A DNA stretch of 63,130 nucleotides, from the NCBI GenBank assembly GCA_903876795.1, contig CAIRBK010000027.1, positions 1 through 63,130 on the forward strand. Reading direction: 5' to 3'. Position 1 is the stretch's first letter. Every line of letters begins with the position of its first letter. Positions 1 through 63,130 of this stretch are shown in pieces. Made by a program: the position numbers and the translations under genes. The notes under the pieces were generated by a model that had not been told where the DNA came from, made no database searches, and worked only from the letters and a program-made list of their open reading frames with translations. Origin of the DNA: an uncultured Verrucomicrobiota bacterium (GTDB lineage Bacteria > Verrucomicrobiota > Verrucomicrobiia > Opitutales > Opitutaceae).

Positions 1-666
1 CTGCTCGGCGCTCAAGGTCTTGGCGGAGCCGCGACGGTGAGCGATGCGGTGATGGGGAATTTTTTCGACCGGATTGGCGGCAACCCAGTCCTTCTGAAAC
101 GCGAATTTGAAGAAGGTGTGGAGGATACCGCGCCGGTTGTTGATGGTCTTCGGGCCAGCGTTGCCGCGCTGGCAATGGGCGGTGAGTTGCTGCGTGGTCA
201 ACTGCGAGACGAGCACGGCAGGGAACCGCTTTTTGAGGACGCCTAGATGGCGGCGGATGTGGTCGAGCTGGGAAATCGAAAGAAGCTTCTGGTCGTGCTC
301 GCGCTGCTTGAAGGCGAGGTAGGTCGTGACGGCATCGGCAAGGCTCTGCTCGCGATCTGGGGCGCGGTAGTTGGCCAAGGCAAAATCGAGGTAGAACGAA
401 AGCGACTTGGGCGCGTCGGCGAGGCGGCGGAAAGCGGCCTCGGCCTCGTGAAGTTGGGCATCGGTCAACCGCGTGGCGGTGGTGCGAATGCCGGTCTCGG
501 CCTGCAGACGTTGGATTTCCAAGGCCTGACGTTCGGCGGAAGCCTCGGCGCGGGTCGGGAAATTCTTGCGGATGCGCTTACCGTCGAGCCAACCGGTGAC
601 GCGAAAAACGATCTCCCCTGAGGGATTCGTGAACTCTGAGATGACGAACTGTGCGGCCTGGGCCAT
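1..666 (-). CDS. Tyrosine recombinase/phage integrase, C-terminus cut by window edge
   Basis: 222 codons are visible, opening with ATG (MAQAAQFVISEF) and running off the left edge without a stop. An N-terminal arm-type domain (about residues 8-45, GEIVFRVTGWLDGKRIRK) is followed by a helical core-binding SAM-like domain (about 95-200, with KTINNRRGILHTFFKFAF and WVAANPVEKI). This is the usual layout of tyrosine recombinases. The catalytic R-H-R-Y domain lies outside the window and cannot be checked. The gene sits 62 bp from the 3' end of tRNA-Ser and points away from it, as integrases of tRNA-targeting islands do. The call is firm for the family; the element type is unknown. Confidence 0.85.
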   Translation of the reverse strand, partial: MAQAAQFVISEFTNPSGEIVFRVTGWLDGKRIRKNFPTRAEASAERQALEIQRLQAETGIRTTATRLTDAQLHEAEAAFRRLADAPKSLSFYLDFALANYRAPDREQSLADAVTTYLAFKQREHDQKLLSISQLDHIRRHLGVLKKRFPAVLVSQLTTQQLTAHCQRGNAGPKTINNRRGILHTFFKFAFQKDWVAANPVEKIPHHRIAHRRGSAKTLSAEQ

Positions 667-728
667 GTGAGATTTGCCACGTCAACTGACAAATCTGCTG
701 TCTGCCTTAGCCCGTCAGAGGTAAAAAC

Positions 729-818
729 TGGCGGAGAGGGGGGGATTCGAACCCCCGGAACCCTTGCAGGTTCATCTGATTTCGAGTCAGACGCGATCGA
801 CCACTCTGCCACCTCTCC
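729..818 (-). tRNA. tRNA-Ser (anticodon CGA)
   Basis: A full class II cloverleaf is readable on the minus strand. The acceptor GGAGAGG pairs with CCTCTCC, the loop CTCGAAA carries CGA, a long variable arm is present, the T arm is GGTTCGAATCC-like, and the CCA is encoded. It decodes UCG. The 3' end faces the integrase gene and is a plausible attachment site. Confidence 0.95.
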
Positions 819-907
819 GGCTGTGGACGGGCGAAGTTAGAACCGCGCGGACAAAACGGAAGCCGAAAGTTGGCCGCACTCGCAGGAGATGCGGCCCGGC
901 CGGCCGT

Positions 908-1315
908 TTAACTGTTCTCGTCCTGACCGGTCGCCGGTTCCCCGCGGTTGGCGGGCAGGTGGTGAGGCAGGAAAAAATAATAGCTCATCAACCACCAGCT
1001 GCGAGACGACCGGTAAAACAGGATCGGAAAACCGATCGCACCCGCGCCGGCTATGATGGCTGCGACCGTGCCGGAGAGCACGTCGGCCAGGTAGAGCAGC
1101 AGCACGGGCAGCAAGAATCCCACCAGAGTCACGCCGTAGTTCAACGACATCGAGCCCAGGAAGAATCCCTCGTCGCGCTCGATCTTGAGTCCGCAGTCGG
1201 GGCACTCCGGGTTGAGGGTGAAGAAGGAGTCCTCCTGAAACAGTTTTTGGGCTCCGCAGTTGGGACAGCGGTGGGTGATTCCCCGGGTGAAGATCTGGCC
1301 CTTGGTGACGTTCAT
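908..1315 (-). CDS. DUF983 family membrane protein with zinc ribbon
   Basis: 135 aa beginning MNVTKGQIF. The N-terminal half has two CxxC pairs (CPNCG near residue 18 and CPDCG near 38), a probable zinc ribbon. Two hydrophobic segments follow (about 55-75 and 80-100), then a short charged tail. This matches DUF983 membrane proteins, whose function is not established. The ATG was chosen because upstream in-frame sequence overlaps tsf and is low-complexity. It is probably separated from tsf-rpsB by the terminator between them. Confidence 0.8.
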   Translation of the reverse strand: MNVTKGQIFTRGITHRCPNCGAQKLFQEDSFFTLNPECPDCGLKIERDEGFFLGSMSLNYGVTLVGFLLPVLLLYLADVLSGTVAAIIAGAGAIGFPILFYRSSRSWWLMSYYFFLPHHLPANRGEPATGQDENS

Positions 1316-1353
1316 GCTCGGTGCTATGATCGGGTTACAGGCAGGAAAACAAA

Positions 1354-1381
1354 AAAGCACGCCGCAAAAACGGCGTGCTTT
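1354..1381 (-). terminator. Rho-independent terminator of rpsB-tsf
   Basis: An 11-bp perfect stem (AAAGCACGCCG / CGGCGTGCTTT) with a 6-nt loop. Read on the minus strand it ends in a run of six T, 32 bp past the tsf stop. Confidence 0.9.
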
Positions 1382-1412
1382 GGGTAGGGACGAACGTGGC
1401 CGCCGGGTTGTC

Positions 1413-2006
1413 TCAGGCGCCGAGCTGGTAGCGCACGAATCGGCGCACCTGGATGTTCTCGCCGGTCTTGGCGATGGTCTCGGTGATGATTTCCTTGACC
1501 GACTTTTCGGGGACCTTGACGAAGGGCTGGTCGAGCAGCGCCACGGTGGCGAAATACTTTTCCAGCTTGCCCTCGACGATCTTCTGCACGGCAGCGGGCG
1601 GCTTGCCCTGGACCTGGGCGGCGGCGATATCGCGCTCCTTGGCGATCTCCTCCTCCGGAACTTGGTCGCGGGAAACATAGGTCGGGTTGACGGCGGCGAT
1701 GTGGAGGCTCAGGTCCTTTACGAAGTTGCGGAAGTCTTCGTTGCGGGCGACGAAGTCGGTCTCGCAATTGACCTCGATGAGGACGCCGACTTTGCCGCCG
1801 AGGTGGATGTAGCTGTCGACGACGCCTTCCTTGGCAAGGCGGTCGGCCTTCTTCGCGGCCGAAGCGGCGCCCTTCTTGCGAAGGATCGTGATGGCTTCCT
1901 CGACGTTGCCGTTGGTCTCAACAAGCGCGCGCTTGCAGTCCATGAGACCGGCGCCGGTCTGGGCGCGCAGGTCGTTGACTTGGGTGGCGGTGATGGTGGT
2001 GCTCAT
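1413..2006 (-). CDS. tsf: Translation elongation factor Ts (short form)
   Basis: 197 aa. EF-Ts recycles EF-Tu by displacing GDP. The N-terminal UBA-like module (TATQVNDLRAQTGAGLMDCK, residues 6-25) and the core motif CETDFVARNEDF (about 80-91), which contacts EF-Tu, are both clear. At under 200 residues it matches the short Thermus-like form rather than the about 283-residue E. coli form, so the second half of the dimerization core is absent. The start ATG is 19 bp downstream of the rpsB stop with no purine-rich ribosome site (TTCTTCCA precedes it). It is cotranscribed with rpsB in the classic order. Confidence 0.97.
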   Translation of the reverse strand: MSTTITATQVNDLRAQTGAGLMDCKRALVETNGNVEEAITILRKKGAASAAKKADRLAKEGVVDSYIHLGGKVGVLIEVNCETDFVARNEDFRNFVKDLSLHIAAVNPTYVSRDQVPEEEIAKERDIAAAQVQGKPPAAVQKIVEGKLEKYFATVALLDQPFVKVPEKSVKEIITETIAKTGENIQVRRFVRYQLGA

Positions 2007-2025
2007 TGGAAGAAACGAGGGATGA

Positions 2026-2919
2026 TTATTCCTTGGGGGCGGCGACTTTCTTGCGGGCCGGGACCTTCTTCTTGGCGGCGGTGGCGGCGACATCGGCCTC
2101 GGCCACGTCGATGCCGGAGGGGAGGACGACCTTGGAGAGGTCGATCTCGCCGTCTTCGTTGATGGCGCCGGAGGAGGCGGCCAGCTCGGCCGAGACCGCG
2201 CGGAGGTCGGCCTGGCCGCGGGTGTTGCGGCGGCTGTCGCGCTGGGCGAGACCGCTCTGGATGGCGGACACAACCGTGTCGACGATGATGCGGATGGACT
2301 TCACGGCGTCGTCGTTGCCCGGGATCGGGTAGGCGAGCTGGGTGGGGTCGGAATTGGTGTCAACGAGGCCGACGCAGGGGATGTTGAGTCGCTTGGCCTC
2401 GGCGACGGCGATGGCCTCGTGGTTGGCGTCAACGACGAACACGGCGGAGGGCAGGGCACCCATCTCGACGATGCCGGAGAAATTCTTGTTCATGCGCACC
2501 ATCTCGCGCTTGATGGCGGATTCTTCCTTGGATGAGAGCTTGGCCAACTCGCCGGAGGCTTCCTGCTGCTGGAATTTTTTGAACTTCGCGATGGATTTCT
2601 TGACGGTGGCGAAGTTTGTCAGGGTGCCGCCGAGCCAGCGGTCAACCGCGTAGGGCTGCTGGGTGGCGACGGCCGCCTCGCGGACGATTTCCTGGGCTTG
2701 GCGCTTGGTGCCGACAAAGAGCACGTTACCGCCGGAAGCCACGGTCTCCTCGAGGAAGGAGTAGGCCTTCTGCAGAAGCTCGTGGGTCTTGCCGAGGTCG
2801 ATGATGGTGATGCCCTGGCGATGGTCGAAGACGTAGGGCTTGGAGCGGGGGTTCCAACGACGGGTCTGGTGACCGAAGTGGACGCCGGCATCTAGGAGGT
2901 CCTTGGGAGTGACGTTCAT
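2026..2919 (-). CDS. rpsB: 30S ribosomal protein S2 (uS2)
   Basis: 297 aa. The uS2 signatures are all present: AGVHFGHQTRRWNPRSKPYV at residues 11-30, TIIDLGKTHELL, FVGTKRQAQEIV, RWLGGTLTNF and the P-x-N-DDA stretch (YPIPGNDDAVKSI). The C-terminal 60 residues form an acidic then Lys/Ala-rich tail ending AAKKKVPARKKVAAPKE, longer than the E. coli protein. First gene of the rpsB-tsf operon. It has no Shine-Dalgarno; the ATG is preceded by CACCTCCC. Confidence 0.97.
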   Translation of the reverse strand: MNVTPKDLLDAGVHFGHQTRRWNPRSKPYVFDHRQGITIIDLGKTHELLQKAYSFLEETVASGGNVLFVGTKRQAQEIVREAAVATQQPYAVDRWLGGTLTNFATVKKSIAKFKKFQQQEASGELAKLSSKEESAIKREMVRMNKNFSGIVEMGALPSAVFVVDANHEAIAVAEAKRLNIPCVGLVDTNSDPTQLAYPIPGNDDAVKSIRIIVDTVVSAIQSGLAQRDSRRNTRGQADLRAVSAELAASSGAINEDGEIDLSKVVLPSGIDVAEADVAATAAKKKVPARKKVAAPKE

Positions 2920-2930
2920 GGGAGGTGATC
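2920..2930 (-). promoter_or_regulatory. rpsB leader carrying the anti-Shine-Dalgarno sequence
   Basis: Immediately upstream of the rpsB ATG the mRNA-sense sequence reads GATCACCTCCC. This is the same sense as the conserved 16S rRNA 3' tail (GATCACCTCC) rather than its complement, so this leader cannot pair with 16S rRNA in the usual way. Whether it regulates S2 synthesis is unknown. Confidence 0.4.
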
Positions 2931-3097
2931 TATGTTATCTGTTGAAACACAGGTCGGCCAATGGGCCGCCTTGCGATCGAGAGATGAGTGTTGTGGTTGA
3001 TGTTTTCCCGCGCCCGGAGGGGGTGAAGGAATGCGAGAGCACAGAGGGCGTTGCGGGGGCTGGCAAGCGGAGAATCGGATTTTTTTAGAAATGGCCG

Positions 3098-3126
3098 TTG
3101 ACAGAGCAGGGTGCGACCGCATGGTC
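3098..3126 (+). promoter_or_regulatory. Possible sigma-70 promoter of the initiator tRNA
   Basis: A perfect -35 hexamer TTGACA lies 40 bp before the tRNA. The -10 candidate at 16-17 bp spacing (CATGGT/ATGGTC) is weak. This is the best promoter candidate in the gap between rpsB and the tRNA. Confidence 0.35.
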
Positions 3127-3138
3127 TCGCCCTCCCAC

Positions 3139-3219
<81 letters not shown>

Positions 3220-3224
3220 ATTTC

Positions 3225-3256
3225 AGCCCTTTTGACCATGTCTAAAGGGCTTTTTT
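3225..3256 (+). terminator. Rho-independent terminator of tRNA-fMet
   Basis: Stem AGCCCTTT / AAAGGGCT with an 11-nt loop followed by six T, starting 5 nt past the tRNA CCA. Confidence 0.88.
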
Positions 3257-3592
3257 GTGATTTCATGCGTGTCTTCACATCTAAGGGTGATGATTTGGCG
3301 GGGTAATGGCGCATTTTCAGCATTTTTAGGCTGAGACTCCCCAAAATCCCGCCCCCCAAAAAAAAATCTTTTCTCCGGGACGACAGGGGGAACTTGAGTG
3401 CTTGGCTCAAGTGAGGTTCTGAAATTTCCGGCGGGTCAGGTGTTGGGCGCGGCGGCACCTTCTTTTCAGGTAGGCCTCCGTCGCCACCACCTTGTCCGAG
3501 CAGAATTTCCCGGCCTCTCGGCCCCAGCCGGAGATTTTGGACCTCCCTCAATTCACCTTGCCGCAGAGGCGCTCCATGCGAACCGTCTCGGC
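3257..3592. other. Gap before prmA, no gene recognised
   Basis: The prmA frame stays open upstream of the chosen start, but its translation there (FPAGQVLGAAAPSF and so on) does not look like PrmA. A run of eight A at 3359-3366 and AT-rich sequence around 3300-3370 could hold the prmA promoter. Confidence 0.5.
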
Positions 3593-4498
3593 ATGAGTCT
3601 ATTTGAGATCAAGGCGGAAATTTCTCCCGAGGTGGTCGACGCCATCGAGGATGTGCTGTTGGAACTCGGCGTTGAGGGGTGGAGCTTGCTGCAGGATGTT
3701 ATCAGCAAGCGGGCTTGGGTTGTCGGGGTTTTCGACGACGAAGCGTCTGCGCAAGTGCGCTGGAGCGAGTTGGTCCCGCTGATCGCTGACATCACGCAGC
3801 CTGGGGCCCCGGAGTTCCGAGTATTGGCCGACCAAGATTGGCGCGACAGCTACAAGGCCCACTTTAAAGCCTCTCGTTTTGGCAGGTTGCATTGGGTGCC
3901 GGTATGGGAACGCGAGCAGTTCCATCCCGGCTTGGGCGAGGTCGTTATTTGGCTGGATCCGGGTTTGGCTTTTGGCACTGGGAATCATGAAACCACCAGG
4001 CTTTGCTGCGAGCGGCTGTTGGCGTTGGCCGAGAAGGCGGGCGACCGGGTGGAGCAGCTCCGTGTGATTGACGCCGGATGCGGCTCGGGGATATTGGCCC
4101 TTTCGGCTGCCAAGCTCGGCTTTAAAAAGATTGCCGGCTTCGATAATGACCCCGAAGCCGTGCGGGTGAGCGAGGAAAACGCCGAGTTGAACGGTTTGTC
4201 CGGCACGGTGGAGTTTTCCACGAACGACTTGGTGGGCGGCCTAGGTGGTGGTCGCCAGGCCGAGGTGGTCTTGGCCAATATCCAGGCTGACGTGCTGATG
4301 CGTTTCGTCGGAGAGCTCACCGCTGCGGTCGCTCCGGGAGGGTCCTTGGTTTTAAGCGGTATCCTTGCGATCGAGTTGGAAAGGGTGCGGGAGGTGTTTG
4401 CCGCCGCAGTTCCGACGTGGACAATATCCACTCGCGTCATGGGGGAGTGGAGCGATTTGACCTTGGATTCCCCCCCGGCCCTTAGCCGCTGTCTTTAA
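3593..4498 (+). CDS. prmA: Ribosomal protein L11 methyltransferase
   Basis: 301 aa from ATG (MSLFEIKAEISPEVVDAIE). PrmA trimethylates L11 using S-adenosylmethionine. The N-terminal substrate-recognition domain (residues 1-60) is followed by the linker signature (ADQDWRDSYKAHFK), FGTGNHETT (about 127-135), the SAM-binding loop VIDAGCGSGILALSAAK (about 158-174) and the catalytic-site motif LANIQADVL (about 228-236). An internal ATG was preferred over the longer frame because homology starts there. The C-terminus ends directly against an R1 repeat whose first base follows the stop codon. Confidence 0.93.
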   Translation: MSLFEIKAEISPEVVDAIEDVLLELGVEGWSLLQDVISKRAWVVGVFDDEASAQVRWSELVPLIADITQPGAPEFRVLADQDWRDSYKAHFKASRFGRLHWVPVWEREQFHPGLGEVVIWLDPGLAFGTGNHETTRLCCERLLALAEKAGDRVEQLRVIDAGCGSGILALSAAKLGFKKIAGFDNDPEAVRVSEENAELNGLSGTVEFSTNDLVGGLGGGRQAEVVLANIQADVLMRFVGELTAAVAPGGSLVLSGILAIELERVREVFAAAVPTWTISTRVMGEWSDLTLDSPPALSRCL

Positions 4499-4668
4499 GA
4501 TGTGTTTCTGAAATAACTCATGTCGTCGAACTCTGCGAGTGAGAGGATAAGCAGGTTGGACGGGCGTTGCCATTGACGGCACGATCCTCTGGGTCGCTTC
4601 CTCCTCGGCCGCCTTGACCTAGCCCCCTTTCTCGCTCACGCAGAATCCCTTTATAAAACAAACACCCT
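4499..4668 (+). repeat. R1 dispersed repeat, copy A
   Basis: About 170 bp starting TGTGTTTCTGAAATAAC and ending AAACAAACACCC. Its core GTCGAACTCTGCGAGTGAGAG recurs at 40713-40886 in the same orientation and inverted at 60477-60650 and 61665-61838. This is the most diverged copy. It starts immediately after the prmA stop codon. Confidence 0.85.
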
Positions 4669-4989
4669 TGGCAAACACCAGCCGGGATCTTTTTTTTATT
4701 GATTAGGCGGTTTTTCGCCGGATTTCACAGGCTAAAACCAGAAAAAACGCGGTATTTGGCCCGTTTTTTGCCCCAAAAGGCATTGGGATACCAAGTGGTT
4801 TTTCTCAAAAAAATACCAAAGGCCTCCTGTGAATTATGGAGTGAATTTCGTCATTATTGAGGTTTTTTGGGGCTGTTTGAGGGGGTTTGGCCCCAAAAAT
4901 CAAAGGTTGCACCGGGCGATGCTTTTCTTTTCAAACTACTGTCTCAGGACGTGAAATCGTCCGATTTTTTAACTCAACCCAGGCACACC
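4669..4989. other. AT-rich region upstream of accB
   Basis: About 320 bp, clearly more AT-rich than its surroundings, with repeated GGGGCTG/CCCCAAAA-type stretches (around 4768-4900). The accB frame is open from 4867, but that extension ([12 protein letters not shown] and so on) does not resemble AccB. It most likely holds the accBC promoter and leader; no riboswitch was recognised. Confidence 0.4.
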
Positions 4990-5478
4990 TTGGACCTCAA
5001 ACAGATCAAACAAATCATCGACCTCATGAAGCGCTCCGAACTGACCGAATTCGCGGTCGAGGAAGAAGGCTTTAAGTTGAAGATTCGCCGTGGCGCCAAT
5101 GGCCTTCCGGTCGTTACTAGCAGTCACGTGTCCAATTCCCCTTTCCCGGCTCACAGTGAAGTCGCGCCGGTGCCGGCCGCCCCAGCCCCGGTTGCCGCAC
5201 CTGCACCGGCCCCGGCCGTTTCAGGTGATGAGGCGGGCGTCGCCTACATCAAGTCCCCGATGGTGGGAACGTTCTACCGCTCGGCCTCGCCGGAAAGTAA
5301 GCCTTATGCCGAAACCGGCACCAAGGTCGTCGAAAACTCCGTGGTCTGCATCATCGAGGCGATGAAGATCATGAATGAGATCCAAGCCGAGGCCAAGGGC
5401 ACCGTGGTCGAGATCCTCGTGGAAAACGGGCAGCCGGTCGAATACGGTCAGAAGCTCTTCAAGATCAAACAAGGCTGA
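4990..5478 (+). CDS. accB: Biotin carboxyl carrier protein of acetyl-CoA carboxylase
   Basis: 162 aa. It carries biotin for malonyl-CoA synthesis. A TTG start is chosen because the conserved AccB N-terminus ([21 protein letters not shown]) begins exactly there. A flexible Pro/Ala hinge (about 57-75) leads to the biotinyl domain (82-162) with EAMKIMNEI; the biotinylated lysine is about residue 126. Forms an operon with accC 104 bp downstream. If TTG is not used, the next ATG would remove the first helix, which makes it less likely. Confidence 0.9.
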
Positions 5479-5582
5479 TTTGCCCTTGTTCTTTTATTAA
5501 AACCGCTGATCATCAATGATTTATTCGCCTAATTTGGGCGTTTTTCGGTGACTCGGCGGTTTGTTTACCAACCAATTTCCTG

Positions 5583-6947
5583 ATGATCCAAAAAGTCCTC
5601 ATCGCCAACCGCGGTGAAATCGCCCTCCGCATCGTCCGAGCTTGTCGAGAGCTCGGCATAAAGACCCTTGCGGTTTATTCCGAGGCCGATGTCCAGTCCC
5701 TTCACGTTCAGTTGGCCGACGAGGCCATTTGCATTGGCGGGCCTCGCAGCGCCGACAGTTACCTGAGGGCTGATCGAATCATCGCTGCGGCTGAGATCGC
5801 CGATGTGGATGCCATCCACCCTGGCTACGGATTTTTGTCCGAGAACGCCAAGTTCGCCCAGCAGTGCGAGTCGTGCAATATCAAGTTCATCGGGCCCAAG
5901 TCCAAATCCATCCAGATGATGGGTGACAAGGCCATCGCTAAGGACACCGTGAAAAAGGCCGGCGTGCCCACGGTGCCCGGTTCGGATGGTCCCGTGGAAA
6001 ACGAGGCCGAGGCGGTCAAAATCGCCCGAAAAATAGGCTATCCGGTCATCATCAAGGCAGTCGCCGGCGGCGGAGGTCGCGGTATGCGTATCGCCCACAA
6101 CGACATTTCCTTCGCCAAGGAATACCACGTCGCGCGCAATGAGGCCGAAAAAGCCTTCGGCAACGGCTCGGTTTACATCGAGAAATACATCGAGAAGCCC
6201 CGCCATATTGAGTTCCAGATTCTGGCAGACAGTCACGGCAAGGTGATCCACCTGGGTGAGCGCGATTGCTCAATCCAACGCCGGCACCAAAAGCTCATCG
6301 AGGAGTCGCCATCGCCGTTTCTCACGCCTGATCTGCGCAAGAAAATGGGCAAGTTTGCCGTGAAGGCCGCCGAGGCCGCCGAATACGAAAACGCCGGCAC
6401 GATCGAGTTCCTCGTGGATGCGAAGGGTAATTTCTATTTTATCGAGATGAACACCCGCATCCAGGTGGAACACCCTGTGACCGAGGAGTGTACCGGCGTG
6501 GATCTCATTAAGCAGCAAATTCTTGTGGCCAACGGCGAGAAGCTCGCCTTCGACCAGGGCGACATCACGTTTGGGAAACATGCCATCGAGTGTCGTATCA
6601 ATGCCGAGGATCCGGCCCGCAATTTCGTTCCGTCGCCCGGCACCATCGGTCTCTATTACGCACCCGGTGGACATGGCGTGCGGGTGGATTCCCATGCGTA
6701 TTCGGGCTACAATATCCCGCCCTATTACGATTCGATGATCGGCAAGCTCATCTGTTACGGTCGGGATCGGCAGACCGCGATCCAACGCACCTATCGCGCC
6801 CTCAGCGAATACCTGATTCGCGGCGTCAAGACCACCATCCCCTTGCATAAGGCGATCATGAGCGATCCCACCTTCATCGAGGGCAAAGCGACCACCGCCT
6901 ACATGGAGGAATTCTTCGCCCGCACGCCCACGGATTTGTTCTCCTGA
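5583..6947 (+). CDS. accC: Biotin carboxylase subunit of acetyl-CoA carboxylase
   Basis: 454 aa, full length for AccC, which carboxylates biotin with ATP and bicarbonate. Visible are [20 protein letters not shown] (2-21), [14 protein letters not shown], the glycine-rich ATP lid [13 protein letters not shown] (about 160-172), [25 protein letters not shown], the metal and catalytic region [20 protein letters not shown], and VEHPVTEE. A short GC hairpin with a T run lies in the accB-accC gap (5526-5545) and could attenuate. A weak terminator-like hairpin follows the gene at 6972-7000. Confidence 0.97.
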
Positions 6948-7067
6948 CCAATGGCAAGCTGCCGGGATCATCCGAGTGTCTCTTGGCCTCGGGTGTTTTT
7001 GGAGCCAATACTGTTGGAGACGTCGCCTTTATGAAGTAAAAGGCGCTCAAGCATTTTACTCATCTAC

Positions 7068-7517
7068 ATGCAATCCCCCGAGTTCACTCCTTCGCCCCGC
7101 TTCGACGACCAGCCGGAGCTTGGTGACATTAAAATCAACCACAACGTTGTGGCCAGCATCGTGCGGCTTGCCGCATTGCAGGTGTCCGGTGTGGCGGGGG
7201 TCGGCGGAGGTATCGTGGATGGCATCAGCGAACTCTTCACCAAGCGTCGCGAATCCGATCACCGCGGCGTCAAAGTCAACGAAGCCGATGAAGATACCTA
7301 CGCCATTGAACTGAGGATAGTTGTGAATTACGGGGCCGAAATTGGAAAGACGGCTTACGAGGTGCAGGTTGCGGTGCGTAAACAGGTCATCGCGATGACT
7401 GGCCAAAATGTTTCCAAGGTGGATGTGATTGTTGAGGGCGTGCGACTGCCGGGGGATGCCCGGACTCCCGAGGAAAAGTCAGAGGATCTCTGGCCGGAGG
7501 CTCCGGCCACGGACTAA
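7068..7517 (+). CDS. Asp23/Gls24 family envelope stress protein
   Basis: 149 aa. It has the family pattern GDIKINHNVVASIVRLAALQVSGVAGV (about 19-45), IVVNYGAEIGKTAYEVQVAVR (about 91-111) and VDVIVEGVRLP. In Firmicutes Asp23 is a peripheral membrane protein anchored by AmaP and linked to cell-envelope stress. The next gene, 3 bp away, encodes an AmaP-like anchor, supporting a conserved pair. Start ATG preceded by CATCTAC, with no Shine-Dalgarno. Confidence 0.88.
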   Translation: MQSPEFTPSPRFDDQPELGDIKINHNVVASIVRLAALQVSGVAGVGGGIVDGISELFTKRRESDHRGVKVNEADEDTYAIELRIVVNYGAEIGKTAYEVQVAVRKQVIAMTGQNVSKVDVIVEGVRLPGDARTPEEKSEDLWPEAPATD

Positions 7518-7520
7518 GTT

Positions 7521-7943
7521 GTGACGTTATCGATCATGCCATCCGCTCTGCTCGAATTCACCGGTAACGCGTATGTGCTCGCTTGGGGCGCAGTGGCTCT
7601 GCTGGTGCTTTTATGGATCTTACGCCCGGCAGGCACCCTCAGGCTCTGCATCGGGGAAAAGGGCGAGTTGCGCATTTCTCGTCATGCTCTGCACCGCCTC
7701 ATCGAGACCTGTTGTGAGCAGCTTCACGGCGTTGCCACGGCCCGTGCCAGCGTGGGGCGACGCGGTGGCAAGTTTACGGTGAGCATCCGCCTGAAGGTCC
7801 GCCCAAATGCTAAACTTGATGCTATCCAGGGTTATCTGATTCAGGAGGTGGATGATATTTTCCGCGAGAATCTCGGGGTGGGGGCAGTAGGTCCGGTGGA
7901 CATCCGAGTGGTTGGCGTGGTGAGGGACCCCGCTAAATTTTAG
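7521..7943 (+). CDS. AmaP-like membrane anchor of the Asp23/Gls24 protein
   Basis: 140 aa from a GTG start; an in-frame ATG five codons later is an alternative. One transmembrane segment (about residues 12-34, ending LLWILRP) precedes a cytosolic domain with ARASVGRRGGKFTVSIRLKV and QGYLIQEVDDIFRENLGV. This resembles AmaP proteins that tether Asp23 to the membrane. It directly follows the Gls24-type gene, so the two are surely cotranscribed. Confidence 0.75.
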   Translation: MTLSIMPSALLEFTGNAYVLAWGAVALLVLLWILRPAGTLRLCIGEKGELRISRHALHRLIETCCEQLHGVATARASVGRRGGKFTVSIRLKVRPNAKLDAIQGYLIQEVDDIFRENLGVGAVGPVDIRVVGVVRDPAKF

Positions 7944-8049
7944 TTTCCTCCACCGCCTCTTTCCACGACGTGGACGTAACCGTGTCGCCGGAGTTCTATC
8001 CGCGATGCGTGGTCGTCCGCCGGCCGTTTCCAAACATGACAACATCATG

Positions 8050-8427
8050 CTAAGCTTCCAGCACCGGCACGTCGTAGCGCGCGATGAGGCGGTCCCGCGT
8101 GGCCACCACCAAACCCTCGACCAACGCCTGGGAAATCAACATGCGGTCAAATGGATCGCCATGCCTGGCAGGCAATGTCGCGGTGTGCGCGGCGTGGGCT
8201 ACGCTGACCGGCAGTCCCGTGAAGCCGTCGGCCTCCAGATGAGCGACCAGATCACCATCGACCTGGAGCTTGCCCTTGCCGGTTTTGATCGCGATTTCCC
8301 AGATGGAGGCCGCGCTGTAGAAAACTTTGTTGGCCGGATTGGTGATGGCCGCGCGGGCGGCGGGTTCGAGACGCTCCGGATCGTCGAGCCACCACAGCAG
8401 CACATGGGAATCGGCCAGGATTCTCAC
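8050..8427 (-). CDS. vapC: PIN-domain toxin, VapC-type ribonuclease
   Basis: 125 aa from a GTG start. PIN fold with acidic residues in the expected order: ILADSHVLLWWL (Asp near residue 5), SIWEIAIK (Glu near 43), and GDPFDRMLISQA plus VATRDRLI (Asp near 88-110). VapC toxins cleave RNA and are neutralised by the cognate antitoxin. The GTG overlaps the antitoxin stop (GTGA), implying translational coupling. The longer upstream frame translates into unrelated sequence overlapping the antitoxin gene and was rejected. Confidence 0.88.
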   Translation of the reverse strand: MRILADSHVLLWWLDDPERLEPAARAAITNPANKVFYSAASIWEIAIKTGKGKLQVDGDLVAHLEADGFTGLPVSVAHAAHTATLPARHGDPFDRMLISQALVEGLVVATRDRLIARYDVPVLEA

Positions 8428-8717
8428 TTCGGGTCCTCCGCGACGAGCTGATTGTCGGAACCGCCATCGTGCGCGGGGTAGAGAGGCGAGCTGGTCATCA
8501 AGGCATCGACCGCCAGGTCGGGAGCCCAGCAATCGGCGGATTCCTTGATCTTGCCCTTTAACTGGCCGCCCATCCGTGGTTTGCGGGCAACAGTGTAGGG
8601 GACGATGCGGACCAAGGGCTTGCCGGCTTTGGCGAGGACAATCTCTTCGCCGGCGGCGGCTTGCTCGACTATCCGGGAGAGATGCGTCTTGGCGGCTTGG
8701 ATGTTAATCACCTTCAT
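8424..8717 (-). CDS. Phd/YefM-type antitoxin of the VapC toxin
   Basis: 97 aa beginning MKVINIQAAKTHLSRIVEQA, the standard Phd/YefM DNA-binding N-terminus. GEEIVLAKAGKPLVRIVPY follows. The C-terminal 45 residues are the presumed toxin-binding tail. The start is the second ATG-like codon of the frame, since homology begins there. Antitoxins of this family repress their own operon, and a perfect palindrome lies 3 bp upstream of the start. Confidence 0.9.
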   Translation of the reverse strand: MKVINIQAAKTHLSRIVEQAAAGEEIVLAKAGKPLVRIVPYTVARKPRMGGQLKGKIKESADCWAPDLAVDALMTSSPLYPAHDGGSDNQLVAEDPK

Positions 8718-8720
8718 GAC

Positions 8721-8753
8721 GACATCAGACCAGACCAAGTCTGGTCTGATGTC
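8721..8753. promoter_or_regulatory. Perfect inverted repeat, probable autoregulatory operator of the TA pair
   Basis: Two 15-bp arms, GACATCAGACCAGAC and its exact complement, are separated by CAA and end 3 bp before the antitoxin ATG. Each arm contains two direct CAGAC motifs, suggesting more than one dimer binding site. Confidence 0.8.
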
Positions 8754-8811
8754 AAGTCACGGGACGGGTTGATTGTACGAAACGACTTTGTGTTCCGCTT
8801 TCGGTGTGCGA

Positions 8812-10491
8812 TCAACTCTTGGCCAAGGCGCGGTTGAGGGCGCTGACGACGGCCTTGATGGAGGCACGTTCGATGTTGGTGTCTATGCCCGCGCCGAAGA
8901 AGGTGGCGTTGCGCTCGGTCTTGATCTGGATGTAGCTGACCGCGCGGGCCTCGGCTCCGCTGCCGAGCGAGTGCTCGGAGTAGCTTACGAGTTCGAACTT
9001 GGGCAGGCCGGCGGAGCGCAGTGCCTGCACGAAGGCGTCGATCGGACCGTTGCCGGCGCCGGCGATGATTTTCTCCTGACCGTAGGCGAGCAAGTCGGCC
9101 TGGCAAGTGACGGTGCTGCCCCGCTCGATGGTGCGGAACTCGCGCAGGGCGATCGGGGTGGCACGGTCGATGTATTCGCGGGTGAAGACATCGTGGATTT
9201 CCTGTGCGGGGAGCTCGTCGCCGCGGGCGTCGGCGAGGTCGTTGATGATACGGCCGATCTCCTTGTGCATGAGCTTGGGCAGCTGGTAGCCAAACTCGTT
9301 TTCGAGCACATAGGCCACGCCGCCTTTGCCCGATTGGGAGTTGATGCGGATGATGGCCTTGTAGCTGCGGCCGATGTCGGCCGGATCGATGGGGATGTAG
9401 ATCACGTCCCACGGCCGGTCGGGCTTCTGGTGCGGCCACGACTTCTTGATGGCGTCCTGATGTGAGCCGCTGAAGGCGGTGAACACCAGTTCGCCTGCGT
9501 AGGGGTGACGAGGATGCACCTCCATGCGCGTGCAACGCTCGTAGACCTCGCGGACGCCGTTGATGTCGCCGAAATCCAGCCGGGGATCGATGCCGTGCGT
9601 GTAGAGGTTCAGGGCGACGGTGACGATGTCGAGGTTGCCGGTGCGTTCGCCGTTGCCGAAGAGCGTGCCCTCGACGCGGTCGGCGCCGGCGAGCATGGCG
9701 AGCTCGGTGGCGGCCACGCCGGTGCCGCGGTCGTTATGCGTATGCAACGACACGATGGTCTGATCGCGACGCGTGAGGTGGCGGCACATCCACTCGATCT
9801 GGTCGGCGTGGACATTGGGCGTGGCATACTCGACGGTGGCGGGCAGGTTGAGGATGATCTTGTTGTCGGCGGTGGGCTGCCAGACCTCGGTGACGGCCTC
9901 GCAGATCTCGAGTGCGAACTCCAACTCGGTGCTGGTGAAACTCTCGGGCGAATACTCCAGTCGCAGCCGCGTGCCGGCATCGATGAGCGCCTGACCATGC
10001 TGCTTCAGCAACGACACGCCCTTCACGGCGATGGCCACGATGTCGGCCTTGGTGGCGCCGAACACGTATTCGCGCTGTTTGGGCGAGGTGGAGTTGTAGA
10101 GGTGAAAGATGACGTTTTTCGCGCCCTTCAGGGCCTCGAGCGAACGCGTGATGAGTTCCTCGCGGCACTGACAGAGGACCTGGATCGAGACGTCGTCCGG
10201 GATGAGATTTTCTTCGATGAGCCGGCGGCAGAAATCGAATTCTATCTGGGAGGCGGAAGGGAAGCCGACCTCGATTTCCTTGAAGCCGATCTTCACGAGC
10301 AGGGCGAAGAACTCGAGTTTCTCCTCGACGCTCATGGGCTGGGCGAGGGACTGGTTGCCATCGCGCAGGTCAACGCTGCACCAGATCGGTGCGTGCGTGT
10401 GGACGCGGCCGGGCCACTGGCGGTTGGGCAGATCGACGGGAGGAAAGGGGAGGTATTTCGTGACGGGAGCGGATTGCATGGGCGGAGCCAA
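8812..10491 (-). CDS. leuA: 2-isopropylmalate synthase (long type 2 form)
   Basis: 559 aa. It condenses acetyl-CoA with 2-ketoisovalerate in the first step of leucine synthesis. Visible are SVDLRDGNQSLAQP (about 38-51), GFKEIEVGFPSASQIEFDF, the HxH metal motif region SLHTHNDRGTGVAATELAM, and a C-terminal allosteric domain with Gly-rich GAGNGPIDAF and the regulatory stretch about 430-559. Length and signatures match the LeuA form of actinobacteria and yeast rather than the about 520-aa E. coli type. A second ATG four codons in is an equally possible start. Confidence 0.93.
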   Translation of the reverse strand: MAPPMQSAPVTKYLPFPPVDLPNRQWPGRVHTHAPIWCSVDLRDGNQSLAQPMSVEEKLEFFALLVKIGFKEIEVGFPSASQIEFDFCRRLIEENLIPDDVSIQVLCQCREELITRSLEALKGAKNVIFHLYNSTSPKQREYVFGATKADIVAIAVKGVSLLKQHGQALIDAGTRLRLEYSPESFTSTELEFALEICEAVTEVWQPTADNKIILNLPATVEYATPNVHADQIEWMCRHLTRRDQTIVSLHTHNDRGTGVAATELAMLAGADRVEGTLFGNGERTGNLDIVTVALNLYTHGIDPRLDFGDINGVREVYERCTRMEVHPRHPYAGELVFTAFSGSHQDAIKKSWPHQKPDRPWDVIYIPIDPADIGRSYKAIIRINSQSGKGGVAYVLENEFGYQLPKLMHKEIGRIINDLADARGDELPAQEIHDVFTREYIDRATPIALREFRTIERGSTVTCQADLLAYGQEKIIAGAGNGPIDAFVQALRSAGLPKFELVSYSEHSLGSGAEARAVSYIQIKTERNATFFGAGIDTNIERASIKAVVSALNRALAKS

Positions 10492-10723
10492 AAAACGGAC
10501 GTTGGAAGCGGGGGCGACTCGCGACCGGCTCGGCCGGGCGGGAGGCGCGGGACCTGGACTACGGACGCACGATCAGCCGAACACGCGGCCCTCACGGATC
10601 GTGCGTCTAGCTAAGTCGAAGCGCCTGGCGGATGGTTCGCATCAAATGTCTTCACATAGCCGCCGCCCTTACTCGAAGTCAAGGAACGCGTTGGCGGCCT
10701 TTGGCCCGGGGCGAGTGCGGGGG

Positions 10724-11476
10724 TCAAAACATCCGGATGAACGACCGCGGTCCGACGTCGATGAAGGCGTCCGGCTCCCCTCCGCTGGGGAGTGTGCGCA
10801 ACAGGCGCCCCTGGGTGTCGAAAAAGCCGACCGCCGGTTCGCCGGGCAGGACGGCGACGATCTCGCCCGCAGCCGAATCGTAGGCCAAGGAACCGGGGGA
10901 GACGGCGCGCTCCAGGGAGATTTCCTCCAGACGCTTTCCCCGGGTATCGTAGAAGACGACGCGGGCGTCGCCGGACAGGATGAGGATGTGGTTCCGTTTT
11001 TGATCATAAGCCACGCCCGTCGGAGGACTCGACAAGTCCTCGAGAGGGATCGACCGCACGAGGCGTCCGTAAAGCGTGGTTTCGACCACTTGCGGCACGT
11101 CGGGGTGGGCGAAAAACAGATGGCGGTCGCGTGAACGGATAGCCAGGTCGCCACCGCCCGGCGGCAGGCCTTCGACGGTGAAACGGCGTTTGATCTTCCG
11201 TGCGGGGCGGTCGATGACCTGGACAAAATTGCCGGGGGCGACGCGCAAAAACAGGTGGTCTGTGAACGGATCATACGCGATGCCGCTGAGCGCGTCCTGC
11301 GTCTTCAGGTAAGCGGGCACCTCGATGTTTGTCGCGCCGTCCGGCGGCAGATCGATGACCGTTTCCCGGGTGCGCGAGGCGACGTAGGTGTGGTTGGGGC
11401 CGGGGGTGGCGCAACCGGCGAGTAACGATGCAAAAATCGAGGCCCAAATGGCTGACCGGATTGCGTGAGAGGGCAT
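10724..11476 (-). CDS. Putative lipoprotein with beta-propeller-like repeats
   Basis: 250 aa. A signal peptide with lipobox LLAGC (Cys22) indicates lipidation and membrane anchoring. The mature part contains repeating units of the form SGIAYDPFTDHLFLR, GDLAIRSRDRHLFFA, TGVAYDQKRNHILIL and GSLAYDSAAGEIVAV, spaced about 45 residues. This is typical of an NHL/SMP-like beta-propeller binding domain. Specific function is not recognised. It lies 18 bp downstream of the PhnA-like gene on the same strand. Confidence 0.72.
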   Translation of the reverse strand: MPSHAIRSAIWASIFASLLAGCATPGPNHTYVASRTRETVIDLPPDGATNIEVPAYLKTQDALSGIAYDPFTDHLFLRVAPGNFVQVIDRPARKIKRRFTVEGLPPGGGDLAIRSRDRHLFFAHPDVPQVVETTLYGRLVRSIPLEDLSSPPTGVAYDQKRNHILILSGDARVVFYDTRGKRLEEISLERAVSPGSLAYDSAAGEIVAVLPGEPAVGFFDTQGRLLRTLPSGGEPDAFIDVGPRSFIRMF

Positions 11477-11494
11477 CGGCCGGGCTCCGGTTGG

Positions 11495-11821
11495 TCAGGC
11501 CTTCTTGACGAAGCAGGCCTTTAGCGCGATGGCGACGCCGTCGATCTTGCAGTCGATTTCATGGTCGCCCTCGACGAGCCGGATGTTTTTGGCCTTGGAG
11601 CCGGCCTTGAGGACCTGGGAGCCGCTTCCCAGCTTCAGGTCTTTGATGAGAGTGATGGCGTCGCCGTCGGCGAGGGCGTTGCCATGCGCGTCCTTGACGA
11701 CCCGGGCGGCCTCGGGCGCCTCCTCCTTGGGCCATTCATGACCGCAGGTGGAGCATTCCCAGCGGTCGGGAAAGCCGAGCACATCTTCGAGGGTGCAGGC
11801 AGGGCAGGGCGGTTTGGTCAT
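11495..11821 (-). CDS. PhnA/YjdM-like zinc-ribbon protein
   Basis: 108 aa beginning MTKPPCPAC. Two Cys pairs, CPAC (6-9) and CSTCGHEW (23-30), form a zinc ribbon. A PhnA C-terminal domain follows with VVKDAHGNALADGDAITLIKDLKLGSGSQVLKAGSKAKNIRL and ending KACFVKKA. The family was named from phosphonate operons, but its biochemical role is not settled and no phn genes are here. The start follows the homology; the longer frame upstream is unsupported. Confidence 0.85.
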   Translation of the reverse strand: MTKPPCPACTLEDVLGFPDRWECSTCGHEWPKEEAPEAARVVKDAHGNALADGDAITLIKDLKLGSGSQVLKAGSKAKNIRLVEGDHEIDCKIDGVAIALKACFVKKA

Positions 11822-11980
11822 TGGAGCGGGAGGCGGCGACCAGATTTGGAGTTTCGGCCCAGCCCGCAAATGCGAAGTGCGCAGGCCTCACCCTTAAAAA
11901 AGGTTCTTAAGCCGATGAGCGGGCCCGGGACTGATTTTGGGGTTTAGTTGGCGCGGATTTCGGGTTTGGTGAAACGACAT

Positions 11981-12769
11981 ATGGCCTGGAGCACCGTGCA
12001 CTGGAAAAGCGACATCCTCGGCAAACAGACGACCGCGCAGGTCCTCCTGCCCGCGAGCGGCAAACCACCGTTCGCGGTGCTTTATTTGCTGCACGGCTTG
12101 AGCGACGACTCGACGACCTGGATGCGGCATTCCCGCATCGAGTGGTATGCGCGCGACCAGCCGATCATCGTGGTGATGCCGGACGGCTACCGCAGTTTCT
12201 ACACCAACCACGCCCAGGGGCCGGCCTATGCGAAACACATCGGTGAAGAACTCCCCGCGTTCATCGAGCGCTCGTTTCAAGCTAAGGCCGGGCGCGGTGC
12301 GCGCGCCATCGGCGGGTTGTCGATGGGCGGCTACGGCGCGTTGCGCATCGGGCTCGGTTACGCCGACCGTTTTTGCTCGGTGAACAGCCACTCGGGCGCG
12401 GTGGGGTGGGGCAATCTTGCGGGCCAGACCGACTACTGGGCCGAGGGCCGGCGCCGGGGCTTGGACGACGCCTTCTTGCACGAGATGAAGCGGATTTTCG
12501 GCGATTCACCGACGGGCACCGGGCATGACCTGCTGTGGCTGGCCCGGCGCGCCAAAAAAGCCCGGCAACTGCCCCGGCTCCTGGTCGATTGCGGCACCGA
12601 GGATTTCCTGTTGGAGGACAACCGGCGGTTTCACGCCGATCTGACTGCGGCGAGGATTCCGCACACCTATCGGGAATTCCCCGGTGCGCACACCTGGGAT
12701 TACTGGGACACGCACATTCAGGAGGCGCTGGTGTTTCACGTGAAGAACCTCGGGTTGTCGAAGCGGTAG
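11981..12769 (+). CDS. Esterase D/tributyrin esterase-like alpha/beta hydrolase
   Basis: 262 aa from ATG (MAWSTVHWKSDILGKQ). The putative-esterase (PF00756-like) pattern is clear: VLYLLHGLSDDSTTWMRHS (oxyanion region, about 34-52), nucleophile elbow GGLSMGGYG (Ser about residue 111), acid in DCGTEDFLLEDN, and catalytic His in EFPGAHTWDYWDTH. No signal peptide, so probably cytosolic. Related enzymes hydrolyse short esters or S-formylglutathione; the substrate cannot be told here. An upstream TTG would add 11 residues. Confidence 0.85.
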   Translation: MAWSTVHWKSDILGKQTTAQVLLPASGKPPFAVLYLLHGLSDDSTTWMRHSRIEWYARDQPIIVVMPDGYRSFYTNHAQGPAYAKHIGEELPAFIERSFQAKAGRGARAIGGLSMGGYGALRIGLGYADRFCSVNSHSGAVGWGNLAGQTDYWAEGRRRGLDDAFLHEMKRIFGDSPTGTGHDLLWLARRAKKARQLPRLLVDCGTEDFLLEDNRRFHADLTAARIPHTYREFPGAHTWDYWDTHIQEALVFHVKNLGLSKR

Positions 12770-12870
12770 GCGGTTTGGCCGGATAGCGCCGGGCCGGTGA
12801 GGCATTCCGGAGTTTTGCCGGGACGGCCTGAGCGGGCCTTGCTTTGGACTTTGACCGAAGGCGCAAAAAA

Positions 12871-12895
12871 GGGCGGACCGGTGGAGGGTCCGCCC
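12871..12895 (-). terminator. Rho-independent terminator of eno
   Basis: Stem GGGCGGACC / GGTCCGCCC with a 7-nt loop, preceded on the plus strand by six A (six T on the minus strand). It lies between convergent eno and the esterase gene. Confidence 0.88.
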
Positions 12896-12923
12896 TTGCG
12901 GGGTGAGCTGTATCGATTTTTGA

Positions 12924-14387
<1,464 letters not shown>

Positions 14388-14456
14388 TCAGCGCTGGGGC
14401 AGGGCAGGTCTGAAAAGGCTTTCGGAGGCACGGGCGTTGGCCTTCAATGACGGATC

Positions 14457-15335
14457 ATGGAGACGCCCGCCGCCCAGCACTTGGTCATTTTCGGAGCCGG
14501 TTACGTCGGTGCCGAGACGGCCCGGCAGGCCTTGGCGCGGGGGTGGCGGGTCACCGCGTTGACGCGGAATCCCGAGAAGGCCCGCGCGTTGGCGGCGGCG
14601 GGAGCCGATGCGGTGATCGCGGATCTGGCCGACGAGTCTTGGCACTCGATGCTGCCGCTCGGCGCCGATCTGGCGCTTAATTGCGTGAGTTCCGGGGGCG
14701 GAGGGCCGGAAAGCTACCGCCACAGCTACCTCGAAGGCATGAAATCGGTGGTCAAATGGGCCGGCCGCACGCAAGTCGGGACGATCATCTACACCGGGAG
14801 CACCTCGGTTTATCCGCAGGGAGACGGTGCGCGGGTCGATGAAACCGCCTCGATCGAGGCCTCGCGGGCGGCGGGGAATCCGCTGGTGGAAGCCGAGGAC
14901 CGGCTGCGGGCGTGGTCCGGCCGGGCCTTTGTGCTGAGGCTGGCCGGCATCTACGGACCCGGGCGGCATTACCTGCTCGATCAGTTGCGCGCCGGCGGCG
15001 GGGAAATCGCCGGGCTGGGCGACCACCGCCTCAATCTCATTCATCGCGACGACATCGTGGGCGCGGTTTGGGCGGCGTTTGCGGCGCCCGCCGGCGTGGC
15101 GGGCGGGGTCTTTAACGTCGCCGACGACGGTGCCGCGCCCAAGGTCGAGGTGGCTCATTTTCTCGCGGGAAAACTCGGCTTGCCCGTGCCGCGTTTCACC
15201 GGCGAGCCCGCGCAGGGACGCCGTCGGATCACGCCCGACCGGGTGATCGCCAACGACAAGATCAAGCGGGATCTCGGCTGGCGCCCGCTTTACCCGACAT
15301 ATCGCGAAGGCTATGCGGCGATACTTGGGGCTTGA
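14457..15335 (+). CDS. NAD(P)-dependent epimerase/dehydratase family protein (YeeZ-like)
   Basis: 292 aa with an N-terminal Rossmann motif VIFGAGYVGAETARQAL (about 10-26). The extended-SDR parts that follow are IIYTGSTSVYPQ, LRLAGIYGPGRHYLL (Tyr of an atypical YxxxK region), INLIHRDDIVGAVWAAF-like and VFNVADDG. It resembles YeeZ-type atypical extended SDRs of unknown substrate. Divergent from eno. Its 3' end precedes ybaB by 67 bp and the genes may be cotranscribed. Confidence 0.8.
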   Translation: METPAAQHLVIFGAGYVGAETARQALARGWRVTALTRNPEKARALAAAGADAVIADLADESWHSMLPLGADLALNCVSSGGGGPESYRHSYLEGMKSVVKWAGRTQVGTIIYTGSTSVYPQGDGARVDETASIEASRAAGNPLVEAEDRLRAWSGRAFVLRLAGIYGPGRHYLLDQLRAGGGEIAGLGDHRLNLIHRDDIVGAVWAAFAAPAGVAGGVFNVADDGAAPKVEVAHFLAGKLGLPVPRFTGEPAQGRRRITPDRVIANDKIKRDLGWRPLYPTYREGYAAILGA

Positions 15336-15402
15336 AGATTTACGGCGGTTGCTAGGCACTAAACGTTTCGCAGAAACCAACCTTTATCCCACTCATCCCA
15401 TC

Positions 15403-15711
15403 ATGGCCGGCGTAGGCAAACTCCTCAAACAAGCCCAGAAAATGCAGCGCTCCATCGAGTCTCTCCAGACCCAGATGGCCGCCAAGGAAATCGATGTCAC
15501 CGCCGGCGGCGGTGCCGTGAAGATCAAGATCAACGGTGCGGGCCAGTTCCTCGCGCTCTCCCTCGATCCCGAGTTCCTCAAGGAGGACGCCAAGCTCGTC
15601 TCCGAGACCGTGCTGGCCGCCGTCCAGGACGCCGCCAAGCAGGCCAAGGAGTTCAACGACTCCGAAATGCAGAAAGTCACCTCGGCCTTCCAGATGCCGG
15701 GGATGTTCTAA
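15403..15711 (+). CDS. ybaB: YbaB/EbfC nucleoid-associated protein
   Basis: 102 aa starting MAGVGKLLKQAQKMQRSIESLQTQ, with the typical ITAGGGAVKIKINGAG-like beta strand region and DAKLVSETVLAAVQDA helix. It is a DNA-binding dimer that commonly sits next to recR, as here. The ATG was preferred over the longer frame, which would overlap the upstream epimerase gene. Confidence 0.93.
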   Translation: MAGVGKLLKQAQKMQRSIESLQTQMAAKEIDVTAGGGAVKIKINGAGQFLALSLDPEFLKEDAKLVSETVLAAVQDAAKQAKEFNDSEMQKVTSAFQMPGMF

Positions 15712-15727
15712 GCCGGATTCACCGGCT

Positions 15728-15799
15728 GTGCAGGAGCGGTTTTATTCCGCGATGGAGTGCGTGAGGTTCACGAATCGCGGCGCAAAGCCGCTCCTGCCA
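15728..15799. repeat. Pair of inverted REP-like palindromes between ybaB and recR
   Basis: GCAGGAGCGGTTTTATTCCG is mirrored 20 bp later by CGGCGCAAAGCCGCTCCTGC. Each half is itself a small palindrome (GCGG...CCGC). The motif GCAGGAGCGGNNTTNNNCCGCGAT closely resembles Pseudomonas REP units. Confidence 0.75.
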
Positions 15800-15818
15800 C
15801 CCGACAGCTCGCTTCGCC

Positions 15819-16415
15819 ATGACCCCCGCCTTCGAACGCCTCCAGCAGCAACTCAAGCAACTGCCGGGCGTGGGGTATCGTTCGGCCGAGCGCATCGCGC
15901 TGCACCTGCTGGTCGGCAAGCCCGCCGCGTTGCCTCGCCTGGTCGAGGTGCTGGAGGAGGCGGCCCGGGGCGTGCGCCGCTGCGTGCGGTGCGGCAACCT
16001 CGCCGAGGGCGAGCACTGCGCGATCTGCGCCGACGAGCGCCGGGACCAGGCCGTCGTATGCGTGGTTGAAAACGTGCCCGACCTGGTGGCGCTGGAACGG
16101 TCCGGCGCCTACCGCGGGGTGTATCATGTGTTGCACGGCAAACTCTCGCCGATCCACGGGGTCGGCCCGGGGGACTTGAACTTCGCCGCGCTGCTGGCCC
16201 GCGTGCAGACCGGCGAGGTGCGCGAGTTGATTCTGGCTCTGTCCAACGACGTCGAGGGCGAGGCGACCTGCCATTACCTCACCGGGCAACTGCCGGCGGG
16301 GGCGGGCATCCAGGTGACGCGCATCGGCTTCGGCCTGCCCAGCGGCGGCGGCGTGCTCTATGCGGATTCTGTGACGCTGAAGAGCGCTCTGGAGGGCCGC
16401 CGCGAATATTCGTGA
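15819..16415 (+). CDS. recR: Recombination mediator RecR
   Basis: 198 aa. RecR acts with RecO to load RecA on gapped DNA. Present are the helix-hairpin-helix LKQLPGVGYRSAERIALHLL (11-30), a four-Cys zinc finger CVRCGNLAEGEHCAIC (about 52-67), a Toprim domain with VVCVVENVPDLVALERSG and LALSNDVEGEATCHYL, and the C-terminal Walker-B-like GLPSGGGVLYAD. Standard length. It follows ybaB as in many bacteria, here separated by the REP pair. Confidence 0.96.
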   Translation: MTPAFERLQQQLKQLPGVGYRSAERIALHLLVGKPAALPRLVEVLEEAARGVRRCVRCGNLAEGEHCAICADERRDQAVVCVVENVPDLVALERSGAYRGVYHVLHGKLSPIHGVGPGDLNFAALLARVQTGEVRELILALSNDVEGEATCHYLTGQLPAGAGIQVTRIGFGLPSGGGVLYADSVTLKSALEGRREYS

Positions 16416-16464
16416 TTGCGAGCCGGGCGCGGGCGGGTTTGATCGGCGGCTGTCAGGTTGGCGC

Positions 16465-16539
16465 GCGGGTATAGTATATCGGCTATTATGTGTGCTTCCC
16501 AAGCATGAGAGGAGGGTTCGACTCCCTCTACCCGCACCA
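16465..16539 (+). tRNA. tRNA-Gly (anticodon CCC)
   Basis: 75 nt with encoded CCA. Acceptor GCGGGTA/TACCCGC, anticodon loop TTCCCAA, T arm GAGGGTTCGACTCCCTC. It decodes GGG. The accessory defence-like region begins just downstream, but no copy of the tRNA 3' end was found at the island's far side. Confidence 0.92.
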
Positions 16540-16974
16540 ACTGTAATTCACCGACTCATGTAAGTCGGCACCAGGGTGGCAGCAAATCACGGGTAAGGCT
16601 GCGTGAGCCTGACCATGTTCAAGGGGAAACCCGTCATTGGCTGTTCTTGAATCGATCAGATCATTTCCCTCCCGGGCTCACGCTCTTCATGTGAATTAGC
16701 TGGCACCGCTCGCGAGGATGACTCCGCATCATGGGAGGGCTCTTGCTGCCAATGGGAAGCCGCTCGCACCTTGGCTGAAAGGCACGGGCCATCCGCCGCC
16801 GTCGCGAAAAACGCCCGGCTTGCGCTGCTGCTTCCCGCCCTTGCGCGCGCCTGCCCCCCGCCGCCATGCATCCACGGCCCTCCGCGCGCGTTTTAAGCCA
16901 CCGCCAAATTCGACCAAAGCATGCGCCTTGCCTAGGCACGCAAAAACTTCACGCTGCCAGTTGATTACCCAGGA
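16540..16974. other. Gap between tRNA-Gly and the defence operon, no gene recognised
   Basis: A small hairpin (CCGACT/AGTCGG, 16551-16568) lies just past the tRNA but lacks a T run. No protein-like frame is convincing. The promoter of the downstream operon should be in here. Confidence 0.4.
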
Positions 16975-19900
16975 ATGTCCACGAAGTTTTTCACCAACGA
17001 GGAAGGGCGCACACTTATCGAAAAAATCGAAGGTGTATTCTCGCACAAAAAAATTCACTTCCTTGATGTCCTTGTCGGTTTTTTCCGCGCCTCCGGCTAT
17101 TTCCGCGTCCGCCCCTTCGTTCAAAAGTCCGGCAAAATCCGAATCCTTGTTGGCATCAATATCGATCGCCTTGTCCAAGAGGCATGGGACAAGGGCCTTC
17201 AATTCGGGGCCAATCCCGCCGCCTCACGCGAGCAGTTTCTCTCGGCGCTCACCAGCGATATCCAGAAATCTGCTTACAGCCGTCCCGTAGAGGAAGGCAT
17301 GATCGGCCTTGTTGACGACATCGCCGCCGAGAAGATCGAGATTCGCATCCACCCGTCTCAGACCATCCACGCAAAGGTCTATATCTTCCGCGAAGAGACC
17401 AAGCATGCTCACGGTTACGGTGCGGTAATTACCGGTTCATCCAATCTTACAGACAATGGTCTCGAACGAAACTTCGAGTTCAACGTCGAGCTACGCGACG
17501 ACCACGACATCGACTTCGCTACCGAGACCTTCAACCGGCTCTGGGACGAAGGAGTCCCTGTTCGCCCGGAACACGTCCAGGAAGTCAAACGCCAAACTTT
17601 CCTCAACGACTCTTTCACCCCGCACGAACTCTTCATCAAGTTCCTCGCCGAGTATTTCGGGGCCGCCATCCACTACGATCCCAGCGTCCTCGAAGACCTG
17701 CCCTCCGGCTTCAAAAAACTTTCGTATCAAGCCGACGCCGTCAGTGACGGCTACGCCAAGCTTCAGCGGCACGGCGGCTTCTTCCTCTCCGACGTGGTCG
17801 GTCTTGGCAAGACGCTCGTGGCGACTCTCATCGCCAAGCGCTTTTACTACACCAACGGCTTTATCACCAGCCACCACTCCTCGACGCTCTTTGTCGTGCC
17901 GCCCGCATTGGTGGAAAATTGGGAAGAAACCATCCGCCAGATAGACCTGAAAAACACCCGGATCATCACCACCGGCAGCCTCCACAAGATTCGCCATCCC
18001 GAGGACTACGACCTCATTGTCGTGGACGAGGCCCACAAGTTCCGCACCGACACCGCCGGCATGTATCAGGAGCTTCAGCGCATCTGCAAATCTCCCACCC
18101 GGCGTCGAGACGAACTGGGCCGTTCCTACGAAAAGAAGGTCATCCTCATCTCTGCAACGCCGCTCAACAACCGTCCAAGCGACATCGCCAACCTCGTTTA
18201 TCTCTTTCAGGACAGCAAAGACTCGACGCTGGAGACGGCCAACCTTCAACGGTTCTTCGCTCCGCTCATCAAGGAATACGACCTGCTCAAGCACGATCCT
18301 GACCCCGTTGCCGTGCGCGAGGGCGTCCGGTCGATTTACGACCTCATCCGCACCCACGTCATCCAGCCGCTCACCGTGCGCCGCACCCGGCAGGACTTGT
18401 GGGCGCATCCCGCCTATCGCGACGACTTGATCGCCCAGGGCATTGCCTTTCCCAAGGTGCAGACGCCCGAGAAGATTCTCTACCGCCTCCCGCCTGCGCT
18501 CGACGATCTCTACGACCGCACGATCAACCTGCTCACCGATCCGGCCAAAGGTCTCACCTACAACCGATATCGGGCCATCGCGCACCTCAAGCCCGACAAA
18601 AAAGCCCGCTACCAACAGGCCGACCGCATCTCCGCCCAGCTCGCCTTCATCATGCAGACGATGCTCGTGAAGCGTCTCGACAGCAGCTTTTACGCATTCC
18701 GTCGATCCCTTGCCCGCTTCGCCGCGGCCACCCGGCAGATGGTCGGCATGTTCGACCGGGGAAAAATCTACATCGCCCCCAATCTCCCCGTCACCGAATA
18801 CCTCGCCGATGACCGAGAGGAAGAGCTGATTACCCTCATCGCCGAGGCCTCCGAGACCGATCCCACCATCCAGATTTGCGAACCCGCCGACTTCGACGCC
18901 GCGTTCATCGAAGGCCTGCGTCACGACGCCCGGATTCTCGACAACCTCGTCTCCGCCTGGACCGATGTCAGCGGCGATCCGAAACTCGATGAATTCATCT
19001 CACGCCTAAAGCGCGGCCTTTTCGACAAAAAGCTCAACCCAGCAAAAAAACTCATCGTTTTTTCCGAATCCGCCGAGACCACCGACTACCTCGTCCGCGC
19101 CCTCGCCAACGCCGGCTTCGACCGCACCCTTGCTGTCACCGGCGAGAACCGCTACGAGGCTCTCCCCGTGGTCAAAGCCAACTTCGACGCCCGCGTCCCG
19201 GAGAAAGATCGCGCCAACTCCTACGACATTCTTATTTCCACCGAGGTGCTCGCCGAAGGCATTAACCTTCACCGCGCCAACATCGTCGTTAACTACGACA
19301 CGCCGTGGAACTCCACCCGGCTCATGCAGCGCATCGGCCGCGTCAATCGCATCGGTTCACCTCACACGGCCATTCACGTCTTTAACTTTTTCCCAACCTC
19401 TCAGGTCGAGAGCGATATCGAGCTGGAAAAGAAGGCCAAGATGAAGCTCCACGCCTTCCACGTCGCTATGGGCGAGGACAGTCAAATTTACTCCGACGAG
19501 GAAGACCCCGAGACTTTCGGCCTCTTCGAGAAAACCGTTCAGGAAGAGGTGGACGAACGCCTTGCTCTGCTCATGGAGCTGCGTGCCTTCAAAAACGACC
19601 ACCCCGACCGCTTTAAGCAGATTAAAAACCTCCCGCAGCGTGCCCGCACCGGTCGCGCCAACTCCGATCTCGCCCGCTCCACCCTCGCCTTTATCCGCAG
19701 CCACCGGCGCGACGCCTTCATCCATGTAGCCGCCGACACCACGCACTCGGAACTCACCTTCGTCGAGGCCGCCCGCCGCTTCCGCGCCGAGCCGTCCGAA
19801 AAATCGCTCCCGCTCCACGATCTTCACCACGATCAGGTGCAAGCCGCCATCGGCCTCTTTCATGACATGCTCCAGCAGGACCTGGCCCGCGATCAGAAGG

Positions 19901-20247
19901 TCGATCCCAAGCTCGGTCCCAACGAGAAAAAGGCCCTGCAACTTCTCTCCGCCCTCCGTCAGATGCCCGTATCCTCCGAGAAGGAACAGGCCCTCCTCGA
20001 GTCCGCCCAGCACGCCATTCGCGTCGGCAAGTTCCAACAACTCCACCGCGATCTCAACAAGCTCCAAAAAGCGGTGAAGGACACGCCCGTCGCGCCGTCC
20101 ATCCTTCTCGAACGCGTCGTCGTCATCCTCTCCAAATATCCCATTACCCCCGACGCCCAGCCCGCCCCGTCGCCCGCGCCCGCCGAGCCCGCGTCCGTCA
20201 ACACCGCTCGCCTGCCCGAGATCATCATTTCCGAGTCCTTTGTTTAA
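16975..20247 (+). CDS. PLD-nuclease/SNF2-type helicase fusion
   Basis: 1090 aa. Residues 1-200 form a phospholipase-D-like domain with HAK at 132-134 and TGSSNLTDNGLERNFEFNVEL after it, the half-site HxK...N...E pattern of PLD nucleases in helicases. A superfamily 2 helicase follows: Walker A DVVGLGKT (273-280), DEAH (351-354), ISATPLNN (motif III), and a C-terminal lobe with STEVLAEGINL and QRIGRVNRIGS (about 754-795). Residues 850-1050 are helical with a Pro/Ala-rich tail. First gene of a four-gene operon, 23 bp before the DUF3800 gene. The likely role is a DNA translocase/nuclease of a restriction-like defence system. The exact system is not one I can name. Confidence 0.88.
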   Translation: MSTKFFTNEEGRTLIEKIEGVFSHKKIHFLDVLVGFFRASGYFRVRPFVQKSGKIRILVGINIDRLVQEAWDKGLQFGANPAASREQFLSALTSDIQKSAYSRPVEEGMIGLVDDIAAEKIEIRIHPSQTIHAKVYIFREETKHAHGYGAVITGSSNLTDNGLERNFEFNVELRDDHDIDFATETFNRLWDEGVPVRPEHVQEVKRQTFLNDSFTPHELFIKFLAEYFGAAIHYDPSVLEDLPSGFKKLSYQADAVSDGYAKLQRHGGFFLSDVVGLGKTLVATLIAKRFYYTNGFITSHHSSTLFVVPPALVENWEETIRQIDLKNTRIITTGSLHKIRHPEDYDLIVVDEAHKFRTDTAGMYQELQRICKSPTRRRDELGRSYEKKVILISATPLNNRPSDIANLVYLFQDSKDSTLETANLQRFFAPLIKEYDLLKHDPDPVAVREGVRSIYDLIRTHVIQPLTVRRTRQDLWAHPAYRDDLIAQGIAFPKVQTPEKILYRLPPALDDLYDRTINLLTDPAKGLTYNRYRAIAHLKPDKKARYQQADRISAQLAFIMQTMLVKRLDSSFYAFRRSLARFAAATRQMVGMFDRGKIYIAPNLPVTEYLADDREEELITLIAEASETDPTIQICEPADFDAAFIEGLRHDARILDNLVSAWTDVSGDPKLDEFISRLKRGLFDKKLNPAKKLIVFSESAETTDYLVRALANAGFDRTLAVTGENRYEALPVVKANFDARVPEKDRANSYDILISTEVLAEGINLHRANIVVNYDTPWNSTRLMQRIGRVNRIGSPHTAIHVFNFFPTSQVESDIELEKKAKMKLHAFHVAMGEDSQIYSDEEDPETFGLFEKTVQEEVDERLALLMELRAFKNDHPDRFKQIKNLPQRARTGRANSDLARSTLAFIRSHRRDAFIHVAADTTHSELTFVEAARRFRAEPSEKSLPLHDLHHDQVQAAIGLFHDMLQQDLARDQKVDPKLGPNEKKALQLLSALRQMPVSSEKEQALLESAQHAIRVGKFQQLHRDLNKLQKAVKDTPVAPSILLERVVVILSKYPITPDAQPAPSPAPAEPASVNTARLPEIIISESFV

Positions 20248-20270
20248 CCCGCTTCGCCGGCCGCAGCCCC

Positions 20271-21041
20271 ATGTATCTCATCTACCTCGACGAATCAGGC
20301 AACAGCGGGCGCAATCTCGCCGACCCGCAGCAGCCTGTATTTGTGCTCGGTGCCCTCGTCGTGGAGGAATCCCGTTGGAAACCGCTCGAATCCGACCTCG
20401 AGCGAGCCCTTGCCGCCCACCTGAAATTCCCCAAAGCCGAGTCGTTCGAAATTCACGCCACCGATCTGCGCAACGGCACCGGCCAGTTTGAAGGCGTGCC
20501 GCTGGCTGAGCGGCTCGCCTTGCGTGATGCCCTGCTCGACATCGCCCATGCCCATCGCCTGCCCTTTGTTTACCGTGCCATCACCAAAAAACGCTATACC
20601 CGCTGGCTTGAGCAAACCTACGGCAGCGGAGTCTTCTTCAATCCCCACCTCGCCGCCTTTCCCCTCGTTGCACAGGTGGTCAACCACTACCTTCACTCGC
20701 TCGGCCCCACCGAGCTTGGCATCCTCATCATGGACGAGAACCGCGAAGTCGCCACGAGCATCGAACGCTCGGTTCGCCTGCTTCGCACCGATCCAGGTTC
20801 GTTAAATCTCAATCGCATCATCGAAAAGGGATTCTTTGTTGATTCGCGAAAAAGCATCGTTCTCCAGCTAGCCGACCTCTGCGTTTATCAAGCCCGGAAG
20901 CACGAGGAGGCCAAAATGGGCCTGCCGGCCAAGCCCATTGACTCCAAGGGCATCGCGAAAATGTCGCGACTCGTTCACCAAGGCCCGGAATCTTTTGCCG
21001 ACGTGCTGCGTTGGATTTCGCAACACCACAAAATCACCTAA
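20271..21041 (+). CDS. DUF3800 family protein
   Basis: 256 aa. The hallmark YLDESGNSG (residues 5-13), a central EIHATDLRNG, ELGILIMDENREVATSIE, and the C-terminal SRKSIVLQLADLCVYQARK together define DUF3800. This family has a predicted RNase H-like fold, acidic active-site residues and no assigned function. It is often found in defence islands and mobile elements. Placed between the helicase and methyltransferase genes on the same strand. Confidence 0.85.
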   Translation: MYLIYLDESGNSGRNLADPQQPVFVLGALVVEESRWKPLESDLERALAAHLKFPKAESFEIHATDLRNGTGQFEGVPLAERLALRDALLDIAHAHRLPFVYRAITKKRYTRWLEQTYGSGVFFNPHLAAFPLVAQVVNHYLHSLGPTELGILIMDENREVATSIERSVRLLRTDPGSLNLNRIIEKGFFVDSRKSIVLQLADLCVYQARKHEEAKMGLPAKPIDSKGIAKMSRLVHQGPESFADVLRWISQHHKIT

Positions 21042-21190
21042 AAAAGGAGCGGCGAGGATCCCGGGGGGATCGGGTCGCTGAGAAGCGGCCACTCTCGTCG
21101 CTTTTCAAAACTCACCCGCCTTTTTTCCCTTTTCAAGTCCCTTTCCATCTTTCGTCTCCCTTTGATCAAACCGCTGGCGTTCCTCCCCTG

Positions 21191-24100
21191 ATGCTCACTC
21201 CGCCCGATCTCCGCGACGCCCTCCGCCTACCTTACGCTCGAGCCACTTGGACGGGCGAAGCCGGTCTGCTTCGCCGGCTCCTCCCTCTCACCCAGGCCGA
21301 TTTCCGGCAAAAACCCGCCGTCATCGAGCACTCCGGCGAGGTCGCCCGCACCATCCTCCAGCTCGGCGTCCTCACCCTCGCGGATGGCAAACGCCTCGGC
21401 GTTTTCGAGGTCGAGCTCTCCGCCACCTCCACCCAGATCGCCCGCAACCGCGTCGGCCTGCGCGAACTCGCCCGCCGGCTGATCGACGAGGCCACCATCC
21501 ACGGCGCGCTCGCCTTCTATTTCCATCCCGCCGTCGGCGAATACCGTTTCAGCTTCATCTCCCGCCAGTCCCGCCTTGATGCCGACGGCACCATTTCCGC
21601 CTCCGAGACCCACCCCAAGCGCTTCACCTACGTCCTCGGCGAGGGCGAGGCCTGCACCACGGCCGCCCAGCGCTTTCTCACTCTCTCCGGCAAAGCCGCC
21701 ACCGTTGCCGATCTCACCGACGCCTTTTCCGTCGAAAAACTCTCCGTCGAATTTTTCAACGAATACAAGGAGCGCTACAACGCCTTCCGTCTTCACCTTC
21801 AGTCGCTCCCCGATATCGCCCGCCGCCGTGCTTTCGGCGACGATGACAAACAGGACAAGCACCTGCGCGACTTCGCCAAAAAGCTCCTCGGCCGTCTCGT
21901 CTTCCTCCACTTTCTTCAGAAGAAGGGCTGGATGGGCGCTCCCGCCGGGCGCACCGACTGGACCGGCGGCGACCCGCGTTTCTTTGCCAACTTTTTCGGC
22001 GCCTTCCCCCGGCCCGAAAAGTTCTACTCCACCGGTCTCTCCGTCCTCTTTTTCCAGACCCTCAACACGCGCCGTCCCGGCGATCTCTTCGCCCTCACCG
22101 GCACCCGTGTGCCCTACCTCAATGGCGGCCTCTTCGACGACGATCCCGCGCCCACCCAACGCCTCGATTTTCCGCCCGCGCTCTTCCGCGACCTCTTCGA
22201 CTTTTTCGAGCGTTTCAATTTCACCATCGATGAAAACGCCCCCGACGACCAGGAGGTCGGCATCGATCCCGAGATGCTCGGCCGCATCTTCGAGGACCTG
22301 ATCTCCGAAAACGAGGAGCGCGCCCAGAACAAGGCCCTCGGCGCCTACTACACCCCGCGCGAGGTCGTGCACTACATGTGCCAACACGCCCTCTACCGCT
22401 ACCTGCGCGGGCAGTTGCTGGCCGACAGCCTCCCGGAAACCGCCCCCGAGGCCGAGGCTCTGCGCCAGCTCGTTTACACCTACGAACGCGGCCAGCCCGA
22501 CACCTTTTTACGCAAATACCTCGTGCGCGACGGTGCCAAGATCGAGGCCGCCCTCGACCGCGTCAAAATCTGCGACCCCGCCATCGGCTCCGGCGCCTTC
22601 CCCATCGGCCTGCTTCAGGTCGTCTTTGCCATCAAAAGCACGCTCGACCTCACCCTCGACCGCGCGCAGGCCAAGCGCGATCTCATCCAAAACTGCATCC
22701 ACGGGGTCGATCTCGATTCCGGCGCGGTGGATGTCGCCCGCCTCCGCTTTTGGCTCTCGCTTGTCGTGGACGAGGAGGAACCCACGCCGCTGCCCAACCT
22801 CGACTACAAGATCATGCAGGGCAACGCCCTCTTGGAGTGGTTTGAAGACATCGCTCTCGACGAACTCACCGGGGCCAAGCCCCGTGCCGCGCTGCCGGGG
22901 CAGATGGACCTGCTCACCGCGTCGGGCGACACCGCCAGCCTCGACGCCGCGCCCAGCGCCGACGATTCCGCCCAATTCTCCCAGCTCCTGCGCGACTACT
23001 TCTCCATCGAGGGCAAGGACAAGAAAAACGCCCTCCACGCCCGGATCGACCGGCGCGTGCTGGAGTTCATCGACGCTCGGATCGCCCTCGTGCAGGAAGA
23101 GCTGGATACCGAGCGCCTCCAATACATCGCGGAGTCCCGCCGACTTCGCCGCGAGGCTGGGCGTCGCCAAGGCGGCGGCACCCGCGCCGAAGCCGAGATC
23201 GAGGACTTCCTCGCCAAGGATTCGCGCTACACCAAAGCCCAGCGCCGCATCGCCGAACTCAACGAAAAGATCGCCGCCAACGAGCAGCGCAAAACCCGGC
23301 TCCACCAGCTCCACGAGACCGCGGAACGTCCGTTCTTCCTCTGGCATTTTTATTTTCAGGACGTTTTTGCCCAGGGCGGTTTCGACATCGTCATCGCCAA
23401 CCCGCCCTACATCCGCGCCGACCACCCCTCCCAAGTCCAGCAACGCAAGGACGTGCTCGCCTGCGGCAAATACCACACGCTCTGGGAAAAGTGGGACCTC
23501 TTCGTCGCCTTTATCGAGCAGAGCTTCCGCCTGCTCAAGCCGGGCGGCGTCATGGCCCAGATCGTCTCCGACGGCTACAGCCACGCCAAATACGCCCAGA
23601 AATCCCAAAACTGGTTCCTGCAAAACGCGCGTATCGTGCGCCTCGATTTTGTGGGCGAACTCAAGCTCTTCGCCGCCGGCGTGCGCAACATCATCTTCTT
23701 CGTCGAAAAAGCCGACGGCACCCGCTGGCGCCCCGAACGCCGCCTTCACCGTGAACGCCCGGACCGCCAGCCCGAGGAGCCAATCATCGGAAACGTCACG
23801 CTGCTGCCGACCGACGAACAGCGAAACCTGACTCATCGCACGTTCTTCCCTGAGGATGCCGTGGACAAGAGTTTCTCGGCGGCGACGATGCCACTGGAGG
23901 CGATCTGCTACATCAGCGTCGGCATCGTTGCACATGCCGATGAAAAACGCGCCAAGGGCGCGTTTGAACTGGCCGACCTCGTTTCCGAAACGCGTGATGC
24001 CAACCACCCCAAGAAATTTGTTGAAGGTAAGCACCTAGGAAAATGGGCACCACGAACCCACAAATGGCTAGAATGGGGCACCGAGCGAGCACCGGAACTT

Positions 24101-25390
24101 TTCCGCCGTCCCACGTTTCCCGAACTCCATGACGCGCCTGAAAAACTCTTCATCCTTCGTGTCGCTGGTGACGATCTAAAGTCATGCTTCGACGACCAGC
24201 AATTGGTCACTAATCACACCACCGTCATTGCCGTTCCTTGGCACTCGCTCAAAGGCGTTATCAACCGTTCGATTCGCAAAAGCGCCCGCTACGCCAGCGA
24301 GCCCAAGTCGGATGAACTGCCCTCCCGCGAAGCCTGCGAAGCCACCAGCGAACGTTTCTCGACCAAGTTTATTCTCGCCTGCCTGAACTCCACCCAAGCC
24401 CGCGAGTTCCTGCGTGCCAACCGTCGCAGCAACACCGACCTCTACCCCGACGACTGGAAGCAGCTCCCCATCCCCGACGTCCCGCCGGAGCAGCAAGCCC
24501 CCATCGTCGCCTTGGTGGAGAAAATCCTGACCGCCAAGCGCGCCAAGCCCGACGCCGACGTCTCCGTCCTCGAAGCCGAGGTGGACCGCCTCGTCACGGC
24601 CCTCTACGGCATCGGCGAAGGCCAGGGCGCGCCCCCCGTCCGCGTCGAACGCGCCACCGCCGACGCCAAGTCCCTCCTCCGCGACCACGTTCTCGCCGAC
24701 CTCGCCCGCCGCAGCCCCTACATCCCGCTCGCCGCCATCCGCACCGAACTCAAGGCCCGCAAACTCGCCCTCGAACCCGACACCCTCCAACGCTACCTCC
24801 ACGAATTCGTCGAGGCCGGCAACCTCCACGACGCCGGTCGCGGCTGGTATTCCACCTTGGCCGAGCCGCTTGTTTTGGATCGCAGCCACATCGCCCCGGT
24901 CGTCGATCTCATCGAAAAGGCCTTCCCGCTGCTCACCTTCGCGGTCTGGTCCACCCAGCAGATCAACCCCTGGATGCACCACATGCTGGGGAAATTCGTG
25001 ACCTTTGTTTACGTGGAGAAAGAAGGCCTCGACCCTGTCTGGGAACTCCTGCGCGACCACGGCTACGACGCCTATCGCAACCCCGGTAAACGCGAGTCCA
25101 AGACTTTTACCGTCCGCGAAAACACCGTGGTCGTTCGCCCCGGCAGCCTTTCCCAAGCCCCCCTCGATAGTCATTATGCCACCCCCGAAAAAGTTCTGGT
25201 CGATCTGGTGATGGAGAACGAATCACTAGGGCTGCTGGGTCCCTCCGAATTCGCCGCAGTTTTTTCAGGCATAAAGCAGGCTGGGCGCTTGGATATGCCG
25301 AACATCACCAGATACTCACTTCTCAAAGAAATCCAAGATAAGGTCTTAAGCCTTGTGAATCCGGTTTTGTCAGAAATCGACGTTTCCTGA
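21191..25390 (+). CDS. Eco57I-type N6-adenine methyltransferase fused to an AbiEi/DUF6577-like antitoxin domain
   Basis: 1399 aa from ATG (MLTPPDLRD). An N-terminal region (1-220) contains GVFEVELS and may be nuclease-like, but a full PD-(D/E)xK set is not evident. The methyltransferase core runs about 370-800: ALGAYYTPREVVHYM, SAM motif I DPAIGSGAFPIG (about 460) and catalytic NPPYIRAD (about 737). Target-recognition and helical regions follow to about 1140 (PIPDVPPEQQAPIVALVEKI). After a linker, residues 1160-1399 form a winged helix (YLHEFVEAGNLHDAGRGWYS). A domain with TFAVWSTQQINPWMHHMLGK and YATPEKVLVDLVMENE follows, matching AbiEi-type (DUF6577-like) antitoxins. The AbiEii toxin gene follows 35 bp later. 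The fusion is read as a single uninterrupted frame. Confidence 0.85.
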   Translation: MLTPPDLRDALRLPYARATWTGEAGLLRRLLPLTQADFRQKPAVIEHSGEVARTILQLGVLTLADGKRLGVFEVELSATSTQIARNRVGLRELARRLIDEATIHGALAFYFHPAVGEYRFSFISRQSRLDADGTISASETHPKRFTYVLGEGEACTTAAQRFLTLSGKAATVADLTDAFSVEKLSVEFFNEYKERYNAFRLHLQSLPDIARRRAFGDDDKQDKHLRDFAKKLLGRLVFLHFLQKKGWMGAPAGRTDWTGGDPRFFANFFGAFPRPEKFYSTGLSVLFFQTLNTRRPGDLFALTGTRVPYLNGGLFDDDPAPTQRLDFPPALFRDLFDFFERFNFTIDENAPDDQEVGIDPEMLGRIFEDLISENEERAQNKALGAYYTPREVVHYMCQHALYRYLRGQLLADSLPETAPEAEALRQLVYTYERGQPDTFLRKYLVRDGAKIEAALDRVKICDPAIGSGAFPIGLLQVVFAIKSTLDLTLDRAQAKRDLIQNCIHGVDLDSGAVDVARLRFWLSLVVDEEEPTPLPNLDYKIMQGNALLEWFEDIALDELTGAKPRAALPGQMDLLTASGDTASLDAAPSADDSAQFSQLLRDYFSIEGKDKKNALHARIDRRVLEFIDARIALVQEELDTERLQYIAESRRLRREAGRRQGGGTRAEAEIEDFLAKDSRYTKAQRRIAELNEKIAANEQRKTRLHQLHETAERPFFLWHFYFQDVFAQGGFDIVIANPPYIRADHPSQVQQRKDVLACGKYHTLWEKWDLFVAFIEQSFRLLKPGGVMAQIVSDGYSHAKYAQKSQNWFLQNARIVRLDFVGELKLFAAGVRNIIFFVEKADGTRWRPERRLHRERPDRQPEEPIIGNVTLLPTDEQRNLTHRTFFPEDAVDKSFSAATMPLEAICYISVGIVAHADEKRAKGAFELADLVSETRDANHPKKFVEGKHLGKWAPRTHKWLEWGTERAPELFRRPTFPELHDAPEKLFILRVAGDDLKSCFDDQQLVTNHTTVIAVPWHSLKGVINRSIRKSARYASEPKSDELPSREACEATSERFSTKFILACLNSTQAREFLRANRRSNTDLYPDDWKQLPIPDVPPEQQAPIVALVEKILTAKRAKPDADVSVLEAEVDRLVTALYGIGEGQGAPPVRVERATADAKSLLRDHVLADLARRSPYIPLAAIRTELKARKLALEPDTLQRYLHEFVEAGNLHDAGRGWYSTLAEPLVLDRSHIAPVVDLIEKAFPLLTFAVWSTQQINPWMHHMLGKFVTFVYVEKEGLDPVWELLRDHGYDAYRNPGKRESKTFTVRENTVVVRPGSLSQAPLDSHYATPEKVLVDLVMENESLGLLGPSEFAAVFSGIKQAGRLDMPNITRYSLLKEIQDKVLSLVNPVLSEIDVS

Positions 25391-25407
25391 CAAAACCGGA
25401 TTTTCAC
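25355..25407 (+). promoter_or_regulatory. Long hairpin spanning the methyltransferase-antitoxin stop codon
   Basis: A left arm of 19 nt (GTGAATCCGGTTTTGTCAG) is complementary to the 21-nt right arm apart from a 2-nt bulge, with a 13-nt loop. The right arm includes the TGA stop, and the hairpin ends 18 bp before the toxin ATG. It lacks the T run of an intrinsic terminator, so it may limit toxin expression or processing instead. Confidence 0.7.
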
Positions 25408-25425
25408 AATTCAAAAGATTGCCGA

Positions 25426-26565
25426 ATGATCCATCCCGATTGTTTCCAACGGCCTTGGCTCACCGAACAGGGAGCCGTCTTGCGGGTGCAGCCCAACAAT
25501 CTGCATTTGCTGGAACACTGCATCCACGCCTTGGAATTGGTCGGGCGACTCTCGGATGCCGGTTTGGACTTCGTTTTCAAAGGCGGCACCAGCCTTGTGT
25601 TGCTGCTCAACCCCATCCGACGTCTCTCCATCGACGTGGACATCGCCACGCCCGAGCCCATCGAGCGCATCAAGGCCGTGCTGGATCAAGTGGCGATCAA
25701 TCGCCCGCCTTTTCTGCGTTACGAACACCAGGAACGCCGCGACCGGGACGCCCCGCCCATACGACATTTCAAAATCCACTTCCCGTCTGCCGCTGGGCAA
25801 CAAGCCGAGTCCTACGTCCTGCTCGATGTCATAACCACAGCGCACAGCTACCCGGTGACGGAACGCCGGAGCTTGGCCGGCACCTCGTTCATCCGACTTG
25901 AAGCAGACAGCCAAGTCGTCCTCCCCACTGTAGATTGCATCTTGGGCGATAAACTCGCGGCCTTCGCACCGAGAACCATCGGCGTGCTTTTCGACCCGCT
26001 TGACCGGAACGGGAACCCTCGCGAACGCGATCCCCTCCAAATCGTCAAACAGCTCTTCGATGTCGGCGAGTTGTTCGCCGAGGCCGCCAATTTGAATCAC
26101 GCCGCCCAGACCTACCGCGCCACCTTTGAAGCGCAAAACCGCTATCGGGGCGGCAATCATACCCTGGAATCTTGCCTGGCCGATACCATCGACGCCGCCA
26201 AAGCCCTGTGTCTTATGCCGTCGGATCAAACGGCAGACCACACCCCGCACCAGAAAATCCTGCGTGCGGGGCAACGCGGCCTGGGCACACATCTGCTTAC
26301 TGAACCCTTCACGCTGGATCGTCACGCCCGCGTCGCCGCCGCCCGCGCCGCGTTGCTCGTCACGCTCATCAAGCATGGGCTGACCGACGACGTCCCCCGC
26401 GACATCGTGCGCAGCGTGCCGCCACCGGCCGAGTTCCGATTCATCAATCTAACCGGTGAAAACGAAGCCATGGACGACATGCTCCGCCGCACCGCCCCCG
26501 AAGCGCTCTACCTCTGGTCGCTCATCGAAGAAGCCGAAGGCGAGGCGCACAACCTGCTATTATAA
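25426..26565 (+). CDS. AbiEii/AbiGii-family nucleotidyltransferase toxin
   Basis: 379 aa. The defining nucleotidyltransferase motif FVFKGGTSLVLLL (49-61) is followed by RRLSIDVDI with the metal-binding D-x-D at 70-72. A conserved C-terminal lobe follows with DCILGDKLAAFAPRT and KQLFDVGELF. AbiEii toxins add nucleotides to tRNA or other targets and stop growth unless the AbiEi partner represses or counters them. The expected stand-alone antitoxin gene is missing; its place is taken by the C-terminus of the preceding methyltransferase. Confidence 0.85.
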   Translation: MIHPDCFQRPWLTEQGAVLRVQPNNLHLLEHCIHALELVGRLSDAGLDFVFKGGTSLVLLLNPIRRLSIDVDIATPEPIERIKAVLDQVAINRPPFLRYEHQERRDRDAPPIRHFKIHFPSAAGQQAESYVLLDVITTAHSYPVTERRSLAGTSFIRLEADSQVVLPTVDCILGDKLAAFAPRTIGVLFDPLDRNGNPRERDPLQIVKQLFDVGELFAEAANLNHAAQTYRATFEAQNRYRGGNHTLESCLADTIDAAKALCLMPSDQTADHTPHQKILRAGQRGLGTHLLTEPFTLDRHARVAAARAALLVTLIKHGLTDDVPRDIVRSVPPPAEFRFINLTGENEAMDDMLRRTAPEALYLWSLIEEAEGEAHNLLL

Positions 26566-26887
26566 AGAAACTTAATAAAACACACCCTGGGTGTCGAAGA
26601 GCAACGCCTCCGCACCGAAGGCCCGCAAGCCATGTAGAAAGGCGATTTCGATCCGGCGACCTTGATTATTGATTTCGCCAAGCGCCTCCTCGCCTTCCGG
26701 GATAAAGTTGCAGCCCTCGAAACGGAGTGGGCCAAACCCGAAGCCATGCACGATGAAGCGAGCCCGGAGGTGCCAGAGGTCGTGAGCAAACCGCCGGTTA
26801 ACAAGCTATGCGCAGCGCCAAAATCATGCACGCCACGGTTGCCCGTTTGAGACGGGCGGGGTTGTCCGGCGACGAACCGGCATCAGG
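26566..26887 (+). pseudogene. Probable decayed gene remnant after the toxin gene
   Basis: A protein-like frame runs from about 26584 (TLGVEEQRLRTEGPQAM) to a stop at 26850 and is broken by TAG at 26635. The piece after the break begins at a TTG (IIDFAKRLLAFRDKVAALETEW) and would be 62 aa. I do not recognise the family. The first bases (AAACACACCCT) equal the terminal 11 bp of repeat R1, so an R1 remnant may mark the junction. A small hairpin GCCCGT/ACGGGC at 26841-26857 precedes the dxs 3' end. Confidence 0.35.
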
Positions 26888-28840
26888 TTACGCATCGGCT
26901 TGGATGGCCGGGCGGTTGCGCCAGCGGTGCATGACGCGTTGAAGCATGGCGTCGGGAGAGAGGCCGTGCGCGGCCCGGAGGATATCCTGGCTCGACCCGT
27001 GCTCGACAAACGTATCCGGCCAGCCGATGCGTTCGACAGCGGCCGGGCTGCAGGCCGCCTGCAGCGCCTCCACCACGGCGGCGCCGAAACCGCCGGTCAG
27101 CACATGGTCCTCCATCGTGACGATCAACCGCACGCCGCCCGCGTGTTCCAGCAGCAGGGAGCGGTCGAGCGGTTTGACGAAGCGGGCGTTGACGACGCCG
27201 ACCGAGAGCGATTCTTCCGCCTCGATGCGGGCGGCCAGCTTGAGCGCATCATGGACCATCACGCCGAGCGCCCAAATCATGATGTCGGCGCCCGGTTTCA
27301 GCAGTTCTGCCCGGCCCACGGGAAGAGCGGCGGGTCGGGGCTTGATGGCCACGCCGACGGCGGCGCCGCGCGGGTAACGGATGAAGCCCGGGCCGTCGAG
27401 CTGGAGGCTGGTGTGCATCATGTCCACCAGTTCGTCCTCGTCCTTGGGCTGCATGATCACGGTGTTGGGCACGGGGCGCAGGTAGGCGAGGTCGAAGAGC
27501 CCGTGATGGGTGGGGCCGTCGGCGGGGGAAAGGCCGGCGCGGTCAATGCAGAAGGTCACCGGCAGTTTTTGCAGGGCGACGTCGTGGATGATCGGGTCGT
27601 AACCGCGCTGCAGGAACGTCGAGTAGATCGCGACCACCGGGCGTATGCCCTTGGTGGCGAGGCCGGCCGCGAAAATGACCGCGTGCTCCTCGGCGATGCC
27701 CACGTCGAAGAATTGCCGCGGGCACTCCGCGGCCAGGTGGGAGAGTCCGGTGCCGCTGGGCATGGCTCCGGTGATGCCGACGATGGACGCGTCGGCCTTG
27801 GCGAAGCGCACCAAGGCCCTGCCCATCACGTCCTGGTAGTTGGGTGCCGCCGGTGTCACCGGCTTGTTCGCGGGTTTTACGCTCTCCCCGGTGCTGGGAT
27901 CGTAGGGGCTGGCGCCGTGAAATTTCTCGGGATGGGCCAGGGCGGCGTCGAGGCCTTTGCCCTTCTTGGTGAGGACATGGAGGATCACCGGCGTCTCGCA
28001 TTGCTTGGCGAATTCGAGGTTTTTGACGAGTTCGTCGAGGTTGTGACCGTCGATAGGGCCGAGGTAGCGCAGGCCGAACTTTTCAAAAAGGGAGGACTCG
28101 ACAAAGAAGTCTTTGGTCTCGCGTTTCCACTTCACCCAGAGGCGGTGCATGTCGTGGCCGCCGGGCAGGCCGGTGAAGAACTTCTCCAGTTCGTGGTGGA
28201 CCTTGTTGTAGGTCGGGTTGGTGGAGAGGCGGTTGAGGTATTTGGAGATGGCGCCGACGTTTTTCGCGATGGACCACTCGTTGTCGTTGAGGATGACGAC
28301 GAGGCGCTTGGTGGAGCTGACCACGTTGTTGAGCGCCTCGAGGGTGATGCCGCAGGTGAACGCGGCGTCGCCACAGAGGGCGACAACATGCTCGTGGCCG
28401 CCGCGCAGGTCGCGGGCGGTGGCCATGCCCAGCGCGGCGGAGAGGGCGGTGCCGGCGTGGCCCGCGCCGAAGGCGTCGTGGGGGCTCTCGGCGCGGTAGA
28501 GGAAGCCGCTGGCGCCGTCGGTTTGGCGGAGTTTGCGGAAAAATTCGCCCCCGCGGCCGGTGAGCAATTTGTGCACGTAGCCCTGGTGGGAGACGTCGAA
28601 GACAAATTGATCCTGCGGTGTGGTGAACACGCGGTGGAGCGCCAGCGTAAGCTCGACCACGCCGAGGTTGGGGCCGACGTGGCCGCCGTTGCGCGACGTG
28701 ACTGTTATGATCTCCGAGCGGATTTCGGCGGCCAGCTGGGGGAGCTTGTCGGCGGGGAGAGCCTTTAAGTCGTCGGGACTGCGGATGCCGTCCAGCAGGC
28801 GTTGCGGCTGGGAGGACGGGACGGCGGCGGAGGTGTTCAT
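26888..28840 (-). CDS. dxs: 1-deoxy-D-xylulose-5-phosphate synthase
   Basis: 650 aa. A thiamine-diphosphate enzyme that starts the MEP isoprenoid pathway from pyruvate and glyceraldehyde 3-phosphate. Signatures are GGHVGPNLGVVELTLALH (about 52-69), FDVSHQGYVHKLLTGR, SGFLYRAESPHDAFGAGHAGTALSAALGMA, the transketolase-like DVGIAEEHAVIFAAGLA, and DRAGLSPADGPTHHGLFD. The ThDP motif reads GDAAFTCG...NN where most Dxs proteins have GDGA. An ATG is chosen one codon inside a possible TTG start. xseB lies 50 bp upstream on the same strand, the usual xseB-dxs pairing. Confidence 0.94.
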   Translation of the reverse strand: MNTSAAVPSSQPQRLLDGIRSPDDLKALPADKLPQLAAEIRSEIITVTSRNGGHVGPNLGVVELTLALHRVFTTPQDQFVFDVSHQGYVHKLLTGRGGEFFRKLRQTDGASGFLYRAESPHDAFGAGHAGTALSAALGMATARDLRGGHEHVVALCGDAAFTCGITLEALNNVVSSTKRLVVILNDNEWSIAKNVGAISKYLNRLSTNPTYNKVHHELEKFFTGLPGGHDMHRLWVKWKRETKDFFVESSLFEKFGLRYLGPIDGHNLDELVKNLEFAKQCETPVILHVLTKKGKGLDAALAHPEKFHGASPYDPSTGESVKPANKPVTPAAPNYQDVMGRALVRFAKADASIVGITGAMPSGTGLSHLAAECPRQFFDVGIAEEHAVIFAAGLATKGIRPVVAIYSTFLQRGYDPIIHDVALQKLPVTFCIDRAGLSPADGPTHHGLFDLAYLRPVPNTVIMQPKDEDELVDMMHTSLQLDGPGFIRYPRGAAVGVAIKPRPAALPVGRAELLKPGADIMIWALGVMVHDALKLAARIEAEESLSVGVVNARFVKPLDRSLLLEHAGGVRLIVTMEDHVLTGGFGAAVVEALQAACSPAAVERIGWPDTFVEHGSSQDILRAAHGLSPDAMLQRVMHRWRNRPAIQADA

Positions 28841-28890
28841 CAACGAAAAGAGAGGCGCAGGGAGCCGGGCGTTTGTGGTCGGTCTGCCGA

Positions 28891-29139
28891 TCAGGCGCCG
28901 CGGTTGGTCTCGAAAGGCAGCAAGGATGCCGGGCCGTCTTTCTGCTTTTTGAGCTGTTCGATTTTGAGTTCGGCCTCCTTGAGCCGGGCCTCGCAGGTTT
29001 TTAGCAAAGCGTTGCCCTCCTCGAATTTGGCGAGGAGATCGGCCAGCGGAACGTCTCCCGATTCCATGGATTCCACAATGGATTCGAGACGGGCGAGGGC
29101 ATCTTCAAAGGAAGGCGGCTGCTTGGTTTTGTCGCTCAC
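28891..29139 (-). CDS. xseB: Exodeoxyribonuclease VII small subunit
   Basis: 82 aa from a GTG start. PSFEDALARLESIVESMESGDVPLADLLAKFEEGNALLKTCEARL is a textbook XseB helical hairpin. With XseA (not in the window) it degrades single-stranded DNA from both ends. It is upstream of dxs and likely cotranscribed. Confidence 0.93.
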   Translation of the reverse strand: MSDKTKQPPSFEDALARLESIVESMESGDVPLADLLAKFEEGNALLKTCEARLKEAELKIEQLKKQKDGPASLLPFETNRGA

Positions 29140-29360
29140 AACCGCCCAACGTTGGGGGTGGCGGATGGGTTTTCAACCAAACTTTGGTCAAGCCGCGTTC
29201 TCGGCTCCCGCCGGACTGACTTTACGCCCGGAAACGCTCCGGGAAAGGCCTTCCGTCCAAGCAACAAATAACCCATTGTGTTAGTTGTGCCCGGGACTTG
29301 CGGGGGGAAGCATGGGAAAATGGAGTTGGCGCGGGCGGGGAAACGGATGGAGTCGGTGGC

Positions 29361-30599
29361 ATGGTTTTTACTGTCGTGGTCGCATTGGTCATCGCCAAGT
29401 TGCTGGCGGAATTGGCATTGGAGGCGTTGAATCGCGCGGAAGTCCGCCGTCATTCCGACCGGGCTCCCGCCGCGGTCGCGGCCATCATGGACGCCGACAC
29501 CTACCGGAAGTCGGTGGACTACACGCTGGCGAAGAATCGTTTCGGCATGTGGTCGATGATCTTCGACGCGGGCGTGCTCCTGATCGCGCTGACGAGCGAT
29601 GTGCTGCCGATATTGTTCGGCGATGTGGCCGCGTGGTCGCCGGCGGGCAAGTGGGACGACGCGTTGTTCATCCTGTTCGCGGGGGTGTTGCTCAGCCTGC
29701 CGGGTCTGCCGTTCGAGTGGTGGAGCCAGTTCGGGCTGGAGCAACGGTTCGGGTTCAACAAGGCCACCCCCGCGTTGTGGGTGAGCGACAAGCTCAAGGG
29801 GCTCGCCCTGGTGTTCGTGATCGGGTTCCCGCTGCTGTGGGCGCTGCTCTCGCTGGTCGATCGGGTGGGCGAGACGTGGTGGCTGTGGGGCTTCGGCCTG
29901 ATGTTTGGGTTCCAGTTGTTGATGATGGTGCTCTACCCGAAGCTGATCATGCCGCTCTTCAACAAACTCACGCCGCTGGCCGAGGGGGAGCTGCGCACGC
30001 GACTCATGGCGTTGGCCGACCGCACCGGTTTCAAGGCCTCCACCATCGAGGTGATGGACGGGAGCAAGCGTTCGGGGCATTCCAACGCGTTTTTCACGGG
30101 GTTCGGCCGCTTCCGGCGGATCGTGCTCTTCGACACGCTGATCGCGCAGCTCACGCCGGAGGAACTGGAGGCGGTGCTGGCGCACGAAGTCGGCCATTAT
30201 CGCCGAGGGCACATCCCCAAAACCCTCGCGCTCTCGGCGGCGATCCAGCTGGGCGCGTTTGCGAGCATCGCCTGGCTCTCCCGCAGCGACTGGTTCAACC
30301 CGGCATTCCGGTTTCCGGCCGGGGAGCTGGCGCCGGCGTTTCTCCTGTTCGGCCTGCTGAGCGGGGCGGTGATGTTCTGGTTCTCCCCGCTGGGCAACCT
30401 GCTGTCGCGAAAGCACGAATACGAGGCCGACGCTTTCGCCCGCGACGCGGCGGGCGGGGCGGGGCCGCTGGTGGCCGCGTTGCGCAAGCTGGCGCAGAAA
30501 AACCTGAGCAATCTCACGCCGCACCCGTGGTTCAGCGGCTTCCACTATTCGCACCCGACCCTGGTCGAGCGCGAGGCGGCGCTGGCGAAGACGGGTTGA
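29361..30599 (+). CDS. M48 family membrane zinc metallopeptidase (Ste24/HtpX-like)
   Basis: 412 aa from ATG (MVFTVVVALVIAKLL). Hydrophobic segments lie at about 1-17, 77-97, 112-130, 155-175 and 180-200, with more near 295-345. The zinc motif HEVGH is at 275-279 and the downstream Glu is in RKHEYEADAFA (about 355). The pattern PFEWWSQFGLEQRFGFNKATP is typical of CAAX-protease-1 (Ste24p-like) enzymes that cleave membrane or prenyl substrates; bacterial roles are in membrane protein quality control. A further upstream TTG is possible but less likely. The next gene starts 1 bp after the stop. Confidence 0.88.
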   Translation: MVFTVVVALVIAKLLAELALEALNRAEVRRHSDRAPAAVAAIMDADTYRKSVDYTLAKNRFGMWSMIFDAGVLLIALTSDVLPILFGDVAAWSPAGKWDDALFILFAGVLLSLPGLPFEWWSQFGLEQRFGFNKATPALWVSDKLKGLALVFVIGFPLLWALLSLVDRVGETWWLWGFGLMFGFQLLMMVLYPKLIMPLFNKLTPLAEGELRTRLMALADRTGFKASTIEVMDGSKRSGHSNAFFTGFGRFRRIVLFDTLIAQLTPEELEAVLAHEVGHYRRGHIPKTLALSAAIQLGAFASIAWLSRSDWFNPAFRFPAGELAPAFLLFGLLSGAVMFWFSPLGNLLSRKHEYEADAFARDAAGGAGPLVAALRKLAQKNLSNLTPHPWFSGFHYSHPTLVEREAALAKTG

Positions 30600-30600
30600 C

Positions 30601-31488
30601 ATGAAGAGCCGCCGCGCACGGCTGGGGTTGGTGCTGGTGTGCCTGTGGGCGGCGGCCCGCGCCGAGCCGCTCACGGTCGCGACCTACAACGTGGAAAACT
30701 ACACCCTGGCGGACCGCACCGTGGAGGGCGTCTATCGGAAGGCCTACCCCAAGCCCGAGTCGGAAAAATCGGCGCTGCGGGCGGTGATCCGCCAGATCAA
30801 CGCCGACGTGCTCGCCTTGCAGGAGATCGGCGGCGAGCCGTTTCTGGCCGAGTTGCAACGCGACCTGAGAAGCGACGGACTGGACTACGCCCACACTGCG
30901 GTGCTGACGGCGGTCGATCCTGACCGCAAGATCGCGGTGTTGTCCAGGCGGGGGTTGTCGCGGGTGGTGCGTCACGACGATCTGGGTTTCAAGTATTTCG
31001 GGGAGACCGACCGGGTGAAGCGCGGGCTGCTCGAAGTGCGGGTGGCGGCGGCGGGAGGCGAGGTGACGATTTTTGTGGTCCATCTGAAGAGCCGCTACAC
31101 CGAGCGCGCCGACGATCCGGCTGCGGCGCTGCAACGCGCGGGCGAGGCGACGGCGGTGCGCGACCGGGTGCTGGCGCAATTTCCCGAGCCCGCGACGGCG
31201 CAGTTCATGATTCTGGGGGATTTCAACGACGGGCGCTCCAGCCGGCCGCTGCGGGCGATGTTGTCGCGAGGGAGTACGACGATCACCGAGTGGTTGCCGG
31301 CGGCCGACAGTCGCGGGGAGGTGTGGTCGCATTTTTTCCGGCGGGACGATTCCTACTCGCGGGTGGATCACGTTTTGGTTTCTCCCGGGCTGCTTCCGCG
31401 CGTGCGCGGAGCGGCGGCGCGGATTCACGACAGTGCCGAAGTCGCCTCCGCCAGCGATCATCGCCCCCTGGTGGTGGTCATTGATTGA
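30601..31488 (+). CDS. Secreted endonuclease/exonuclease/phosphatase family protein
   Basis: 295 aa. A signal peptide (about 1-21, ending WAAARA) precedes an EEP fold: VATYNVENYT (metal Asn/Glu), DVLALQEIGG, FVVHLKSR, MILGDFNDGRS (D-x-N) and SDHRPLVVV (catalytic His). The active-site set of Mg-dependent DNase I-like hydrolases is complete. Whether it acts on nucleic acid or phosphoesters cannot be read from sequence. Translationally close to the upstream protease gene. Confidence 0.88.
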   Translation: MKSRRARLGLVLVCLWAAARAEPLTVATYNVENYTLADRTVEGVYRKAYPKPESEKSALRAVIRQINADVLALQEIGGEPFLAELQRDLRSDGLDYAHTAVLTAVDPDRKIAVLSRRGLSRVVRHDDLGFKYFGETDRVKRGLLEVRVAAAGGEVTIFVVHLKSRYTERADDPAAALQRAGEATAVRDRVLAQFPEPATAQFMILGDFNDGRSSRPLRAMLSRGSTTITEWLPAADSRGEVWSHFFRRDDSYSRVDHVLVSPGLLPRVRGAAARIHDSAEVASASDHRPLVVVID

Positions 31489-31520
31489 GCCGTGTGTCGG
31501 GGTGATGCGGGCGCAAAAAA

Positions 31521-31543
31521 GGCCGGTCCTTTGTGGACCGGCC
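31521..31543 (-). terminator. Rho-independent terminator of the TIG lipoprotein gene
   Basis: Stem GGCCGGTCC / GGACCGGCC with a 5-nt loop; six A on the plus side give a T run on the minus strand. It may serve the convergent gene as well. Confidence 0.88.
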
Positions 31544-31564
31544 CGAGCGGGAACGCGGGGAAGG

Positions 31565-32479
31565 TTACTTGACTGTTACGGGGACGGTGACCTCGCCGGA
31601 GCCGAAGCCCTTGAGGAAGAGGCTGCCGGAGCCGGGCTTGCCGCCGGTGACGTTGATCGTGGCGCTAGTGCTGCCGGCGGGGATGACGACCTCGGGCATG
31701 ATCACGCTCTCGGGCGCGTCGGTGGTGACATCCAGGAGCAGACCGCCGGTGGGGGCGGGGTTGGACAGCGTGAAGGTGATCGACTGGGTCTGACCCCGGG
31801 TGAGGGCGAGCTCGGTCGGGCTGACGCTCAGGGCGGTGGCATCGACGCGGAAGGTGCCGATGGGGGAAGTGCCGTTGGCGCCGGTCAACTCGACCTTGTA
31901 GTTACGGCCGGACTCGACGGCGGGGACGAAGAAGCTGATCGAGTTGGGCGAGTCGTAAACGGTGCGGGCGGTGGTGCCGTCGAACGTGACGGTATCCTGC
32001 GCGGTGAAGCCGCGGCCGAGCACGCTGATGCGGGCGCCGACGGGACCGCGATTGGTTTCCAAGGAGAGGACGTAGCGGCCGACGATCTTGGTGCGGACCA
32101 CGTCGATGAACTCCTCGGTGTCGCGGGCGAAGCCCTGCTGGAGGTATTTGTAATTCACGAGGAAGTAGTAGGCCAGTTCGGAGCGGCCGGCGGGGAGTTG
32201 GTAGTCAAACTCGTAGATGTCGTTGCCGAGCGCGCTCTTCTTCATCGGGAAGCTCTGGCCGTCGATGATGATGCGGACGACGAGGCTGCCGGGGACGACG
32301 TCGGGGGCCTTGGGCTTCACGCGGGTCGAGATCGTGTAGATCTGCGAGGGGTTTTCGGGGAGCACGGCCGGTGTGAGATTCGTGATGCCGGTGGCGCAAC
32401 CGGTCAGGAAAACAAGGCCAAGCGCGGCGCAGAACGAAAGGGCGATGCTTTTGACGCGGGTAAAGCGGTGTGGGTGCAT
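31565..32479 (-). CDS. Lipoprotein with an IPT/TIG-like beta-sandwich
   Basis: 304 aa. Signal peptide with lipobox LTGC (Cys28). After an N-terminal domain with VVRIIIDGQSFPMKK, a TIG-like Ig domain is visible (GPVGARISVLGRGFTAQDTVTFDGTTAR, about 155-240). A second domain (LSVSPTELALTRGQTQSITFTLSNP) resembles a Calx-beta or Ig-like fold. A cell-envelope surface role is likely, exact function unknown. Divergent from hemW with 59 bp between starts. Confidence 0.75.
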   Translation of the reverse strand: MHPHRFTRVKSIALSFCAALGLVFLTGCATGITNLTPAVLPENPSQIYTISTRVKPKAPDVVPGSLVVRIIIDGQSFPMKKSALGNDIYEFDYQLPAGRSELAYYFLVNYKYLQQGFARDTEEFIDVVRTKIVGRYVLSLETNRGPVGARISVLGRGFTAQDTVTFDGTTARTVYDSPNSISFFVPAVESGRNYKVELTGANGTSPIGTFRVDATALSVSPTELALTRGQTQSITFTLSNPAPTGGLLLDVTTDAPESVIMPEVVIPAGSTSATINVTGGKPGSGSLFLKGFGSGEVTVPVTVK

Positions 32480-32538
32480 TGGGAATTTTTCTGATTTAAA
32501 AGTCGGTGGATTGGCAACAGAAACGGCGAATCTTGGCA

Positions 32539-33726
32539 ATGAGCGAAATAAGCACTTCGGCGGAAACGAGCGATCAACCCGGCCCGCTGGGTTTGTATGT
32601 TCACGTGCCGTTCTGTTCCTCGACGTGCGATTTTTGCGCGTTTTACCAAACGGCGCCGACGGCGGACGGGATCGGGCGTTACCTGCAAGGCATCGCCGAC
32701 GAGGCCGGGCAGGTGGACTGGCGGGGGCGCCGGGTGGACACCGTGTTTTGGGGCGGGGGCACCCCCGGGCTGCTGTCGCCCAAGGCCATCGGTTCGCTGG
32801 GGGCCATCGCCGGCGCGCGGCTGGGCGGGGGGGGAGGCGAGTGGACGGTCGAAATTGCGCCGGCCTCCGTGACCGAGGCGCGGTTGGAGGCGCTCAGGGA
32901 AATCGGTGTCACGCGCATCTCGATGGGGGCGCAGTCCTTCCAGCCGGCGTTGCTCGACGGGCTGGGCCGGCAGCATACGCGGGAGCAGATTTTCCGGGCC
33001 TACGAACGCATCCGCGCGGCGGGGTTTGCGAGCGTGAACATCGACATGATGTTCGCGCTGCCAGGGCAGGACGAGACGGCCTGGTTGGCCGATCTGGGCG
33101 AGGCGCTGGCGTTGGCGCCGGATCACCTTTCGACTTATTGCCTCACGTTCGAGGAGGATACGAAACTGTGGGTGAAGTTGTCCAAGGGCCGGGTGAAGCT
33201 CGACGTCGAGCATGAGGCCCGGCTCTACGAGACCACCTGGGCGCGGCTGGAGTCGGCCGGTTATGCGCAATACGAGGTGTCCAATTTCGCCCGTCCGGGC
33301 CATGAGTGCCGGCACAACCTGAACACCTGGCGCATGCACGAGTGGGTCGGTCTGGGCCCCTCGGCGGCCTCGCAGCACGCGGGCTGGCGGGGAGGCAACG
33401 TGGCCGATCTGGAACAATGGCACGCCGGCCTCGCGCGGGGCGAGCGCGTGACCGAGGACCGGGTGCGGCTCACGCCGGCGCTGCTGGCGGAGGACGCGCT
33501 CATCTTCGGCGTGCGCATGAACGCCGGGGTGGACCTGCGGGCGTTGCGCCTGCGGTTTCCCAAGGCACCGTGGGCCGCGGTCGAAACCGAGGTCGCCCGG
33601 CTGGTCGAGGCGGGTGTGGCCGGGATGGACGGCGCGGTGTTGACCTTGACGCCTCGCGGCCGGTTGATCGCCGACGCGGTCGGGGCCGAGTTGATGGAGG
33701 CGTTTTCCGAGGCCCCCGTGTCCTGA
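32539..33726 (+). CDS. hemW: HemW-like radical SAM protein (coproporphyrinogen oxidase family)
   Basis: 395 aa. Radical SAM cluster ligands Cys26, Cys30 and Cys33 are in PFCSSTCDFC. Then TVFWGGGTPGLLSP, TRISMGAQSFQPALLDGLGRQH and SVNIDMMFALPGQ follow, along with the HemW-type HNLNTWR stretch that separates these heme chaperones from HemN. It probably inserts heme into respiratory enzymes. The HemN-type fourth-Cys context (CxxxCxxCxC) is absent, consistent with HemW. A longer upstream start is possible but would overlap the divergent promoter. Confidence 0.88.
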   Translation: MSEISTSAETSDQPGPLGLYVHVPFCSSTCDFCAFYQTAPTADGIGRYLQGIADEAGQVDWRGRRVDTVFWGGGTPGLLSPKAIGSLGAIAGARLGGGGGEWTVEIAPASVTEARLEALREIGVTRISMGAQSFQPALLDGLGRQHTREQIFRAYERIRAAGFASVNIDMMFALPGQDETAWLADLGEALALAPDHLSTYCLTFEEDTKLWVKLSKGRVKLDVEHEARLYETTWARLESAGYAQYEVSNFARPGHECRHNLNTWRMHEWVGLGPSAASQHAGWRGGNVADLEQWHAGLARGERVTEDRVRLTPALLAEDALIFGVRMNAGVDLRALRLRFPKAPWAAVETEVARLVEAGVAGMDGAVLTLTPRGRLIADAVGAELMEAFSEAPVS

Positions 33727-33783
33727 CGGGGCGGGCATGCTTCTTGCCAAGCGGTGCGGTTACGCCCAAAGCCTTTTGATCCC

Positions 33784-34293
33784 ATGAAACACCCCCTGCG
33801 CTTTTTTACCCTCCTGGCCATGGCGGCCGCCCTCTGCGCAGCCGTCGGCTGTAATTCCCTCTCCAAGAAAAAGGACTACGATCCGACGGTGGCGCGGTTT
33901 CTGATCGAGGCCAACGAGCGCGACGCCTTCGCCACCGTGACACTGCCGATCAGCGGCGTGCAGATCGCGGTCAACAACAAGCCGATCGTCTCGGAGTTCG
34001 ATTTCACCGGGGTGGAGCTGGCGAAAGCGGAACTCGGCCAGTTTCTGGTGTTTTATCTCACCACCGACGCCGCGCGCGACATCTACCGCGTGACGGGCAG
34101 CAACCAGGGCAGGCGGCTGGTCTTGTTTATCAACGGTCAGCCGGTCGGCGCGCGTGTCATCGACGGGGCGTTCAACACCGGATCGATTGCCGTGTATCCG
34201 GAACTGCCGGACGAGGTGCTGCCGAAACTGGTCAAGAACCTGAACGGCACGTCGGCTGACCTGCAGAAGAAGATCGCCAAAGAGAAATCCTGA
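33784..34293 (+). CDS. Small lipoprotein of unknown function
   Basis: 169 aa. Signal peptide and lipobox AAVGC (Cys23). The mature part is predicted alpha/beta, with FATVTLPISGVQIAVNNKPIVSEFD and VLFINGQPVGARVIDGAFNTG. I do not recognise the family. The stop codon is directly followed by the GTG of the M23 peptidase gene, so the two are coupled and may act together at the envelope. Confidence 0.65.
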   Translation: MKHPLRFFTLLAMAAALCAAVGCNSLSKKKDYDPTVARFLIEANERDAFATVTLPISGVQIAVNNKPIVSEFDFTGVELAKAELGQFLVFYLTTDAARDIYRVTGSNQGRRLVLFINGQPVGARVIDGAFNTGSIAVYPELPDEVLPKLVKNLNGTSADLQKKIAKEKS

Positions 34294-35313
34294 GTGAACC
34301 GGTTCGGCATCCTCCGCATCCTTCTCGGGTTCGCCCCGGCCGTGTCGCCGGCCGCGTCGCGCCTGGAGCTGACCTGGCCCACGCCGAACACGGCGTATCT
34401 GGAGGGCAGGCCGATCGAGGACTATGTCCAGCCCACGGCCTCGGGCGAACCGACGTCGGGTTTGATGGGCTGTGTGCGCAGCGGCGGCGGGCAGTATCAT
34501 GAAGGGCTCGACTTGAAGCCGGTGAGGCGCGACGCGCGCGGCGAGGCGGCGGACGATGTTTTCGCCGCGATGGCCGGAATCGTGCGCCACATCAACCTGC
34601 GGGCCGGGGAGAGCAGTTACGGACGCTACATCGTGATCGAGCACCCCGAAGTGGAGCCGGCTGTTTACTCGCTTTACGCGCACCTGAGCACGGCGGCTCC
34701 CGGGCTCAAGACGGGCGACCGGGTGAAGGCCGGCCAGATCATCGCCACCATGGGGCGGTCGGCGGGAGGTTACACGATTCCGCGGGAGCGGGCGCATCTG
34801 CATTTCGAGATCGGGCTGATGTCCACGCGCCAGTTCCAGTCATGGTATGCCTGGAAGAAATTCGGCAGTCCCAACGAGCAGGGGCTCTACAACGGGATGA
34901 ACCTGATGGGCATCGACGCGCTGGATTTCTTCAACCAGTTCCGCGCGCGCCGGGTGAACGGGTTCGCCGATTATTTCGCGCGGTTGCCGGCGGTGACGCG
35001 CGTGCGCGTCGCCACGAGGGTGACGCCGGATTTTATCCAGCGGTATCCGGCCTTGATGACCGAGGAAGCGCCGATGGCCGGCGCGGCCGGCTGGGAGGTC
35101 AAGGTGAACGCCACCGGGCTGCCGTTTGCCTGGACGCCGCTCAAGGCCACCGACTTGATCGGCTACCGTCCGAACGAGGTGCGGCTCTTCGACGTGGATG
35201 CGGCGGCTTTGAAGCGGTTTCGCTGCAAGTCCATCGCCGTGTTGAGCAAGGGGAACTACGTCCCGGGCAAGGATCTCGACACGATGCTGGAGCAGGTGTT
35301 CGGGTTGCGTTGA
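34294..35313 (+). CDS. M23 (LytM-type) peptidase
   Basis: 339 aa from GTG. A short signal-like hydrophobic N-terminus (about 5-20) leads into a LytM domain: the zinc ligands H-x3-D at His69/Asp73 (YHEGLDLKP), SYGRYIVIEHPE, YSLYAHLST and HLHFEIG (about 168-174). A C-terminal region of 150 aa is unassigned. M23 enzymes cut peptidoglycan cross-links; with all ligands present, activity is plausible. Coupled to the preceding lipoprotein gene. Confidence 0.85.
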   Translation: MNRFGILRILLGFAPAVSPAASRLELTWPTPNTAYLEGRPIEDYVQPTASGEPTSGLMGCVRSGGGQYHEGLDLKPVRRDARGEAADDVFAAMAGIVRHINLRAGESSYGRYIVIEHPEVEPAVYSLYAHLSTAAPGLKTGDRVKAGQIIATMGRSAGGYTIPRERAHLHFEIGLMSTRQFQSWYAWKKFGSPNEQGLYNGMNLMGIDALDFFNQFRARRVNGFADYFARLPAVTRVRVATRVTPDFIQRYPALMTEEAPMAGAAGWEVKVNATGLPFAWTPLKATDLIGYRPNEVRLFDVDAAALKRFRCKSIAVLSKGNYVPGKDLDTMLEQVFGLR

Positions 35314-35392
35314 GCCGGTGCGGCTCGGGGCGGGGACGGCTTTATGCCGCGCATGAGGGGGTCCTGCGCCTTTGGCGCGTGTTGATGCCGGA

Positions 35393-35416
35393 ATCGCGAG
35401 CAAGCTCGCTCCTGCA
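35393..35416. repeat. REP-like palindrome identical in form to Pseudomonas REPs
   Basis: ATCGCGAGCAAGCTCGCTCC followed by TGCA. The core GCGAGC-AA-GCTCGC is a perfect palindrome. An imperfect mirrored partner (GTCCTGCGCC TTT GGCGC) lies just upstream at 35361-35378. Confidence 0.7.
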
Positions 35417-35442
35417 TGTCCCGCCAAGCCCTGGAGCGCGGT

Positions 35443-36423
35443 CTATCGCCTGCTCCAGTCCAACATGCGCTGGATGGGAGCGAGGGCGGCGGTGCGGGTC
35501 GGCTCGGGCACGTCGATCACGGGCGAGAGGTTTTTGAGCGCGTCGCGCACCTTCTCGATGGTGTTCATCTTCATGAAACGGCAGTCGTTGCAGGCGCAGC
35601 TGTCGGTGGGGCCGGCGATGAAGGTCTTGTGGGGAACCTCCTTGCGCAGGCGGTGGAGCATGCCGCTCTCGGTCACGACGATGATCTCGTTGGCGGGGGT
35701 TTCCTTGGCGAATTTCACCATGAGCTCGGTCGAGCACACCTCGTCGGCGAGGTCGCGCACGGCCTGCACGCACTCGGGGTGGGCGACGACGGGCGCGCCG
35801 GGGAACTTGGCGCGGACCTTTTCGATGGCCTGCGTGGTGAACATGACGTGGGCGTAGCAACTGCCCGGCCAGAGGTGCATCCGGCGGCCCGTCTGTTGCG
35901 AGACCCACTGGCCGAGGTTCTGGTCGGGGACGAAGAGGATGTCTTTGCCGGCGGGGATCTGGTTGACGATTTTGACCGCGTTGCCGCTGGTGCAGATGAC
36001 GTCGCTGAGGGCCTTCACGCCGGCGGAGCAATTGATGTAGGCGACGACGTAGACGTCGGGGTGGGCGGCTTTGTAGGCGGCGAGACGCTCGGCGGGGCAG
36101 GAGTCGGAGAGGGAGCAGCCGGCGTCGATGTCGGGCAGGAGCACGGTGCGGGCGGGGTTAACGATCTTGGCGGTCTCGGCCATGAAGTGGACGCCGCAGA
36201 AGAGGATCACGTCGGCCTGGGCGGCCTGCGCCTGGTAGGAGAGCCCGAGGGAGTCGCCCACGTAGTCGGCCACCTGCTGGATCGCCTCGATCTGGTAGTT
36301 GTGGGCGAGGATGACGGCATTGCGCTCGCGCTTGAGGGCGAGGATCTCCTGCTGGATCGGCGTGAGCGCGGGCGCGGCGGCGCGGGGCTTGAGGACGAGC
36401 GGTTCGTAGTCGAGGACGGGCAT
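35443..36423 (-). CDS. nadA: Quinolinate synthase
   Basis: 326 aa. It condenses iminoaspartate with dihydroxyacetone phosphate in de novo NAD synthesis using a 4Fe-4S cluster. AHNYQIEAIQQVADYVGDSLGLS (about 38-60), CGVHFMAETAKIVNP, and three Cys-bearing regions (NCSAGVKALSD, HPECVQAVRDLAD, CACNDCRFMKMNT) supply the cluster ligands. Last gene of the minus-strand operon. nadB and nadC are not in the window. Preceded by CCCTTTCCC rather than a Shine-Dalgarno. Confidence 0.95.
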   Translation of the reverse strand: MPVLDYEPLVLKPRAAAPALTPIQQEILALKRERNAVILAHNYQIEAIQQVADYVGDSLGLSYQAQAAQADVILFCGVHFMAETAKIVNPARTVLLPDIDAGCSLSDSCPAERLAAYKAAHPDVYVVAYINCSAGVKALSDVICTSGNAVKIVNQIPAGKDILFVPDQNLGQWVSQQTGRRMHLWPGSCYAHVMFTTQAIEKVRAKFPGAPVVAHPECVQAVRDLADEVCSTELMVKFAKETPANEIIVVTESGMLHRLRKEVPHKTFIAGPTDSCACNDCRFMKMNTIEKVRDALKNLSPVIDVPEPTRTAALAPIQRMLDWSRR

Positions 36424-36490
36424 GGGAAAGGGAGGGAGGGACGTCCGCCGGCGCTCGCGGCCAACAGTGCCGAAGAGCGGGGCGGAGGGC

Positions 36491-36859
36491 TCAGCCGCGG
36501 GGCTTGAGCTTGGCGAGAAGTTCCTTGAAGCCGGTGGCGGTTTTGAGGCTGGCGAGGTCCGGGTCCTGCGACATCCAATCGTAGTCGGTGTAGCCGAGTG
36601 CGAAGGCGGCGTGGAGTTCGCGGAGGGCGTCGGTCTTGCGCTTGGAGAGGGCGAGGCTGCAGGCGAGGTTGTAGCGGGCGGTGGCGTTCGTCGGCTGGAG
36701 CTTCACGAGCTTGCGGTCCATCTTGAGACCGTCGGCGATGCGGCCGGTCTTGGTGTAGAGCCCGCCGAGCAGCTCGATCACGTCATCGTAGCCGGGCTGG
36801 CGGCGCAGCACGGATTCGTAGAAGGCGATGTCGAACGCCGGGTCTTCTTTGCGGGACAT
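36491..36859 (-). CDS. Small tetratricopeptide-repeat protein
   Basis: 122 aa, almost entirely TPR-like helices. FYESVLRRQPGYDDVIELLGGLYTKTGRIADGL and KLVKLQPTNATARYNLACSLALSKRKTDALRELHAAFALG are two clear TPR units, with a third partial. No signal peptide. Probably a cytosolic scaffold; the partner is unknown. It starts 6 bp after the Fur-family gene. Confidence 0.8.
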   Translation of the reverse strand: MSRKEDPAFDIAFYESVLRRQPGYDDVIELLGGLYTKTGRIADGLKMDRKLVKLQPTNATARYNLACSLALSKRKTDALRELHAAFALGYTDYDWMSQDPDLASLKTATGFKELLAKLKPRG

Positions 36860-36865
36860 GGCCGG

Positions 36866-37405
36866 TTACGGGTGGTTTTTGCAGACGCCGGTTTGTTTGA
36901 AGGCGTTGCAATGGGCGCTGACCTGCAGGCGCTGGGAGACGGGGGTGAGGCCGAGTTTGGTCGAGACGGTGCTGCCATACCACTCCATGAACGGGGCGCT
37001 GATCTCGAAGATCTTGTCGCAATCCACGCAGATTACCTGGGCGACTTGGGCGTTGTTGGCGGAGTTGGGCAGGTAGTATTTGATGTTGGTGCCGATATCG
37101 ACCTCACGCAGCAGGGCGCTCTCGGTCATGATGGGCAGCGTGCGGTAAACGGTGGCGCGCGAGACGGAGTCGTCGATGGCGCGGGCGTGATCGAGCAACT
37201 CCTCGGCGGTGAAGTGTTCCTTGCGAGCCAACGCCGCCTCGAAGATGGCCAGTCGCTGGTTGGTCATGCGGAGACCTTTGCCTGCAAGGTAGGTTTTGAA
37301 TTTTTCGCGGGCCGCTGCGTTGCTCACGGGCGAAATGTCGATAACGGGGGAAGGCGTGTCAACTGGTTCGTCGGACGCGCGCCCGGCGGACGGGGCGCGG
37401 TTCAT
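36866..37405 (-). CDS. Fur family transcriptional regulator
   Basis: 179 aa. After a 30-residue Pro-rich N-terminal extension come [30 protein letters not shown] (winged helix) and [22 protein letters not shown]. The C-terminal metal and dimer domain includes [10 protein letters not shown] (CxxC) and [15 protein letters not shown]. Both CxxC-type zinc sites of Fur/PerR/Zur proteins appear present, but the metal specificity cannot be read. The start overlaps the response-regulator stop by 4 bp. Confidence 0.9.
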
Positions 37406-38031
37406 GGCTGGCGCACATGGCCCTCTTCATCGACCGCGTCCGGGAAGTAGTGTTTGGCGCAGGTCGGGCAATAGGTGTGGGTAAACTCGGCGTTCGTGTG
37501 GTTGCGGACGTAGGTCTCGACTTGCTGCCATTGGCCATTTTCGGAATGGATTTTTTTACACTGGCAGCAGATCGGTAGCAGGCCCTTGAGCACCTTTACG
37601 TCGAGGAGCGCCTCTTGCAGCTCCTGGTTCATCCTGAGGAGTTTCATGATGTCGGAGTGGCGGGATATGGCGATGACGAGGGCGCGGTTGATCTCCCCGG
37701 CTTCGGGCGGTTTGACGAGGTAGGCGCCCGCGCCGCAATCGGCGGCTTTTGCCAGCATGTCCTGCTCCGCATGGGCGGTGAGCATGACGATGGGCGTGGG
37801 GCAGTGGTCCTGGATCATCTCGGAGGCCTCGAAACCGTCCATCTCGGGCATGGAGATGTCCATGAGCACGACGTCGGGGTGCAACTCCTGGGTGAGGCGC
37901 AACGCGTTGCGGCCGTCGATGGCCTTGGCCACGACGCGGTGACCGGCGGCGACGACTTCCTGGGCGATCAGGTGGGCGATGAGCGGTTCATCGTCCGCGA
38001 TGAGAATTCTGAGCGAGGCGTGGTTATGCAT
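37402..38031 (-). CDS. Response regulator with C-terminal Cys-rich module
   Basis: 209 aa. Receiver domain 1-125: [13 protein letters not shown], phosphoacceptor Asp in [15 protein letters not shown], Thr in MLTAHAE and Lys in [10 protein letters not shown]. There is no DNA-binding domain. Instead the C-terminal 80 residues carry [21 protein letters not shown] and [13 protein letters not shown], a CxxC...CxxC module common at the ends of signalling proteins, whose role is unknown. The neighbouring kinase is its likely partner. Confidence 0.88.
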
Positions 38032-38075
38032 GGTGGCGGGGATTGTGGTTGGCGGGTGGGGAAGGTGGTCGGGCA

Positions 38076-39803
38076 TCAGGTGCGATGACGCTCCTCGAGG
38101 CGGAGCGTCATCTCCACGCGGGCGCCTCGGTCGTTGAGCAGGAGCAGGTTTCCGCGCAGGCTTTGTTCGACGAGGAGTCGCATGAGCTTTAGGCCGACAT
38201 TGCCGCGTTGTCCGGCCAGGACCTCGGGGGCAAAGCCCGCGCCGTTGTCGGTGTAAGCGATGCACACGGTGTCGCCGGAAATCGTTTCGATCGTGCAATG
38301 GACCGCGGGCGAAGTCCGGGTGCAGCCATATTTGACGGTGTTGGTGGCGAGTTCGTTGAAAACCATGGCGAGGGCCGAGGCCTGTCGCGGGGAGATGCGT
38401 TCCGCGGAGGGTGAGATATCCAGGGCCGGGACGACGGGAGCCGCGCTCATGGCCGCTCCGATCACGCCCCGGGCCAGTTGGTCGATGCGGACGGGTGACC
38501 ATTGCGCGTCGTAGAGCATCCGGTGGACAAACATGAGCCCGCGCAGGCGTTGGGTCAGGCGGTCGAGCACGGGTGAGGCGGCGGCCCGGCGGTCTTCGGC
38601 GAGGTGTTCCTGTTCGTGCGAGATGAGGCCAAGCAGGGATGCGAGGTTGTTGGTCACGCGGTGATTCACCTCTCGCAGGAGGTGGGCCCTGGTCTGCGCG
38701 TCGGCCTGGGCCTGGGCCAGCAGGCGATGGTGTTCGCTCATGTCGCGGGCGGCCGCGAAAAGCCCGCTCACCGCGCCCGCCGCGTTGTGATAGACGCTGG
38801 CGTGAAAATTCACCGGCACGAGGGCGCCGCCCTTGTGCCGAATGGTCAGCGGATAATCGAGTACCCACTCCCGAGCATAGGCCTCCTGGTAGCCCCGGCG
38901 GGCGGCCTCCGGGTCGGTGAAATAATCGGCGAAGGCCGACCCGATCAGGCGGTAGCGAGGCCAGCCCAGCGCGTGTTCGGTGGCGGAGTTGACGTCGGTG
39001 ATGAGACCTTCGCGACTGATGGTGAAGAGGGGGTCCAGGCTGGCCTCGAGCAGGCGTCGGGCGTAGGCACTGGCGTCGCGGATCGTCGCATCGCGCGTCG
39101 CCAGCACGTCGAGCATGGCGTTCAAATCTTTCCCGAGCAGGCCGACTTCGTCGCGCCCGAGTTCGGGGGCGCGGACGTTTTGGGCGCCCGCCCTTACGCT
39201 GGCCAGAACGTTGCGGAGGGAATCGATTTGCCGGGTGAGCAGTTGCGCCATCATACCGGCGATCAGCGCGCCGACGCAGATGGCCACGAGGGCGTAAATC
39301 AATCCGTGCCTTGTCTCCTCGGCCACGGCGTCGTTGACGGATTGCAGGCTTAGCCCGAGTCGCACCCAGCCCACGTTCCGTCCGGCCAGTCGCACCGGCG
39401 AGCATACGTCCACGCCATCGGAGGTCAGGCGGCCGAACCCGGCGGGGTCGTCAGGCAGGTCCTGCACGTATTGTCCGATGCGACTTCGGTCCGTGTGGGC
39501 CAGCACCTTTCCCGAGGGGTCGATGAGCATCGCATACAGCAGGTCGGCCTGGCGTTTTTCGACGTCCACCAATTCTTGCATGCCGGCCAAGTCGCGCGCC
39601 GACAGCCAGCCGGCCGCCGATACCGCAAGCGTGGCGCCGATCGTGCCGGCGTGTTCGAGGTGTTGGTTGTGCAGCACGCGCGTATTGCGTCTGGTGAAGT
39701 CGTACACGAAGAGTCCGATCAACAGGGCGAGCACGCCCACGATGCCCACCATGAGGCGGGTTTTGAGTCGGTTGAAGAGCAGGGGAATCCAGTCTAGTTT
39801 CAT
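38076..39803 (-). CDS. Membrane histidine kinase with HAMP, PAS and HisKA_2 domains
   Basis: 575 aa. Transmembrane segments at about 17-35 and 165-187 flank a periplasmic sensor domain. A HAMP region (about 188-240) and a PAS domain (ASLDPLFTISREGLITDVNSATEHALGW, about 250-370) follow. The phosphoacceptor is in LREVNHRVTNNLASLLGL (His about 380), the HisKA_2/HWE-like type. An HATPase with MVFNELATNTVKYG and TDNGAGFAPE completes it. The start overlaps the stop of the substrate-binding protein gene by 4 bp, so the binding protein probably feeds this sensor. Confidence 0.9.
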   Translation of the reverse strand: MKLDWIPLLFNRLKTRLMVGIVGVLALLIGLFVYDFTRRNTRVLHNQHLEHAGTIGATLAVSAAGWLSARDLAGMQELVDVEKRQADLLYAMLIDPSGKVLAHTDRSRIGQYVQDLPDDPAGFGRLTSDGVDVCSPVRLAGRNVGWVRLGLSLQSVNDAVAEETRHGLIYALVAICVGALIAGMMAQLLTRQIDSLRNVLASVRAGAQNVRAPELGRDEVGLLGKDLNAMLDVLATRDATIRDASAYARRLLEASLDPLFTISREGLITDVNSATEHALGWPRYRLIGSAFADYFTDPEAARRGYQEAYAREWVLDYPLTIRHKGGALVPVNFHASVYHNAAGAVSGLFAAARDMSEHHRLLAQAQADAQTRAHLLREVNHRVTNNLASLLGLISHEQEHLAEDRRAAASPVLDRLTQRLRGLMFVHRMLYDAQWSPVRIDQLARGVIGAAMSAAPVVPALDISPSAERISPRQASALAMVFNELATNTVKYGCTRTSPAVHCTIETISGDTVCIAYTDNGAGFAPEVLAGQRGNVGLKLMRLLVEQSLRGNLLLLNDRGARVEMTLRLEERHRT

Positions 39804-40930
39804 GGCGCTCCCTTCCCGTCTTTCACCGGCCGGACTTCGGCCTCGAAGCGGGCGACAAACGCGCGCGCCGGTTCGTAATCGGCGTCCGTGGCGGGGTAAA
39901 AGTCGTTGGTGTTGATATCGGCCAGCAGCCGCCGTCCGGGTTCGGTTTCCGAGAGAGCACCTAGCTCCTCCGCGACGCGTTTTGCCAAGTTATCCGGCAC
40001 CCGGCGGTGGGCCATGACGGCGTTGTTGATCAGCGGAGGGGTTTCCCAGGCCACCTCCAATTCGGCCGCTTCCAAGGGATACTCCGCCTGGAAATTGAGC
40101 CAGGGTGGAGGCCAGGTCACGCCGGCCGCCGCCTCCCCGAGGTAAGCGTGCATGATGGCCGAGTGTTGGGAGCCGACGAAGCGGTTCCGGAGGTCGTGCA
40201 ACACGTCGAGGCCGTGCTCGTGCATCATCCATTGCGGCATGATGCAGGCCGCCAGGGCGGTCGGCGACGGATAGGCGACAACCTGCCCGCGTAGTTGGGC
40301 GAGATCGCGAAGCCCGCGGTCGCGGCGGGTGATGATGAGCCCGCGGAAGTCCTCCCGCCGGCCCGCCATCGCGATCACCCGGTAGCCTTGTTCCATCGCC
40401 TGCAGCGCCTGCCATGGGTTGGGCAGCAGGAAGTCGGGCAATTGCGCGGCGATTTTTTCCTCATAGGCGGCATAATCTCGGGATGGTTCCGCCAGAAGGC
40501 GGTCCGTTGGGGCCGGTAGTCGGAGGGTGTCCAGCAGCGGTTGATACGTTCGCGCCAGTTTCGCCGGGTTGTGGAGCGGGTGAATGGCGAAGGACCAGTC
40601 GTGCGTCAGATTGAGCGATTGATTCGGCGAGGTGCCGTAGGTCACTCCGGTTGCCTGCGGTGACGAGTCGCGGAGGAGCCACCCTGCCGCCAGGAATGCC
40701 AGCAACAGTGCCAGGGCGTGTTTCTGGAATAACCCAGGCCGTCGAACACTGCGAGTGAGAGGGTAGGCAGGCTGGGCCGGCGTTGCCATCGACGGCACGA
40801 CCCGCCGGGTCGCCTCTGTCTCGGTCGCCTGGGCCGAGCCCGCTTCTCCTCTCACGCCGACCCGATTTTTTTCCGAAACACGCCCTAAGGCAGTCGCTTC
40901 CCGGACGATTTTTTTGCCCCTTGTCTTCAT
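39800..40930 (-). CDS. PhnD-like periplasmic/anchored substrate-binding protein with an in-frame repeat in its signal sequence
   Basis: 376 aa. The mature part has the PhnD/TauT-like pattern: FAIHPLHNPAKLARTYQPLLDTL, GYRVIAMAGRREDFRGLIITRRD, LRGQVVAYPSPTALAACIMPQWMM, GSQHSAIMHAYLGEAAAGVTW and ALSETEPGRRLLADI. Positively charged MKTRGKKIVREATAL (1-15) is separated from the hydrophobic LALLLAFLAAGWLL (about 74-87) by 58 residues encoded by repeat R1 (KNRVGVRGEAGSAQATETEA and onward). Without the repeat the N-terminus would be an ordinary signal sequence. No ABC transporter genes are nearby; the gene overlaps the kinase gene, suggesting sensing rather than uptake. Confidence 0.82.
   Translation of the reverse strand: MKTRGKKIVREATALGRVSEKNRVGVRGEAGSAQATETEATRRVVPSMATPAQPAYPLTRSVRRPGLFQKHALALLLAFLAAGWLLRDSSPQATGVTYGTSPNQSLNLTHDWSFAIHPLHNPAKLARTYQPLLDTLRLPAPTDRLLAEPSRDYAAYEEKIAAQLPDFLLPNPWQALQAMEQGYRVIAMAGRREDFRGLIITRRDRGLRDLAQLRGQVVAYPSPTALAACIMPQWMMHEHGLDVLHDLRNRFVGSQHSAIMHAYLGEAAAGVTWPPPWLNFQAEYPLEAAELEVAWETPPLINNAVMAHRRVPDNLAKRVAEELGALSETEPGRRLLADINTNDFYPATDADYEPARAFVARFEAEVRPVKDGKGAP
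40713..40886 (+). repeat. R1 dispersed repeat, copy B, inside a coding sequence
   Basis: 174 bp with perfect 12-bp inverted ends (AGGGCGTGTTTC / GAAACACGCCCT). Same orientation as copy A. It adds exactly 58 codons to the overlapping minus-strand gene without a stop. Confidence 0.9.
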
Positions 40931-41090
40931 GCGTTGCCGGCCGGTGAAGACCTGCCTGCAACCTGGCACTTCACCCACCTGGGCGCAGGCGCTAAAGCAA
41001 CCGGGCGTTTAACTATGAGGACGCCTAACCGCGGTCAGTGTTTTGCGTAAGCGGGCTCTGGCGGGCGGTTCGGGCGAGATGCGCGAAAAA

Positions 41091-41121
41091 AAAGCCCGGC
41101 CGCTGTCGGCGGCCGGGCTTT
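41091..41121 (-). terminator. Rho-independent terminator of the pdh operon
   Basis: A 13-bp perfect stem AAAGCCCGGCCGC / GCGGCCGGGCTTT with a 5-nt loop; the flanking A run gives a T tail on the minus strand, 24 bp past the pdhC stop. Confidence 0.92.
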
Positions 41122-41145
41122 GGGGGAGGGCGGAGCAACGCGGGA

Positions 41146-42438
41146 TCAGACCAGCAGCAGCGCGGGGGTTTCGAGGACGGACTTGAGGGCGCCGAGGAAC
41201 TGCGCGCCGACGGCACCGTCTACCACGCGGTGATCGGCCGAGAGGGTGAGCGTCAATGTCTGGCCGACGACGATCTGGCCGTTTTTGACGACCGGCTTGG
41301 TCACGGTGGTGCCGACGCCGAGGATGGCGGCGTTGGGCGGGTTGATGATCGGGAGGAACTTGGGGATGCCCATCATGCCGAGGTTGGAGACGCAGAAGGT
41401 GCCGCCGGTGAATTCGGCGGGCTGGAGTTTCTTGTCCTTGGCCTTCTTGCCGAGACTCTTGGCCTCGGTGCTGATCTGGAAGACGGATTTTTCGTGGGCG
41501 TTGAAGACGACCGGGGTGATGAGGCCGTCGGGCAGGGCGACCGCGAAGGACACGTTGGCTGCGGCGTGGTAGCGGATCTCGGTGCCGTGCCAGGAGGCGT
41601 TGACGTCGGGGACCTTGCGGAGGGCCTCGGCGCTGGCCTTGAGGATGAAGTCGTTGACGGAGAGTTTCACGCCGGCGTCGGCGAGGCCCTTGTTGAGCTG
41701 TTCGCGGAGGGCGAGGAGGGGCTCGGCGTCCACCTCGATTTCGAGGTAGAAATGCGGGATGGTGGTCTTCGATTCCAGGAGGCGCTTGGCGATGACCCCG
41801 CGCATGGTGGAAACGGGGACGGCGCGCTCGATTTGGACGGGGCCCTTGGCGCCGATGGCGCCGCCGGTGAACGTCGCTCCACCGCCGGACTTGGCGGCGG
41901 GTTTGGGGTTTTTCGCGGCGGCTTCGATGTCGGCGCGCACGATGCGACCGCCGGGGCCGGAGCCGGTGACAGTGGAGGGGTCCACGCCCTTTTCGTCGGC
42001 GAGCTTTTTGGCGAGAGGGGAGATCTTGATGCGTTCACCGACGGCGCGGGACTGCTCGCTTACGCTCGCCGCCACGGGAGCGGGGGCGTGGGTCGGGGCG
42101 GTGACGACCGGTGCGGGGGCGGGGGCCTTGGGTTCTTCCTTGGAGGCAGGTGCTGCGGCCGGTGCGGCGGGTTGGCCGGCGGGGGCCTCGACCACTTCGC
42201 CGGGCTTGCCGACCGCGCAAAGAGGGGCGCCGATGGCGACCTGGGAGCCGGCGGGGGAGAAGATTTTCAGGAGCGTGCCGTCGAAGAAGCACTCGAGCTC
42301 CATGGTCGCCTTGTCGGTCTCGACCTCGGCGAGCATGTCGCCGGACTTTACGGAGTCGCCTTCTTTTTTGAGCCATTTGACCAGCGTGCCCACCGTCATG
42401 GTGTCGCTGAGTTTCGGCATTTCGATGATATTGGCCAT
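41146..42438 (-). CDS. pdhC: Pyruvate dehydrogenase E2, dihydrolipoamide acetyltransferase
   Basis: 430 aa. One lipoyl domain (1-80; lipoylated Lys43 in ETDKATMELE) and a Pro/Ala hinge precede a peripheral subunit-binding domain (about 135-175, ISPLAKKLADEKGVDPSTVTGSGPGGRI). The catalytic domain ends with the CoA-transfer motif SADHRVVDGAVGAQF (His about 403). A VSTMRGVIAKRLLESK start of the catalytic domain is clear. Single-lipoyl E2 of the Gram-positive/mitochondrial heterotetramer E1 type. Third gene of the pdhA-pdhB-pdhC operon; lipoamide dehydrogenase is not in the window. Confidence 0.95.
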   Translation of the reverse strand: MANIIEMPKLSDTMTVGTLVKWLKKEGDSVKSGDMLAEVETDKATMELECFFDGTLLKIFSPAGSQVAIGAPLCAVGKPGEVVEAPAGQPAAPAAAPASKEEPKAPAPAPVVTAPTHAPAPVAASVSEQSRAVGERIKISPLAKKLADEKGVDPSTVTGSGPGGRIVRADIEAAAKNPKPAAKSGGGATFTGGAIGAKGPVQIERAVPVSTMRGVIAKRLLESKTTIPHFYLEIEVDAEPLLALREQLNKGLADAGVKLSVNDFILKASAEALRKVPDVNASWHGTEIRYHAAANVSFAVALPDGLITPVVFNAHEKSVFQISTEAKSLGKKAKDKKLQPAEFTGGTFCVSNLGMMGIPKFLPIINPPNAAILGVGTTVTKPVVKNGQIVVGQTLTLTLSADHRVVDGAVGAQFLGALKSVLETPALLLV

Positions 42439-42475
42439 GTGGGAAATTGTTGGCGTGAAGCGGGTGGATGGGTGC

Positions 42476-43456
42476 TCAGGCGAGCGCGGCGAGCGCGGCC
42501 TTGAGGACGCGCTGGGGGTTGGGGAGTTGCTCGACCTCGACGGGCGGGCTGTAGATGGCGGGGGCGTCGATGGTGGCGAGGCGATGGATGGGGCCGTCGA
42601 GTTCGTCGAAGGCTTCGCGCTGGATCAAGTAGGCGAGCTGGGAGCCGACGCTGGCGAACGGCTTCTGCTCCTCGACGACGAGGACGCGGTGGGTCTTTTT
42701 CACCGAGGCGAGCACGGTGTCGAAGTCGAGGGGGCGGATCGTGCGCAGGTCAACCACCTCGACGGAGATGTCGTGTTCCTTTTCGAGAATGGCGGCGGCG
42801 GCGAGCGAGTGGAGGACGCAGCGCCCGTAGGTGACGATGGTGAGGTCGGAGCCCTGGCGCTTCACGTCGGCGACGCCGAGCGGGATGAGCAACTCGGGAT
42901 CGTCGGAGACCTCGCCCTTCTCGCCGTAGAGGATGGTGTTTTCGAGAAAGAAGCAGGGGTCGTTGTCGCGGATGGCGGACTTGAGGAGGCCCTTGGCGTC
43001 GGCGGCGGTGGCGGGGACGATCACCTTCACGCCCGGATGGTTGGCGAGGACGTTCTCGGGGGTGTGCGAGTGGGTGGCGCCGACGTTGGTGCCGCCGTTG
43101 GCCGGGCCGCGGATGACGATGGGGCAATTGATGAGTCCGCCGGACATATAGCGGACGTTGGCGGCGTTGTTGAGGATCTGGTCGAAGGCGACCGAGTAGA
43201 ACGACCAGAACATGAGTTCCATCACGGGGCGGATGCCGAGCATGGAGGCGCCCACGCCCATGCCGATGAAGCCGGCTTCGGAGATGGGGGTGTCCACGAT
43301 GCGGTCGGGGCCGAATTTTTCGAGCAGGCCTTCGGAGACCTTGTAGGCGCCGTGGAACTGGGCGACTTCTTCGCCCATGAGGACGACGTTTTCGTCGCGG
43401 GCGATTTCCTCTGCGAGGGCGGCGCGGATGGCTTCGCGGTAAGTGATGACGGGCAT
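42476..43456 (-). CDS. pdhB: Pyruvate dehydrogenase E1 beta subunit
   Basis: 326 aa. ITYREAIRAALAEEIARDENVVLMGEEVAQFHGAYKVSEGLLEKFG (about 3-48), DTPISEAGFIGMGVGASM, MSGGLINCPIVIRGPNG-like and VVDLRTIRPLDFDTVLASVKKTHRVLVVEE are standard E1-beta signatures. With PdhA it forms the ThDP-dependent decarboxylase. 44 bp downstream of pdhA, 37 bp upstream of pdhC. Confidence 0.96.
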   Translation of the reverse strand: MPVITYREAIRAALAEEIARDENVVLMGEEVAQFHGAYKVSEGLLEKFGPDRIVDTPISEAGFIGMGVGASMLGIRPVMELMFWSFYSVAFDQILNNAANVRYMSGGLINCPIVIRGPANGGTNVGATHSHTPENVLANHPGVKVIVPATAADAKGLLKSAIRDNDPCFFLENTILYGEKGEVSDDPELLIPLGVADVKRQGSDLTIVTYGRCVLHSLAAAAILEKEHDISVEVVDLRTIRPLDFDTVLASVKKTHRVLVVEEQKPFASVGSQLAYLIQREAFDELDGPIHRLATIDAPAIYSPPVEVEQLPNPQRVLKAALAALA

Positions 43457-43500
43457 GGGATGATTACAAATTACGAGTTACGGGTTGCCGCAGGGTGCTC

Positions 43501-44604
43501 TCAGTCGAAGAACAGTCGGCCCTTGGAGGCGCGCTGGGCGGGGTTGTCGGTCTCCCAGTAAACGTCCTTCTGGATATCCTCGGCGGTGGGGAAGGGGCTG
43601 GCTTCGGCGAAGTCGGCGGCGAGGTCGGCCTCGGCCTTGGCTTCGGCGTCGATCTGCTCGATCCGCGCCTCGGTGAGGACACCCTCGGCCAGGAGTGCGT
43701 TTTGGAAGAGCTGGATCGGGTCCTTGGTGCGGCGGTATTCCTCGATTTCTTCGCGGGTGCGGTAGGTCTTGTCGGGGTCGGCGACGGAGTGGCCGCGATA
43801 CCGATAGGTATCGATCTCGACCACGGACGGCTGGTTTTTTTCGCGGGCGAGGGTGAGGAATTTGTCCATGGTGGCGCGCACCTCGTAGATGTCATGGCCG
43901 AAGCAGGTGCCCCAGTTCATGCCGTAGGCTTCGGCGCGTTGGGCGAGGCCGGGGCCGGCCGAGGAGCGCGCCTGGCTGGTGCCCATGGAGTAGCCGTTGT
44001 TTTCGACGACGAAGATGACCGGGAGATTCCAGAGGGCGGCGAGGTTGTAGGCCTCGTGCACGGCACCCTGGTTGACGGCACCGTCGCCCATGAAGGCCAT
44101 GGCGGCACCCTTGAGCTTCTTGTATTTGACCGCGTAGGCGAGGCCGGTGCCGAGCGGGATCTGGCCGCCGACGATGCCGTGGCCGCCCCAGTAGTTGAGT
44201 GAAGGGGCGAAGTAGTGCATGGAGCCGCCCTTGCCCTTGGAACAGCCGGTGATTTTGCCGTAGAGTTCGGCCATCAGGGCCTTGGTGTCCATGCCCACGG
44301 CGATGGCATGGCCGTGGTCCCGGTAGGCGGTGATCACATGGTCGTTTTTGCCCATCAGGGAGCAGCAACCGACAGCCACGGCCTCCTGCCCGATATAAAG
44401 GTGGAGGAAGCCGCCGATTTTCTTGGCCTGATAGGCGCGCAGCGAGCGTTCCTCGAAGCGGCGGATGCGCACCATCTTGCGATGGAGCTCGATCCTCTCT
44501 TCCTTGGAGAGCAGGGCGTTGATCGGCGCTTGGGCGTTTTGGGCGGGGCAGGAGACGTTGGCTTCCTCGGTCGGCCCGGCGGTGGAGACTGCTTTTTTGC
44601 TCAC
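43501..44604 (-). CDS. pdhA: Pyruvate dehydrogenase E1 alpha subunit
   Basis: 367 aa. GFLHLYIGQEAVAVG, YRDHGHAIAVGMD, GKGGSMHYF, GGHGIVGGQIPLGTGLAYA and the ThDP motif GDGAVNQGAVHEAYNLAALW...VENN identify E1-alpha. The phosphorylation-loop-like RYRGHSVADPDKTYR follows. A 40-residue N-terminal extension (SKKAVSTAGPTEEANVSCPAQ) is less conserved. First gene of the operon. Confidence 0.96.
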   Translation of the reverse strand: MSKKAVSTAGPTEEANVSCPAQNAQAPINALLSKEERIELHRKMVRIRRFEERSLRAYQAKKIGGFLHLYIGQEAVAVGCCSLMGKNDHVITAYRDHGHAIAVGMDTKALMAELYGKITGCSKGKGGSMHYFAPSLNYWGGHGIVGGQIPLGTGLAYAVKYKKLKGAAMAFMGDGAVNQGAVHEAYNLAALWNLPVIFVVENNGYSMGTSQARSSAGPGLAQRAEAYGMNWGTCFGHDIYEVRATMDKFLTLAREKNQPSVVEIDTYRYRGHSVADPDKTYRTREEIEEYRRTKDPIQLFQNALLAEGVLTEARIEQIDAEAKAEADLAADFAEASPFPTAEDIQKDVYWETDNPAQRASKGRLFFD

Positions 44605-44659
44605 GGATGGAGTCGTTTAGGGTGTTAAAAGGGAAAGTCTTTGGGAGAGAGTTAAGAAA

Positions 44660-45205
44660 TCAAGAGTTGTTTGGCGTGTAAGCAGAACCGTCGCCAACTT
44701 TTCGGTCGGGCGTGATTTGTTCGATAGTAATCTTGAGCGGGTGCCCGGGATGGCAGTCGGCGCGCAAGGCGACGAAGTGTTGCCGATGCCGGTCGTAGAG
44801 GGGCCAAAGCGCGCTGCGATCGGTTTCCGGCAGATGAAGCCCGTCGATCTGTTCGCGGGAGAAAAACGCGAACCGGCCTTCGGGCATGGGCGGCGGGAGG
44901 CGGTCGATGGGGCGTTTGCATTCAAACAAAAACAAGAGCCAGTGCGCGCCGCCCTCGTAGGCCTTTTCCGAGATCATGGCGAAGAGGTGCAGGTCTTCGG
45001 TGCCGACGATCAGGCCGGTCTCCTCGGCGGTTTCGCGTGCGGCGCACTCGAAGGGCGACTCTCCGGCGGCGGTTTCGAGTTTCCCGCCGATGGGGCTCCA
45101 GGAACCGAGATTGGGCGGTTTGGCCCGCAGGAGAAGTAGGTGTTCACCCCTGTCGTTTTTGATGAATACGAGAACCGCGATTTTGTGAGGTAAAGAAGAG
45201 CTCAT
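44660..45205 (-). CDS. Nudix hydrolase
   Basis: 181 aa. A complete Nudix box GGKLETAAGESPFECAARETAEETGL (about 40-65) gives the Mg-binding catalytic site for cleaving nucleoside diphosphate-linked compounds. VLVFIKNDRGEHLLLLRAK precedes it. The C-terminus (about 120-181) is less conserved. The substrate is unknown; proteins like this are often 8-oxo-dGTP or ADP-ribose hydrolases. Upstream of pdhA on the same strand, 55 bp away. Confidence 0.9.
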   Translation of the reverse strand: MSSSLPHKIAVLVFIKNDRGEHLLLLRAKPPNLGSWSPIGGKLETAAGESPFECAARETAEETGLIVGTEDLHLFAMISEKAYEGGAHWLLFLFECKRPIDRLPPPMPEGRFAFFSREQIDGLHLPETDRSALWPLYDRHRQHFVALRADCHPGHPLKITIEQITPDRKVGDGSAYTPNNS

Positions 45206-45314
45206 GGCGTGGTGAAGAGCGGCGTATTTGGAAAAATGTTATGCCATGTTTCAATTTGAGCGTGACGGAGCCGGTGTCATCGACAATGTGTGGATGCTTA
45301 CTCCCCCTCTTAGC

Positions 45315-45947
45315 ATGAAACCCCTGATCTGTCGTGCCCTGCTGTGTGTATTTGTCGTGGCCTTGTCGGTTTTGACGCCGGTTTCGGCCCAGCCCGCGCC
45401 TCTTCCTCCCATCGAGGTTTCCAATGTAAAGTTCAACACCGTGCGCGCCGGTGCCGGCGCCTGGTATGAGACCGAGGTCGAGTTGCAGCCGCGCGGCGGC
45501 GTGGGCGCCGACAACCGCATGTTCCTTAACCGCGTCAAGGTGACGCTGAACCTCGGCGTCTTCAGCGTGAAAGCGCCCGCCGGTTCCAAAATCCCCGACT
45601 CTTATTACCGTGCCAGCGCCGAGGCCGTTGCGGTCGAGACTTCCGGCGGCAAGGCGGTTTTCCGCTTCTATCTCCCTCCCGAGATCGTGAAACGCGATCA
45701 GATCACCGGCGACCAGAAGTTCTACCTGGTGGAGCTTTTCGTCGATGGTAAGCCCCTTCCCTTGACCAAAAATCATTTCCCCATCGCGACGTTCCCAAAG
45801 CCCGAGATCGTGGAGAGTTTCCGGGGAAAGGTCGCCGCCGAGTCCGGTGCGAACGACGGCATCCTCCTGCCCCAGTATCTGACACCTTTCGCCAACGCCG
45901 GCTCGCCCCCCGCTCCCTCGTTTATCCGACTGGAGAACAACCGCTGA
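45315..45947 (+). CDS. Exported protein, first gene of the pilus-like locus (Amuc_1102 position)
   Basis: 210 aa from MKPLICRALLCVFVV. A cleavable signal peptide (about 1-26, ending VSA) is followed by a beta-rich mature domain (IEVSNVKFNTVRAGAGAWYETEVELQPRG, IVKRDQITGDQKFYLVELFVDGKPL). By position it corresponds to Amuc_1102 of Akkermansia. The downstream four genes are close by on the same strand, so it is probably the first cistron. The start was chosen to give the signal peptide; the frame extends upstream without homology. Confidence 0.75.
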   Translation: MKPLICRALLCVFVVALSVLTPVSAQPAPLPPIEVSNVKFNTVRAGAGAWYETEVELQPRGGVGADNRMFLNRVKVTLNLGVFSVKAPAGSKIPDSYYRASAEAVAVETSGGKAVFRFYLPPEIVKRDQITGDQKFYLVELFVDGKPLPLTKNHFPIATFPKPEIVESFRGKVAAESGANDGILLPQYLTPFANAGSPPAPSFIRLENNR

Positions 45948-46010
45948 GCGCCGCTTACAGATTGAGCTTGCGGCGTTTCGGCGCTTCTGAAATCGACTTC
46001 CCAAACCCCT

Positions 46011-47717
46011 ATGTCATCCTCCCGCGTTCTCGCTGTTGACAGCGGTGCCGGTCACGTTTCCTGCGGCGTCTTTGACTCCGCGAAAAACGGCCGGCTCGTG
46101 CTTGAGCAATTTGCCCTGGAATCCTTTAATCCCGATGCGGCCATCGAATCGCAGTGGAGCGATCTCGTGGCCCAATCGCTTGCCGCCGCCGCCAAGCGGG
46201 CCGGTGCCTCGGGTGCGGCGATCCTCTCGGTGCCCGGGCACCACACGTTGACGAAGTTCGTCAAGACGCCCGCCATCGACAAGACCAAGCGCGACAAGGT
46301 TCTCCAGTTCGAGGCCCAGCAAAACATCCCTTATCCGCTCTCCGAGGTGGTTTGGGATTACCAGGTGATCAACGACGACGGTCTGGATCTCGAGGTGATG
46401 CTCGCGGCCGTGAAGCTCGATGTCGCCGAGGCCCTTTGTCATTCGGTGCGCACCCTCGGGGTTTCGCCGGTGGCCGTGGCCCCCTCCACGCTGGCGCTCT
46501 ACCGGGCGTTCAAATACAACTATCCCGAGGTCGCGGGTTCGGTCTTGGTCGTAAATATCGGCGCACGTTCGACCAATTTGCTCTTTATCGACGGCGCGCG
46601 CTTTTTCATCCGCACGATCTCGCTGGCCGGCAACAGCGTCACCCAGTCGGTCGCCGACGAGCTCAAGCAGGATTTTTCCCACGCCGAGGGCCTCAAGCTC
46701 CAGGTTTTGGGCGGCACGAGCGATTTGCCCGAAGCGTCCCCGGCCCGCACCTGTGTGCAGAACGCCGCGCAGGCCTTCATCGGTCGCCTCCACATGGAGA
46801 TCACCCGCTCCACGGTCAATTACCGCCGCCAGAGCGGCGCGGAGCAGCCCGCCGTCATCTATTTAACAGGTGGCGGCTCCCTGGTCCCGGGGCTCGCCGC
46901 GACGTTGGCCGACAAGCTCAAGACCCGGGTGGAGCTCTTCGATCCCTTGCGCAACGTGGAGGTCTCCACCGGCGCTTCCCAGGCCCGTGATTATTCCGCC
47001 GTGCTGGCCGACCTGGTCGGCTTGGCGGTCGGCTCCGCCGCCGGCGAAAAGGCCTTCACGCTGTTGCCCCCGGCGATCGGCCGCGAGCTGGCCTTCCGCA
47101 GGCAGCAGCCTTTCTACGTCGGCGCCGCCGCTCTTCTTGTGGCCGCCTTGGCGCTGCCTATTTACCACTTCAACCAGCGTGCGGCCCTTGCCACCGACCA
47201 GGCGCGCCGACTGGAGACGACCCTCCAGCCCTTGCGCGCCTTGCAAGCCGCCGACGCCGCCAATTTGGAGCGGATCGAGTCCATTAAAAAAGAGATCGCC
47301 GCCATCCAGAACCTGGTCGAATCCAAGTCCAACTGGATCAATTTCTTCAACGATCTTCAGCAGCGCCTCGTGAAAGTTGAGGACGTATGGATGGAGAAGC
47401 TGCAGGTGCTGCGTCCCGCCGCCGGCGAGTCGGCCGGCCGTTCCGCAGGCGGTGCGTTTGGCGCGGCCGCGACGCCCGCCGGCTCCGAGGCTCCCGTTCC
47501 GGTCCTTCGGCTCAACCTCAGCGGTCGTCTCCTGGACAAAAACAACCCGACCTCGCGCGTGAGCCAGGATTCGTTCGAGCGCGTCAAGTCGCTGCTCAAG
47601 AGCTTCGCCGACTCCCAATTCATCTCCTCCGTCGAGAAGGAAACGTTCAACCCCAACCAGCCTGGCATTCTGAGCTTCGACTTCATTTTGGTCGTCGATC
47701 CCAAGAAACCGCTCTGA
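46011..47717 (+). CDS. PilM-PilN fusion protein of the pilus-like machinery
   Basis: 568 aa. Residues 1-350 are a PilM/FtsA-like actin-fold ATPase: VLAVDSGAGHVSCGVF, VPGHHTLTKFVKTP, VLVVNIGARSTNLLF and IYLTGGGSLVPGL. A single transmembrane helix (about 366-385), a coiled coil (about 390-440) and a periplasmic ferredoxin-like part (LNLSGRLLDKNNPTSRVSQD and onward) then match PilN. In Pseudomonas and relatives these are two proteins joined by the N-terminal tail of PilN. Here they are one chain, as in Amuc_1101-type proteins. Likely the inner-membrane assembly platform. Confidence 0.85.
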   Translation: MSSSRVLAVDSGAGHVSCGVFDSAKNGRLVLEQFALESFNPDAAIESQWSDLVAQSLAAAAKRAGASGAAILSVPGHHTLTKFVKTPAIDKTKRDKVLQFEAQQNIPYPLSEVVWDYQVINDDGLDLEVMLAAVKLDVAEALCHSVRTLGVSPVAVAPSTLALYRAFKYNYPEVAGSVLVVNIGARSTNLLFIDGARFFIRTISLAGNSVTQSVADELKQDFSHAEGLKLQVLGGTSDLPEASPARTCVQNAAQAFIGRLHMEITRSTVNYRRQSGAEQPAVIYLTGGGSLVPGLAATLADKLKTRVELFDPLRNVEVSTGASQARDYSAVLADLVGLAVGSAAGEKAFTLLPPAIGRELAFRRQQPFYVGAAALLVAALALPIYHFNQRAALATDQARRLETTLQPLRALQAADAANLERIESIKKEIAAIQNLVESKSNWINFFNDLQQRLVKVEDVWMEKLQVLRPAAGESAGRSAGGAFGAAATPAGSEAPVPVLRLNLSGRLLDKNNPTSRVSQDSFERVKSLLKSFADSQFISSVEKETFNPNQPGILSFDFILVVDPKKPL

Positions 47718-47727
47718 CCCACGCCCC

Positions 47728-48720
47728 ATGGCCAGTTTCAAGTCACACCCCGTTTTTTACTCCCTTATCCTCGCCCTCGGCCTTTCGGCCGCCGGTGCCG
47801 GCTGGGGCATTTATGATCGCAGCGTCGCCGCCATGAAAAGCGCCGCCGTTCTCGCCAAGAAGCAGGCCGAGTTGAGGTCGCTCCAGGCGACCAATCCCGC
47901 GCCCAGCGAGGAAAGCAAGGCCGCCGTCGAGGCCGACTTGCGACGCACCGAGGCCGCGCTGGCCACGATGCGCGAGGAGCTCAAAGGCCGCGGCCCCGAG
48001 GCCGAACGGTTGCGCTCCGCCAAGGTTCCGACCGAGCCGACCGATCTGTTCTTCAACATCGCCACCTTTGTGGAAAAAATGCGCGAGTCGGCCCAGTCCG
48101 CCGGCATCAAGCTCAAAGCCGACGAACGCTTCGGTTTCACCACTTACGCCAGCGCCGGTCCCGACCGGGATTTGATCCCCCAGGTGTTTCGTCAGCGCCA
48201 GATCGCCGAATACCTCCTGGATGCGCTGTTCGCGGCCCGGCCGTCCGAGTTGGTCTCCCTTCAGCGCGAGTGCCCGCTCACCAAGGCCGACTTGGCTGCG
48301 GTCGCATCCGGACAGCCGCCGGCCCCCGTGCCGGCCGCCACCTCCACCAACACCGATCTCTTCGAGATCGATTCCCGCATCACCGCCCGCGTCCCGGGTT
48401 TTGTCAACGCCTCGGCTTTCCGCATCTCCTTCGTTGGCGAAACCGAGGCCTTGCGTGCATTGTTGAACAAGCTGGCCGGCTTTGAGCTGCCTCTGGTCGT
48501 CCGCAGCGTGGAGGTCGAGCCCGTGGTCAAGACCAAGGTTCCGACTGCCGCCGCCACCAACTCCCTCAACAGCATCTTCGGCACCGTTGACAAGGCCGCC
48601 ACGGCCGAACCTGAACAGCCCAAGCCCCTTGTTGAGAAGGTTTTATCAAAATTTACGGTCACGGTCGAGTTGATCGACCTGTTTGAAGCCCCCACGAACG
48701 AAGCCACCCCGACCCCCTGA
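47728..48720 (+). CDS. Amuc_1100-like PilO-type protein
   Basis: 330 aa. An N-terminal transmembrane anchor (about 9-28), a coiled coil (30-90, QAELRSLQATNPAPSEESKAAVEADLRRTEAALATMR), and two alpha/beta domains form the PilO/Amuc_1100 plan. The Akkermansia protein is known as an outer-surface immune-active protein, so this relative is of interest. It starts 10 bp after the PilM-PilN gene. Confidence 0.78.
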   Translation: MASFKSHPVFYSLILALGLSAAGAGWGIYDRSVAAMKSAAVLAKKQAELRSLQATNPAPSEESKAAVEADLRRTEAALATMREELKGRGPEAERLRSAKVPTEPTDLFFNIATFVEKMRESAQSAGIKLKADERFGFTTYASAGPDRDLIPQVFRQRQIAEYLLDALFAARPSELVSLQRECPLTKADLAAVASGQPPAPVPAATSTNTDLFEIDSRITARVPGFVNASAFRISFVGETEALRALLNKLAGFELPLVVRSVEVEPVVKTKVPTAAATNSLNSIFGTVDKAATAEPEQPKPLVEKVLSKFTVTVELIDLFEAPTNEATPTP

Positions 48721-48721
48721 T

Positions 48722-49630
48722 ATGGCCGCCAAATCCCAAGACAAAGTCCTGTTCGGCGCAGCCTCCGTGCTGCTGCTCGCTTCCCTTGGCTGGACCGTCC
48801 TGCAAACCTCCAAGCTCGGAGCCCTGCGCGAGTCGGCCAACACGGGCCTCACGCCCACTCCCTATACGCCGGCGGGCATCGATGCACCCAAGGTGTCCAC
48901 CCAGACCTGGCCCGTCGCCCCTTCGCAGACGCGCGGTGCCGAGTGGGTCTACGACGTGTTCACCCCTCCGGAGATCTACTACAACGCCGCCACCAAGCAA
49001 TTCAGCGTTACCCCGCCGAGCACGGCGCCGGTCGCGGCCGCCCCGGAGGTTCCCTTTGGTGTGGAACTGGTGCAGGTGAAACAAGACGTCTTCCGCCTTC
49101 AATTGGTCGGCTACATCGGTGGCGAGGGCGATTACCGCGGCACCTTTGAAAACGCTCTCACCGGCGAGACCATCATCGGCCGCGCCGGGAAGAAAATTCC
49201 CGACCTCGACCTCACCATCAGGAGTTTCGAGGTGAAGCGCAACCGCACCCGGAGCGCCGAGAGCATGGACATCATCACCATCGAGGCCGTCGCCGTGGTG
49301 CTGGATAACAAGACCGGTGAAACCTACAGCCTCTCCAACAAGAGCCGTCTCATCAAGGGCACGCCCTTCGCCTTGCTGAAGACCGACGGTGCCTCCGAGC
49401 CCGCGCCTTACAAAGCCGGCGCCAAGCTTACGGTCGGAGCGGCCACCTACACCGTGCTTAACGTCGTCGCCGAGCCCGCTTCGGTCGAGATCACCAAGGA
49501 GTCGCCCGATCTCAAGGAACCGCTCACGAAGACCTTGACTCCGGGCTCGCCGCCTGAAGCAGTGCCCGCCCCCTCCTCCCCGGCCCCGACGCCCACGCCG
49601 ACCCCGTCCTCCAGCCCGTTTCCCTTTTGA
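48722..49630 (+). CDS. Amuc_1099-like protein of the pilus-like locus
   Basis: 302 aa. An N-terminal membrane anchor (about 7-24), then FTPPEIYYNAATKQFSVTPPS and VELVQVKQDVFRLQLVGYIGGEGDYRGTFENALTGETIIGRAGKKIPD (about 120-165), a PilP-like beta domain. The tail is Pro/Ser/Thr-rich, ending [14 protein letters not shown]. By order it equals Amuc_1099, which takes the PilP position in pilus operons. One base separates it from the previous stop. Confidence 0.72.
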   Translation: MAAKSQDKVLFGAASVLLLASLGWTVLQTSKLGALRESANTGLTPTPYTPAGIDAPKVSTQTWPVAPSQTRGAEWVYDVFTPPEIYYNAATKQFSVTPPSTAPVAAAPEVPFGVELVQVKQDVFRLQLVGYIGGEGDYRGTFENALTGETIIGRAGKKIPDLDLTIRSFEVKRNRTRSAESMDIITIEAVAVVLDNKTGETYSLSNKSRLIKGTPFALLKTDGASEPAPYKAGAKLTVGAATYTVLNVVAEPASVEITKESPDLKEPLTKTLTPGSPPEAVPAPSSPAPTPTPTPSSSPFPF

Positions 49631-49691
49631 TTTTTCCTCCCTCCCTTTCCGTATTCCTTAGTTCCATACCCAGATACCTCGCGCATCTCTA

Positions 49692-52412
49692 ATGAAAAAG
49701 CTAAAGCTCCCCAAATCCGTTGTTGTTTCCTTGGCTGCCCCGGCCCTCTTGGCGCTGGCGGTGCCCGCCAGTCACCTCATGGCCCAGGGCCAGACCGAGA
49801 CGAAGATCCGTCTCATGGCCGAAGCCCTGCGCGCCCGTGACAGCGGAGACCTCGAAACGGCGAAGAAGAACCTGGAGGAACTCCTCGCCTTGGCCCCCAA
49901 CGACGCCACCGTCCAGCGCCTGCTCTCCAGTGTGGAAGCCTCCCTCGCCGTTCCGACCCCCGCCGCCGAAGCCGCCCCTGCACCTGCGGCCCCCGCCGAG
50001 TCTGCTCCCGTTGACGTCAACTACCCGCCTAAGCCCGCCGCCAAGGTCAAGACCCCCGAGGAGATCGCCGCCGACACCGCCGACACCCTCGCCAAGGAGG
50101 AAAATCAACGCATCAAGGGCCTGATTTCCGAGGCCAAGTCCAAGAGCAAAGAGGCCCGCAAGCTCGCCAAGGACGGCCGCTTCGACGAGGCCTCCGCCGT
50201 GCTCGACGGCGCCATCAACTCCCTCCCGGCCAACCCGGCCACCACCGGCGTCATCGCCGACCTCCAGGCCGAGAAGAGCGGTCTGATCCTCGAGAAGGCC
50301 CAGTATGCACTCAAGCAGGGCGACACCGAGGGCGCCCGCACCGCCTTGGAAGCCTACGCCGCCGCCTCCTCCGACTCCAAGAAAGCCGACAAGGTCGCCC
50401 GCGAGATCGACAAGGCCGAACTCAACCCCGGCCTTCAGCCGATCGACAAGGCCAGCCCCAATTTCGTCAAGGACCAGAAGGAGATCGCCAAGCTCGTCGC
50501 CAAGGGCCGCAGCCAATATCTCGCCGGTGATGTCGAGGGCGCCCAGGAATCCTTCCGACTCGTGGAGTCGATCGATTCCGGCAACCCCGAGGCCAAATCC
50601 TTCCTGGCTCGCATCGCCACCGAGAAGGCCAAGATCGGCGAGTTGAACCGCATAAAAGCCCGCGCCCAACTCATCGAGGAGGTCAACAATGCCTGGCAGC
50701 GCCCCGGCGTGTATGTGGACCGCTCCGAGACCGGTGATCCGCGCCAAGCCGGCGCCACCCCGCTCGCCCAGAAGCTCAACAACATCCAGATCCCCAGCGT
50801 CAATTTCCAGGGCGTCGAGCTGAGCAAGGTCGTCAGCACCCTCTCCGCCGTTCCCGAGGAGTATGACAAGAGCGAGGGTTCCAAGGGCGTGAACATCGTG
50901 TTGCTCGACCCGAGCAACAAGAACCCGAGCGTGAGCATCACCCTGCGCAACCTTTCCCTGAAGCGCATCCTCGACCTGATCGTGGACTCGACGGGTTACC
51001 AGTATGAGGTCCAGGCCGACACCATCGTGGTGCGCCCGGGCGGCGAAACCTCGACCTTGGAAAACGCTTTCTTCCCGGTCACCAAGGCCACGGTCATCCG
51101 TATGACCGGCATCGGCGCGGCCTCCGCCGCTCCGGCGGCCTCCGCCGATCCCTTTGCCGCGCCTTCTGCCGCCCCGAGCGGCGGCGGCGGCGGTGGTGGT
51201 GAGTCGGGTGCTCTCCAGGCCTTCCTTGAACAGGCCGGCGTCAAGTTCAGCACCACGCCCGGCTCCAGCCTCGTTTACGACGGCTCCGCCATCATCGTCA
51301 ACCAGAGCGCCCGCAACATCGAGCGCATCCGCAACATCCTGAACCGCTACAACGACGTCCGCCAGGTCGAGATCGAAGCCAAGTTCATGGAAGTCCAGGA
51401 AGGCGCGCTGGATGAACTCGGGATTAACTGGTCCGCCAGCCAGAGGAATAGCAATGTGACCCAGGGGGGAGTGACCGGGAGGTCCGGGCAGACCAGCAAT
51501 CGCCAGCTCAGCCAAGCATTCAATAATTCGGCCACTTCAACCAATGGGCAGATAGTTTCGACGGGGGATCCTACCGTGGATATCATCAATAGGCCCCCCT
51601 CTATTCCCGGTGCGGCCACGTTGGGCTCTACCGCCACCAACCTGTTCTCGGGTGCGGCCATTTTCGGTGATTTTAATGTTTCTGCAGTCATCCGTGCGCT
51701 TTCTCAGAAGAGCGGCACCGATCTCCTCAGCTCTCCCAAGGTTACGGTGCTCTCGGGCAATCCCGCCAATATCGTGGTGGCTCAGGAAATGCGCTATCCG
51801 CAGAGTTATGGCGAGACCCAGAGCACGGTGAGCAGCGGCAACGGTGGCGGAGCGGCCATCAGCGTGACCGCCGGCACTCCTCAGGAGTTCACCATGCGGA
51901 ATGTGGGTGTGGAATTGAAAGTTACGCCCACCGTTGAAGAGGATGATTACAGCATCAGCCTCGATCTGAACCCCAAGGTGACCGAGTTCGAGGGCTTCGT
52001 TGAATACGGTGGCCAGAGCGTGGCGTTGGTCTCCTCCGGAATCGCTAGCTCAACCACCGTGAGCGTGCCCTCCGGCTTCTACCAGCCGATCTTCTCGACC
52101 CGCGAGGTGACGACCAAGGTCACCGTCTGGGATGGTGCGACGGTGGTCATGGGCGGTCTCACCCGTGAAGAGGTCAAGAAGACCAGCGACAAGGTGCCGG
52201 TGCTCGGCGACATCCCGCTCGTCGGCCGCATGTTCCGCTCCAAGGGCGAGTCGTCCAGCAAGCGCAACTTGCTGATCTTCGTCACCGCCAACCTCGTCAG
52301 CCCCGGTGGTTCGCCCAAGAAGCAGCAGCTCCGGAGCGTGGCTCCGGCCTCGACCTTCCAGAATCCCACGGTGGTGACCCCGGGCAGTGCCGAGTCCCGC
52401 GTGCGCAAGTAA
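49692..52412 (+). CDS. Secretin of the pilus-like machinery (Amuc_1098/PilQ-like)
   Basis: 906 aa. Signal peptide (about 1-33). Residues 35-330 are TPR-like and Ala/Lys-rich helices. N-domains (SKVVSTLSAVPEEYDKSEGSKGVNIVLLDPSNKN) and the secretin core follow: LDELGINWSASQ, ALSQKSGTDLLSSPKVTVLSGNPANIVVAQEMRYP, NVGVELKVTPTVEEDDYSISLDLNPKVTEF, and VTVWDGATVVMGGLTREEVKKTSDKVPVLGDIPLVGRMFRSK. This forms the outer-membrane pore. It is the last gene, ended by a terminator; ATPase and pilin genes are not in the window. Confidence 0.92.
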   Translation: MKKLKLPKSVVVSLAAPALLALAVPASHLMAQGQTETKIRLMAEALRARDSGDLETAKKNLEELLALAPNDATVQRLLSSVEASLAVPTPAAEAAPAPAAPAESAPVDVNYPPKPAAKVKTPEEIAADTADTLAKEENQRIKGLISEAKSKSKEARKLAKDGRFDEASAVLDGAINSLPANPATTGVIADLQAEKSGLILEKAQYALKQGDTEGARTALEAYAAASSDSKKADKVAREIDKAELNPGLQPIDKASPNFVKDQKEIAKLVAKGRSQYLAGDVEGAQESFRLVESIDSGNPEAKSFLARIATEKAKIGELNRIKARAQLIEEVNNAWQRPGVYVDRSETGDPRQAGATPLAQKLNNIQIPSVNFQGVELSKVVSTLSAVPEEYDKSEGSKGVNIVLLDPSNKNPSVSITLRNLSLKRILDLIVDSTGYQYEVQADTIVVRPGGETSTLENAFFPVTKATVIRMTGIGAASAAPAASADPFAAPSAAPSGGGGGGGESGALQAFLEQAGVKFSTTPGSSLVYDGSAIIVNQSARNIERIRNILNRYNDVRQVEIEAKFMEVQEGALDELGINWSASQRNSNVTQGGVTGRSGQTSNRQLSQAFNNSATSTNGQIVSTGDPTVDIINRPPSIPGAATLGSTATNLFSGAAIFGDFNVSAVIRALSQKSGTDLLSSPKVTVLSGNPANIVVAQEMRYPQSYGETQSTVSSGNGGGAAISVTAGTPQEFTMRNVGVELKVTPTVEEDDYSISLDLNPKVTEFEGFVEYGGQSVALVSSGIASSTTVSVPSGFYQPIFSTREVTTKVTVWDGATVVMGGLTREEVKKTSDKVPVLGDIPLVGRMFRSKGESSSKRNLLIFVTANLVSPGGSPKKQQLRSVAPASTFQNPTVVTPGSAESRVRK

Positions 52413-52440
52413 GCAACGCCCGCTGCGTCCCAACCCCTCA

Positions 52441-52472
52441 CGCCGCCCCCTTTGCCGGGGGGCGGCGTTTTT
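52441..52472 (+). terminator. Rho-independent terminator of the pilus-like operon
   Basis: Stem CGCCGCCCCC / GGGGGCGGCG with a short TTTGCC loop and a T run, 28 bp past the secretin stop. Confidence 0.9.
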
Positions 52473-52930
52473 ATGCTGGTGGATGCACGAGCCAGAGGTC
52501 GGATTATCAAGCGCGAAGAGCCCTTTTACCAATGGTTGCGTGAATTAAGACTACCCGGACGAAACGGCTCCGCCGTGCCGCTACGGATTCCCAAAGGGGC
52601 GGAATCGCGGAGCGATTTCGGTTGGGAGATCGTTTAGCCTAAAAGCATTCAGCCACTGGTAGATGGCTCACCACGAAACGATCCCCGTATGGCAGCGTCC
52701 GACCCCGGACGCTCCCCGCTCAACCCAAACGCCCGGGTACGGGCGTTGCCACACTGCTTTGTCACCACACTGAGGTGGTTGCCAAACTGGGAAAGTGGCC
52801 ACAGCTCAAGGAAGGAGCCTGCTTGCAGACGATGATATGGGACCGCCTTGCAAGGTTTGCGGACCATCGGGGGAACTTTTTGCGCCTTTGCCTTTGCCAC
52901 GGGCGCGGGCGTGGCCCTTCGTTTTTCCTC
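52473..52930. repeat. Non-coding gap holding an R2 repeat copy
   Basis: R2 copy at about 52688-52873 (GGCAGCGTCCGACCCCGGAC to GCGGACCATCGGGGG), related to 60364-60476 and 61519-61664. It includes a REP-like AGGAGCCTGCTTGCAGACGA. Before it, 52474-52637 gives only a doubtful 55-codon frame with no recognised product. Confidence 0.6.
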
Positions 52931-53815
52931 ATGTCCAAATGGCTCCTCATCGACGGTTTTAATCTCGCCTACCGTTGTTTCCATGCGGTGCCTGAGCTTA
53001 CGCGTGCCGACGGTTTCCCCACCAACGCGCTGCACGGCTGGGTGAAGTCCCTCTGGAAGCTGGAAGACCAGGAGAAACCAGCGGGCACACTGGTGTTTTT
53101 CGACCTCGACGGTTCCCATGAGCGTCAGGCGTTGCTGCCCGAATACAAGGCGCAACGCGAAGAGATGCCCGAGGCCCTCCGCCGCCAAATCGAGCCCATC
53201 AAGGCCCTCACGCGCGCGATGGGCTACATCGGCGTCGAGCAGACCGGTGTCGAGAGCGACGACGTGCTGGCGTCGCAAGCCGTCGCGCTCGCCAGGGCCG
53301 GCCACGAGGTGTTGATCGTGAGTTCCGACAAGGACTTCGCGCAGATCGTGGACGACCGCATCAAGATCCTGCTGCCACCGCCGTCGGCCAATCCCAAGCT
53401 CGGTTGGCGGTTCCGCGACACGGCCGGTGTGGTGGAAAAGTTCGGCGTGCCCCCCGGGCAGATCGCCGCTTATCTGGCGTTGGTCGGTGATGCGTCAGAC
53501 AACATCCCCGGCATCTCCGGCGTGGGGCCAAAAACCGCGGTGAAGTGGCTTCAGCTCCATGGCCACATCGAAGGCGTGATCGCCCATGCGGACGAGTTGA
53601 CGCCGGAGCGATTCCGCGAGGCGGTGCGCGACCGGGCCGCCGACCTGCGACGCAACCTGAAGCTGACGACGCTCAACCTCGCGCTGCCCACCGTCGCGGC
53701 GGAGCCGCCGCGGCCGGATTCGGCGCAGGTGTTCCGGCTCTTGGAGGAGTTTGGAATGAAGTCGAGTCTGGCCGAGGCGCGCACGCGTTACGGGCAGCCG
53801 GAGTTTTTGTTTTGA
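52931..53815 (+). CDS. FEN-type 5'-3' exonuclease (PolA N-domain homologue)
   Basis: 294 aa. Stand-alone flap endonuclease: LLIDGFNLAYRCFHAVPEL (5-23), VFFDLDGSHERQALLPEYKAQR, VESDDVLASQAVALAR, VLIVSSDKDFAQIVDDRIKILLP, and the helix-three-turn-helix DASDNIPGISGVGPKTAVKWLQ (about 190-211). The acidic metal-binding residues are present. It resembles bacterial ExoIX/Xni and the polA N-terminus, and would process RNA primers or flaps. The start follows homology. Confidence 0.92.
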   Translation: MSKWLLIDGFNLAYRCFHAVPELTRADGFPTNALHGWVKSLWKLEDQEKPAGTLVFFDLDGSHERQALLPEYKAQREEMPEALRRQIEPIKALTRAMGYIGVEQTGVESDDVLASQAVALARAGHEVLIVSSDKDFAQIVDDRIKILLPPPSANPKLGWRFRDTAGVVEKFGVPPGQIAAYLALVGDASDNIPGISGVGPKTAVKWLQLHGHIEGVIAHADELTPERFREAVRDRAADLRRNLKLTTLNLALPTVAAEPPRPDSAQVFRLLEEFGMKSSLAEARTRYGQPEFLF

Positions 53816-53821
53816 GCGGTC

Positions 53822-56164
53822 ATGGATGATGTGGGCAAACCCCGGGAAGCGGCGGCGTGTCGCGGGCGTGCGCTGCGCGCCCGGGCCGGCCTGTGGGTGT
53901 GGCTGTGCGGGTGGCTGCTGGCGGCGGGGTTCGTCGGCTGGCACGCCGTGGCGGTCGAGCGCTACCTCGACCGGGTGACGGCGACGAGTTTCACGAGCGA
54001 GCCGGTGGACACGCCGCTTCGGCGCGTCCCGCAGGCGGTCGCGCCCGACGGGCAAGTGTGGGTGCGTCACGCGCTCGGGCTGGCCGAGACCGGGGCATGG
54101 CGGCTGCGCTCGACCGACATCGACAACGCACCGGAAGGGCGGCCGGTTTATTGGAATTCGGGCTGGGCGCTCTGGCTGGAAGCCTGCGGCCGCGTCCGGC
54201 GGGCGTTCACCGCCGAGCCGTTGCCCGCCGCCCTGGAGGCGGCCTCGCTTTGGGCCAACCTGCCGCTGTTTCTGCTCGTGATGACGTTGGCCTCGGGCTG
54301 GACGTGGCTGCGTTGGGGCGGCCGGGCCGGTGCGTTTATGGCGGTGGGGCTGGCCGGGCACCGGAGTTTCTACGAAGGGTTTTATCCGGCATACTGCGAC
54401 CATCACGGCCTGATCAGCGCGTGCCTGCTGGGTTTGGTGTTGGGCGCGGTCTTAGCGGGCGGGGGCTGGTGGCGCCGATGCGAGGACGGCGGGGAGGGGG
54501 TGGCCCTGCCCCGGTCGGAGCCCGAGGTGATGCGTGCCGCGACGATCTCGGCCGCGTGTGGTGCGCTGGGGCTGTGGGTGAGCGCGGCCTCCGCAGTCCC
54601 GGTAATCGCGGTGATCGGCCTGGCGGTGATCGGGGGCGGGTTGATGTGGAGGCCTGCTGAAAACGGCACTGCGGTCTGCGCGGCGGCGGCCTGGCGACGC
54701 TGGGGGCGGGTCGGAGGGCTGGTGAGCTCGGGCCTTTATCTCCTGGAAAACGCGCCGGATCGACTCGCCTGGCGGCTTGAGGCCAATCATCCCCTCTACA
54801 GCCTGGCGTGGTGGGCGGCGGGCGAGATCATGGCGGCGGTGTTGATTTGGAAAACCGAGCGGCGGCCGGTGCGCTGGCTGGCGCAGCGCACGGCGGGCTG
54901 GTTGGGGGCGGTGCTGGCGGCGCCCGCAGTGATCGCTGCGAGGGGTGCGGAGGTTTTTGCCCCGCTCGATCCTTTTCTCGGGAGAATTCACGCCTCGATC
55001 CATGAATTTGAGCCGCTGGCCCGCGCCGTCGCCCGCGCCGGTTGGCCGGCTTATGGGGATCAGGTTTTCATCGCCGGCGTGTTGTTGGTGCTCGCGACCC
55101 TTTGGCTCGCGGCAAGGGGCGTGCGCGAGGAACGGATGATCGTGGTTTTGGCGGGTGCCGTGGCGCTGGCCGCAACCGCGCAAGGCATGTGGCAAAACCG
55201 CTGGCTGCTTACCGCTGGCGGAGCCCAGGTGGTGTTTGCTCTGGTGCTGGTGCTAGCGCTGGCGGGCCGGCTCCGCTCAGGTTGGCGGGGGCCGGCGGTT
55301 GCGGCCGCGGCCGCTGCGATGTTTTTACCCGGACCCTGGAAACTCGCGCGGGAGAGGGAACACGTCGAAACGGTGCGCGACGTGCAGATGGGCGAGACGA
55401 TGCAACTGCTCTACCGCGACATCGCGGCGGCGCTGCTCAAGGCGGGAGCCGACGGTCGCTCGGTCGTCCTGGCCAGTCCCAACGCCTCCGTCGGGGTGGG
55501 CTACTACGGACGTTTGCGGACGGCCGGCACCTTGTATTGGGAAAACCGTGACGGGTTGCGGACGGCGGCGGAAATCCTCGGGTCGGCGGACGACGCCGAG
55601 GCGGCCGCGCGCGTCCACACGGCGGGGATCACCCATGTCGTCATGGTGTCGAGTTATGATTTCCTGGCGGAATACGCCTACGCCTCGGACGGGGTGCAAC
55701 GTTTGCCCGGCGGTGCGGCGGAAGGATTTGGCGGCCGATTGCTTCATGGCCGGCGGGTGCCGCCGTGGTTGCGGCCCCTGGATTATCGCGTGCCGGCCCC
55801 GCTGGCGCCGCTCGGGTTCAAGGTGGACTTGTATGCCGTCGATTTCGAGGCGCCGCCCGCGCTCGCCCACGAACGCATCGGCATCCATCAATGGCAACGG
55901 GGCGAGCGCGCGTTGGCGGAGAAGAGTTTTCTTGCGTCCTTGGCGGCGGATTCGGACCGGGCGGAGGCGTGGTTGCGCATGGGACGCGTGTTGTTGGAGC
56001 AGGGGCGGCTGGCCGAGGCCGCCAACTTCATACGGGCCGGCATAGCGCGCACGCCGGACGCAGAGCGAGAGCGCCGGATCAAGGCGGCGGCGGCGTGGTT
56101 TGGAGACCAAGGCGAGGCCGGCCGCGCCTATGCGGAGTCGCTGCTCGGGATGACGGGGCGCTGA
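53822..56164 (+). CDS. GT-C-like polytopic membrane protein with C-terminal TPR
   Basis: 780 aa. A cytosolic start, then about ten hydrophobic segments to residue 510 (first at about 28-46). The luminal loop contains FYPAYCDHHGLIS (about 189-201); a DHH after the second segment pair recalls the oligosaccharyltransferase STT3/PglB family of GT-C enzymes. The soluble C-terminal part ends in TPR helices (ERALAEKSFLASLAADSDRAEAWLRMGRVLLEQGRLAEAANFI, about 685-735). It may transfer glycans or modify lipids, but the STT3 WWDYG-like motif was not seen, so function stays open. Six bp after the exonuclease gene. Confidence 0.6.
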   Translation: MDDVGKPREAAACRGRALRARAGLWVWLCGWLLAAGFVGWHAVAVERYLDRVTATSFTSEPVDTPLRRVPQAVAPDGQVWVRHALGLAETGAWRLRSTDIDNAPEGRPVYWNSGWALWLEACGRVRRAFTAEPLPAALEAASLWANLPLFLLVMTLASGWTWLRWGGRAGAFMAVGLAGHRSFYEGFYPAYCDHHGLISACLLGLVLGAVLAGGGWWRRCEDGGEGVALPRSEPEVMRAATISAACGALGLWVSAASAVPVIAVIGLAVIGGGLMWRPAENGTAVCAAAAWRRWGRVGGLVSSGLYLLENAPDRLAWRLEANHPLYSLAWWAAGEIMAAVLIWKTERRPVRWLAQRTAGWLGAVLAAPAVIAARGAEVFAPLDPFLGRIHASIHEFEPLARAVARAGWPAYGDQVFIAGVLLVLATLWLAARGVREERMIVVLAGAVALAATAQGMWQNRWLLTAGGAQVVFALVLVLALAGRLRSGWRGPAVAAAAAAMFLPGPWKLAREREHVETVRDVQMGETMQLLYRDIAAALLKAGADGRSVVLASPNASVGVGYYGRLRTAGTLYWENRDGLRTAAEILGSADDAEAAARVHTAGITHVVMVSSYDFLAEYAYASDGVQRLPGGAAEGFGGRLLHGRRVPPWLRPLDYRVPAPLAPLGFKVDLYAVDFEAPPALAHERIGIHQWQRGERALAEKSFLASLAADSDRAEAWLRMGRVLLEQGRLAEAANFIRAGIARTPDAERERRIKAAAAWFGDQGEAGRAYAESLLGMTGR

Positions 56165-56235
56165 CCCTGGAAATCCCGGCTGTCATCATAAGATTGTCCG
56201 GGTCCAAAGGAGGTGAACCGTCGGCCCTGCGGGCA

Positions 56236-56327
56236 TCGCCTGCAAGCAGGCTCCTACGCGGAAGTGTGGCAACGATCATCCCCCGGTGTTTGGGGCGGGA
56301 GAACGCGTCCGGGGACGGACGCGGCCA
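56236..56327. repeat. REP-like and partial R2 sequence downstream of the GT-C gene
   Basis: ATCGCCTGCAAGCAGGCTCC is a REP-like palindrome. Beyond it, GTGTGGCAACG to GACGCGGCCACAC forms a larger inverted region that shares the GTCCGGGGACGG block with R2. Confidence 0.6.
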
Positions 56328-56358
56328 CACGGGGATATTTCAGTTTGCCGGAGACGTG

Positions 56359-57105
56359 CTAGTTTTGGTTCGAGTCTTCCTCGGGGCCGAAAATATAGCC
56401 GACGCCGTGCACGGTGCGGAATGAATCGAGACTGAGACCGTTGCGTTTGAAGAGCTCGCGGATCTTGACGATGTATTGGTCGAGCGAGCGGCTCTTGACA
56501 TCCGCGTGGATGCCCCAGACCGAGTGGATGAGGGCCTTGCGGGTGATGACCGAGCCGCGGTTTTCGTGGATGTAGGCGAGGATGCCGAGTTCCTTCCGGC
56601 CGATTTTTTCGGTGACGTCGCCGGGGAAGACGATCTCCAGGCGGATCGGCACGACCTGCGCGCCGCAAAGCTCGAAGGGAGCGTCCACCACGCGCACGTT
56701 TTTGGTGAGGTTGAGATCGGTGGTCGACTCGGCCCGGCGCAACACGGCGCGGATGCGCGCCACCAGTTCGGGAAAACCAAACGGCTTGGTGATGTAGTCG
56801 TCGCCGCCGAGTTCCAGCCCGCGCACCTTGTTCACCTCGAGCGCATTGCCCGTCAGAAAAATGGTGGGGATGTGAATGTCGTTCGCCTTGAGCTCTTCCA
56901 GCAACGCGAACCCGGATTGGTCGGGCAGGTTCACATCGAGCAGGAGGAGATTGGCGAAGTTCTTTTTGAGAAATCGCAAGGCCAGCGCGCAGCGGTTGTA
57001 AACCTGGGTTTGCATGCCGGCTTCCTCGAGGTGCATGCAGATGAGTTTAGCCAGTTCCGCTTCGTCTTCGATAATCAGAACAAGAGGCTTGGGTTCGGCG
57101 CGCAT
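56359..57105 (-). CDS. OmpR/PhoB-family response regulator
   Basis: 248 aa. Receiver domain (8-125): LIIEDEAELAKLI, phosphoacceptor Asp in LLLLDVNLPDQSGFALLEEL, Thr in IFLTGNALEV and Lys in YITKPFGFPEL. The C-terminal winged helix (about 140-240) has KELGILAYIHENRGSVITRKALIHSVWG and RSLDQYIVKIRELFKRN, with VHGVGYIFGP completing it. No kinase gene is adjacent, so it is an orphan regulator. Divergent from hisG. Confidence 0.92.
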   Translation of the reverse strand: MRAEPKPLVLIIEDEAELAKLICMHLEEAGMQTQVYNRCALALRFLKKNFANLLLLDVNLPDQSGFALLEELKANDIHIPTIFLTGNALEVNKVRGLELGGDDYITKPFGFPELVARIRAVLRRAESTTDLNLTKNVRVVDAPFELCGAQVVPIRLEIVFPGDVTEKIGRKELGILAYIHENRGSVITRKALIHSVWGIHADVKSRSLDQYIVKIRELFKRNGLSLDSFRTVHGVGYIFGPEEDSNQN

Positions 57106-57290
57106 TGGTGAGTGGAGGATGAGTGTAGGAGCATGCCAGCAGGGGTGTTTTTTACAATTAACCCCGTGTTGTCAAAGTAAAGGGAGGCTTCGCGCATGAA
57201 CGGCTCCGGGTGCAGGCTGCGGCCGTGAAATATGGGTGTCGGGCACGAATTAAACTTGAATGGCCTTTGGGCCGCGTGTCCCTTGACCGC

Positions 57291-58175
57291 GTGTCTGCAA
57301 ACGCTCCCCTGCTCATGCTCGGGTTGCCCAAGGGCAGCCTTGAGGAATCCACCAAGAACCTGTTCGCCAAGGCGGGCTGGAAAATCACCACGAGTTCACG
57401 CTCCTACAAGCCGTCGATCGACGACCCGGAACTCGACGGTCGCTTCGTGCGCGCCCAAGAGGTGAGCCGCTACGTCGAGCATGGGTTCTTCGACTGCGGC
57501 CTCACCGGTTATGACTGGGTGCAGGAAAACAACTCCGATGTCGTGGAAGTGTGCGACCTGGTCTACAGCCGCGCCTCCACGCTCAAGTCCCGGTGGGTGC
57601 TCTGCGTGCCCGAGACCTCCCCGATCAAGACCGTGGCCGACCTCGCCGGCAAACGCGTGGCCACCGAGCTCATGAACACCACCAAGCGCTACTTCGCCGA
57701 AAAAGGCGTCGATGCCGAGGTCGAGTTCTCCTGGGGTGCCACCGAGGTCAAGGTCCCCGATCTGGTCGATGCCATCGTGGACATCACCGAGACCGGCTCT
57801 TCGCTGCGGGCCAACAAGCTCCGCATCGTGGACACCCTCCTTTACACCAACACCAAGCTCATCGCCAACAAGGCCAGCTGGGCCGATCCCGCCAAGCGCA
57901 GGAAGATCGAGACCATCGCGCTGCTCCTGCGCGGCGCCCTCGAGGCCGGCAGCAAGGTGGGCCTGAAGCTCAACTTGCCCAAGACCTCGCTCGAGGCGCT
58001 AGTCAAGGCCCTGCCCGCCCTGCGCAATCCCACGATCTCCCCGCTCAGTTCGCCCGAGTGGATCGCCGTCGAGACCATCATCGACGAGAGCGTCGTGCGC
58101 GAGATCATCCCCCAGCTCAAGGAGCTCGGGGCCGAAGGCATCGTCGAGTATCCCCTCAACAAGGTCGTTTACTGA
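57291..58175 (+). CDS. hisG: ATP phosphoribosyltransferase (long form)
   Basis: 294 aa from GTG. Catalyses the first step of histidine synthesis. [22 protein letters not shown] (9-30), [34 protein letters not shown]-loop-like [23 protein letters not shown], and a C-terminal ACT-like regulatory domain (about 205-294) with [47 protein letters not shown]. The regulatory domain places it among long HisG enzymes, feedback-inhibited by histidine. An ATG 24 bp later is the alternative start. Confidence 0.93.
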
Positions 58176-58199
58176 TACGCGCCGCGCGCCCCCTCCGTC

Positions 58200-59093
58200 A
58201 TGCCGCAACCCAAGACCGTCACGCTCGGCCTGCTGCAGCACGCCTGCTCGGCCGAGCCCAAGGCCAATCTCAAGAAAACCCTGTCGCTGCTCGACCAGGC
58301 CGCGAAAAAGGGCGCCCAGATCATCTGCACGCAGGAGATGGTGACCTCGCAGTATTTCTGCCAGAGCGAGGAGCACCGGTTTTTTGATCTCGCCGAGCCC
58401 ATTCCCGGACCCTCGACCGCCGCCTTCCAGAAAGCCGCCAGGAAGCACGGCGTGGTCGTGATTGCCTCGCTCTTCGAGAAACGCGCTTCCGGCCTCTACC
58501 ACAACACCGCCGCCATCATCGACGCCGACGGCTCGTTGCTGGGCATCTACCGGAAGATGCACATCCCGGACGACCCGTTGTTCTACGAAAAGTTCTACTT
58601 CACGCCGGGCGACACCGGCTTCAAGGCCTGGGACACCAAGTTCGGCAAGATCGGCGTGCTCATCTGCTGGGACCAGTGGTATCCCGAGGCCGCCCGCCTC
58701 ACCGCGATGCAAGGCGCCGAGATCTTGTTCTACCCGACCGCGATCGGCTGGCATCCGAAGGAAAAGGCCGAATACGGCACAAACCAGCACGGCGCCTGGG
58801 AAACCATCCAGCGCTCTCACGCCGTGGCCAACGGCTGCTACGTCGCCGCGGTCAACCGCGTCGGCCACGAGATCATCGACGGCGTGGGCGGCGACGGCCT
58901 CGAGTTCTGGGGCCAGAGCTTTGTCGCCGGCACCAGCGGTCAAATCATCGCCAAGGCCGGCATCGACCGGGAGGAGGTTCTCATCGTTCCGGTCGAGCTG
59001 GGCAAGGTGGACGTGACCCGCACCCACTGGCCGTTCTTGCGCGACCGCCGCATCGACGCCTACGGCAACCTCACGAAGCGCTTTATCGACTGA
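58200..59093 (+). CDS. aguB: N-carbamoylputrescine amidase
   Basis: 297 aa. Nitrilase-superfamily enzyme with catalytic triad Glu46 (CTQEMV), Lys119 (YRKMHIPDD) and Cys156 (LICWDQWYPEAAR). The family-specific FYEKFYFTPGDTGF and GWHPKEKAEYG stretches match AguB, which hydrolyses N-carbamoylputrescine to putrescine. The following gene is agmatine deiminase, supplying its substrate. Both are complete. 24 bp after hisG, so the genes may be cotranscribed. Confidence 0.93.
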   Translation: MPQPKTVTLGLLQHACSAEPKANLKKTLSLLDQAAKKGAQIICTQEMVTSQYFCQSEEHRFFDLAEPIPGPSTAAFQKAARKHGVVVIASLFEKRASGLYHNTAAIIDADGSLLGIYRKMHIPDDPLFYEKFYFTPGDTGFKAWDTKFGKIGVLICWDQWYPEAARLTAMQGAEILFYPTAIGWHPKEKAEYGTNQHGAWETIQRSHAVANGCYVAAVNRVGHEIIDGVGGDGLEFWGQSFVAGTSGQIIAKAGIDREEVLIVPVELGKVDVTRTHWPFLRDRRIDAYGNLTKRFID

Positions 59094-59101
59094 TTTCCGA
59101 A

Positions 59102-59178
59102 TGTGGGAGCCGGCCTGCAGGCGATGAAAGACCAGCCCCGACGCGTGTCTCTCGGATCGCCCGCAAGCAGGCTCCTAC
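59102..59178. repeat. REP-like inverted pair between aguB and aguA
   Basis: GTGGGAGCCGGCCTGCAGGCGA and ATCGCCCGCAAGCAGGCTCC mirror each other across about 30 bp; each contains the CTGCnnGCnGGC-like core of the REP family. Confidence 0.65.
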
Positions 59179-59196
59179 CTTTCGATCCTTCTCCAC

Positions 59197-60246
59197 ATGG
59201 CCAAAGCCAAATCTCCCACGCCCGCCTCGCTCGGTTTCCGCATGCCCGCCGAATGGGCGCCGCAGACCGCCGTGTGGCTTTCCTGGCCTCACAAGCGCGC
59301 GTCGTGGCCCGGCCTGTTCCGCCCGATCCCCTACGTCTTCGCCAAGATCGTCGCGCAGATCAGCCGCTTCGAGGAGGTGCGCATCAACATCGCCGCCCCG
59401 CTCCAGAAACGCGCCTGGTCGCTCATCACCAAGGCCGGTGCCGACCTCGCCAAGGTCACCTTTTACGACCACCCGACCAACGACGCCTGGTGCCGCGACC
59501 ACGGACCGATCTTTGTCAAAAACCAGAAGACCGGCGAGCTGGCCGTGACCGACTGGGTGCACACCGCCTGGGGCGGCAAATACCCTCCCTACGATCTCGA
59601 CAACACCATCCCGCCGCTCGTCGCCAGGAAACTCAAACTGCGCCGCTTTGAAAACAACATGGTCCTCGAAGGCGGCTCCATCGAGGTCAACGGCGAGGGC
59701 CTGCTCCTCACCAGCGAGCAATGCCTGCTCAATAAAAACCGCAACCCCCACCTCACCCGCGAGCAGATCGAGCAAAACCTCCGGGACTACCTCGGGGTCA
59801 CCCAGGTGCTTTGGGTGGGCGACGGCATCATCGGCGACGACACCGACGGCCACATCGACGACATCACGCGCTTCTACAAACCCGACGGCTTCATCACGGC
59901 GGTCGAGTCCAACAAGCGCGACCCGAATCACCGCATCCTCGCCGAAAACCTGGAGCGCCTGAAAGCCTTCCGCACGCCCAAGGGTGGGAAGTTCGACCTC
60001 GTCGAGCTCCCCATGCCGAAGCCTTTCGCCTTCCAGGGCCAGCAAGTGCCGGCCAGCTACGCGAATTTCCTCATTATCAACGGCGCGGTGCTCGTCCCCA
60101 ATTTCCGCCAGAAGAAACGCGACGCCGAGGCCAACGCCGTCATCGCGTCATGTTTCCCCGGCCGCGAAATCATTCCGATCGATTGCTACGAGCTGATTTG
60201 GGGGCTGGGCACGCTGCACTGCATTTCCCAGCAGCAGCCGGCCTGA
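59197..60246 (+). CDS. aguA: Agmatine deiminase
   Basis: 349 aa. Peptidyl-arginine-deiminase-fold enzyme turning agmatine into N-carbamoylputrescine. MPAEWAPQTAVWLSWPHK (16-33), DAWCRDHGPIFV, DWVHTAWGGKYPPYDLDN, NNMVLEGGSIEVNGEG, DGIIGDDTDGHIDDITRF and the catalytic Cys342 (LGTLHCISQQ) are present. With aguB it forms the arginine-derived putrescine route, a polyamine supply module. Preceded by TCTCCAC instead of a Shine-Dalgarno. Confidence 0.94.
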   Translation: MAKAKSPTPASLGFRMPAEWAPQTAVWLSWPHKRASWPGLFRPIPYVFAKIVAQISRFEEVRINIAAPLQKRAWSLITKAGADLAKVTFYDHPTNDAWCRDHGPIFVKNQKTGELAVTDWVHTAWGGKYPPYDLDNTIPPLVARKLKLRRFENNMVLEGGSIEVNGEGLLLTSEQCLLNKNRNPHLTREQIEQNLRDYLGVTQVLWVGDGIIGDDTDGHIDDITRFYKPDGFITAVESNKRDPNHRILAENLERLKAFRTPKGGKFDLVELPMPKPFAFQGQQVPASYANFLIINGAVLVPNFRQKKRDAEANAVIASCFPGREIIPIDCYELIWGLGTLHCISQQQPA

Positions 60247-60363
60247 GCCGGTCCACCTCGGCTTTTGACTGGGCCGACTCAATCGCCCGCCAGCGAGCGG
60301 CCGGCCGGGAGCCGGATTTTCAACCGTGAAGACCCCGAAGGCGCACCAAGCAACGAGCCCCCT
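60247..60363. other. Spacer after aguA
   Basis: Short inverted AGCCGGTCC-like sequence just after the stop; no gene. It runs into an R2 copy. Confidence 0.4.
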
Positions 60364-60476
60364 GTAGCCGCATCCGTCCCCGGCCGCGCGGTTCGATGCC
60401 TCAAAGCAAACGCCCGTGGACGGACCCGGCCACACCGCTGGCAAAGGCGCGGCACCGCTTTGCGGAGCATCGACCG
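60364..60476 (+). repeat. R2 repeat copy abutting R1
   Basis: Begins TGTAGCCGCATCCGTCCCCG and ends CTTTGCGGAGCATCGACCG directly against R1 copy C. Related to 52688-52873 and 61519-61664. Confidence 0.7.
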
Positions 60477-60650
60477 AGGGTGTATTTCTAAAATCAATGG
60501 GGTCGGCGTGAGAGGAGCAGCAGGCTCGGCCAAGGCGGCCGAGACGGATGCGACGCGGCGGCTCGCGCCGTCGAGGGCAACGCTGGCCCAGCCTGCTTTT
60601 CCTCTCACTCGCAGAGTTCGACGACCTGAGTTATTTCAGAAACATACCCT
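60477..60650 (-). repeat. R1 dispersed repeat, copy C
   Basis: 174 bp, inverted relative to copies A and B. Ends AGGGTGTATTTCT / AGAAACATACCCT. Its core (GCCGAGACGGATGCGACGCG) is almost identical to copy D. It is 8 bp before the SDR start codon. Confidence 0.9.
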
Positions 60651-60658
60651 AAACTCCC

Positions 60659-61474
<816 letters not shown>

Positions 61475-61664
61475 GCTGACGCAGCGTCTCCCCCGGCGTG
61501 TGTTTCTGAAACAACCCCGCGTAGCAGCGTCCATCCCCGGACGCTCCCTCCTTAACCCAAACGCCCGGGGACGGGCGTTGCCACACACGGCGATGGTCGC
61601 CGCAACTCCAGGTACGAGCCTGCTTGAAGTCGATGTTCGGCACCGCCTTGCGGACCATCGCCCG
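61475..61664 (+). repeat. R2 repeat copy abutting R1 copy D
   Basis: GTAGCAGCGTCCATCCCCGG to GACCATCGCCCG, about 61519-61664. It is preceded at 61497-61511 by an extra R1-like end (GTGTGTTTCTGAAAC), so this locus has three R1 termini. Confidence 0.75.
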
Positions 61665-61838
61665 GGGGTGTGTTTCTGGAATAAATCGGGTCGGCGTGAG
61701 AGAAGAAGCGGGCTCGGCGAAGGCGGCCGAGACGGATGCGACGCGGCGGCTCGCGCCGTCGAGGGCAACGCCGGCCCAGCCTGCTTTTCCTCTCACTCGC
61801 AGAGTTCGACGACCTGAGTTATTTCAGAAACACACCCT
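61665..61838 (-). repeat. R1 dispersed repeat, copy D
   Basis: 174 bp, inverted relative to A and B, nearly identical to copy C. Right end GTTATTTCAGAAACACACCC. Confidence 0.9.
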
Positions 61839-62145
61839 ATTCCGCAACCACCGCCTGCCATGCCAAGCTAACGATTCTCCGGTCCGGCCCCCATCTTCGC
61901 GAACCTGTGTTGTCTTGATACTCGTCAATCGCGGCCCGGACAAAATCAATAACCGCCAAAGAGGGCCGAGGTGATACACAGATACATTCTGATTTTGAGT
62001 TGGTCGTCTCGATTTCGCCGTAATGTATCTATGTAACAACCTGACCCCTTTGGCTCGTGAACTGCGGGCACAAATCGAAAAAAACGCCGGGAGCAGACGC
62101 GGCGACCGCAGGGTTCTGCGCCGTTATGTTCCCGGTGGCCGTGCG
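61839..62145. other. Gap with a 9-bp inverted repeat, no gene recognised
   Basis: AGATACATT (61980-61988) and its complement AATGTATCT (62022-62030) flank 33 bp. The stretch ends ACAACCTGACCCCTTTGG (62035-62052), reminiscent of transposon ends, but no transposase is present. Confidence 0.35.
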
Positions 62146-63048
62146 CTAGGCTTCCGTCGGCTCTATGGCCCGGCGCCTTGATCTTAGAAACTTGAGCAGG
62201 CATAGCGCGGCAAGGCCTGAGAGGTATCCCGGGCTGTGTGCGCCACCTCCGCCACCTCCCCCGCCTCCGCCGGAGGCCGGAGGGGAGCTGGGCGTGGTGG
62301 GGGTGGGTGGCGTGGTTGGGGTGGATGGCGTGGTTGGGGTGGATGGCGTGGAGGGCGTGGTTGGGGGTGGTGTCTCGCTGGCAAAACTGATGGTGGCCGT
62401 ATTGCTGGTGACGGAGCCGTTGGCGTTGGTCACGACCACCGTGTAATCGCCTGCATCGGAAGCTGCGGCGGCTGACTTGGTATAAGTGGGGCGATTGGCT
62501 CCGGTGATGTTTACCCCGGCTTTCATCCATTGAAATGTGAGAGACTGTAGGCCGACTGCCTGAACGTAGAGCGATAACTTTCCGCCCGGGGATAGGGTGG
62601 CTCCAAGGGGCTGGCTTAAAATTTGCGGCGTGGCGGGAAGACTGCGGCTAAGCGCGACCAGCGCGCCATACTCTCGTATCCATCGGGCGTTGTCCGCCGC
62701 TTTGGGGTCCCCTTCGGGTTTTCCCAGGGGGTTTCCTTGATACGACACGTCCGGATTACTGAAGTAGGGCAGGCGGTTTAGGATCGCGTAAGACATGACA
62801 TCTCCCGTGTCTATGCCGCTTGGGAAGAAACGGTATCCGTAATAATATAACTTCGGGTTGTCCGGCGCGCCGGCCTGGGCGCGGTCGTGGTCGCAGCCGA
62901 GGTTATGCCCCATCTCGTGGGTGAGCGTCATGTAGGTCCGGTTATACAGCATCACCGCCTTGTAATAATTTCTGGTGGCATCGACTGCATTGGGACTCGT
63001 GCGCCAGGTGAGGTGGCTCCGGTTGGTTGGACAGGGGGAGCGTGAAAG
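62146..63048 (-). pseudogene. C-terminal part of a secreted reprolysin-like zinc protease with Ig domain and membrane-sorting tail
   Basis: The frame contains a zincin site LTHEMGHNLGCDHD (full HExxHxxGxxH) and a Met-turn candidate DVMSYAILNR. An Ig-like domain follows (LSQPLGATLSPGGKLSLYVQAVGLQSLTFQW to DYTVVVTNANGSVTSNTA), then a Thr/Pro repeat, ten Gly and AHSPGYLSGLAALCLLKFLRSRRR. The last part is a Gly linker, a hydrophobic stretch and Arg cluster, as in GlyGly-CTERM-like sorting signals. Upstream the frame closes with TAA at 63049-63051 and no start codon of a full protease is seen, so the first half of the catalytic domain is missing or shifted. Confidence 0.7.
62302..62355 (-). repeat. 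Tandem 18-bp repeats encoding Thr/Pro linker
   Basis: Three units of GGTGGATGGCGTGGTTGG with small changes encode TPSTPTTP-like repeats in the protease fragment. Likely variable in length between strains. Confidence 0.7.
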
Positions 63049-63109
63049 TTAGTTATGCAGAGGGTTCGGGGATTGGGAGGATAAAAAGATTTATAGGGAG
63101 GGGTGCAGG

Positions 63110-63130
63110 GGAGGGAGCGAAGCTCCCTCC
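63110..63130. repeat. Perfect hairpin at window edge
   Basis: GGAGGGAGC and its complement GCTCCCTCC flank GAA; 9-bp stem, 3-nt loop. It may extend past the window and belong to the REP class. Confidence 0.55.

Follow-up and report, generated by a model that had tools for sequence, protein, structure and literature searches.

A gene for a PhnD-like substrate-binding protein in an uncultured member of the Verrucomicrobiota raises the question of whether a mobile hairpin element can insert into a protein and leave it unbroken, and if so, what becomes of the protein. The gene lies in the window, i.e., the whole stretch of 63,130 nucleotides analysed here, which is contig C27 of a 3.57-Mb genome in 103 contigs. 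The locus is an easily tested case of a hairpin transposon that has entered a protein in this way.

The interrupted gene

The gene product matches the profile PF12974 (Phosphonate-bd) over its full length (E = 1.8e-44; profile positions 1–242 of 242). Read on the minus strand, the gene begins with MKTRGKKIVREATAL, continues through 58 codons and resumes with ALLLAFLAAGWLLRDSS, the reading frame being open across the insert (Table 1). If nucleotides 40713–40886 are deleted in silico, MKTRGKKIVREATALALLLAFLAAGWLLRDSSPQATG is restored. The protein would then begin with MKTRGKKIVREATALALLLAFLAAGWLL, and its h-region is orthologue-like in a hydropathy window. The preliminary description had seen here a 174-nt palindromic repeat inserted in frame, as 58 codons without a stop, between the n- and h-regions of a signal sequence, and had stated that its removal joins a normal signal sequence. 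All of this is borne out by the sequence itself, by the open frame, by matches to other copies of the repeat (R1) and by the RNA fold of the insert (−97 kcal/mol, z = −6.2; 0 of 200 shuffles as stable).

The insert is made up of 172 bp and a dinucleotide that has been duplicated. It is flanked by TA (40887–40886) and TG (40713–40712), which leaves its boundaries ambiguous by 1–2 nt, but either choice gives a net insertion of 174 nt. The 302 codons 3' of the insert are intact, and so is the kinase gene that follows.

Table 1. Positions of the host gene, the insert and related features (window coordinates unless a contig or locus is named)
Feature	Position	Strand	Basis or remark
PhnD-like (PF12974) substrate-binding protein gene with insert	39800..40930	-	376 codons from ATG 40930
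Sensor histidine kinase gene (sCache, HAMP, PAS, HWE/HisKA_2, HATPase)	38076..39803	-	overlaps stop of binding-protein gene
n-region of original signal sequence, MKTRGKKIVREATAL	40886..40930	-	
R1 element (probable MITE) copy, 174 nt net insertion, single open frame of 58 codons	40713..40886	-	repeat matches
Terminal inverted repeat, gene's 5' side, AGGGCGTGTTTCGGAAAAAA	40867..40886	-	
Terminal inverted repeat, gene's 3' side, AGGGCGTGTTTCTGGAATAA	40713..40732	+	
h-region 3' of insert, ALLLAFLAAGWLL	40673..40711	-	read by eye
Alternative in-frame GTG start	40967..40969	-	Shine-Dalgarno-like upstream, −8.9 kcal/mol
In-frame ATG inside element, possible new start	40787..40789	-	codon 34 of family frame
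Full-length R1 copy	4497..4667	-	window repeat match
Full-length R1 copy	60477..60651	+	window repeat match
Full-length R1 copy	61666..61839	+	window repeat match
Part of R2 repeat unit	52607..52633	+	
534-codon ORF with in-frame R1 copy	C75:30798-32399 (= L096:129-1730)	-	frame reading

The uninterrupted form in orthologues

Orthologues were sought in 372 genomes of the order and in one genus of the family, represented by 13 genomes. More than 50% identity was found in three genomes, G275 (58%), G367 (56%) and G397 (52%), all from the same family; by eye, the N-termini of these orthologues read MLSPKTLQTRGTRALLALLALCGGVLGGC, MHSLDSISRLACVAGMLAILAWGSLSAGC and MPGLPSFSRWYSRRPLSWALVLSLLGLLPLGC, respectively. 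The 58-residue segment is absent from all three, and their signals, judged like the others by eye and with a hydropathy window, are ordinary and about as long as the restored one. The uninterrupted form, for which a comparison of orthologues had been proposed, thus exists; the orthologues being just 52–58% identical, it is not an empty site seen in a near-identical strain. Two further relatives in the order share 22–25% identity, and in the 12 other members of the genus that were searched no match outside the element exceeds 22% identity. A gammaproteobacterial MAG encodes a more remote relative (37% identity), whose signal is short and without Cys.

In each of the three same-family orthologues the signal ends in Cys, as is typical of lipoproteins. 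In the window protein Trp stands at roughly this position, a replacement by which its localisation may have been altered or lost. A sensor-kinase-like membrane ORF follows the gene in all three orthologues, too (by eye). Since such an ORF stands next to the gene both in the window and in these three relatives, the PF12974 protein and the kinase probably work as a sensing pair, the former being its extracytoplasmic part.

R1 as a probable mobile element

R1 is present in the genome in at least 59 full-length copies of approximately 174 bp. The number is a lower bound because the genome search scored 150 out of 3820 candidates and the nhmmer pass covered the fetched loci only. The profile was built from 28 copies, and a copy was considered full-length when it extended from model position 15 or below to 165 or above; 22 further rows from the fetched loci are fragments. 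Copies diverge from the consensus by 9.6% on average, the copy in the host gene by 7.6%, and the three other window copies match the host-gene insert at 77–87%. The consensus forms one long hairpin (−116 kcal/mol, z = −11.2; 0 of 200 shuffles as stable), and its 18-nt end sequence, with up to 3 mismatches, is found at 125 sites in the genome versus 0 for the reversed control. R1 is short, multicopy and without a transposase of its own, and has terminal inverted repeats, which are all properties of a MITE. Its 57-residue peptide has no match in Pfam.

Among the 59 listed copies, TA flanks the left end in 17, the right end in 22 and both ends in 7; the flanking dinucleotides are identical on both sides in 10. 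A pyrimidine (C or T) precedes the left TA in all 17 cases, and a purine (A or G) follows the right TA in 20 of 22. We interpret the pattern as a YTAR target whose TA becomes duplicated, the duplication having decayed in most copies. The host-gene copy has the flanks TA/TG.

Empty sites are provided by a second palindromic repeat, R2, of which the genome contains 29 units (27-nt probe, up to 3 mismatches). Eighteen of these were examined at the point where R1 is found. A full R1 copy lies within 5 nt of one and the same point in 10 of the 29 units, in one unit it lies 13 nt off that point, and one more holds a partial copy; the point is empty in three units by pattern search and in three others (on contigs C1, C2 and C3) by eye. 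The ten copies are split 4 to 6 between the two orientations, and their mutual likeness (0.829) does not exceed that of random sets of copies (0.830; P = 0.55); the site was thus struck repeatedly. R1 hence has, as a MITE should, a target-site duplication (TA at both ends in the 7 copies mentioned) and empty sites (in R2).

A partner was sought with two IS5-type transposase families over 13 members of the genus. This gave a single IS with R1-like ends on both sides, in the congener G012 (L155:950-1851, 902 bp, TA-flanked). Its transposase reading of 243 amino acids scores 254 bits against NCBIfam transpos_IS5_3 (cut-off 110), and the R1 end agrees with its right end in 23 of 25 nt, while none of 2000 shuffles agreed in more than 17 of 25. 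R1 thus has its ends in common with an autonomous IS of the IS5 family, of which G008 has a 96% piece and G001 a 72% relative. An intact partner IS was not found in the window's genome, where the best trace is 69% identical over 378 of 906 nt; a sub-threshold scrap of the IS adjoins the R1 copy C72:30945. In this genome R1 is probably without a living partner, which fits the divergence among its copies. An IS630/Tc1-type partner, suspected from the TA duplication, was dismissed, the two DDE_3 matches in the own genome being without R1-like ends in the loci read.

It is quite likely that R1 is a MITE of the IS5-family type and that the copy in the host gene is a chance insertion. What counts against this is that TA is found on both sides in so few copies and that the own genome has no intact partner. 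An IS5-type transposase would have moved an R1 copy, the mobility of which we infer, into TA (or TG) within the codons of the signal sequence.

In-frame copies and the R1 peptide

The insert is open because one of the six frames of the R1 consensus has no stop. This frame is stop-free in 35 of the 59 listed copies, compared with 36.2 ± 3.7 in a neutral simulation starting from the consensus. The synonymous fraction across R1 copies is 0.280, the expected one 0.293. In the host-gene copy 6 of 13 differences are synonymous (P = 0.15, binomial; P = 0.13 versus other copies). In these comparisons nothing marks the R1 peptide as selected as a protein.

The 59 listed copies overlap with called coding sequence by 1% on average, whereas their surroundings are coding to 84% (loci) or 88% (window). 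It should be noted that the genes were called with our own codon-score gene finder, which called none across any of the 59 copies and misses N-terminal insertions: it overlooked both the host-gene copy and C75:32169. Because of this blindness the frames open across each copy were listed and the candidates read. Two of the 59 copies were found to be in frame in a gene, namely the host-gene copy and C75:32169-32343, so that the search for R1 in other frames, also proposed in the preliminary description, has provided a second case. For the other 57, no in-frame gene was seen in the gene models or upon inspection of the open frames.

Several candidates were rejected by eye: C87:17823 is antisense to a permease-like ORF, C74:20209 and C95:8673 are followed by an ordinary Met start after the element, and other ORFs across R1 copies score below a gene on the opposite strand. 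Out of the 22 fragment rows and a further 18 taken from 15 extra loci, called genes are overlapped by two, C72:16750 (0.72) and a short piece in L136 (0.65); neither looks inserted within a real gene. No clear further case emerged from the open frames across the fragment rows and across 21 congener and family loci among the matches listed.

The ends of R1 also touch neighbouring genes in another manner. The stop codon of a called gene lies between −8 and +25 nt from the element end in 14 of the 59 listed copies, e.g., C84:25158 and C74:36721. The target TA with a G after it reads TAG, and a TGA is found further in, so that R1 ends can supply stops to neighbouring genes.

In the second case (Table 1) the ORF reads VTRRSPLLALFVFLVVATQ up to the element (GCVSEINRVGV...), behind which lies the body of the protein. 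R1 comes immediately after the h-region of what is probably an export signal, and the first codons of the element encode Gly-Cys. The ORF would start at GTG; no Shine-Dalgarno motif was seen before this GTG. A weak match of the protein to CusF (E = 5e-6; 26.7 bits versus a cut-off of 27) and a sub-threshold match to BNR fit an exported protein; there was no match among solved structures or in NCBIfam. Since both in-frame copies found (2/59) are in or beside signal sequences, these two cases suggest that it is in export signals that such insertions are tolerated.

Comparison with known palindromic elements

The preliminary description had likened R1 to the RPEs of Rickettsia, short palindromic elements that are read in frame within genes (PMC10969869, PMC2229807; excerpts). 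In R. conorii nearly half of the RPEs reported are located in ORFs, each being said to encode a conserved peptide, and RPEs are presented as unusually frequent in in-frame fusions (PMC10969869, excerpts). The likeness is the in-frame insertion in a protein gene, in the host gene as well as in C75:32169. R1 differs in that such an intragenic location is uncommon (2/59) and in that its peptide is at the neutral expectation. As judged from sequence, R1 acts like an RPE at the host-gene locus, and the family-wide features of RPEs that were tested were not found in R1. What stands of the comparison is thus a mobile palindromic element in frame in a signal sequence; a habit of the family is not supported. 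A palindromic element of 172–174 bp with an open frame, found in frame in two genes, could in principle belong to an RPE-like family that lives in genes by means of a tolerated peptide. With no in-frame gene seen for 57 of the 59 listed copies, a neutral open frame, and ends and target of the IS5 type, this is very improbable for R1.

Among MITEs there are closer parallels. For example, the RU-2/YPAL element of Yersinia is a MITE of 168 bp, and in the exported protein YPO1552 the signal peptide is said to consist in part of the MITE (PMC2229807, excerpts). It resembles R1 in length, in the open frame and in the fusion to an exported protein. The RU-2/YPAL peptide, however, is hydrophobic and itself contributes to the signal, whereas the R1 peptide is charged and splits or extends an existing n-region. 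The Correia/NEMIS elements of Neisseria, which can be likened to R1 by description, are also TA-ended hairpin MITEs; one form is almost exclusively intergenic, and a 107-bp form with open frames is gene-fused. Bacterial MITEs in general are primarily intergenic, some with open frames being fused in frame to genes (both PMC2229807, excerpts). In-frame fusions of MITEs, one involving a signal peptide, are therefore already known (PMC10969869, PMC2229807). In the light of this literature R1 would be a new MITE family with an in-frame insertion of a known type at an unusual spot. A description of the R1 family was not found in the literature searched, excerpts of PMC3733652 included, which is no proof of absence.

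With respect to ends and target, R1 is best compared with IS711, a member of the IS5 family. In Brucella the TA of YTAR is reportedly duplicated by IS711, and the Bru-RS palindromic repeats are reportedly preferred (PMC2266754, excerpts). Features common to IS711, MITEs from such IS and R1 are terminal inverted repeats, a YTAR target of which the TA is duplicated, and recurrent insertion into palindromic repeats of another kind. R1 differs in having no transposase, in being almost wholly hairpin and in that its presumed partner is found whole only in a congener.

Start codons and fate of the protein

The length that a typical copy adds, 174 nt (172 + 2), is divisible by three. Since the consensus is in addition open in one frame, insertion in the right orientation and phase would add approximately 58 residues and leave the gene unbroken. 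In the host gene the added residues would part the basic n-region from the hydrophobic h-region, the downstream gene staying intact. The insertion may persist because the N-terminus appears to be weakly constrained; no gain for the cell is needed as explanation.

Which product is made depends on the start. Free energies of duplex formation were computed with a generic 16S tail. Before the element they are +1.1 kcal/mol for GTG 40978, −8.9 for GTG 40969 and −2.8 for ATG 40930; inside the element −4.4 for GTG 40855, −7.6 for GTG 40798 and −6.5 for ATG 40789; and within the h-region −1.5 for TTG 40705. The codon-score gene finder put the start downstream, as if the gene began behind the element and R1 lay merely in its 5' leader. 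This is highly unlikely, since the sole start listed past the element is TTG 40705, which would cost the protein its basic n-region, and since removal of the element restores a signal of about orthologue length.

As the chance insertion of a MITE, R1 would leave two ways to a membrane protein. From the old start, the protein would carry a cytoplasmic n-region of 73 residues; from a start in the element (ATG 40789), a basic n-region of 24 residues would precede the h-region. On balance, the protein would still be made and inserted into the membrane. Continued export has an even chance. The intact downstream gene weakly favours continued function, and the missing Cys points the other way.

The opposite outcome, somewhat less probable, is that export has been wrecked, the n- and h-regions being 58 residues apart, so that the protein would be cytoplasmic or degraded and the gene a recent pseudogene still without stops. 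The absence of the Cys with which the signals of the three orthologues end and the weak ribosome-binding energy at ATG 40930 speak for it, and so does the neutral estimate for the downstream codons. Of the 13 differences of the host-gene copy, 8 are found in at most 3 of the 58 other copies; if these 8 arose after insertion (4.7% divergence), the neutral probability of staying free of stops and indels is 0.14, and it is 0.45 at 2% and 0.05 at 7.6% divergence. The 302 intact downstream codons are thus only weakly improbable under neutrality. Against a loss of export stand the full-length PF12974 match and the intact overlapping kinase gene, the basic residues that the element supplies ahead of the hydrophobic stretch (RSVRRPGLFQKH), and the second in-frame copy in another protein of the exported type.

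A start at ATG 40789 would have a further consequence. The codon is absent from the consensus, and the protein would begin with MATPAQPAYPLTRSVRRPGLFQKHALALLLAFLAAGWLL, giving MATPAQPAYPLTRSVRRPGLFQKH plus the h-region, so that the element could have been recruited, its C-terminal half serving as the new n-region. An ATG at this codon is present in 2 of the 59 listed copies, including that in the host gene; its upstream duplex is stronger than that of ATG 40930, and the resulting n-region is short and basic. The other copy with this ATG, however, is 4497-4667 of the window, outside called genes. Moreover, there is no clear Shine-Dalgarno motif before ATG 40789, GTG 40969 is better in duplex energy, the ATG lies within the hairpin (unpaired probability 0.28 versus 0.49 at ATG 40930), and the synonymous share of the host-gene copy is not significantly raised. 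Recruitment at this locus is therefore unlikely, and less likely still is that R1 is being recruited generally as an N-terminal module of exported proteins. If recruitment were true, the binding protein would have gained a start and a basic n-region, hence a second signal and perhaps two differently located products; the Gly-Cys pair behind the h-region in C75, which is lipobox-like, could turn a secreted protein into a lipoprotein; and signal sequences would be a gateway for the R1 family into proteins.

Tandem copies and different ends

Some R1 copies deviate from the single element. Two R1 copies in the window belong to a 202-nt repeat with a shared left flank (60450-60651 and 61638-61839) and are 93% alike, the family average being 83%. 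Head-to-tail tandem copies are found at C44:2948-3291 and C87:17823-18117; the latter pair, which extends to the end of its contig, may have arisen during assembly. Other ends (AGGTGCTGTCTTCAAAATAA type) surround R1-like cores in the congener loci L044, L039, L041, L045 and L058 and in the own genome at C72:16750. Of 21 R1-like loci among the matches listed, 9 have R1-type ends and 5 ends of the AGGTGCTGTCTTCAAAATAA type, 7 being unclear. Conversely, R1-type ends surround a different core (CCCCGTGTAGCAGCGTCC...) at C60:15762, C3:10857 and window positions 61495-61586, as if several MITE families were using one set of ends.
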